The notes beneath the pieces were generated by a model that had not been told where the DNA came from, ran no database searches, and saw only the letters and a program-made list of their open reading frames with translations. A stretch of DNA of 27,913 bases from a virus, in the IMG/VR virus record IMGVR_UViG_3300047554_000131, positions 1-27,913 of that record, one strand, 5' to 3'. Both the position numbers and the translations under genes were made by a program. Of this stretch, positions 1 to 27,913 are shown piece by piece. The stretch's first letter is position 1. Every line of letters starts with the position of its first letter.

Positions 1-127
1 ACGATTCAGGAAGGGTTCTTGTAATTAGTGGCGGAAGTAATCGTGTAGGAATTACATTGTCAGGAACAACTGCAGGATTTTTTATTGTAACGGGTGGCGG
101 TGGCGTTATTTTCAGTTCAGTTGCCGC
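1..127. repeat. Terminal direct repeat, left copy
   Basis: These 127 bases are identical to 27787-27913. The repeat lies inside one open reading frame that continues in phase across the join, so the window is a circular or circularly permuted molecule with an assembly overlap. A length of 127 is a common assembler k-mer size, so this is probably not a biological terminal repeat. Confidence 0.95.
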
Positions 128-374
128 AGTGACGGGCCCTAATTTCAAAATGGCACTTGCTTACAAAAGTGGTGCATCAACATTGTATGTAAATGGGGTG
201 TCAATTTTAAGCACAACGGGTGCATTTAGTTTCAATGCGACTGTTGATACTATTTATTTGGGACAATCAGAACTAACCCCAGGAACTGGACAAAATGGGC
301 AACGCCAATCAGAGGCGCTTTTATTCAAAAACGCATTAACAACCGCAGAACTTATTTCCCTCACAACCTTATAA
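1..374 (+). CDS. Receptor-binding tail fibre, C-terminal part (gene wraps the circle)
   Basis: This is the 3' end of the gene that starts at 26514. Joined across the 127-bp overlap the gene is 1,647 bp and codes for 548 residues. This part holds the last ~124 residues, a beta-rich laminin-G/concanavalin-like module: the stretch FKMALAYKSGASTLYVNGV is typical of that fold, and the ending TTAELISLTTL matches the closing helix common in LamG-like domains of phage fibres. Such domains bind glycans, so the likely role is host surface recognition. An ATG at 57 is in frame but internal. The TAA stop at 372-374 lies just before the next gene at 376. Reading-frame continuity is seen directly; the fold is inferred from sequence style. 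Confidence 0.85.
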   Translation, partial: DSGRVLVISGGSNRVGITLSGTTAGFFIVTGGGGVIFSSVAAVTGPNFKMALAYKSGASTLYVNGVSILSTTGAFSFNATVDTIYLGQSELTPGTGQNGQRQSEALLFKNALTTAELISLTTL

Positions 375-375
375 T

Positions 376-738
376 ATGAAAACCTTTCACAAATATGAGT
401 TCACCCCAAGCGAATGGGCAACACTCCAAAAAGACATACAACAAACCACCGACGACACAACATCGTGGAAAGATTGCGCAGTTGTTGAAATTGGCTTCAT
501 TTGTTTAGAAAAGAATGAGCAAGGCGAGTGCATCACCCAAAGCGACAAATGGGCGGTTGACATTCTGTTTTATGCAGAACCACCCGCAAGTTTTGCCCCG
601 TTTGAGGTGTTCCCAAAGCCGTGCGGTGTGCATACTTTTTCGGGGGATGATTCATTGTACCTTAAAACTTTCTGCGAGAAGTACCCCGAGAGTGAATACT
701 GCAAACTTCCAGAACCTAAAATTGAAAGCGTTAAATAA
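376..738 (+). CDS. Conserved phage hypothetical protein next to the fibre gene
   Basis: A 120-residue soluble protein starting one base after the fibre stop and ending in an ATGA-type overlap with the gene at 738. It opens MKTFHKYEFT and has acidic and cysteine-containing segments (for example a CGVHTF motif and a KYPESEYC ending). There is no signal peptide or membrane segment. Its position right after the fibre, and the resemblance to small proteins that follow fibres in other Bacteroidetes phages, suggest a fibre-associated or chaperone role. That is inference; no domain is recognised. Confidence 0.7.
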   Translation: MKTFHKYEFTPSEWATLQKDIQQTTDDTTSWKDCAVVEIGFICLEKNEQGECITQSDKWAVDILFYAEPPASFAPFEVFPKPCGVHTFSGDDSLYLKTFCEKYPESEYCKLPEPKIESVK

Positions 739-938
739 TGAAACACTTTGAGAATGACACCACAGCGGCCATCGCCACAGCAGTTAGCGGCTCGTCTGCT
801 GTTATACATTTTACTCAGACTTGGCAGCCAGTTGCTAGTTTTGCTCTGGCTCTTGTCGGTATTATTTCGGGCTTGTTTGCAATTCGTTACTACTCGAAAA
901 AAATAGACTCTTTGGGCGATGGCAAAAGCGAAGACTAG
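738..938 (+). CDS. Small membrane protein, holin candidate
   Basis: A 66-residue protein with one clear hydrophobic helix at about residues 30-50 (ASFALALVGIISGLFAIRYY), a short polar N-terminus and a charged C-terminal tail (KKIDSLGDGKSED). It overlaps the upstream stop by one base and is overlapped by the small basic gene at 919. Size, single membrane segment, charged tail and the nearby phosphoesterase and cell-wall enzyme fit a holin or other lysis membrane protein. Holins share no universal motif, so the call rests on topology and context. Confidence 0.5.
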   Translation: MKHFENDTTAAIATAVSGSSAVIHFTQTWQPVASFALALVGIISGLFAIRYYSKKIDSLGDGKSED

Positions 939-1041
939 CACAGCGGCAACCTTTGCGCCTAAGCCTAAAAAGAAACTAAGGCGGCACACAAAGCACATGA
1001 ATAAGCACAAGTCATGCAAACCAACAAGAGGCCAAGGCTAA
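919..1041 (+). CDS. Small basic protein, 40 residues
   Basis: An ATG at 919 opens a 40-codon frame ending TAA at 1039-1041. The product begins MAKAKTSTAATFAPKPKKK and ends CKPTRGQG. It is strongly basic (Lys, Arg and His) with no hydrophobic segment. It overlaps the preceding gene by 20 bases and the next by 28, and it fills an otherwise uncovered gap in a tightly packed operon. Short Lys/Arg-rich proteins ending in RGQG occur, as I recall, at this place in other Bacteroidetes phages. The function is unknown; nucleic-acid binding is a guess from charge alone. Confidence 0.5.
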   Translation: MAKAKTSTAATFAPKPKKKLRRHTKHMNKHKSCKPTRGQG

Positions 1042-1229
1042 AGTTTAAAGGCTACTTTGAGCCAACACCTAAGCGCCTTAGAGTTTTAGGGGACAGCATA
1101 GCAGCTGCCTCCTTGTTTGTTGCAGGGCTCAACATTGAGCATCCAAAACTTATGCTTGCTTGTGGTATTGCTGGGGCAGTAGGCAAGTTTATTACTAACT
1201 TTTTTACCGATGAAAAAGAGTCTGATTGA
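1014..1229 (+). CDS. Small membrane protein, second holin candidate
   Basis: A 71-residue protein with a basic N-terminus (KRPRLKFKGYFEPTPKRLR), then two hydrophobic stretches at about residues 25-40 and 45-62, and an acidic end (TDEKESD). The short loop between the hydrophobic parts suggests a hairpin of two membrane helices. It overlaps the gene at 1210 by 20 bases. Similar proteins with a YFEPTPKR-type start are common beside lysis genes of Bacteroidetes phages (from memory). A holin or antiholin role is plausible, and this window has two candidates (738 and 1014). Confidence 0.55.
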   Translation: MQTNKRPRLKFKGYFEPTPKRLRVLGDSIAAASLFVAGLNIEHPKLMLACGIAGAVGKFITNFFTDEKESD

Positions 1230-1524
1230 AATAGCCCTAGAATGTATAGCCGTCGTGCTGTTATGCTTGTTTGTTTATACTGTTATATTTGGCTTTAAAG
1301 ACATTAAACAGCCTTTGCCTAAGTACATATATAGCGAAACTATTTTAAGGCGCACAGACACGCTTAAAATGCTTAAGACTAAATACAAAACTTTGCGCGA
1401 CACCGAGCAAATTATAAATACAAAATATGAAACGCTTTATTTTAAGTATACTGGTGACACTAGCTGCTCTACCACAAGGCGCTTACTCGCAGTGCATAGA
1501 CTCCTCGACTCTAGCGGCAAGTAA
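1210..1524 (+). CDS. Membrane-anchored coiled-coil protein, i-spanin-like
   Basis: A 104-residue protein with an N-terminal membrane segment at about residues 6-28 (IALECIAVVLLCLFVYTVIF) followed by a polar, helix-prone region with repeated KTKYKTLRDTE-type pattern. That is the topology of Rz-like inner-membrane spanins. The next gene (1427) starts inside this one in another frame, overlapping by 98 bases, which recalls overlapping Rz/Rz1 pairs. Function is inferred from topology, overlap and position in the lysis block; no family motif is seen. Confidence 0.5.
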   Translation: MKKSLIEIALECIAVVLLCLFVYTVIFGFKDIKQPLPKYIYSETILRRTDTLKMLKTKYKTLRDTEQIINTKYETLYFKYTGDTSCSTTRRLLAVHRLLDSSGK

Positions 1525-1732
1525 TTACTATTTAATTAAAGGCGCTGAGGCTCGAGAGCAGTTAGCCCTATGCCGTGAATACCGTAAAATTGACAGCGCA
1601 GTAATAGCCGAGCAGGACGCCATACAGTCTAAGTTATTGGACGAGTTGCAGAAGCGCGACAAATTAGTAACGCGTTTTAAAAACCTTTGCAGTATTTTAG
1701 CGGCGGCTACTATTGTGGCTATTCTTTTATGA
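1427..1732 (+). CDS. Exported protein with signal peptide and C-terminal membrane segment
   Basis: A 101-residue protein with a clear signal-peptide-like N-terminus (MKRFILSILVTLAALPQG, cleavage probable near AYSQ). A polar helical region at about 35-80 follows, then a hydrophobic C-terminal segment (LCSILAAATIVAILL). A Cys lies right after the likely cleavage site, but the sequence is not a standard lipobox. The start is nested within the preceding gene and the stop overlaps the next start as ATGA (1729-1732). A spanin partner or other envelope-disrupting role is possible. Confidence 0.55.
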   Translation: MKRFILSILVTLAALPQGAYSQCIDSSTLAASNYYLIKGAEAREQLALCREYRKIDSAVIAEQDAIQSKLLDELQKRDKLVTRFKNLCSILAAATIVAILL

Positions 1733-2580
1733 AGACAAACAATGTTTACATAACACGCTCAAAGTTTCAAGAGACTAAGGCGCTGTTAATTAGTGACTGC
1801 CACTGGGACAACCCACACTGCGACAGAAAACTTTTAGCCAACCACATGCAGCAAGCCGTTGACGGCGGGCACGACATTTTTATTAACGGGGATTTATTCT
1901 GCTTAATGCAAGGTAAATACGACGGGCGTAGAAGTAAGTCGGACATAAGGCCAGAGCATAACGGAAGCCGCTATTTAGACTTAGTAATAGACACGGCAGT
2001 AGAATGGTTTAAGCCTTACGCTAAAAGCATTAAAGTAATAGGGTACGGAAACCACGAGACTAGCATTTTAAGACACTGCGAGACGGACATTATAGAGCGC
2101 TTTGTTACTTTGCTTAACGCTGCTACTGGGGCTAGCATTCAAGTTGGCGGCTACGGCGGCTGGGTTATTTGGCAGTTTTCAGAGTACACAGAAGTTAACC
2201 TAAGTTACAAAATGAAATACTACCACGGCAGCGGAGGCGGTGGCCCAGTTACTAAAGGCACTATTCAGTTTAACCGTATGGCTACCATGGTAGAAGGCGC
2301 GGATTGTGTCTGGATGGGGCATGTACATGAAAGCACCGAGTTAACCTACACAGTAGAGAGGTTAGACAGACATAATAAAGTTAAACTCAAAGACATTCTA
2401 ATGGTTAGAACTCCAAGTTATAAAGAGGAATATAACGAGGGGCAAGGCGGCTGGCATGTAGAACGCGGCGCACCTCCAAAACCATTAGGCGGCAGGTGGT
2501 TAGTAATTACCCCGAGGCCCATATTAAAAAATGGAAATAGAGCCTACTCAGTAGAGGCCTACACCTATAAAACCAATTAA
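1729..2580 (+). CDS. Calcineurin-like metallophosphoesterase
   Basis: The ATG at 1729 is preferred over an in-frame start at 1687 because it makes an ATGA overlap with the upstream stop; the product is 283 residues. All expected metal-site blocks are present in order: D23-x-H25 (ISDCHWDN), GD54-55 (INGDLFC), GNHE around 107-110, a later H in YYHGSGGGG, and GHVH in MGHVHE. These ligate a dinuclear metal centre in the family, which hydrolyses phosphoesters of nucleotides, proteins or nucleic acids. Such enzymes are frequent next to lysis genes in Bacteroidetes phages; the substrate here cannot be told. Confidence 0.9.
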   Translation: MKTNNVYITRSKFQETKALLISDCHWDNPHCDRKLLANHMQQAVDGGHDIFINGDLFCLMQGKYDGRRSKSDIRPEHNGSRYLDLVIDTAVEWFKPYAKSIKVIGYGNHETSILRHCETDIIERFVTLLNAATGASIQVGGYGGWVIWQFSEYTEVNLSYKMKYYHGSGGGGPVTKGTIQFNRMATMVEGADCVWMGHVHESTELTYTVERLDRHNKVKLKDILMVRTPSYKEEYNEGQGGWHVERGAPPKPLGGRWLVITPRPILKNGNRAYSVEAYTYKTN

Positions 2581-2582
2581 GC

Positions 2583-3140
2583 ATGTATACAATAGGACAG
2601 TTAAAGAAAACTATTGCGGCGCTGGGTTACAAATGGTTTGAGACTGGCGACTATAACCTAAATATTATAGGAATTAGAAACGCCACAACTGGCTTAAAAG
2701 TTACCAACTCATTCGACGACGAAATAGTTATAGCCTATAAGGTTAAAGACAACTGGGAAATTAAAACCTATAAAATAACAACCGACAACGGGGCAGGCAC
2801 AGCCAGACTAAAAGAAGGCCAGTATTTAGGGGCGTATATGTTAGGACTACACCAAGGCAAATACAAAGCCTTAAGGCAATGCGGCCCAGTGGTTGTTTAT
2901 AGAGATTTTAAAAATGACGGAATATATGCAGAAGACAGAACCGAGCGCGGTGTGTTTGGTATTAATATACATAAGGCAGGTGTGGACTCGGTACGGGTGG
3001 ACCGCTGGTCTGAGGGCTGCCAAGTATTTAAACGCACTCAAGACTTTAATAGGTTTATAGAACTCTGCGAAATTGCTGCCGAAAAGTGGGGCAATAAGTT
3101 TACCTACACGCTTATTAAGTCCAGCAACTTACTGCCTTAA
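2583..3140 (+). CDS. Putative endolysin with YkuD-like S-x-G-C motif
   Basis: A 185-residue protein starting two bases after the phosphoesterase stop. Residues 124-149 contain GINIH (His130) and RWSEGCQVF (Ser143, Gly145, Cys146). A His followed by S-x-G-C is the active-site pattern of the YkuD (L,D-transpeptidase-like) fold, where the Cys is the nucleophile on peptidoglycan stem peptides. The enzyme closes the lysis block, so a role as peptidoglycan-cleaving endolysin is likely. The spacing between His and Cys is short compared with many transpeptidases, so the exact family is uncertain. No signal peptide is visible, so it would need a holin. Confidence 0.65.
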   Translation: MYTIGQLKKTIAALGYKWFETGDYNLNIIGIRNATTGLKVTNSFDDEIVIAYKVKDNWEIKTYKITTDNGAGTARLKEGQYLGAYMLGLHQGKYKALRQCGPVVVYRDFKNDGIYAEDRTERGVFGINIHKAGVDSVRVDRWSEGCQVFKRTQDFNRFIELCEIAAEKWGNKFTYTLIKSSNLLP

Positions 3141-3155
3141 TTGGTATTATAAGGC
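3134..3155. other. Weak hairpin between convergent operons
   Basis: GCCTTA at 3134-3139 and TAAGGC at 3150-3155 form a 6-bp inverted repeat with a 10-nt loop. It sits between the end of the rightward lysis genes and the end of the leftward recombination genes. There is no T-run on either side, so it is not a convincing intrinsic terminator. Confidence 0.3.
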
Positions 3156-3180
3156 GCAAAAGGTATTTATTTAGTCCTCT

Positions 3181-3534
3181 TTATAACCCTTTAAGCAATT
3201 CTAAAAGAGGCAATAGAATGCCTTTACTGGTGTTGCTGTCGCCGCCTCTTATGTCGTGCTCTGTGCCTATGTACTTGCGACAAATAGCCTTAAGGGTGGG
3301 GGTGCTAATTAATATAAACACCCCGCTAACCTCAAAGCAATAATAGTCGGCTTGCGTAGTTGCCAGCCCAGACTTTTTACCTCGGCTTTCATATTCTACA
3401 AACACGCGGCCAGTTTTGTGGGCTTTTCTGTCACTCTTAACCTCAATTCTTTTGCCATTAAGTATTTGGCCAAGGTAGCCCTCTACCTCGTTACCTATAA
3501 GCAAGTCAAATTTAAAGTCAGAGTTAAACTGCAT
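3181..3534 (-). CDS. Small PD-(D/E)xK-type nuclease
   Basis: A 117-residue protein, last gene of the minus-strand recombination operon; its ATG overlaps the stop of the annealing protein. It shows an acidic residue early (Asp10, Glu16/18) and then E31-V-K33 in RIEVKSDR, followed by VEYESRGKKSGL and ADYYCF. That order fits the PD-(D/E)xK nuclease fold, as in phage resolvase-like or restriction-like proteins. With an exonuclease and an annealing protein upstream, a Holliday-junction resolvase or related nuclease is a reasonable inference. Identity beyond the fold is not certain. Confidence 0.65.
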   Translation of the reverse strand: MQFNSDFKFDLLIGNEVEGYLGQILNGKRIEVKSDRKAHKTGRVFVEYESRGKKSGLATTQADYYCFEVSGVFILISTPTLKAICRKYIGTEHDIRGGDSNTSKGILLPLLELLKGL

Positions 3535-4109
3535 TACTTTTTAAGTGCCTCGTTAATTGCAGCAACGGCCCTAGGCTCTTCGTGCTGTATGTCTATTACC
3601 TCTTCTGTGGTGTGCATTCCCATAGTAATCTCTGGGGCATATAAACGGCCAAAGAAAGCCGCTGCTCTGTACCGCATCATTAACTCTGGCATAGTTTTCC
3701 ACTTGCTGCCTGCCTTGTCTAGCCAGCCTTCTGCCTTTGCCATTTCCATAGTAACCAGCGGGCCCTCTAAAGTTTCGCCCGTGGCCTTCTCTTGACAAAC
3801 TGCCTTAATACCTTTGGCCAAGTCGCCAACAAAGCGCAGGGCAGTGAACTTACCAGAGCCATTAATAGCCGCTATAATAAACGAACTGCCCCAACTTGGA
3901 CGCCCGTGTATAATGTTTAAATTTTGCATAACCATAAGCGGGCTAGCGCCTATTCGGTTTGCAATTTCAAGGGCTACCAATGTGTTTGCTACATTGTTTT
4001 TGTACTGCTGAGGTACTAAATCGCTTGCGCTTAATGCCTTTGCTTGTCTTTGTGCCTGCTCAAAACTAGAGAGCGGCGCTGCTGTTTGTGTTAGTTCTTT
4101 ATTTTCCAT
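3534..4109 (-). CDS. RecT-like single-strand annealing protein
   Basis: A 191-residue protein with hallmarks of the RecT/Bet-type phage recombinases: an early segment FEQAQRQAKALSASDLVP, then LEIANRIGASPLMVMQNLNI, a central IIHGRPSWGSSFIIAAIN, and later KWKTMPELMMRYRAAAFFG. These blocks are strongly conserved in the family, which anneals complementary single strands during recombination-dependent replication. It follows the exonuclease (11-base overlap) and precedes the PD-(D/E)xK protein, so the three form an exonuclease/annealase/nuclease set. It is likely transcribed from the promoter at 4875-4882 on the minus strand. Confidence 0.88.
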   Translation of the reverse strand: MENKELTQTAAPLSSFEQAQRQAKALSASDLVPQQYKNNVANTLVALEIANRIGASPLMVMQNLNIIHGRPSWGSSFIIAAINGSGKFTALRFVGDLAKGIKAVCQEKATGETLEGPLVTMEMAKAEGWLDKAGSKWKTMPELMMRYRAAAFFGRLYAPEITMGMHTTEEVIDIQHEEPRAVAAINEALKK

Positions 4110-4869
4110 TGTTAAATAGTGTTAATTCTTGGATGCCGTCGCCATAGCCTTGCCATTCGTCTATATTTAGGCAATTCTGAAACGCCTCTATGTCCTTGCG
4201 GTACTGGTCACGGCCTCGCTGTAAGTCTTCTGCATTAAGGTAATACACGCCAACCAAGTAGGGTGCGCTCTTTTCAACTGCAATAAAAAAGAAGCCCTCT
4301 GCTGTTACATTGCGACTGGCTTGTAAGCCGTCCATGTAAAACGCTGCCTGCACATGGTAGCGGTACTTGTGGCAACTTCTGGCAAAGCCTTTAGGGCTAG
4401 CGTCGTCTGTTGTCTTTAAGTCAATTATAATAGCGCTAGTCGTTAGTCTGTCGAATATACCACGGCACGGCAGGCCGCTTACTTCGTCTGTCCAGTTAAC
4501 CATTATTTCACTCTCGCCAGTAAGGCCTAGCAAATAACTAGCAGCAGGGTGCTTGTAAATGGCGTTATTAATTCCCTCTATAATGGTGTCCTGCTCTCTA
4601 GTTAATACGCTTAACCCGTCGGCCTCCTGCATGAATTTTTCCCACTTTTCCTTTCCGTCCTTGGTTCGTCTGTCAATAGTAGGGGCAATAGTAAACCGCT
4701 TGCCAAACTCGGCAGGCTCTAAAATGCGACAGTGCACCGCTTTGCCTAAAAGAAGTGCGGGGGTTTCTGTGCTGTCGTCTACGCCGTCTATATACTTGCG
4801 TTTGTACAAACTGGGCGCTTTGTTTATTAAGTCTAGGCGTGATTTGCTTAAAATGTGTTCTGCTTTCAT
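4099..4869 (-). CDS. RecE-like PD-(D/E)xK exonuclease
   Basis: A 256-residue protein and first gene of the leftward operon. Catalytic motifs of the RecE/YqaJ-like exonucleases are visible: LGKAVH with His46, Glu121 in GESEIMV, RGIFDRL with Asp140, IIDLKTTDD with Asp150 and Lys152, and YHVQAAFYMDG with Gln174 and Tyr178. The enzyme would resect one strand of double-stranded DNA ends to feed the RecT-like partner. Its ATG lies only five bases from a TAttTTTG box (minus strand 4882-4875), which suggests an almost leaderless mRNA. Confidence 0.88.
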   Translation of the reverse strand: MKAEHILSKSRLDLINKAPSLYKRKYIDGVDDSTETPALLLGKAVHCRILEPAEFGKRFTIAPTIDRRTKDGKEKWEKFMQEADGLSVLTREQDTIIEGINNAIYKHPAASYLLGLTGESEIMVNWTDEVSGLPCRGIFDRLTTSAIIIDLKTTDDASPKGFARSCHKYRYHVQAAFYMDGLQASRNVTAEGFFFIAVEKSAPYLVGVYYLNAEDLQRGRDQYRKDIEAFQNCLNIDEWQGYGDGIQELTLFNNGK

Positions 4870-4874
4870 GTTTA

Positions 4875-4882
4875 CAAAAATA
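4875..4882 (-). promoter_or_regulatory. Bacteroidetes-type -7 box for the recombination operon
   Basis: On the minus strand these bases read TATTTTTG, a full match to TAnnTTTG. A TTG on the same strand at 4907-4905 lies 22 bases upstream, acceptable for a -33 element. The exonuclease start codon begins at 4869, so the transcript would have almost no leader. Confidence 0.65.
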
Positions 4883-4894
4883 CAAATAGTTTAC

Positions 4895-4903
4895 TAAATT
4901 TGC
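4895..4903 (+). promoter_or_regulatory. Bacteroidetes-type -7 box for the HTH gene
   Basis: TAAATTTGC matches TAnnTTTG and ends four bases before the ATG at 4907, again implying a leaderless or nearly leaderless mRNA. No clear TTG is seen at the -33 distance. It is back to back with the minus-strand promoter within 37 bp. Confidence 0.6.
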
Positions 4904-4906
4904 ACA

Positions 4907-5080
4907 ATGGAAAAAGAAAACCTAGTTATTCACTGGCGTAAGCGCTGCATAGAAAAAGGCATAACACTAAACCAGATTTGTGAGGAAATAGGCGTAAGCC
5001 GTGGCCTGCTAACCAAGTGGGAAAAGAAGGAACCAAAGACCCTGCAAATAATAAGAGCAATAGAAAAGCGTTTAGAGTAG
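4907..5080 (+). CDS. HTH DNA-binding regulator, 57 residues
   Basis: An ATG at 4907 opens a frame ending TAG at 5078-5080. The 57-residue product contains a classic helix-turn-helix: ITLNQICEEIGVSRGLLTKWE, with the Gly-Val-Ser turn and a closing Trp-Glu as in Cro/CI-type (XRE) proteins. It is almost entirely this one domain. It is divergent from the recombination operon and precedes the early operon, the usual place for an early transcriptional switch. With no integrase in the genome it more likely times early genes than maintains lysogeny. A possible operator is the TTTGTAA/TTACAAA palindrome at 5172-5191, whose half-site also occurs at 4872-4878. Confidence 0.75.
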   Translation: MEKENLVIHWRKRCIEKGITLNQICEEIGVSRGLLTKWEKKEPKTLQIIRAIEKRLE

Positions 5081-5088
5081 TATATTTG
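5081..5088 (+). promoter_or_regulatory. Bacteroidetes-type -7 box, TATATTTG
   Basis: A perfect TAnnTTTG box directly after the stop of the HTH gene. A good TTG at -33 is not seen. It would start a short RNA that ends at the terminator 5132-5164. Confidence 0.5.
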
Positions 5089-5164
5089 TCGTGCTAGTTT
5101 GTTAGTTCTAGCATTCTGTTTTCATGTTAGGGCCCTCGGTATTACTGGGGGCTTTTCTTTTTTT
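5089..5164 (+). ncRNA. Candidate short terminated RNA or attenuated leader
   Basis: Between the TATATTTG box and a strong terminator there is a ~70-nt non-coding stretch. It has a first hairpin TGCTAG (5092-5097) / CTAGCA (5108-5113) with a 10-nt loop, and a second hairpin that is the terminator. There is no open frame of any size. It could be a free small RNA, or an attenuated leader for the early operon that begins at 5249, or simply the 3' end of the HTH mRNA. Confidence 0.4.
5132..5164 (+). terminator. Strong intrinsic terminator
   Basis: GCCCTCGGT (5132-5140) pairs with ACTGGGGGC (5144-5152) over 9 bp, including two G-U pairs, around an ATT loop. It is followed by TTTTCTTTTTTT. This is the clearest rho-independent terminator in the window and separates the HTH gene from the early operon. 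Confidence 0.8.
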
Positions 5165-5171
5165 CAAACTT

Positions 5172-5191
5172 TTTGTAATTTTTTTTACAAA
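5172..5191. promoter_or_regulatory. Palindrome, operator candidate
   Basis: TTTGTAA (5172-5178) and TTACAAA (5185-5191) are perfect inverted 7-mers around six Ts. The same half-site TTACAAA occurs at 4872-4878 inside the divergent promoter region. Shared half-sites at both ends of the HTH gene suggest operators for that protein; this is inference. Confidence 0.4.
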
Positions 5192-5194
5192 TTA

Positions 5195-5227
5195 TTTGGT
5201 AATGTGAAAAGTCTGTGCGTATAATTG
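5195..5227 (+). promoter_or_regulatory. Probable promoter of the early operon
   Basis: TTTG at 5195-5198 and TATAATTG at 5220-5227 (seven of eight matches to TAnnTTTG) are 21 bases apart. A start site near 5233 would leave a ~15-base leader before the ATG at 5249. A bulged inverted repeat (TGTG..TAT / ATA..CACA) overlaps the -7 box. Confidence 0.5.
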
Positions 5228-5248
5228 CATACACAAAACACTAACACA

Positions 5249-5467
5249 ATGGCACTAGACATTATTTACCTAATTATCGCAACGCCCGTTACAGTAGCTG
5301 TAATGTATGGCGCGCACTGCCTTAAGCAGCAAGTTAGACATTTTAACAACTTGCCAGAGGCTACCCCTTACCAGTTTGAGCGTGACGAGTTTGTACCAAA
5401 CTTTAACGACACCATTAAACACCAGCGCAAGGAAATTAAGCGCATGTACAAAGGAAAACTAAAATAA
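5249..5467 (+). CDS. Small membrane-anchored protein, first gene of early operon
   Basis: The ATG at 5249 (MALDIIYLIIATPVTVAVMYG) is chosen over a TTG at 5225, which would lie within the promoter. The 72-residue product has one N-terminal membrane helix at about residues 3-22, then a basic, polar tail ending KRMYKGKLK. It starts the rightward early operon. Function is unknown; small membrane proteins in early phage operons often affect host functions or exclusion, but nothing here shows that. Confidence 0.65.
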   Translation: MALDIIYLIIATPVTVAVMYGAHCLKQQVRHFNNLPEATPYQFERDEFVPNFNDTIKHQRKEIKRMYKGKLK

Positions 5468-5468
5468 C

Positions 5469-5759
5469 ATGAATACACCACTAGAAAACACCATCCTAGA
5501 CTTACTGCACTTGGTAGAGCATTACGAGTTTACCGAGAGGCACGGAGGCAAACTGAGCGCCAGCGACGCTGTTAAGCACGCTGTTAAACTCTGCGAAAAG
5601 AGACTTCAAGAAGAGGCCGACACCATCGCCGAAGCTTACAACGCAGCAGGCGGCCCATGTTGGGGCTCTCATTACTTTGAGGAACTATTTAGAAGCGGAG
5701 AAGACGCCGCAAAAAGCCTAGCAGGCTACAAGTATGGAATAAAAACTAACGAAATATGA
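5469..5759 (+). CDS. Hypothetical early protein, 96 residues
   Basis: A soluble, mostly helical protein (MNTPLENTILDLLHLVEHYEF) with many acidic and Ala residues and a Gly-Gly-Pro-Cys-Trp-Gly segment at about 59-64. It starts one base after the previous gene and overlaps the next start as ATGA. No domain is recognised. Tight spacing supports translation as part of the operon. Confidence 0.7.
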   Translation: MNTPLENTILDLLHLVEHYEFTERHGGKLSASDAVKHAVKLCEKRLQEEADTIAEAYNAAGGPCWGSHYFEELFRSGEDAAKSLAGYKYGIKTNEI

Positions 5760-6130
5760 TTTACTTATTTTACACAGCACTAACATTGGGCACAGCAATA
5801 GCACTGGGCACAATTTACAACCAAGGCAAAACCATTGAGCGCCTTAAGTCAATGTTTAAAGAACAAAGCCGAGTAGGCAACGCTTACCATTTAGAACTTC
5901 TAGACACGAAAGCAAAACTGCGCGAGTGCGAAGACACTAAAATGACATGGGCAAAGCGTGCGCATGAGTTGGCCGAGGACTTGAACTATTTAACGCGTAG
6001 CCACTTAACGGAAATAGAAGTAATGCAGAGCCGCATTTATAACGCCGAGTTATACATGAACAGAGTAAGAGAGCAGAAGCGCCGCCACATGGCTAAGAAG
6101 AGAGAGGAGAAGGCCAATGCTAGCAAATAA
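5756..6130 (+). CDS. Membrane-anchored coiled-coil protein
   Basis: A 124-residue protein with an N-terminal membrane segment (IYLFYTALTLGTAIALGTIY, about residues 2-21) followed by a long charged helical region that reads as coiled coil, ending in a highly basic tail (EQKRRHMAKKREEKANASK). It overlaps both neighbours. The topology resembles membrane-tethered scaffolds, but no family is recognised. Confidence 0.65.
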   Translation: MIYLFYTALTLGTAIALGTIYNQGKTIERLKSMFKEQSRVGNAYHLELLDTKAKLRECEDTKMTWAKRAHELAEDLNYLTRSHLTEIEVMQSRIYNAELYMNRVREQKRRHMAKKREEKANASK

Positions 6131-6584
6131 GACAGAGGTAGACTATTTGGTACTTTACGGCAAAACACGCCAGAAAGTTAGGGCGCTCGAGCAACAGTTA
6201 GAGCGCCTTATAGCCAAGCACAATGTGGAAGTAGAGACGCTAAAGGCCGAACTCAATAACCCGACACGCAAAGCGACATTTAAAAATAAGAGCGTAATTA
6301 ACGACTTGCTGCTAGAGGTGTGCAAAGCAACCAACACAACGGCAGGCCAGTTAATGGGGCCCAGTAGAGAGCGCAACATAGTAACCGCTCGACACTTGTT
6401 TTTTTACATTGCTAGGCACGAGTTTAACTTTTCGTGGGTTAAAATAACTGGCTTGCTAGACAGACACCACACTAGCGGAATACATGGCGCGACTCAATAC
6501 GCTACCTATTTAAAACTTAATTACAAACTAGAAACAAAACTTTACAAAGCAGTTATGGAGGCTGTAAAAAATGACAAACAATAA
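6117..6584 (+). CDS. Coiled coil plus DnaA domain IV-like DNA-binding protein
   Basis: A 155-residue protein. Residues ~18-48 are a charged coiled coil. Residues ~58-140 match the C-terminal DNA-binding domain of DnaA: SRERNIVTARHLFFYIAR corresponds to the conserved R-x-x-x-A-R-x-x-x-x-Y block, and LLDRHHTSGIHGATQYA to the signature normally read as G-R-D-H-T-T-V-x-H-A. There is no AAA+ ATPase domain. It may bind DnaA-box-like sites, help origin firing, or act as a repressor or DnaA decoy. It overlaps the next gene by 14 bases. Assignment rests on the spaced motif. Confidence 0.7.
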   Translation: MLANKTEVDYLVLYGKTRQKVRALEQQLERLIAKHNVEVETLKAELNNPTRKATFKNKSVINDLLLEVCKATNTTAGQLMGPSRERNIVTARHLFFYIARHEFNFSWVKITGLLDRHHTSGIHGATQYATYLKLNYKLETKLYKAVMEAVKNDKQ

Positions 6585-6771
6585 ACAACAAATAGATTTA
6601 GATAAAGCAAAATTCATCGGAGAAGGTGAATGGGTTAAAGATTCAGCATACCAAGTATATGAATTGGATGGTAAATATTATTCCGTTATAGTAATTGGGC
6701 ATACCAATAAAGAAATTATGGATGATTCTATAACTGAAATAAAATTTGAAGACATAAATTTTTATATTTAA
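6571..6771 (+). CDS. Cassette protein of the MTNNKQ type, 66 residues
   Basis: First of a run of AT-rich small genes. The product starts MTNNKQQIDLDKAKF and continues as a compact acidic protein (GEGEWVKDSAYQVYELDGKYYSVI). Its first codons are almost identical in DNA to the starts at 6777 and 7330, while the rest is unrelated, as if new coding sequence were joined to a shared start. Codon use (GAT, GAA, AAA) differs from the GAC-rich core. Function unknown. Confidence 0.7.
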   Translation: MTNNKQQIDLDKAKFIGEGEWVKDSAYQVYELDGKYYSVIVIGHTNKEIMDDSITEIKFEDINFYI

Positions 6772-6776
6772 AAGCA

Positions 6777-7046
6777 ATGACAAACAATGAACAACAAACG
6801 GCAGTGGACATTCTATGTGGAAAGTTAGCAATGAAGTTAGGCATACCACAAGCAATGACTTTTTACATAGACCATCAAGAGGAAATCAGAGAAGCCAAAG
6901 AAATGCAAAAGCAAATGACAATAAAACTTTATAATGATTATGAAAATTATTTAGAAGAAGCATTCAAGAACCAATGCGGTGGTCAAGCGGTGATAATGTC
7001 ATTTGGAGCATTTTACGACCAAACCTACGGAGGAGATATCAAATGA
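6777..7046 (+). CDS. Cassette protein, MTNNEQ...TYGG family
   Basis: An 89-residue protein starting MTNNEQQTAVDILCGKL and ending GAFYDQTYGGDIK. It belongs to the same paralogous family as 7330: an MTNNxQ start, a TAV motif, a central AKEMQKQ helix and a TYGG end. The TYGG codons contain the sequence ACGGAGGA, a strong Shine-Dalgarno match, just before the next ATG at 7043, with which the stop overlaps. Proteins of this TAVEW/YYNETYGG pattern are common in uncultured Bacteroidetes phages; the role is unknown. Confidence 0.7.
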   Translation: MTNNEQQTAVDILCGKLAMKLGIPQAMTFYIDHQEEIREAKEMQKQMTIKLYNDYENYLEEAFKNQCGGQAVIMSFGAFYDQTYGGDIK

Positions 7047-7333
7047 AACTATACACAGAAGAACATCTGAAATTGTTTTATCAACTTGGCAAATTTGATG
7101 GTATTGCAAGAAGGGAAACTGATGTAGAAGAAGAAATTAAAAATCATTTTCCCATCGAAATTCCAACTGATGACGAGATAGAACAAGAATCAAACAATGA
7201 ATACCAAGAACAAAAGCAATCTTATGAGAACAGTGTAGAAATGTTTCCTATTGATTTTGCTAATTATTTAAAAGTAGGATTTATTGATGGTGCAAATTGG
7301 ATGCGTAATAAAATACAAGGAGGTAAGCAATGA
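7043..7333 (+). CDS. Hypothetical cassette protein, 96 residues
   Basis: The ATG at 7043 (MKLYTEEHLKLFYQL) is favoured over an in-frame ATG at 6974 because it has a GGAGGA Shine-Dalgarno sequence and an ATGA overlap with the previous stop. The product is acidic and helical with a middle EEEIKNHFPIEIPTDDEIE and ends GANWMRNKIQGGKQ. The Gly-Gly end again encodes a GGAGG ribosome site for the next gene. No domain is recognised. Confidence 0.65.
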   Translation: MKLYTEEHLKLFYQLGKFDGIARRETDVEEEIKNHFPIEIPTDDEIEQESNNEYQEQKQSYENSVEMFPIDFANYLKVGFIDGANWMRNKIQGGKQ

Positions 7334-7560
7334 CAAACAATAAACAAAAAACTGCAGTGGAGTGGCAACACATTGAGTTGTCAAAATTTCTTAATGGCAA
7401 ATCAGAGTTTACAGATGCACATGATATTTTAATTAAAGCCAAAGAAATGGAGAAGGAACAAATAATTTATTCTTATAATCAATCTTGGCATTTCAGAGAT
7501 AAGCCGTACAAAACAGCAGAAAAATACTACAACGAAACCTACGGAGGAGGTGAGCAATGA
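7330..7560 (+). CDS. Cassette protein, MTNNKQ...TYGG family, second paralogue
   Basis: A 76-residue protein starting MTNNKQKTAVEWQHIELSKF, with a central AHDILIKAKEMEKEQIIYSY helix and ending AEKYYNETYGGGEQ. It is paralogous to the 6777 gene at both ends. The TYGGG codons double as a GGAGGAGG ribosome-binding site for the ATG at 7557. Overlaps of four bases on both sides show translational coupling. Function unknown. Confidence 0.7.
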   Translation: MTNNKQKTAVEWQHIELSKFLNGKSEFTDAHDILIKAKEMEKEQIIYSYNQSWHFRDKPYKTAEKYYNETYGGGEQ

Positions 7561-7748
7561 ACGACAAAATAAAACAACTCCTTGAAAACGCAGAGCAATC
7601 GGATGCAATAGCAATAAACAAATGGCGCATTGAAAACCGAGAGCAACTAAGAAAAGAGCGTAAAGAAAAACTCAAGGAATTAATGGAAAAGGATAAACAA
7701 CTAACGGAGGCAACCAATGAAAACCTTTATAATAACAGTGGAAATTGA
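7557..7748 (+). CDS. Small charged coiled-coil protein, 63 residues
   Basis: The product (MNDKIKQLLENAEQSDAIAI...) is almost entirely charged helix (REQLRKERKEKLKELMEKDK) and so probably a short coiled coil. It starts with an ATGA overlap and a GGAGGAGGTGA ribosome site and overlaps the next gene by 32 bases. No family is recognised. Confidence 0.6.
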   Translation: MNDKIKQLLENAEQSDAIAINKWRIENREQLRKERKEKLKELMEKDKQLTEATNENLYNNSGN

Positions 7749-7911
7749 GCACACAGACAAAACCTTTAACAGCACCGAAATTCAAGAGTTTATAAAGGGA
7801 ATTTCGCTACCTCAAGCCGAGTGGGTTAAGGTAATGAAAAAGGCTTTTAAAGAAACAACGCTGGGGCATAACGCCTTTGGCATTGAAGTAACTTATGCTA
7901 TTAAGGAATGA
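7717..7911 (+). CDS. Hypothetical protein, 64 residues
   Basis: A small alpha/beta protein (MKTFIITVEIEHTDKTF ... FGIEVTYAIKE) whose start lies inside the previous gene after ACGGAGGC, a ribosome-site-like stretch. It ends in an ATGA overlap with the methyltransferase. The alternating hydrophobic pattern at both ends suggests beta strands. Codon use shifts back toward the core here. Function unknown. Confidence 0.6.
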   Translation: MKTFIITVEIEHTDKTFNSTEIQEFIKGISLPQAEWVKVMKKAFKETTLGHNAFGIEVTYAIKE

Positions 7912-8780
7912 AACACGGCAGCCTTTTTAGCGGTATTGGTGGCTTTGATTTAGCAGCCGAATGGATGGGCTGGGAGAATGTATTTCACTGCGAGTGGAAC
8001 GCATTCGGGCAGCGAGTTCTTAAGCACTACTGGCCAAACGCCGAAAGTTTTAACGACATAACAAAAACAGACTTTACAAAATATGCAAACACAGTTGACA
8101 TTCTCACTGGAGGCTTTCCATGCCAACCATACAGCAGCGCAGGCAAGCGACTCGGAAAAGAAGACGAGCGCCATTTATGGCCAGAAATGCTTAGAGCAAT
8201 ACGCGAAATTTCCCCGAGTTTCGTCGTGGGCGAAAATGTTCGCGGCCTCACTAATTGGAACGGGGGGCTGGTATTCGACGAGGTGTGTTCTGACTTGGAA
8301 AATCTTGGGTATCAAGTCGCGCCCATTATTATACCTGCGTGCGGGGTTGGTGCACCACACAGAAGGGAGCGCGTTTGGTTTGTTGCTTCCAACGCCAAAT
8401 GCAGTCGAGGCTTACAATGGTGCGAAAACATACAATCCCAAAAGTCAAATGGGCAGAAGTTTGTCTGCACTGGCTGGCAGCGCAATGTTACCAACGCCAA
8501 ACAGTTACGACTGGAATACCGCACGGAGTTCAGAGGCATTAGAAAGAGCCCAAAAAAGGCACAAAGCGAAAGGCGTAATTTTGCAAACAAGTTTAAGGCA
8601 AATGGCTGGACAAGGTTCCCAACTCAATCCCCAATTTGTGGCGGAAATGATGGGCTTTCCTACGAACTGTACGACATTACCTTTTCTAAATGGAGAGCAG
8701 AAAGTATAAAGGCCTACGGTAATGCCATAGTTCCGCAAGTAGCTTACGAAATTTTTAAAGCAATAGAACTAACAAAATGA
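7908..8780 (+). CDS. C5 cytosine DNA methyltransferase
   Basis: A 290-residue Dcm-type methyltransferase with the motifs in order: I, FSGIGGFDLA at residues 7-16 (SAM binding); IV, GGFPCQPYS at 68-76 with the catalytic Cys near 72; VI, ENVRG near 109; VIII, RRERVWFVA near 152; and X, KAYGNAIVPQVAYEIF near 267. The target-recognition region (~162-245) is short and polar. No restriction enzyme is adjacent, so it is an orphan phage enzyme, probably protecting DNA against host restriction. Its recognition site cannot be read from sequence. A second frame from 8083 to 8709 is open throughout. Confidence 0.92.
   Translation: MKHGSLFSGIGGFDLAAEWMGWENVFHCEWNAFGQRVLKHYWPNAESFNDITKTDFTKYANTVDILTGGFPCQPYSSAGKRLGKEDERHLWPEMLRAIREISPSFVVGENVRGLTNWNGGLVFDEVCSDLENLGYQVAPIIIPACGVGAPHRRERVWFVASNAKCSRGLQWCENIQSQKSNGQKFVCTGWQRNVTNAKQLRLEYRTEFRGIRKSPKKAQSERRNFANKFKANGWTRFPTQSPICGGNDGLSYELYDITFSKWRAESIKAYGNAIVPQVAYEIFKAIELTK
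8083..8709 (+). CDS. Nested +1-frame reading frame inside the methyltransferase (candidate overprinted gene)
   Basis: An uninterrupted 208-codon frame lies wholly within the methyltransferase in the +1 frame. Its product does not look random. It contains SSWAKMFAASLIGTGGWYST, RCVLTWKILGIKSRPLLY, two LLPTPN-type blocks (LLLPTPNAVEAYN, MLPTPNSYDWN) and LNPQFVAEMMGFPTNCTTLPF. I recall the same blocks (LTWK, LPTP, LNPxFVExMMGFP) from proteins annotated beside or within phage Dcm genes, so the frame is probably conserved. The first ATG is at 8083 with no ribosome site; translation could also come from reinitiation or frameshifting. It may instead be a non-translated by-product of codon bias. Functional status is open. 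Confidence 0.45.
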   Translation: MQTQLTFSLEAFHANHTAAQASDSEKKTSAIYGQKCLEQYAKFPRVSSWAKMFAASLIGTGGWYSTRCVLTWKILGIKSRPLLYLRAGLVHHTEGSAFGLLLPTPNAVEAYNGAKTYNPKSQMGRSLSALAGSAMLPTPNSYDWNTARSSEALERAQKRHKAKGVILQTSLRQMAGQGSQLNPQFVAEMMGFPTNCTTLPFLNGEQKV

Positions 8781-9163
8781 AAATACAAGACATTAAAATA
8801 AAAGAACGCGTTAAAACAAAGGCAAAGTTTTTGCCAATGGGTGACAAAATATTAAAATACACTGAGTTCGATGTACTAGAGCAAGAAGTGCGCACATATA
8901 AGGACATGCTGTTAATGGCTTTTCGCTGGGATTCAACGCCAGAGGGACACGACTACTGGCAGTCAGTTGTTGACTCAATAGAGCCGCCGAATATGCCAAC
9001 CTGCCCCAAGTGCAATAACCCTAAAATTGATTTTAAACGCAAAGTGCAACTATATTGCTGCAAAAAATGTGAAATAAACTTCGACGAAACACGGACCAAA
9101 ATATACAGTTTTCGCCCTTACACCAAACCACAAACAGACAATGAAAGCAACGCTAGAATTTAA
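8777..9163 (+). CDS. Zinc-ribbon-like protein
   Basis: A 128-residue protein overlapping the methyltransferase stop as ATGA. Residues 76-98 hold CPKCNN and YCCKKC, that is C-x2-C then CC-x2-C about 15 residues later, a zinc-ribbon arrangement. The N-terminal ~70 residues (KIKERVKTKAKFLPMGDK...) are predicted helical. Zinc ribbons in phage early operons usually bind nucleic acid or a host polymerase, but the partner is not evident. Confidence 0.65.
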   Translation: MKIQDIKIKERVKTKAKFLPMGDKILKYTEFDVLEQEVRTYKDMLLMAFRWDSTPEGHDYWQSVVDSIEPPNMPTCPKCNNPKIDFKRKVQLYCCKKCEINFDETRTKIYSFRPYTKPQTDNESNARI

Positions 9164-9356
9164 CCTACCAGAAGAGCGCGAAGAGTTTGAGACTTCTGTA
9201 AATGCTTACCGTTATAAGTCTGCACTCTGGGAACTGGACAACTATTTAAGAGGTAAAATCAAACATGCGCCAGACGACATGCACGACGAATTTTTAAACG
9301 CGCTAAAAATGGTGCGCAACGAATTACACGAACTAACAGAAAACTTAACAATATGA
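9141..9356 (+). CDS. Conserved small phage protein, 71 residues
   Basis: A helical acidic protein with MKATLEFNLPEEREEFETSV at the start and a middle DNYLRGKIKHAPDDMHDEF. I recognise this pattern (FNLPEE..EF / LRxxxKxAPDD) from many Caudoviricetes, where it has no assigned function. The start overlaps the preceding gene by 23 bases and the end overlaps the next ATG. Confidence 0.7.
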   Translation: MKATLEFNLPEEREEFETSVNAYRYKSALWELDNYLRGKIKHAPDDMHDEFLNALKMVRNELHELTENLTI

Positions 9357-9577
9357 ATACAGAACAATTAACACCAGTAGAGACTTACTCTATTAAAGTC
9401 TTAGAGTTACTCGTGGCTTATGGCCGCAAACAATTAACAGACGACCAACTTGTTAACGCAGTTGTTACGCTAAAAAACGAATGCCTAGACGCTGAGAAGC
9501 GAGAGCACCAGAACTGGTTTAACAAAGGCTTTGAGTTTTACCACGGGCAACTGAGTGCAAAAAAATTGCATAGTTAA
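9353..9577 (+). CDS. Hypothetical protein, last gene of early operon
   Basis: A 74-residue helical protein (MNTEQLTPVETYSIKVLELL ... FYHGQLSAKKLHS). It overlaps the previous gene by four bases and ends ten bases before the promoter at 9587. No domain is recognised. Confidence 0.6.
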   Translation: MNTEQLTPVETYSIKVLELLVAYGRKQLTDDQLVNAVVTLKNECLDAEKREHQNWFNKGFEFYHGQLSAKKLHS

Positions 9578-9594
9578 TAAAATTGCTATATTTG
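9566..9594 (+). promoter_or_regulatory. Promoter of the replication module
   Basis: TTG at 9566-9568 and TATATTTG at 9587-9594 are separated by 18 bases, a full match to the Bacteroidetes promoter. The TTG lies within the end of the preceding gene. Transcription would begin near 9600, just before the structured leader. Confidence 0.75.
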
Positions 9595-9600
9595 TAGCGT

Positions 9601-9695
9601 TAACTGGAATGTAGGCTATTCCGTATGTTAAAAGACTTTAACCCTGTTGGGATGGTTGCAAGCCTACTGCGCCGTCTTAATGGGGTTTTTTATTT
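9601..9695 (+). ncRNA. Structured leader RNA with complementary 7-nt loops
   Basis: The ~95-nt untranslated leader of the initiator gene folds on paper into three hairpins. P1 is GGAAT (9606-9610) / ATTCC (9618-9622) with loop GTAGGCT. P2 is GTTAAA (9627-9632) / TTTAAC (9637-9642) with loop AGAC. P3 is GCA (9658-9660) / TGC (9668-9670), extendable by weaker pairs, with loop AGCCTAC. Loops P1 and P3 are perfectly complementary over 7 nt, allowing a kissing interaction or, instead, a 7-bp closing stem. A competing stem AACCC (9640-9644) / GGGTT (9683-9687) before TTTTATTT could act as an attenuator. No family is recognised. Pairings are seen; function is inferred. Confidence 0.5.
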
Positions 9696-10352
9696 ATGAA
9701 AATTGACTATTTTTCACACGACACGAAAGCCAGAAGCGACAGCAAACTGGTAAGCCTTGCAATGAGGCAGGGCATGGAAGGGCTCGGAGTTTATTGGTGC
9801 ATTGTTGAAATGCTTTACGAAAATGAAGGCAGAATAATGCGAACGGAATGCGAACGCATAGCATACGAACTGCGAACGCATAGCGACTGTGTAAATTCTG
9901 TAATATATGGACATGAGTTGTTTCAATGGGACGACCTATATTTTTGGAGTAATTCGGTACTAAATCGGTTAAAAACCATAACTGAAAAAAGCGACAAAGC
10001 CAGACAAAGCGCGTCGAAACGCTGGGAGAATGCGAACGCAATGCGAACGCAATGCGAAGGCAATGCTATAAAAGAAAAGGAAAGTAAAGTAAATAAAACT
10101 ATATTAGGGCTACCAGAACCAAAGTCAGTTAAGCGCTTTGTGCCTCCAACAGCCCAAGAGGTTAAAGCCTACATGCAAGAGCAAGGCATGGACGACTTGA
10201 GCGAAAAGTGGCTGGCGTTTTACGAGTCAAAAGGCTGGCTCATTGGTAAAAACAAAATGCGAGACTGGAAAGCAGCAGTAAGGACATGGAAAACAAACAG
10301 CATAACAACCACAACGCCTAAACCACTTAAAGCCTCACTCTATGACGAATAG
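9696..10352 (+). CDS. Replication initiator, DUF4373 (Lin1244/Lin1753-like) domain
   Basis: A 218-residue protein. The first ~75 residues match the DUF4373 pattern: YFSHDTKARSDSKLVSLAM, then GMEGLGVYWCIVEMLYENEG. Such proteins occupy the slot of phage replication initiators (lambda O or DnaD-like). The middle (~105-135) is low complexity, rich in Asn, Ala, Arg and Lys, and is encoded by the iteron repeats. The C-terminal third holds KWLAFYESKGWLIGKNKMRDWKAAVRTW-like sequence, a block often seen at the end of DnaD/DUF4373 replication proteins. DnaB follows 146 bases later. As in lambda O, the origin appears to lie inside this gene. It is controlled by the leader RNA and promoter at 9566-9594. 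Confidence 0.75.
   Translation: MKIDYFSHDTKARSDSKLVSLAMRQGMEGLGVYWCIVEMLYENEGRIMRTECERIAYELRTHSDCVNSVIYGHELFQWDDLYFWSNSVLNRLKTITEKSDKARQSASKRWENANAMRTQCEGNAIKEKESKVNKTILGLPEPKSVKRFVPPTAQEVKAYMQEQGMDDLSEKWLAFYESKGWLIGKNKMRDWKAAVRTWKTNSITTTTPKPLKASLYDE
9838..9880 (+). repeat. Iteron cluster 1
   Basis: Copies of TGCGAACGCA occur at 9849-9858 and 9871-9880 (perfect) and 9838-9847 (one mismatch). A degenerate copy sits near 9860. Spacing is 11 bp or a multiple of it, about one helical turn. Each unit has TGCG/CGCA palindromic arms. Confidence 0.75.
10031..10062 (+). repeat. Iteron cluster 2
   Basis: TGCGAACGCA at 10031-10040 and 10042-10051, and TGCGAAGGCA at 10053-10062, form three tandem 11-bp units; a decayed fourth begins at 10064. 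Since 11 is not a multiple of 3, the repeats are read in different frames and do not make a protein repeat, so selection on DNA is more likely. Confidence 0.8.
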
Positions 10353-10509
10353 CATAGTAATTAACCACCACATTAGCATAAGACAAGCCACAGTTAACGC
10401 TAAAATAGAATGGCGAATATACCTAGACGGCGAACTAGTAAGCGCTCACCGAACAAAGCCAGAAGCCTATAAAAAAGCAAAAACCTTAGCCCTAATCCAT
10501 GGAAACTGA
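10342..10509 (+). CDS. Small bridging protein, 55 residues
   Basis: An ATG at 10342 opens a frame ending TGA at 10507-10509. It overlaps the initiator gene by 11 bases and the helicase start by 11 bases, exactly filling the gap between them. The product (MTNSIVINHHISIRQATVNA ... KPEAYKKAKTLALIHGN) is basic, with an alternating pattern and a middle WRIYLDGELVSAHRTKPEAY. The context would suit a helicase loader or adaptor, but at 55 residues and without a recognised motif this is only a suggestion. Confidence 0.6.
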   Translation: MTNSIVINHHISIRQATVNAKIEWRIYLDGELVSAHRTKPEAYKKAKTLALIHGN

Positions 10510-11737
10510 AACACACATAATAAGCCAGTTACTCTTTTACCCAGAGTTTCACCACCAACTTCCCAAGGTTAAGCCCCAATGGTTTAAAAGCCCGTTACAC
10601 CAAAAGTTAATAAATGTAATGACGGCATTTTACTTGGAAGGTACACCGTTTGAACTAATGAGGCTCTCTAAGGCATTAAAAACCTCTGAAATGATGGAAG
10701 CCCTTACCATACAGCAGAAAGTCGCTTACAAGTCAAATATAGCCCCTTATTTGCGAGAATTGGAGTACAACTACCTCCATACTCAATTTGTAGACAGACT
10801 CGGACACCTAAACCTTAACAAAGACTTAAACGGGTTAATGCAAGAAGTACAGCAACTTTTGGACAGCACCCAGTTTAGCACAACTAAAGCGCCTAACAGC
10901 ATTGTAAACGAGACTAACAAAGTAGTAGACAAAATAGTAGACAATATACAAAAGGGGCAACGCCTTACTGGTAAACCTACTGGCTGGCTATTCCTAGACA
11001 AGTACCTAGGGGGCTACAACGGTGGAGACTTAATCGTAATAGCAGGACGCCCCGCAATGGGTAAAACTGCACTAGCCTTAAGCCTTACCAAAGACTTTGC
11101 AGCAACTGGGGGCAAAGCATTGTTTTTGAGTCTTGAAATGTCTAACGAGCAACTGGCTAAGCGTTACCTCTCAATTATTGGCGCAATACCTAACTACAAA
11201 GTGCGTAACGGTGCATTAAAGGAGAATGACATAGACAGACTCTGTAACATAGCCAACAGCCAGACAATTAACTTTTACATTGACGACGACCCCGAAACCT
11301 CAATAGCAGACATTAAAGCCAAGGTTAAGCAGCATAAAGGCAAGCACGGGCTAGACTTACTCGTTATTGACTACATACAGCTTATTAAAGGCACGAAGCA
11401 GACCAGAGAGCAGGAAGTGGCAGAAATTAGCCGTAACCTTAAGTTACTAGCCAAGGAGTTAAACATTACCGTTATAATCCTAGCGCAGTTAAGCAGAGCC
11501 TCAGAGACACGACAAGACAAGCGCCCACTACTTAGCGACTTAAGAGAGAGCGGCGCAATAGAACAAGACGCAGACTCTGTGCTATTCCCTTTTCGTCCTG
11601 CTTACTACCAAGACGAGAAGCCAGTAATAGAAGACGCTGAGTTAATAATAGGTAAGAATAGGAACGGCGAATGCGTTACAATTCCGACGACATTCGAGGG
11701 GCAGCTAACACTATACAAGGAGAACACCAATGCCTAG
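10499..11737 (+). CDS. dnaB: Replicative DNA helicase, DnaB family
   Basis: A 412-residue helicase. The N-terminal ~100 residues are the helical DnaB-N domain. The RecA-like core has Walker A AGRPAMGKTAL at ~182-192, the FLSLEMSNEQLAKR block, Walker B LLVIDYIQLI at ~287-296, the LAQLSRASETR sensor block, LRESGAIEQDADSV and the final KNRNGE with the arginine finger region. It forms a hexamer that unwinds the fork 5' to 3' and recruits primase. No primase is seen in the window, so host primase is probably used. The start ATG sits in the end of the 55-residue gene upstream. Confidence 0.95.
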   Translation: METETHIISQLLFYPEFHHQLPKVKPQWFKSPLHQKLINVMTAFYLEGTPFELMRLSKALKTSEMMEALTIQQKVAYKSNIAPYLRELEYNYLHTQFVDRLGHLNLNKDLNGLMQEVQQLLDSTQFSTTKAPNSIVNETNKVVDKIVDNIQKGQRLTGKPTGWLFLDKYLGGYNGGDLIVIAGRPAMGKTALALSLTKDFAATGGKALFLSLEMSNEQLAKRYLSIIGAIPNYKVRNGALKENDIDRLCNIANSQTINFYIDDDPETSIADIKAKVKQHKGKHGLDLLVIDYIQLIKGTKQTREQEVAEISRNLKLLAKELNITVIILAQLSRASETRQDKRPLLSDLRESGAIEQDADSVLFPFRPAYYQDEKPVIEDAELIIGKNRNGECVTIPTTFEGQLTLYKENTNA

Positions 11738-12038
11738 TATTAACCAGTCTAAGCGCGGCAAACAAGCGCGCAAAGAATACACCAAAGGAGGCTATAAAGA
11801 GCCAAGGTATAATACTCAGCAGTGGCGTAATGTCCGCGCGTTAATACTTCAAGACTCACCACTATGCAAAGCCTGCGAAGAGGTTGGACTAATTACCTTA
11901 GCGCAAATGGTGGACCACATAAAGCCAGTGAGGTTAGGCGGAAACTTTTGGGACAGAAATAATTTACAGCCCTTGTGCAATTCGTGTCACGCCTCAAAAA
12001 GTGCAAAGGAGAGGAACGCCGACCCGTATGGGGTGTAA
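11730..12038 (+). CDS. HNH endonuclease next to terminase
   Basis: A 102-residue protein with the HNH fold signature: CKAC (Cys46, Cys49), VDHIKP (Asp62, His63), WDRNNLQPLC with the central Asn, and CNSCHASK (Cys83, Cys86, His87). The four cysteines bind structural zinc. In HK97-like phages an HNH protein sits beside terminase and is needed for specific cos cleavage, so this gene likely assists packaging. The ATG overlaps the helicase end by eight bases. Confidence 0.9.
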   Translation: MPSINQSKRGKQARKEYTKGGYKEPRYNTQQWRNVRALILQDSPLCKACEEVGLITLAQMVDHIKPVRLGGNFWDRNNLQPLCNSCHASKSAKERNADPYGV

Positions 12039-12048
12039 AATCTTACAC
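12033..12048. other. Hairpin at end of HNH gene, possible cos-region element
   Basis: GTGTAA (12033-12038) and TTACAC (12043-12048) make a perfect 6-bp hairpin with loop AATC; it includes the stop codon. The intergenic segment 12039-12117 between HNH and terminase is a plausible place for cos by analogy with HK97-type phages, but no cos site is proven. Confidence 0.3.
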
Positions 12049-12117
12049 AGAGGGGCGCAAAACCGCTGGTTCACTTTTCTTCACACCCGAGAGAAATAAA
12101 AGTTAACATATTACTTG

Positions 12118-12125
12118 TATATTTG
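12118..12125 (+). promoter_or_regulatory. Promoter -7 box of the packaging/structural operon
   Basis: TATATTTG, a perfect TAnnTTTG box, lies 22 bases before the small terminase ATG in the only sizeable gap of this region. A clear TTG at -33 is lacking. It probably starts late transcription. Confidence 0.6.
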
Positions 12126-12146
12126 TAACGAAAACACTATAAAAAT

Positions 12147-12617
12147 ATGAGAGGCAGGCCAAAATTACCAACTGAATTAAAAAAACTGCAAGGCACAGAA
12201 GACAAACGCTGGTTAGTTGAGAATGAAATGAAAGTGCTACCTATGGACGAGTTACCACCAGCGCCCGAGGGGTTTAGTCACGAATCTATAAAAATTTGGG
12301 ACACGGTTTGCCGCGAACTTAAGCGAAATGGTTTGCTGGCTAGTTGTGACTTAGAACTGTTGCACGGCTATTGCGAACTTTTAACGCATTACCAGAACGC
12401 TTGCACTAAGTTAAAAAAAGAAGGCACAGTAATTTTAAGCAGGCATGGGGACAAAATGATTAACCCGTGGTTTCAAGTTCAGAGCCAAGCGCTTAAGCAA
12501 GCAACCCAGTTAGGGCAACTCTTTGGAATTACGCCGAGCGCTCGCAGCAGAATTAGCGCAGCGGTGACAAAGCCAGTAAGCAAATTAGACTCACTTAAAA
12601 AACCTAAAACAGCATGA
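12147..12617 (+). CDS. terS: Terminase small subunit, P27 family
   Basis: A 156-residue protein starting MRGRPKLPTELKKLQGTED, the typical P27-family opening (GRP..P..L..L.GT). The middle is helical (WDTVCRELKRNGLLASCDLELLHGY), followed by INPWFQVQSQALKQATQLGQLFGITPSAR, the conserved NPW / A / LG-TPSAR block. It forms a ring that recognises the packaging site and loads the large subunit. It is separated from terL by three small genes, which is unusual, as the two are normally adjacent. Confidence 0.9.
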   Translation: MRGRPKLPTELKKLQGTEDKRWLVENEMKVLPMDELPPAPEGFSHESIKIWDTVCRELKRNGLLASCDLELLHGYCELLTHYQNACTKLKKEGTVILSRHGDKMINPWFQVQSQALKQATQLGQLFGITPSARSRISAAVTKPVSKLDSLKKPKTA

Positions 12618-12811
12618 CACCAAAAGAGAAAGCAATAGAACTAGTCGACAAGTTTAGCCTAGTAGGTTTGCAACAACGAAATGAAGGTATTCAATGTGCA
12701 TTAATTGCAGTTGATGAAATTTTATTAATCCGCAATATTGGAATTTTAGAACTCCGTTACGCATATCGAGAATGGTGGGAAGAAGTAAAAAAGGAAATAG
12801 AAAAACTATGA
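12614..12811 (+). CDS. Conserved small protein of the MTPKEKA family, 65 residues
   Basis: MTPKEKAIELVDKFSLVGLQ begins the protein; the middle is CALIAVDEILLI and the end EWWEEVKKEIEKL. This pattern (MTPKEKA.ELVDKF / CALIAVDEI / YW.EVK.EIEKL) is widespread in Bacteroidetes phages and has no known function. It overlaps terS by four bases and the next paralogue by four bases. Codon use is more AT-rich than terS. The protein is helical. Confidence 0.7.
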   Translation: MTPKEKAIELVDKFSLVGLQQRNEGIQCALIAVDEILLIRNIGILELRYAYREWWEEVKKEIEKL

Positions 12812-12993
12812 CACCACTAAAGAAAGCACAACAGTTAAAAGAAAGTTTTAATAACTCACTGACTGCTAAGGATTGCTGCTTAGTGTGTGTTGATGAAATA
12901 CTTGAAGCAATTAAAAACCAACCCTACGGGCTGCATTATTTAAGTGAGGCTGGGTATTGGGGAGAAGTAAAAAAATTAATTGATGAACTATGA
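12808..12993 (+). CDS. Paralogue of the MTPKEKA family, 61 residues
   Basis: The ATG at 12808 overlaps the previous stop as ATGA; an upstream in-frame ATG at 12772 is rejected. MTPLKKAQQLKESFNNSL, a CCLVCVDEILEAI middle and YWGEVKKLIDEL end align with the preceding gene along the whole length, so the pair is a tandem duplication or paired acquisition. Function unknown. Confidence 0.65.
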   Translation: MTPLKKAQQLKESFNNSLTAKDCCLVCVDEILEAIKNQPYGLHYLSEAGYWGEVKKLIDEL

Positions 12994-13226
12994 AAAAGAC
13001 TATAACTAAGTCCGTACATACCAAAGCGTTTGAAACGGCAACAATTAAAATAGAAGCGCCAAGTATTTACACAGTGCAGCAAGTTGGCCAGCGCTTTGTG
13101 GTTTGCATTGACGGGCAACCATGCGACAAGCAAGGCAGGCTCGCTGCTAATGTAGCCGAGGCGTTCTACTACCGAAACGAAAAACTAGCCTTTGAGTGCT
13201 TAGCCATTTTTAGAAAGTGCAAATAG
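12990..13226 (+). CDS. Hypothetical protein between the terminase subunits, 78 residues
   Basis: A basic protein (MKKTITKSVHTKAFETATIK ... LAFECLAIFRKCK) starting in an ATGA overlap. Codon use is core-like, unlike the two genes before it. It overlaps the terL start by ten bases. The middle YTVQQVGQRFVVCIDGQPCD suggests small beta strands. No domain is recognised. Confidence 0.6.
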   Translation: MKKTITKSVHTKAFETATIKIEAPSIYTVQQVGQRFVVCIDGQPCDKQGRLAANVAEAFYYRNEKLAFECLAIFRKCK

Positions 13227-14842
13227 TTTACGACTATATAGACAAAATTAAAAGCGGCAAGGTGGCGGCTTGCGCTCATGTTAAGAACGCAGTAGCCCGT
13301 TACGAAAGTGACCGCGCAAAAGGTTGGAAGTTTAGCGACAGCTTAGCAGAGCACGCCGTTAACTTTATAGAGAACCTAGTGCACACGACTGGCGACTATG
13401 CAGGCCGTAACTTTACGCTAGAACCTTGGCAGGCATTTATTGTTTATAACCTATTTGGGTTTTTAAATGACGACGGCAGCAGGCGCTTTACGCGTGCCTA
13501 TATAGAAGTCCCACGAAAGAACGGCAAGTCTACTTTTTCCAGTGCAGTTATGCTATACGGCTTAATTGCTGACGACGAGCCAGCAGCGCAGGTTTACAGC
13601 GCGGCTACAAAGTTGGACCAAGCAATGATGGTATTTGGGGAGAGCGTCCGAGTGTGCCAGAATTTGCCTTGGCTAAACGAAGAGTTAACTGTTAACAACT
13701 CTGTTAATAACCGCCGCATTGTTTACGGCCAAAGTTTATATAAGCCTCTCGAGTGGAACCCCAACAAGCAGGACGGACTTAACACACACTTCGCCTGCAT
13801 TGACGAATACCACGCGCACCCTAACGACGAACTTTATAATGTTATCCGCAACTCTATGGGGGCAAGGAGGCAGCCCCTTCTTTTTACAATTACCACGGCA
13901 GGCTTTAACCGAGAAGCGCCATGCTATAAGCACCGACAGTATTGTGCAAATGTTTTAAACGGCGCTATAAAGGACGAGGCGTTATTCTCAGTTATTTACA
14001 CTTTGGACGAGGGCGACGACTGGACAGACCCAGCCGTATGGGCTAAGGCTAACCCTAACTGGGGCGTGAGTGTTTACCCAAGACAATTAGAGCAGGCACT
14101 AACCGAGGCTAAAGAATTTGTGCACAAGGAGGTTGAGTTTAAAACTAAGTTGTTAAATGTATGGACAGACACGGCCCAAACTTGGATTAGTGACAGCCTC
14201 TGGAAAGCATGCGACGGCGACGACGAACTAGAGGGCGAGGTTTGTTATGGTGGCTTAGACTTGGCAAGCACTGGCGACTTTTGCGCATTCTCCTTATACT
14301 TCCCAAGCCTTCACGCTGTGCGCACTTGGTACTGGCTACCTAGCGAGACTGCGTTTAAGCGTAAGGACGCTGCGGGGGCTTCTATTCGCCAATGGGCAGC
14401 CGACGGCTTTATAGAATTAACTGAGGGGAATGTAACAGACTACGCATTCATTAAACACAAAATTTGTGAACTTTCCACAAAATACGACATTAAGGACATA
14501 GCATTCGACCGTTTTAACGCCTCGCAGTTAGTAATTGAGTTACAAAACGAGGGTTTGCAAATGTTCCCTTTTGGGCAGGGGTTTGTCTCTATGAGCGCAC
14601 CAACTAAAGAACTCGAGCGACTTGTTAAAGACAAAATGCTAAGGCACGCTGGTAACCCCGTGACTCGCTGGATGATGGGCAACATATTGTTAACTCAAGA
14701 CCCAGCGGGCAATATAAAAATAAACAAGGCCAAGAGCGGCGACAAAGTCGACGGGCCCGTGAGTATAGTAATGGCCTTGGGCACTTGCATGCAGGACGCC
14801 GCTAAGGAGAACAACTCAGAATTTTGGTTTCTTAGCTTATGA
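13217..14842 (+). CDS. terL: Terminase large subunit, HK97-like
   Basis: A 541-residue ATPase-nuclease that drives DNA packaging. It starts with GTG at 13217 because no ATG lies nearby. Motifs: Walker A VPRKNGKST near residue 98-106, Walker B FACIDEYHAH near 191-200, the TITTAG coupling motif soon after, then nuclease GGLDLASTGD near 345 and FDRFNA near 430, and DKVDGPVSIVMALG near 510. The order and length match the Terminase_1/HK97 group. With the HNH and P27 small subunit this suggests cos packaging. Confidence 0.95.
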   Translation: MQIVYDYIDKIKSGKVAACAHVKNAVARYESDRAKGWKFSDSLAEHAVNFIENLVHTTGDYAGRNFTLEPWQAFIVYNLFGFLNDDGSRRFTRAYIEVPRKNGKSTFSSAVMLYGLIADDEPAAQVYSAATKLDQAMMVFGESVRVCQNLPWLNEELTVNNSVNNRRIVYGQSLYKPLEWNPNKQDGLNTHFACIDEYHAHPNDELYNVIRNSMGARRQPLLFTITTAGFNREAPCYKHRQYCANVLNGAIKDEALFSVIYTLDEGDDWTDPAVWAKANPNWGVSVYPRQLEQALTEAKEFVHKEVEFKTKLLNVWTDTAQTWISDSLWKACDGDDELEGEVCYGGLDLASTGDFCAFSLYFPSLHAVRTWYWLPSETAFKRKDAAGASIRQWAADGFIELTEGNVTDYAFIKHKICELSTKYDIKDIAFDRFNASQLVIELQNEGLQMFPFGQGFVSMSAPTKELERLVKDKMLRHAGNPVTRWMMGNILLTQDPAGNIKINKAKSGDKVDGPVSIVMALGTCMQDAAKENNSEFWFLSL

Positions 14843-15027
14843 AATTTTTAGACGACTACATGCAGGAGTATTACAACAACCTGCCAAAGTACAAGACTTA
14901 CGAGGACGCCTACAACGCAACCGAGGAAAAGTATTTAGGGAAATTTGGCGTAAGGCGTTACAAGTCTTACGATGTCTTTAGGGCAGCACTTTCGCGCTGG
15001 CTTTCACAAGGGCGTAACAAATGTTAA
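14839..15027 (+). CDS. Hypothetical protein between terminase and portal, 62 residues
   Basis: The product (MKFLDDYMQEYYNNLPKYKT ... FRAALSRWLSQGRNKC) is Tyr-rich and helical. It starts in an ATGA overlap with terL, so it is translationally coupled. No family is recognised. Confidence 0.65.
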   Translation: MKFLDDYMQEYYNNLPKYKTYEDAYNATEEKYLGKFGVRRYKSYDVFRAALSRWLSQGRNKC

Positions 15028-15062
15028 CACAACAAATTTAAGGCGGTTGTAATTTGCGCCCA

Positions 15063-16334
15063 ATGAATTTAAAGTTTTGGCAGCCCCGCAAAGAGAAGCG
15101 CTCGAGTTTGTCGCAGCCTGCTGACTGGTTTATAAATACCTTAAACAATGTATTTGGCTACCAGACTAAAAGCGGCCAAGCGGTAAACGACCGCACGGCT
15201 TTAAGTATTGCTAGCGTGCATGCTTGCGTTAGAGTTATTGCGGACGGTATTGCTGGCCTTTCTTTAAAACTTTACAAGGACGACGGCACCAACCGCGAGC
15301 AGGTTGTAATACATTACGCTACTGCATTAGTTAACGAGCCAAACGCTTACCAAACAAAATACGACTTTACTAAATACATGGTGAGCCACTTGGCGCTTAA
15401 GGGTAACGCCTACGCGTTTATTAACCGTGACGCTCGTTACCTCGGTATTGCTTTGCACCCTATTGCCCCAGACTATGTTACGCCAGTAATGCAGGACGGG
15501 CAACTATTTTACAAAATTAATTTAAAGGGCTTCCCCTCTATTGTGCCTGCTACCGACATGCTGCATTTTAAAGGGCTTTGCGGTGACGACCCGCTTGTAG
15601 GTTTGTCGCCCATTGTTGTGCATGCTGAGACTTTAGGTATTGACTTGGCAGCCATTACCCAGAGCGCAGGCGTTTATAAAAACGGCGTGTTAAAATTCTT
15701 GTTAACTAGCGACGCGCAAATTAAGCCAGAGCAGGCAACCCCATTAAAGAAAAGTCTAGACGATGTTATAGACGGGGCGAGCCGCTCAACTGTATTGCCT
15801 AACGGCATTAAAATGGAAAAGCTAAGCCTAAGTCCAGAGGAGGCCCAATACTTGGAAACTCGAAAGTTTAGCGCTGAGGAAATAGCCCGTATATTTGGCG
15901 TGCCCGCTTCCATGATTGGGGCAAAGGACGGCATTAAGTCTAGCGTAGAACAAGAATACCAAGACTTTTACGCTCGCACCTTGGCAAGTTATGCTATTAA
16001 CATTGAGCAGGAACTGGCCCGCAAGTTGCTTACTGAGAGCGACAAGTTAACTTATTATTTTAAATTTAACTTTAACTCCCTTTTGAGAGCCAGCGCCAAC
16101 GAGCGAGCAGACTACTATAACAAAGGCATCCGCGGCGGCTGGCTTTCTAGAAATGAGGCGCGTATGTTTGAGGACGCTAACGGCTTTACTGGTGGCGACG
16201 AGTACCTAATTGAAAGCAACTTAATGCCGTCGTCTAAAATAGACGAATACATGGACGCTAAAATAGCGCAGTTAATGAGCACGGCAGACAAAAACAATAA
16301 CCCAGACGGGGTAAATAACACCGAGGTAATATAA
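15063..16334 (+). CDS. Portal protein, HK97 family
   Basis: The ATG at 15063 (MNLKFWQPRKEKRSS) is preferred to TTG at 15054; 423 residues. Typical blocks are ALSIASVHACVRVIADGIAGLSL near the start, VNEPNAYQTKYDFTKYMV, LKGNAYAFINRD, and later RKFSAEEIARIFGVPASMIG. It forms the dodecameric ring at the capsid vertex through which terminase pumps DNA. It ends exactly at the protease start. A TATATTTG at 15888 inside this gene encodes part of the RIFGV block and is not taken as a promoter. Confidence 0.94.
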   Translation: MNLKFWQPRKEKRSSLSQPADWFINTLNNVFGYQTKSGQAVNDRTALSIASVHACVRVIADGIAGLSLKLYKDDGTNREQVVIHYATALVNEPNAYQTKYDFTKYMVSHLALKGNAYAFINRDARYLGIALHPIAPDYVTPVMQDGQLFYKINLKGFPSIVPATDMLHFKGLCGDDPLVGLSPIVVHAETLGIDLAAITQSAGVYKNGVLKFLLTSDAQIKPEQATPLKKSLDDVIDGASRSTVLPNGIKMEKLSLSPEEAQYLETRKFSAEEIARIFGVPASMIGAKDGIKSSVEQEYQDFYARTLASYAINIEQELARKLLTESDKLTYYFKFNFNSLLRASANERADYYNKGIRGGWLSRNEARMFEDANGFTGGDEYLIESNLMPSSKIDEYMDAKIAQLMSTADKNNNPDGVNNTEVI

Positions 16335-16945
16335 TGAAACAAGAGCGTAGAACTTTTACGGGTACCGTAATTGCCAGAGCAGAAGGCGAAAACATGCCTA
16401 AAGAAATTGGCGGCATCGCTGCCGTTATTAATTCAGTTACTGACTTGGGTTACTTCGAGGAAGTTATAGAGGCTGGGGCGTTTGACTATGCCCTTGGCAA
16501 AGAGTATGACATTCGCTGTTTATTTAACCACGAGGCTGAGTTAATTCTGGGCCGCACTAAATCAAACACCTGCAAAGTGTTTGTAAACTCAGACGGAAAT
16601 CTTGAGTATACATGGGTGCCCGACTACGAGAACCCTACCCATATGTCAGTAGTTCGTTCCATTATGCGCGGAGACATTACACAGAGCAGTTTTGCTTTTA
16701 CAATTAAAGAGCAGAAGTGGAGTGACTCTACTAAATACGGCACAATGGGCAAGCGCACTATTACAGTTATTGAGGACCTTTACGATGTAAGCCCAGTAAC
16801 TTACCCCGCTTACGCTGACACTGAGGCCGACGCCCGTAGTATTGTTGCTATGCGTGACCAAGAGCGTGAAATTGAAAGCGCTAAACAAAGCCAAGCAGCA
16901 GCCGACATTTTAAAACTTGCGCTGTTGCGTTACGAAAACCTTTAA
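16334..16945 (+). CDS. Prohead maturation protease, HK97 family
   Basis: A 203-residue serine protease of the U35 type. It shows RCLFNHEAELILGRT with the catalytic His66, and DITQSSFAFTI with the catalytic Ser at 118-119, followed by LYDVSPVTYPAYADTEA, the usual conserved block before the end. The enzyme cleaves the delta domain of the capsid protein after assembly. The gene overlaps the portal stop, the standard order portal-protease-capsid. Confidence 0.92.
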   Translation: MKQERRTFTGTVIARAEGENMPKEIGGIAAVINSVTDLGYFEEVIEAGAFDYALGKEYDIRCLFNHEAELILGRTKSNTCKVFVNSDGNLEYTWVPDYENPTHMSVVRSIMRGDITQSSFAFTIKEQKWSDSTKYGTMGKRTITVIEDLYDVSPVTYPAYADTEADARSIVAMRDQEREIESAKQSQAAADILKLALLRYENL

Positions 16946-16962
16946 AACAAAAACAAAAAACC

Positions 16963-18276
16963 ATGAATAAAATTAAAGCATTGAAAGAAGAGCGTGGACG
17001 CTTGCTCGGCGAGTTGTCTACCTTGCAAAACACCATCGAGAAGGAAGCCCGCTCTATGGCTGAATCTGAAACCAACCGCTTGGCTGAAATCGAGGCTCGC
17101 TTGGGCGCGATTAAGGCTGAGGTTGAAACCTTGGAAAAGTTGCAAAACTTGGCAGCGCAAGCCGCTGGCCACACTGCTAGCCGCAGCGAGGAAAAAGAAA
17201 AGGAAAACATGAAGGACCAGTACAGCTTTAAGCGTGCCATGGAAATGGCTATTACTGGCCGTCGCGAAGGTGTAGAAGCCGAGTTTAACTCTATGGCTGC
17301 TGCTGAGTTCCAGCGCTCTGGTGTTTCTGTTTCTGCTCACTCTATGAAAGTTCCTAGCGAAGTTTTCAAGCGTGACATGAGCGTAACTGGTGGAACTTCT
17401 GGTTCTGAGGGTGGTGTGAATGTTCAAACCTCAGTAGGTTCAATTATTGATGTATTGTTGCCTAAAACTGTTTTGCGCGGTTTGGGTGTACAGCAGTTGT
17501 CTGGCTTGGTTGGTAACTTGGACATGCCTACCGCTAGCACTGTGCCTTCTGCTGGTTGGAATACTGAGAACGGTTCTGCTACTGAAAAGAGCCCTGCTTT
17601 CTCTAAAATTACTTTCAGCCCTAAGCGTTTGGCTGCTTACATTCAAGTTTCTAATCAGTTAATGTTGCAGTCTAGCAACTCTATTGACGCTTATGTGCGC
17701 AACTGGTTGTTAAATGCTATGGCTCAATCTTTGGAAACTGCTGCTATTAAGGGCGGTGGTTCTAACGAGCCTACTGGTATTATTGCCAACTCTTCTGTAA
17801 ATGTTACTTACGCTGGTGGCGCTTCTTCTAACAGCACCAACGCTAACGGTATTGCACCAGTTTGGGCTGACGTCGTTAACCTTATGAAGGCTGTTGAAAA
17901 CGCTAACGGTGAGGGAGTTGCTTACTTGACTAACCCTAAAGTTAAAGCTGCTTTGCAAACTATTCCTCGCCAGTCTTCTGGTGTTGAAGGTAACTTTATT
18001 TGGCCTGCTGGCGGTATGGACTTGAACGGCTACCCAGTGGCTACTTCAACTTTGGTACCTTCTAACTTGTCTAAAGGAACTTCTAGCACTTTGTCTGCTA
18101 TGATTTTCGGAGACTTCTCTAAAATGGCTATTGCCTCTTGGGGTGGTATGGAGTTGACAGTTGACCCTTATAGCGGTGCTACTGCTGGCTTGACTAATGT
18201 AGTTCTTAACGCGTACTTGGATTGCAATTTGTTGCAGCCTACTGCCTTCGCGGTTTGTAAGGACATCGTAGCCTAA
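16963..18276 (+). CDS. Major capsid protein, HK97 fold
   Basis: A 437-residue protein. Residues ~1-72 are a charged coiled coil (MNKIKALKEERGRLLGELST...), the delta/scaffold domain that the protease removes. The rest is the HK97 shell domain, with VLLPKTVLRGLGV, WNTENGSATEKSPAFSKITF, KRLAAYIQVSNQLM, AAIKGGGSNEPTGII and MIFGDFSKMAIASWGGMEL. Codon choice (GCT, TCT, GGT, TTG) is unlike the neighbours and looks tuned for high expression. The 17-base leader is AAACAAAAACAAAAAACC-like, an A-rich ribosome-access signal used instead of a Shine-Dalgarno. Two hairpins follow the stop. Confidence 0.96.
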   Translation: MNKIKALKEERGRLLGELSTLQNTIEKEARSMAESETNRLAEIEARLGAIKAEVETLEKLQNLAAQAAGHTASRSEEKEKENMKDQYSFKRAMEMAITGRREGVEAEFNSMAAAEFQRSGVSVSAHSMKVPSEVFKRDMSVTGGTSGSEGGVNVQTSVGSIIDVLLPKTVLRGLGVQQLSGLVGNLDMPTASTVPSAGWNTENGSATEKSPAFSKITFSPKRLAAYIQVSNQLMLQSSNSIDAYVRNWLLNAMAQSLETAAIKGGGSNEPTGIIANSSVNVTYAGGASSNSTNANGIAPVWADVVNLMKAVENANGEGVAYLTNPKVKAALQTIPRQSSGVEGNFIWPAGGMDLNGYPVATSTLVPSNLSKGTSSTLSAMIFGDFSKMAIASWGGMELTVDPYSGATAGLTNVVLNAYLDCNLLQPTAFAVCKDIVA

Positions 18277-18287
18277 TAATTTGCCTG

Positions 18288-18342
18288 CTTGGAGGCGTAA
18301 AAGTCCAAGTGCCTAGGGCGCTCTTGAGTGCAGCGCCCTAGG
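18288..18342 (+). other. Tandem hairpins after the capsid gene
   Basis: Hairpin 1: CTTGGA (18288-18293) / TCCAAG (18304-18309). Hairpin 2: CCTAGGGCGC (18312-18321) / GCGCCCTAGG (18333-18342), a perfect 10-bp stem with an 11-nt loop. No T-run follows, and the next ATG is at 18349. They may protect the 3' end of the capsid mRNA or lower transcription into downstream genes. Confidence 0.65.
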
Positions 18343-18348
18343 GCCAAT

Positions 18349-18552
18349 ATGAAAATTAAGTTTGTTGCAAACCCAACGGGACAGTTTAACCTAAGTTACA
18401 ACGCAGGCGAAGAGGTAATAATGGAAACTAAGCAGGCTATGCTTTTAATTGAGGCTGGTGTTGCTGTTGAAATTCCAGTACTTACTTCACCAAGCAAGCC
18501 AGTAAAAAAGGCTAAAACCGTTAACCCAGAAACTGAACTAGACGCCGAGTAA
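18349..18552 (+). CDS. Small protein after capsid, 67 residues
   Basis: The ATG at 18349 is chosen because the upstream in-frame TTG at 18328 lies in the loop of the hairpin. MKIKFVANPTGQFNLSYNAGEEVIMETKQAM is a small beta-rich segment, and the C-terminal third is Lys/Pro/Thr-rich and disordered (SPSKPVKKAKTVNPETE). Its place and shape resemble small proteins between capsid and connector genes in HK97-type phages. A head-accessory role is possible. Confidence 0.65.
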   Translation: MKIKFVANPTGQFNLSYNAGEEVIMETKQAMLLIEAGVAVEIPVLTSPSKPVKKAKTVNPETELDAE

Positions 18553-18554
18553 TT

Positions 18555-19214
18555 ATGTTTATTGCACGCCATTACACCGCCTACGCTAACGCCGCGACAG
18601 ACTATGTAAGTCTTAACGAGGCTAAGCAGCACCTGCGCGTTACAAGCAGCAGCGACGACACCTACATTAGTGGGCTTATTGCTATGGCTATTGAGGCTTG
18701 CAGTAATTACTTAGGCTACTCAATTCGTAAGGCAACTGCTCGCTATGGCTTTGACGGCTTTACGGGACAGCCTGCGCTAGTAAACCCGCTTAATGGTACT
18801 AACATACCTAGCGGCAATTATTTGCGCTTAAATACGCGCTGTTTGGCTGTAACAAATGTTTACTACATTAGCGACGCTAACGCCGTTACTGCTTACGACT
18901 CTGCCGACTGGATTGCTAGCCCCGAGCCAATGGGCTTGTATAGCCGTAACATTTTTATAGAGACTGCCCCAACGCTGGTAACAGACGACGGGATTAAGTA
19001 CATTGTTGAAGTTACAGAAGGTTTTAACCCAGTTGGAACTAGTGGCGTCGAGCCAGACACTATTATGCCAATGACTATTAAGCACGCTGCGCTTTTATTA
19101 ATTGCGCAATACTACGACAATAGGCAGGCTATTATTACTGGGACTATTCAGAGCGACATGAGTTTTGGCTTTCACTACTTACTCGACCCTTATAAAATAC
19201 AAGTGTTAATCTAA
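18555..19214 (+). CDS. Head-tail connector, gp6-like
   Basis: A 219-residue protein with VSLNEAKQHLRVTSSSDDTYISGLIAMAIEAC near the start, the helical pattern (DYVSL.EAK.HLR...DD..I..LI..A) that defines the phage gp6-like connector family. The end has MPMTIKHAALLLIAQYYDNRQAI, also typical. It forms the ring docking onto the portal in siphophages. It ends overlapping the next ATG. Confidence 0.88.
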   Translation: MFIARHYTAYANAATDYVSLNEAKQHLRVTSSSDDTYISGLIAMAIEACSNYLGYSIRKATARYGFDGFTGQPALVNPLNGTNIPSGNYLRLNTRCLAVTNVYYISDANAVTAYDSADWIASPEPMGLYSRNIFIETAPTLVTDDGIKYIVEVTEGFNPVGTSGVEPDTIMPMTIKHAALLLIAQYYDNRQAIITGTIQSDMSFGFHYLLDPYKIQVLI

Positions 19215-19534
19215 TGAACGCGGGCGCAATGGATGTACTGGTGAGCCTACAAAGCTACACCGAAACAATAGACACCAACACTGGCGAGAAGTTACAGACT
19301 TGGACTGAATACGCTACCGCATGGGCGCAGCGTGTAGAGGCTGAGGCTGGCTCTGAGAATGTCAACGCTGACAGACGCGAGCATAAACAAATAGTATTTT
19401 ATACTGTTCGGTATAATACCGACATTAGCGTTAAGCACAGAGTAGTTGAGGCAGGCGTAGCCCATAACATTGTTAACATAGCAAATTTACAGCGTAACCT
19501 ATATTTGAAATTACAAACTGAAGTTACTCTGTAA
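19214..19534 (+). CDS. Head closure / head-tail joining protein
   Basis: A 106-residue beta-rich protein: GAMDVLVSLQSYTETIDTNTG, then WTEYATAWAQRVEAEAG, REHKQIVFYTVRYNTDI and LYLKLQTEVTL. This order (I-x-x... D.xTGE, WxxxaxvWAxv, F.vRY) is that of the phage head-tail joining family (SPP1 gp16 type stopper). It follows the connector and precedes the gp10-like gene, as expected. Confidence 0.85.
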   Translation: MNAGAMDVLVSLQSYTETIDTNTGEKLQTWTEYATAWAQRVEAEAGSENVNADRREHKQIVFYTVRYNTDISVKHRVVEAGVAHNIVNIANLQRNLYLKLQTEVTL

Positions 19535-19989
19535 TGGCAAATAAACGCGAAACTAAAATGGACGGCCTCGCTGAAATAATTTCAGCGCTGGAAAACATTG
19601 GCGTCGATGTCAAAACAGAAAAACTTCAAAACATGATTAAGCAGGAAGCGCAGTGCATTATTGACACGGCTAAAAATTTAGCACCTGCTGACACTGGCAA
19701 CTTGCGTAAGTCTATTAAGTTTATTACAAAACTGGACAAGCAGAATAGAGAGCGTGTTTTAATTGGTTTGGACGGAAACTATTATAACCATTATTTGGGT
19801 GTCATGTTTGAGTATGGCACTGGCCCGCGTATACAAAGAAACGGCCGTTACACTGGGAGCCTAGCGCCTCGCCCATTCATGCGACCAGCACTTGACCAGA
19901 ATAAAAACAAAGTAATTGAGGGAATAATTAAAGGCGTAGACGGAATGCTGCGCGATTTAGCAAAGAAAAATAATTTAATATATAAATAA
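19534..19989 (+). CDS. HK97 gp10-like tail component
   Basis: A 151-residue protein with MDGLAEIISALENIGVD, a middle AKNLAPADTGNLRKSIKF, YNHYLGVMFEYGTGPR and APRPFMRPALDQNKNKV. The APxDTGxLRxSI and YxxxxEfGT..RPxmRPA blocks are the hallmark of the HK97 gp10/tail-joining family. It attaches the tail tube to the head-closure complex. It overlaps the previous gene by one base. Confidence 0.9.
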   Translation: MANKRETKMDGLAEIISALENIGVDVKTEKLQNMIKQEAQCIIDTAKNLAPADTGNLRKSIKFITKLDKQNRERVLIGLDGNYYNHYLGVMFEYGTGPRIQRNGRYTGSLAPRPFMRPALDQNKNKVIEGIIKGVDGMLRDLAKKNNLIYK

Positions 19990-19991
19990 CC

Positions 19992-20429
19992 ATGGCAACT
20001 ACTGGACCAGTAAACGGCACGCTCATTAGCATCTACAAGGATGTAGCGGGCACATTGACTAAAATCGCTAACGCGACCTCTCAAAGCATCGACATTTCTA
20101 AGGACATGATTGATGTCACTAACAAAGACAGCGCAGGCGCAAAGGAATTTATTGCAGGCGAGTACGGCTACACCTTGAATGTAGAGGGAATTTTTGAGCA
20201 AGACGCAAGCGTAAGCACTAGCGGACTTTCTTTTAAGGACCTTATTACAGACTTGTTGGCTGGTACTTCTGTTACTGTTGTAATGACAACTAATGTAAGC
20301 GGCGACGAAAAATTAACGGGTTCTGCTTACTTTAGCAGCCTTTCTTTAAGCGCCCCAAACAACGACAAAGCAACTTTTACTGGAACCTTGCAAGGTACTG
20401 GCGCTTTGACTGTTGGCACAGTGTCTTAA
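19992..20429 (+). CDS. Major tail (tube) protein
   Basis: A 145-residue protein: MATTGPVNGTLISIYKDVAGTL, then IDISKDMIDVTNKDSAGAKEFIAGEYGYTLNVEG and a Ser/Thr-rich C-terminus. The DvsxxxiDvTxkdSag..e..pG.......v.G pattern is that of the phage major tail protein (TP901-1 type) family, which stacks into the tail tube. It sits directly before the frameshifted chaperone pair. Confidence 0.9.
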   Translation: MATTGPVNGTLISIYKDVAGTLTKIANATSQSIDISKDMIDVTNKDSAGAKEFIAGEYGYTLNVEGIFEQDASVSTSGLSFKDLITDLLAGTSVTVVMTTNVSGDEKLTGSAYFSSLSLSAPNNDKATFTGTLQGTGALTVGTVS

Positions 20430-20438
20430 TTCTTTTAC

Positions 20439-20446
20439 TATATTTG
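20439..20446 (+). promoter_or_regulatory. Internal promoter before the tail chaperone
   Basis: TATATTTG lies five bases before the ATG at 20452, and a TTG at 20413-20415 lies 23 bases further up. It is in a 22-base gap between genes and not coding, so it may be a real late promoter giving a leaderless mRNA. Confidence 0.5.
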
Positions 20447-20451
20447 TGCCC

Positions 20452-20781
20452 ATGAGCACAGAAATTAAAATTGGGGGTGCTAGTCACCCCCTTTTATTTA
20501 ACATGAATAGCCTACGCAATGTAATGCAGTTGGCTGGGATGGAAAACTTTTCAGACTTTAACATGCAGAAGGACTTAGCTAAGAGCATGGACTTTGCACT
20601 AGCCTGCGCATTCTACGGAATTATTGAGGGCTACGAGGCCAAAGGTGAAAAGACACCATTTGCAACTATTCAAAAATTAGGCGCCTCAATTAAAAAGTTT
20701 ACAGAGTTGGCGCCAGCATTGGACGCGTTTACTGCTGCCGTTACAGACTTCTTTTCCAGCGACGAGCCAGAGGGAAAGTAA
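20452..20781 (+). CDS. Tail assembly chaperone, G-like part
   Basis: The ATG at 20452 (MSTEIKIGGASHPLLFNMNS) is preferred to an in-frame TTG at 20413 inside the tube gene. The 109-residue protein is helical, with MNSLRNVMQLAGMENFSD and FAFYGI-like middle, the style of small tail chaperones upstream of tape measures. It ends GAG GGA AAG TAA; the heptamer G GGA AAG (20772-20778) is the same slippery site used by lambda G-T. Ribosomes that slip -1 continue into the next frame and make the long G-T form. Confidence 0.85.
   Translation: MSTEIKIGGASHPLLFNMNSLRNVMQLAGMENFSDFNMQKDLAKSMDFALACAFYGIIEGYEAKGEKTPFATIQKLGASIKKFTELAPALDAFTAAVTDFFSSDEPEGK
20772..20778 (+). promoter_or_regulatory. -1 programmed frameshift site GGGAAAG
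   Basis: The heptamer is in the correct register (G GGA AAG) at the very end of the G-like gene, with the TAA stop next. It matches the slippery sequence known from phage lambda. After slippage the next codon is GTA at 20778. Confidence 0.85.
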
Positions 20782-21122
20782 CAGCCAAGGAGGACAGCGC
20801 CCCGCTTACTTGGCGCAAAATAGAGCGCATTAGTTACGGAGAACTTGGACTAAGTGAGTCTGAGTTTTGGAAATGCACGCCGCGTTTTTGGCGTTTAAAA
20901 CTTGAGGGCATGCGAGCCGCGCAAACTCAACAATACAGAAACCAATGGGAACTAGCCCGCTGGTCTGTTGCTGTGGGTATGTCGCCACACCTAAAGAAAC
21001 CTATTGAGCCCAAACGCTTGTTAACTTTTCCTTGGGAGGAGTCCGACTATATTAGTATTGAGGACGCCGTTAAGTTATATTCGCATGTCTTTGCCAAGTT
21101 AACCCCAGACGCCAAAGCATGA
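20778..21122 (+). CDS. Tail assembly chaperone, T-like extension (made by -1 frameshift)
   Basis: Frame 0 is open through the slippery site. After the shift it reads VTAKEDSAPLTWRKIERISYG, ELGLSESEFWKCTPRFWRLK, then MRAAQTQQYRNQWELARWSV and so on to 21122, adding 114 residues to the 109-residue G part (fusion ~223). The upstream part before the ATG at 20910 is clearly coding (DSAPLTW..IERI..GELGLS..EFW.CTP..F), so the ATG at 20910 is not the true start. The T part is thought to link the chaperone to the tail tube and tape measure during assembly. Confidence 0.85.
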   Translation, partial: VTAKEDSAPLTWRKIERISYGELGLSESEFWKCTPRFWRLKLEGMRAAQTQQYRNQWELARWSVAVGMSPHLKKPIEPKRLLTFPWEESDYISIEDAVKLYSHVFAKLTPDAKA

Positions 21123-21526
21123 GCGCCCCTATAAAAATAGCCTATAACATACTGAGCAACTACGCAGGGCTTACCGCCTTAGTGAGTACACGCTTAAACC
21201 CTTTGCGCATTCCTCAAGAGTCCGCATTCCCTGCAATTAGTTACAACCTTGTTAGCGTTATTACTAGCCCTACGAATACAAGCCACAGCCGTACAGACTT
21301 TGCCAGAGTGCAGGTTAATAGTTTTGGCACTACATTCGCTAGCGCTACGGCAGTAGCTGAGCAAGTTAGGGCAGCGTTTGAGGCGGCTACTTTGCCTAGC
21401 ACTTTTAACGGCATTAAATGCCAGACAATAGAACTAGACAGCGAAGTACAACTAACAGACGATGAGGCGGGCTTTGCAGGTATTTACCAAGTTTCTCAAG
21501 ACTTTATAATTAATTATATTAGGTAA
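21119..21526 (+). CDS. Tail completion protein, DUF3168-like
   Basis: A 135-residue protein with SAPIKIAYNILSNYAGLTALVSTRLNPLRIPQESAFPAISYNLV, the family opening (I...L......L..lv..rI.p...pq....P.i.y..v), then RVQVNSFGTTFASATAVAEQVRAAF and a FAGIYQVSQDFIINY end. Such proteins close the head-proximal end of siphophage tails. It is placed after the chaperone rather than before the tube protein, an order seen in some Bacteroidetes phages. It overlaps its neighbours by four and one bases. Confidence 0.82.
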   Translation: MSAPIKIAYNILSNYAGLTALVSTRLNPLRIPQESAFPAISYNLVSVITSPTNTSHSRTDFARVQVNSFGTTFASATAVAEQVRAAFEAATLPSTFNGIKCQTIELDSEVQLTDDEAGFAGIYQVSQDFIINYIR

Positions 21527-23532
21527 TGGCACGCTCGTTAAACATTGTTATTGGCGCGGACATAGAAAAACTCCGCAAAGGTTTGCAGGACGCCATTACT
21601 GCTATACAGTCTAGCGGTAATAAAATGAGTGCTGAGACTGCTAAGGCAGCCAGTGCAATAGAAAACAAACTAGCGGAAATTTCAAAAAAGAACCCAACGG
21701 CTGGAACGGTTAGGCAGTTAACTAACTTGGCTATGGAGGCTAGAGCCTTAGGCCCAGAGTTTGCTCAAACTGCTAACGACATTATAATAGCAGCGGGTAA
21801 AATGAAAGACGCCATAGGCGACACCCGCGCGGAGGTTAGTTACTTTGCTAGTGACACTAGAAAACTAGACGCTGTACTGGGAGGCGTGCAAGGTATTGCT
21901 GGCGCATTTGGCGCAGTTGAAGGGGCTATGGCATTGGCGGGAGTACAGAGTGAGGACTTCCAAAAAACAATGTTAAAACTCCAAGGCGCTATGGCGGTAG
22001 TTAATGGCTTACAAGCCGTAAGCGCTTTGCTACTTGACGAGAACGCTACACGAACTGGGGCAGTTATTTTATTAAACGAATTAAGGACGGCAACCAGTGC
22101 AAAGTTAGCAACAGCGTTAGCCGCTGAAACAGTAGCACAACGCGCCGCCAATGTCGCTATAATGGCCGCACCTTATGCGCTCGCCATTGGGGCAGTAGTT
22201 GCGTTAGGTGTTGCTATTGCAAACTATACAAACAAAGCAGACAAAGCCTCGGCAGTACAGAAAAACTTTAATGCAATAAATGAGGAAACACAAAAGAACT
22301 TCGAGCAAGAGGTTAAGAATGTTAGTGCTTTATTGGCGGTTGTTAATAACCATAACGCTAGTATGGCAGAGCGTAAAAAAGCGCTTGCCGAAATACAAAC
22401 TATTTACCCAAGTTTCTTAGCAAACCAAAACCTAGACAAAGTAAATAGCACGGAATTAAAAACCGCTACGCAAGGGCTGACTAATGAAATTTTAAAGCAG
22501 GCTAGAGCCAAAGCGGCGTATAATAAATTGCAGGAACTTAGCGCCAAACTTATAGACATTGACCTAGGTAGACAGCAGGCACAAATTACTCAGCAGGCGG
22601 AATTAAATAAATTATATGCAGCAGGCGCGGACCCTTCACAAATTCAAGGCTTTTTGCAAAGCCAGAAAGGGCTAGCCAGTATAGCGGAAAAGAACGCCCA
22701 AAACTTACAGCAGCAAATTGACGCCATTATAAAAATGGCAACTGCTGAAAACTTGGCAATAACTCCAACCACTAAAGAGACTACTGCTCTAACTCAACAG
22801 AGCACCGCTGTAAAAGCATTAACGGACAATGTCAAGGCGCTGAATACTACTAACGCTAAGACTCCACAACTCGGCGCAAGTTCCCCAACTATTGAGGCAT
22901 TCGCTAAAGCGACTGGGCCATTAACTCAGTACCCTCAAGTCATTAAGCAAAGCACGGACGAACAAATAAAAATAGTTACTGAATACGAGCAAAACATGGC
23001 GCTGGCTATGGAGGGCGTTAACCAAGCGTTTAACAACCTTACAGCAGAGGGACTCGAAAGTTTTGGGGAATTAATAGGCGGGCTTATGACTGGGCAAATT
23101 GACAGCGTGGACCAGTTTGGTAAAGCCATGCTGCAAAGTGTCGCTAAATTTATGCGGGCATTCGGTAGCGCATTGGTTGCAACAGCCACAGCGTCTAAAG
23201 CGTTTAAAGAGTTAATACTTAAAAACCCATTAGCGGCAGCTGCTGCGGGTGTTGCGCTTATTGCAGGCTCGGCTATTATTACGGGCATGCTAAACAAAGG
23301 GCCACAGCCTACCGCATTTGCTGAAGGTGGAATTGTTAGCGGGCCAACTTTGGGACTGGTAGGGGAATACCCTAACGCCAGAACAAACCCAGAAGTTATA
23401 GCGCCGCTAGACAAATTAAAAGGAATGCTAAAGACAAACGAGCAGAGCGGTTATATTGCAAGCACTAGCATTAACGGCAGGGACTTGGCAATAGTTTTAG
23501 AACGGTATAATAAAGACAGCAAACGCGGCTAA
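21526..23532 (+). CDS. Tape measure protein
   Basis: A 668-residue protein starting MARSLNIVIGADIEKLRKGL, followed by long helical and coiled-coil regions rich in Ala, Gln and Lys, with hydrophobic segments at about 210-232 (IMAAPYALAIGAVVALGVAI) and 570-590. The end FAEGGIVSGPTLGLVGE and NPEVIAPLDKLKGML is the standard tape measure C-terminus. At about 0.15 nm per residue, a known rule for this family, the tail would be near 100 nm long. It sets tail length and helps DNA entry. It starts at the stop of the completion gene. Confidence 0.93.
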   Translation: MARSLNIVIGADIEKLRKGLQDAITAIQSSGNKMSAETAKAASAIENKLAEISKKNPTAGTVRQLTNLAMEARALGPEFAQTANDIIIAAGKMKDAIGDTRAEVSYFASDTRKLDAVLGGVQGIAGAFGAVEGAMALAGVQSEDFQKTMLKLQGAMAVVNGLQAVSALLLDENATRTGAVILLNELRTATSAKLATALAAETVAQRAANVAIMAAPYALAIGAVVALGVAIANYTNKADKASAVQKNFNAINEETQKNFEQEVKNVSALLAVVNNHNASMAERKKALAEIQTIYPSFLANQNLDKVNSTELKTATQGLTNEILKQARAKAAYNKLQELSAKLIDIDLGRQQAQITQQAELNKLYAAGADPSQIQGFLQSQKGLASIAEKNAQNLQQQIDAIIKMATAENLAITPTTKETTALTQQSTAVKALTDNVKALNTTNAKTPQLGASSPTIEAFAKATGPLTQYPQVIKQSTDEQIKIVTEYEQNMALAMEGVNQAFNNLTAEGLESFGELIGGLMTGQIDSVDQFGKAMLQSVAKFMRAFGSALVATATASKAFKELILKNPLAAAAAGVALIAGSAIITGMLNKGPQPTAFAEGGIVSGPTLGLVGEYPNARTNPEVIAPLDKLKGMLKTNEQSGYIASTSINGRDLAIVLERYNKDSKRG

Positions 23533-26033
23533 TGGCAAGAAAATACTTTGGCTCATTTTTGAGCATTGAGAATATAGAGTACAGAGTTGAACTATGGGAC
23601 GGGGCTACTGGCTCAAGTGCTAACAACTTTGCTAGCCGTTATGCTACCAGAGTAACAGCAGCAGGAGGCTACCAAGAGGGCAGCGCTTGCTTACTTGAGA
23701 AGTTAATAGAATTAGAAGACGCCACAGAATTAACCCTAGCAGGCAACGGCTTTACAGTTGAGCGCCAAGGCGAGGGAGACACTTATTACGAGAACTATGT
23801 AAGGCCTAGCCGTATTACAACCAGTTGGGCTATGCCTAGCGACACGGTGCGTAATGCGTTTATAGCCATAGCAAACAGCGAAGAGAACCGCTATGCACTT
23901 GTAGTATACAGAGCAGACGCCCTTTACTATGTGGGCCGCGTAGTTGCTGACCAAGCAAATTACCTACGCGAGAGCATAGACGGCGCACCAGTGTTTGACT
24001 TAACCGCTGTGGACTCGCTTAACTTGCTCGATGGTTTTTATGTTAACCCCGACTGGTTTACAGACTCCTTGGCTACTGGCTTGGACATTATACGCAAGTC
24101 ACTAGAATACTGTGGGTTAGACGACTACTGGACAGCATTGGGCGAAAGCACCTACTTGCGCGACGGGGTTACTATGTACGACACTGCGCAGGCTTCTTAT
24201 AAGGGACTTGCGAACACAAAGTTTAACCTGCTTAGTTTTTACCAGAGTTTTGACCCATTCTCTGACGTCCAATTCATTGACACTACGGACCCTTTCGAGG
24301 CCACAACAGACATAGACTTACTAACATGCAAGCAAGCCATAGAGCAAATACTTAGCATTTATGGCAGCCGCATGACATTGGAAAGCGGGGCGTTTTGGAT
24401 TTTACCAGACGACGCTTATAACAGCGTTAACCTTACTACCAGAATTTATAACACAGCGGGAACTTACCAAAGCACTAGCAACAGTTTACACGCCGTTAGC
24501 CTTGCCGCTAATGTGAGGCCACAATGGGAAGCCAAACCGACGCTAACATACCAGCCACCAGTTAGAGCCATTGACGTCATAGAGGAAAGACAAAACGCTA
24601 TTTTTGTAGTTAGGACTGAGCCCGACGTCAACAGTATTGAGTTGTCAATAGACGACAAGACAATAGCAGAAAACAAACCTACACGGGTGCGCATGCTTTG
24701 CAAATGGTTTGACGACTCTTATGTAGCACTAAGCACGAGCAGCGCTAAAAAATACCAGCGTTATATTTTCAATTACAAAATATATGTAGAAAACTCAGTA
24801 GGTACTATTTCGCAATATAGCCCCATTACAAACGCTTACAACTCTCTGGCCTTACCTTTATACCAAACTCAAGAGTTAACCGTTACAAACACGCGTAACA
24901 GTTACAACACTCATGTAATGGACTTTATAATGCCGCCAGTACCTAGCGGCTTTACTCGTCTGTTTGTAGAGTTTTACATGGAGGCCGAACAAGGTATGTT
25001 TGTAGCGCCTAACAACTGGGCTAGCAGCAACACTTCTACTATTCCTTTCTGGGGTACTATTACAGCGGCACAGCCTTGGGGCACTATTGAAAACCCAGAC
25101 TTTGCTCACACTACCAAGCAGACAATAAGCGTAACTGGGGCAAGTGGTAACAGCCAACTTGTTAAACTAGGGCCTGCATATTACGACGACGAGGGCCTAT
25201 ATGGGTTTGGCTCTGTGTATGTTTACAACGGCACTACATGGGTAGTTAGTTCAGACTGGTATAGCGGCTTTGCCTCGGCAGTACATGACGAGTTAGGCAC
25301 AATTCTGGGCAAGCGTATTGCAGGTATTTATAACAAATTCGTTCCAGTTGTGCAAGGTACTTGGCACGACGCTGGTAACTTGTCCGCTATTAAGTCGCTA
25401 GAGTTTGACTCTACTAAGTGGCTGTTTAACGGCGGGACTTTTTACCCAAGGTTTGAACGCTGGGCAGGTGAGTGGTTGGGCTTGGCTCAAGACTATACGC
25501 TTGCAACTGGCGGCGGTGGTGTTGACTGGAACCCAAGAAGCGGGGAGCGCATTATAACAAACCGCTTAAACTACCATGAGTTTGCAATAAGCAAGTTAAA
25601 CACTGAGACTAGCGCAATACCCGACAGACTTGTAGAGCACCTAGTAAACTACGCAGACGGCGCGCCAACCTCACAGCCTACGCTTAACACGCGCTGGGAA
25701 GTAATGCTAGAATACAAGGACAGCACCGAGGTATTAGACTGGCATATACAAGAGCACAACGCTTCTGTAACTTATACAGCAGGCAGCCACACAATAACAA
25801 ACGGCTACGAGTTAATTATTTGCGACTCTAGCGGTGGGGTTGTAAATGTAGACTTACCAGACCCAACGCAAAGCAAGGGCAAAAAATACTACTTTAAGAA
25901 AATTGCTACTAACCACACTGTTGTAATTACTGGCGGAGGCCAAGACATAGACGGAGGCCCAACTAAAGTATTAAATAGCCTTTACGACACTTGCACTATT
26001 ATAAGTAACGGCGTCCAGTGGTGGCTCATTTAA
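23532..26033 (+). CDS. Tail-tip / distal tail protein, 833 residues
   Basis: The gene after the tape measure, overlapping it by one base. The N-terminal ~300 residues (MARKYFGSFLSIENIEYRVELW ... AAGGYQEGSACLLEKLIELED ... RPSRITTSW) look like the tube-cap and Dit-like/Tal-like proteins of Bacteroidetes siphophages. The centre is beta-rich. The last ~85 residues (VTYTAGSHTITNGYELIICD ... GGGQDIDGG ... CTIISNGVQWWLI) form a small beta-helix-like module often found at fibre ends. It contains three of only four ACGT sites in the genome. Function is inferred from order and size. Confidence 0.8.
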   Translation: MARKYFGSFLSIENIEYRVELWDGATGSSANNFASRYATRVTAAGGYQEGSACLLEKLIELEDATELTLAGNGFTVERQGEGDTYYENYVRPSRITTSWAMPSDTVRNAFIAIANSEENRYALVVYRADALYYVGRVVADQANYLRESIDGAPVFDLTAVDSLNLLDGFYVNPDWFTDSLATGLDIIRKSLEYCGLDDYWTALGESTYLRDGVTMYDTAQASYKGLANTKFNLLSFYQSFDPFSDVQFIDTTDPFEATTDIDLLTCKQAIEQILSIYGSRMTLESGAFWILPDDAYNSVNLTTRIYNTAGTYQSTSNSLHAVSLAANVRPQWEAKPTLTYQPPVRAIDVIEERQNAIFVVRTEPDVNSIELSIDDKTIAENKPTRVRMLCKWFDDSYVALSTSSAKKYQRYIFNYKIYVENSVGTISQYSPITNAYNSLALPLYQTQELTVTNTRNSYNTHVMDFIMPPVPSGFTRLFVEFYMEAEQGMFVAPNNWASSNTSTIPFWGTITAAQPWGTIENPDFAHTTKQTISVTGASGNSQLVKLGPAYYDDEGLYGFGSVYVYNGTTWVVSSDWYSGFASAVHDELGTILGKRIAGIYNKFVPVVQGTWHDAGNLSAIKSLEFDSTKWLFNGGTFYPRFERWAGEWLGLAQDYTLATGGGGVDWNPRSGERIITNRLNYHEFAISKLNTETSAIPDRLVEHLVNYADGAPTSQPTLNTRWEVMLEYKDSTEVLDWHIQEHNASVTYTAGSHTITNGYELIICDSSGGVVNVDLPDPTQSKGKKYYFKKIATNHTVVITGGGQDIDGGPTKVLNSLYDTCTIISNGVQWWLI

Positions 26034-26063
26034 TTTGTTAACACCTTGCTTTTAATGTGTTTG
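26034..26063 (+). promoter_or_regulatory. Weak promoter candidate before the 26079 gene
   Basis: TTTG at 26034-26037 and TGTGTTTG at 26056-26063 are 18 bases apart. The -7 box has one mismatch (G for A at position 2). It lies in the 45-base gap between the tail-tip gene and the next gene. Confidence 0.35.
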
Positions 26064-26078
26064 TAAATTGCGGGTACT

Positions 26079-26357
26079 ATGGCACAAGCAAGCGCAGACA
26101 TTATAGCAGGCTCGCAGGGTTTTAAATACCACGCGGCTGCAACAGTTACCTCAGTTAGTTATGACGCAGTTGTACCTACCGAGGACACTGTATTTACTTC
26201 TTTTACCGTAACCCAAGAGAACGGCACGGCTACCAATGTATTGAGCGCACGCGGAATGAGCGGCGTTACTTTTCAGCAAGGTGCATATTTGCCAGCGGGA
26301 AAGGGTAATAAAATTACTGGCTTTGTTATTAGTTCTGGTTCTGTAATCGGTTACTAA
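26079..26357 (+). CDS. Small structural-type protein, 92 residues
   Basis: A Gly, Thr, Ser and Val-rich beta protein (MAQASADIIAGSQGFKYHAA ... SFTVTQENGTATNVLSARGM ... FVISSGSVIGY). The ending ITGFVISSGSVIGY resembles small virion proteins of Bacteroidetes phages that end in SGxVxAY. It lies between the tail-tip and the fibre, so a minor tail or decoration role is plausible. Confidence 0.65.
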   Translation: MAQASADIIAGSQGFKYHAAATVTSVSYDAVVPTEDTVFTSFTVTQENGTATNVLSARGMSGVTFQQGAYLPAGKGNKITGFVISSGSVIGY

Positions 26358-26358
26358 A

Positions 26359-26517
26359 ATGTTAGTTAGTTCAGCACTCGGAATTGGCACGCGGGTAGCA
26401 TCAAATTACAAGGGTCAAGGTTGGCGCATTGTAAAATTGTACAAGTCTCGCATCACAAGTGACGGTGGTTATTATGAGGGTATCTCTTGTCTATTGCGTA
26501 AATTAAATAACTTATGA
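26359..26517 (+). CDS. Small protein with a tail-tip motif, 52 residues
   Basis: An ATG at 26359 opens a frame that ends TGA at 26515-26517, overlapping the fibre start as ATGA. The product (MLVSSALGIGTRVASNYKGQG ...) ends in SDGGYYEGISCLLRKLNNL, which resembles AAGGYQEGSACLLEKLIEL in the 833-residue tail-tip protein. A shared motif suggests a common binding surface or a fibre-linking peptide. It is tightly coupled to the fibre, so a fibre assembly or attachment role is likely but unproven. Confidence 0.6.
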   Translation: MLVSSALGIGTRVASNYKGQGWRIVKLYKSRITSDGGYYEGISCLLRKLNNL

Positions 26518-27913
26518 GCGATTTGTTAAATAAGGCCTCGTTGGTCATGATTCCTTCGGGGTATAAGGAGGATATTGTATACAGTGCAATTCCAACCGAC
26601 GGAAGCGGCGATTTAAGTTTCACCCGTGCATCCAACGGAACACGCATCAATAGTGCGGGATTGGTTGAGGTGACGCCTTGGAATTTGCTGAGTAACTCCG
26701 AGCAATTTACAAGTGCAAATGGGTGGTTTTCTACCGCATCAGGGGGAGCGAGTGTAACACAAACAAGTGATTATGGAGTTGCCCCAAACGGTACCACAAC
26801 CGCTGACCGCATTCAATTGGCGTTAAATGGAGGAACAAATGCGACATGGATTTTAGCACCAACTTTGCCCATAGTTGTTGGTCAAGTTTATACATATTCG
26901 ATTTATTTGAAAAGTTTAAGCGGTTCGCCTACAATCATTTTTTTTAATGACAATACGGCAAACATTAGCAAAACGATAACAACTGATTGGGTTCGTTACG
27001 ATTACACTTGGACGGCATCAAGCGCAACAATTTATCCACGCTTTACACTTTCTACAAGTACATCATCAAGCGCAGATTTATTGGCTTGGGGTTATCAATT
27101 AAACATCGGCTCAACCGCCAAACCCTATTTCCCCACTACCGACCGATTAAATGTTCCACGCCTAACCTACCAAAATGGCGGGGGCGGGTGTCCTAGTTTG
27201 TTGTTGGAGAAGCAGAGTACGAATTTGTTGACATATTCGGAGCAGTTTGATAATGCGGCATATTCTCAAGGCGCGGGTGCGGGAGGTTCAATTACAAGAA
27301 CCGCAAACTATGCGACATCTCCAGACGGTACACAAAACGCGGATAGATTGCAATTTACACGCGGCACGAGTTACGCCGAATTATACCAAAGGGTTGCCAC
27401 AACGGCGGGAGTTACTTATACGCTTAGTTTTTGGGCAAAGTCATTAAGTGGAACACCCACACTTTACACCGCATGGAACGGGGCTTATGCAAATGGGGTG
27501 ACTTTTACAACCGATTGGGTGCGTTATACTTATACTTTTGTTGCTGCGGGAACTTCTTCGGGATTGAATTTTATTACTTTCTCAAGTTTACCAACAACCT
27601 CAACAACTGCGGACATTTTAGTTTGGGGCGCACAAATGGAAGCGTCATCCTACGCCACCTCCTACATCCCAACAACTTCATCGAGTGCCACAAGGGTGGC
27701 GGATGCTTGTTACAAGACGGGCATTAGTTCGTTGATTGGGCAAACGGAGGGAACTTTGTTTGCGGATGTTATTTTGCCATCAACTCACGATTCAGGAAGG
27801 GTTCTTGTAATTAGTGGCGGAAGTAATCGTGTAGGAATTACATTGTCAGGAACAACTGCAGGATTTTTTATTGTAACGGGTGGCGGTGGCGTTATTTTCA
27901 GTTCAGTTGCCGC
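26514..27913 (+). CDS. Receptor-binding tail fibre, N-terminal and central part
   Basis: The ATG at 26514 opens a frame that runs to the end of the window without a stop and continues at base 1 (end at 374). Residues ~1-50 (SLVMIPSGYKEDIVYSAIPT, DLSFTRASNGTRINSAGLVE) are the attachment domain typical of such fibres. Residues ~56-220 and ~236-400 are two related carbohydrate-binding-like domains: WNLLSNSEQF / TNLLTYSEQF, YLKSLSGSPT / FWAKSLSGTPT, TTDWVRY in both. Residues ~407-548 are the LamG-like module. Codon use (more GAT, GCG, TCG, TTC) differs from the core, which suggests exchange of host-range genes. Confidence 0.9.
   Translation, partial: MSDLLNKASLVMIPSGYKEDIVYSAIPTDGSGDLSFTRASNGTRINSAGLVEVTPWNLLSNSEQFTSANGWFSTASGGASVTQTSDYGVAPNGTTTADRIQLALNGGTNATWILAPTLPIVVGQVYTYSIYLKSLSGSPTIIFFNDNTANISKTITTDWVRYDYTWTASSATIYPRFTLSTSTSSSADLLAWGYQLNIGSTAKPYFPTTDRLNVPRLTYQNGGGGCPSLLLEKQSTNLLTYSEQFDNAAYSQGAGAGGSITRTANYATSPDGTQNADRLQFTRGTSYAELYQRVATTAGVTYTLSFWAKSLSGTPTLYTAWNGAYANGVTFTTDWVRYTYTFVAAGTSSGLNFITFSSLPTTSTTADILVWGAQMEASSYATSYIPTTSSSATRVADACYKTGISSLIGQTEGTLFADVILPSTHDSGRVLVISGGSNRVGITLSGTTAGFFIVTGGGGVIFSSVA
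27787..27913. repeat. Terminal direct repeat, right copy
   Basis: Identical to 1-127. It should be removed once when closing the circle, giving 27,786 bp. The fibre frame is in phase in both copies (27843 corresponds to 57). Confidence 0.95.

Follow-up and report, generated by a model that had tools for sequence, protein, structure and literature searches.

Does the long reading frame nested inside a phage C5-cytosine methyltransferase gene encode a protein of its own, and what would this protein contribute? The frame is found in a 27,913-nucleotide stretch of viral DNA (the window) that, judged by its genes (a DnaB-like helicase, terminase, portal and major head protein), derives from a tailed phage. 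The outer gene, alpha, spans positions 7908-8780 and encodes 290 amino acids assigned to the large subunit of a C5-cytosine methyltransferase, with motifs I-VIII and X but no recognizable motif IX. The nested gene, beta, spans positions 8083-8709 in the +1 frame relative to alpha and encodes 208 amino acids; from its ORF, its match to phrog_1008 and its pattern of selection we propose it as a recognition and motif IX subunit. Alpha, beta and the motifs mapped within them lie on the plus strand. The coordinates, frame and length of the nested ORF given in the original prediction, and the motifs quoted from it, proved exact. We conclude, with a probability of about 0.85, that the locus would specify a two-subunit C5-cytosine methyltransferase from one stretch of DNA read in two frames, and that the DNA-reading region and motif IX, both absent from alpha, most likely come from beta.

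Alpha is an intact methyltransferase frame, as had been claimed, and matches PF00145 (E = 1e-48) with residues 1-196, which cover positions 1-194 of the 324-position profile. The TIGR00675 match is confined to residues 5-191, so that profile matches on alpha stop at residues 191-196 (profile positions 163-194), and the alignment with HhaI and HaeIII ends at residues 160-161, at motif VIII (HhaI, E = 2.1e-21, residues 5-160). Motifs I, IV (PCQ), VI (ENV) and VIII (HRRER) are present in order. Translation and the HhaI alignment place motif IV with its catalytic cysteine (GGFPCQPYS) at 8109-8135, motif VI (GENVRGL) at 8229-8249 and motif VIII (GAPHRRERVW) at 8349-8378; motif X (KAYGNAIVPQV, from translation) follows at 8709-8741 and thus shares one base, 8709, with the end of the beta stop codon. 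Motif IX and the target-recognition region are not in the same chain, and a motif IX-like segment is located in the nested frame. Alpha by itself thus appears to be an incomplete C5 methyltransferase, and alpha and beta together would be complete. No endonuclease was identified among the neighbor genes examined, and the methyltransferase is an orphan phage gene. Three small neighboring ORFs (starting at 6571, 6777 and 7330) have near-identical starts (MTNNKQQ, MTNNEQQTAV and MTNNKQKTAV) and then diverge, as if one start segment had been reused. The gene directly downstream (8777-9163) encodes a 128-residue protein with a zinc-ribbon-like CPKC...CCKKC pattern, which matches solely phrogs of unknown function.

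A long nested frame could be a by-product if conserved methyltransferase motifs and skewed codon usage kept the +1 frame open by chance, the alternative raised in the original prediction. The alpha sequence constrains two bases in every nested codon, and conserved alpha motifs do impose some similarity on nested frames. We gathered 80 viral loci using the methyltransferase protein alone as query, and all 80 carry a nested relative at the same position; the same +1 arrangement is found in 80 of 80 cellular (bacterial) loci read, mostly from Bacteroidota. When synonymous codons were permuted gene by gene in the 74 distinct members of this viral set, keeping the methyltransferase protein and its codon use, 0.01 stop-free nested frames were expected, whereas 66 are observed, and the mean longest +1 ORF is 242 residues compared with 91 under the shuffle. 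The +2 frame of these genes conforms to the null (42 versus 46). In the reverse shuffle, where the nested protein was held constant, 0.05 methyltransferase frames were expected to be free of stops, against 124 of 124 found. A long +1 ORF is absent from four monomeric C5 methyltransferases whose motif IX is in frame (p = 0.5-0.8), and four alpha-type genes from cellular genomes contain one that none of 200 shuffles reproduced (p 0 of 200).

The two frames can also be told apart by where they are constrained. Four-fold degenerate sites of alpha have a mean entropy of 1.67 bits in codons 1-50, which drops inside the overlap to 0.94 (codons 61-155), 0.36 (156-232) and 0.33 bits (233-262) and returns to 1.48 bits past it (263-290). 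The boundaries of this freezing coincide with the nested ORF, and freezing is restricted to its interior. In the +1 geometry the third base of an alpha codon is the middle base of a nested codon, and the first base of an alpha codon is the nested third base. Among close pairs, third-position substitutions outnumber first-position ones by a factor of 4.53 before the overlap (95% CI 4.05-5.26) and 2.22 in codons 61-155; this ratio is 0.52 (95% CI 0.46-0.59) and 0.55 (0.46-0.65) in codons 156-262 and rises to 4.01 past the overlap. With a ratio below 1, the DNA of codons 156-262 changes in the manner of a gene read in the nested frame. Both frames are clearly under selection: from motif IV to motif VIII constraint acts on alpha and beta, whereas beyond motif VIII that on beta prevails and alpha continues as a weakly conserved linker as far as motif X. 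The two opposite shuffles, four-fold entropy, codon-position periodicity and the monomeric controls rule out a chance ORF, to which we assign a negligible probability.

An internal nested stop occurs in 1 of 126 aligned loci. Stops in relatives, or a lack of purifying selection, were the outcomes that could have overturned the original prediction; overprinting withstands this comparison, and the nested ORF represents a real overprinted gene family preserved by selection together with the methyltransferase. The single stop is a TAG in locus L018, where the remainder of beta is well conserved despite it; a sequencing error, a recent loss and readthrough would each account for this codon. In the window, nested-frame stops flank the ORF at codon 51 upstream and at 8707-8709, its end. 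Translation and the aligned loci place the beta start codon, an ATG, at 8083-8085 (alpha codon 59). All 126 aligned loci have a nested-frame ATG after the last upstream stop and near this position, with 31.5 expected. The last such ATG falls exactly at the beta start position in 49 of them and elsewhere at codon 48, 49, 57, 60, 64 or 74.

Beta belongs to phrog_1008 (E = 2.2e-23 for the window protein), which is matched by all 113 members of the beta alignment (the window protein and 112 relatives), and it shares 27-49% identity with records in the phage collection. Comparison with Pfam gave matches at chance level only, NCBIfam returned no match, and searches of solved structures with the beta sequence or profile found nothing convincing. 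In the alignment of 113, the block WYSTRCVLTW (residues 63-72, 8269-8298), whose DNA encodes in the alpha frame the segment separating motif VI from motif VIII, contains the invariant residues Trp-63, Ser-65, Cys-68, Leu-70 and Trp-72. Two LPTPN modules follow in the translation at 8386-8400 and 8488-8502, within a proposed target-recognition region (8373-8693, alpha codons 156-262) in which substitutions follow the beta frame. LPTP-like units number 0-5 per beta, most commonly 2, and most relatives have 1-3 ahead of motif IX. Modules such as LPTPNSYDWNTA... are shared by otherwise diverged betas (window 8386-8622 and loci L035, L044, L078 and L128), and the units behave as if recognition cassettes recombined yet stayed open in both frames.

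The putative motif IX of beta, LNPQFVAEMMGFPTNCT, maps to 8623-8673. It aligns by hhalign with the C termini of fused mycobacteriophage methyltransferases (probability 95.4, E = 1.8e-8), and canonical C5 motif IX gives its best local match at the right place, a weak one with E = 0.011 in a single comparison. The consensus C-terminal end of beta relatives is SQLNPrFVAEMMGFPpNWTeLPF. At 8668-8670 the window encodes cysteine (NCT) in place of the near-invariant tryptophan (NWT), which may affect the activity of this phage's copy. An AlphaFold model of beta alone is poor (pLDDT 54, pTM 0.27), and we therefore take its fold from fused homologues.

Natural rearrangements of phrog_1008 suggest what beta would do. 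In a staggered form, found in Mycobacterium phages Steamy and Dylan and in Arthrobacter phage Andrew, the second ORF begins within the catalytic ORF and extends beyond its end. The family profile matches these staggered ORFs (Steamy gp76, E = 4.5e-81; Dylan gp6, 1.1e-59; Andrew gp44, 3.4e-64), nested ORFs (K1ind1 ORF28, 2.6e-54; Lily gp63, 5.8e-44) and the C-terminal halves of one-chain methyltransferases (Philonius gp55 residues 391-549, 3.9e-71; locus L325 residues 194-390, 1.3e-57). In Philonius gp55 and many relatives the part corresponding to phrog_1008 is fused in frame at the C terminus and comprises the recognition region, motif IX and motif X. The predicted structure of one such one-chain homologue, L315 (pTM 0.77), resembles M.HhaI (Foldseek E = 4.1e-16, Z = 23.3); its residues 1-362 align to M.HhaI residues 12-327 and correspond to a whole C5 methyltransferase. 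These staggered and fused forms point to beta as a partner contributing recognition and motif IX.

Among the loci read we found no beta homologue free of an adjoining or surrounding C5 methyltransferase, and the search for nested-protein homologues outside methyltransferases, proposed together with the original prediction, returned none. Three apparent exceptions, in a Porphyromonas phage, Lacticaseibacillus R23.9 and Bacteroides BS-TP4, were all rejected, as in each the +1 overlap is present and the annotation omits or relabels one frame. Among 299 genomes scanned from the phylum to which a Burkholderiaceae bin belongs, 14 contain phrog_1008. In several Bacteroides species (loci L238, L242 and L232) the alpha frame has TGA at conserved tryptophan codons (AAE*MGW, SR*RQAS) and beta is intact. 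Reading L333:5397-6668 with TGA as tryptophan gives a match to phrog_363 over its length, and no tRNA gene was found in the 15-19 kb around each TGA-bearing Bacteroides locus; recoding and decay would both account for these codons.

We propose that ribosomes would start alpha at position 7908 and beta at its own ATG at 8083 on the same mRNA. Alpha would provide the AdoMet-binding and catalytic motifs I-VIII, a long, little conserved linker and motif X, and beta the target-recognition region with its LPTP modules and motif IX. The two chains would assemble into one active enzyme, in which beta would replace the small DNA-reading domain of M.HhaI. From the sequences we infer that the two chains are both produced, that they interact and that activity requires the pair, and that the beta modules set sequence specificity. 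The enzyme would most likely methylate the phage DNA, and methylation would presumably allow evasion of host restriction.

Two other accounts accept beta as a coding sequence. A programmed frameshift could carry ribosomes from alpha into the nested frame and yield a fused alpha-beta protein, as the original prediction also envisaged. In-frame fusions of both parts are known in mycobacteriophages, and in the description of overlapping methylase halves in Corndog-like phages, frameshift, hop, intron and two products were all left open for Corndog genes 6 and 7 (PMC4351075). Against a frameshift, beta has its own ATG at every locus and nested-frame selection begins at about this ATG rather than at a slip site; moreover, a single shift would drop motif X, which is retained in the alpha frame. 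We consider a fused product very improbable. Beta could alternatively be a separate protein that is merely overprinted and has its own role, for example in anti-restriction or in regulation of the methyltransferase. An ORF akin to the N-terminal half of beta is selected in streptococcal-phage methyltransferases whose outer frame has motifs I-X, which would fit such a role. The C-terminal half of beta, however, corresponds to an in-frame part of one-chain methyltransferases and provides the motif IX missing from alpha, and in no locus read does beta occur without alpha beside or around it. An entirely separate protein is therefore quite improbable. The suggestion that the nested gene encodes an anti-restriction or methylation-linked protein thus holds for the link to methylation, since the fused and staggered mycobacteriophage forms contain recognition and motif IX, and not for a separate anti-restriction function. 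The two-subunit enzyme remains our preferred reading.

The streptococcal-phage ORF is a second, distinct overprinted ORF, phrog_16143 (for example L296:1652-2068, with relatives in loci L334-L413), nested in monomeric phage C5 methyltransferases. In 72 distinct genes of this type, all with motifs I-X in the outer frame, the longest +1 ORF averages 159 versus 64 residues. Four-fold entropy is 1.52 before the ORF, 0.56-0.85 within it and 1.26-1.41 after it, and the corresponding substitution ratios (third to first position) are 5.67, 1.07-2.07 and 3.08-7.50, respectively. The ORF is thus selected according to the stop, four-fold and codon-position tests. Two of four phrog_16143 members tested weakly match the N-terminal half of phrog_1008 (E = 9e-4 and 2e-3), a likeness partly forced by the shared alpha motifs. 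Because the outer frame keeps motif IX, the phrog_16143 ORF cannot be needed for that motif, and by the same argument the role of the N-terminal half of beta may be other than enzyme completion. A wider hypothesis, which we regard as doubtful, is that phage C5 methyltransferases in general, including those with a full motif set, are accompanied by a +1 protein overprinted on motifs IV-VIII whose N-terminal half has an ancient function, and that the recognition and motif IX tail was added later, splitting the enzyme. If true, the ancient function could be assembly, control or counter-defense.

The proposed alpha-beta enzyme has a close counterpart in M.EcoHK31I, a two-polypeptide methyltransferase specific for YGGCCR, whose small-subunit gene we take to lie likewise inside the large one in another frame; in the window, beta (8083-8709) is wholly nested in alpha (7908-8780). 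Compared by description rather than by sequence, the motif partition is the same, since the large subunit of M.EcoHK31I has motifs I-VIII and X together with a predicted target-recognition domain, and the small polypeptide has motif IX (PMC3404938). The placement of this domain is where the two systems conflict: it is predicted in the large subunit of M.EcoHK31I (PMC3404938), whereas substitutions and fused homologues would put recognition, with the LPTP modules, in beta. The window methyltransferase is also an orphan phage gene, unlike M.EcoHK31I. M.AquI is likewise a C5 methyltransferase composed of two polypeptides, as proposed here, but has motifs IX and X on its small subunit (PMC3404938); the window small subunit would have motif IX only, and KAYGNAIVPQV is found in the alpha frame past the beta stop. 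In Corndog and Dylan (genes 7 and 6) and in Steamy (77 and 76) the catalytic and phrog_1008 halves are similarly encoded in overlapping frames, with the difference that the second ORF overruns the first and includes both motif IX and motif X, whereas beta is wholly nested and motif X lies in alpha. K1ind1 ORF28 and Lily gp63 ('g62 internal gene') belong to the same family, phrog_1008 'DNA methyltransferase', and have the same nesting in a C5 methyltransferase, and their annotation states no role or mechanism. Phage methylases that carry an HNH insertion out of frame (PMC11855218) were rejected as a parallel, because there an inserted homing element is involved and not the catalytic region itself.

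The two-part M.EcoHK31I and the occasional annotation of the nested ORF, as in Lily and K1ind1, were thus already known. Three findings seem to be new in the literature consulted: two-frame selection in a large set of phages, the shared arrangement of all 80 cellular loci that we read, and evidence that recognition is encoded by the nested frame. Long same-strand overprinting with both frames strongly selected has seldom been documented so cleanly, and it is represented here by 126 phage loci. By inference, our findings bear on the question posed for Corndog genes 6 and 7 (PMC4351075) and favor two products. They suggest that, in enzymes of this type, the nested frame holds the DNA-reading part and the catalytic chain simply reads across it; changing recognition modules would then have to stay open in two frames. 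Annotation that retains one of two overlapping ORFs would miss a subunit, and an orphan alpha assayed alone could falsely appear inactive.
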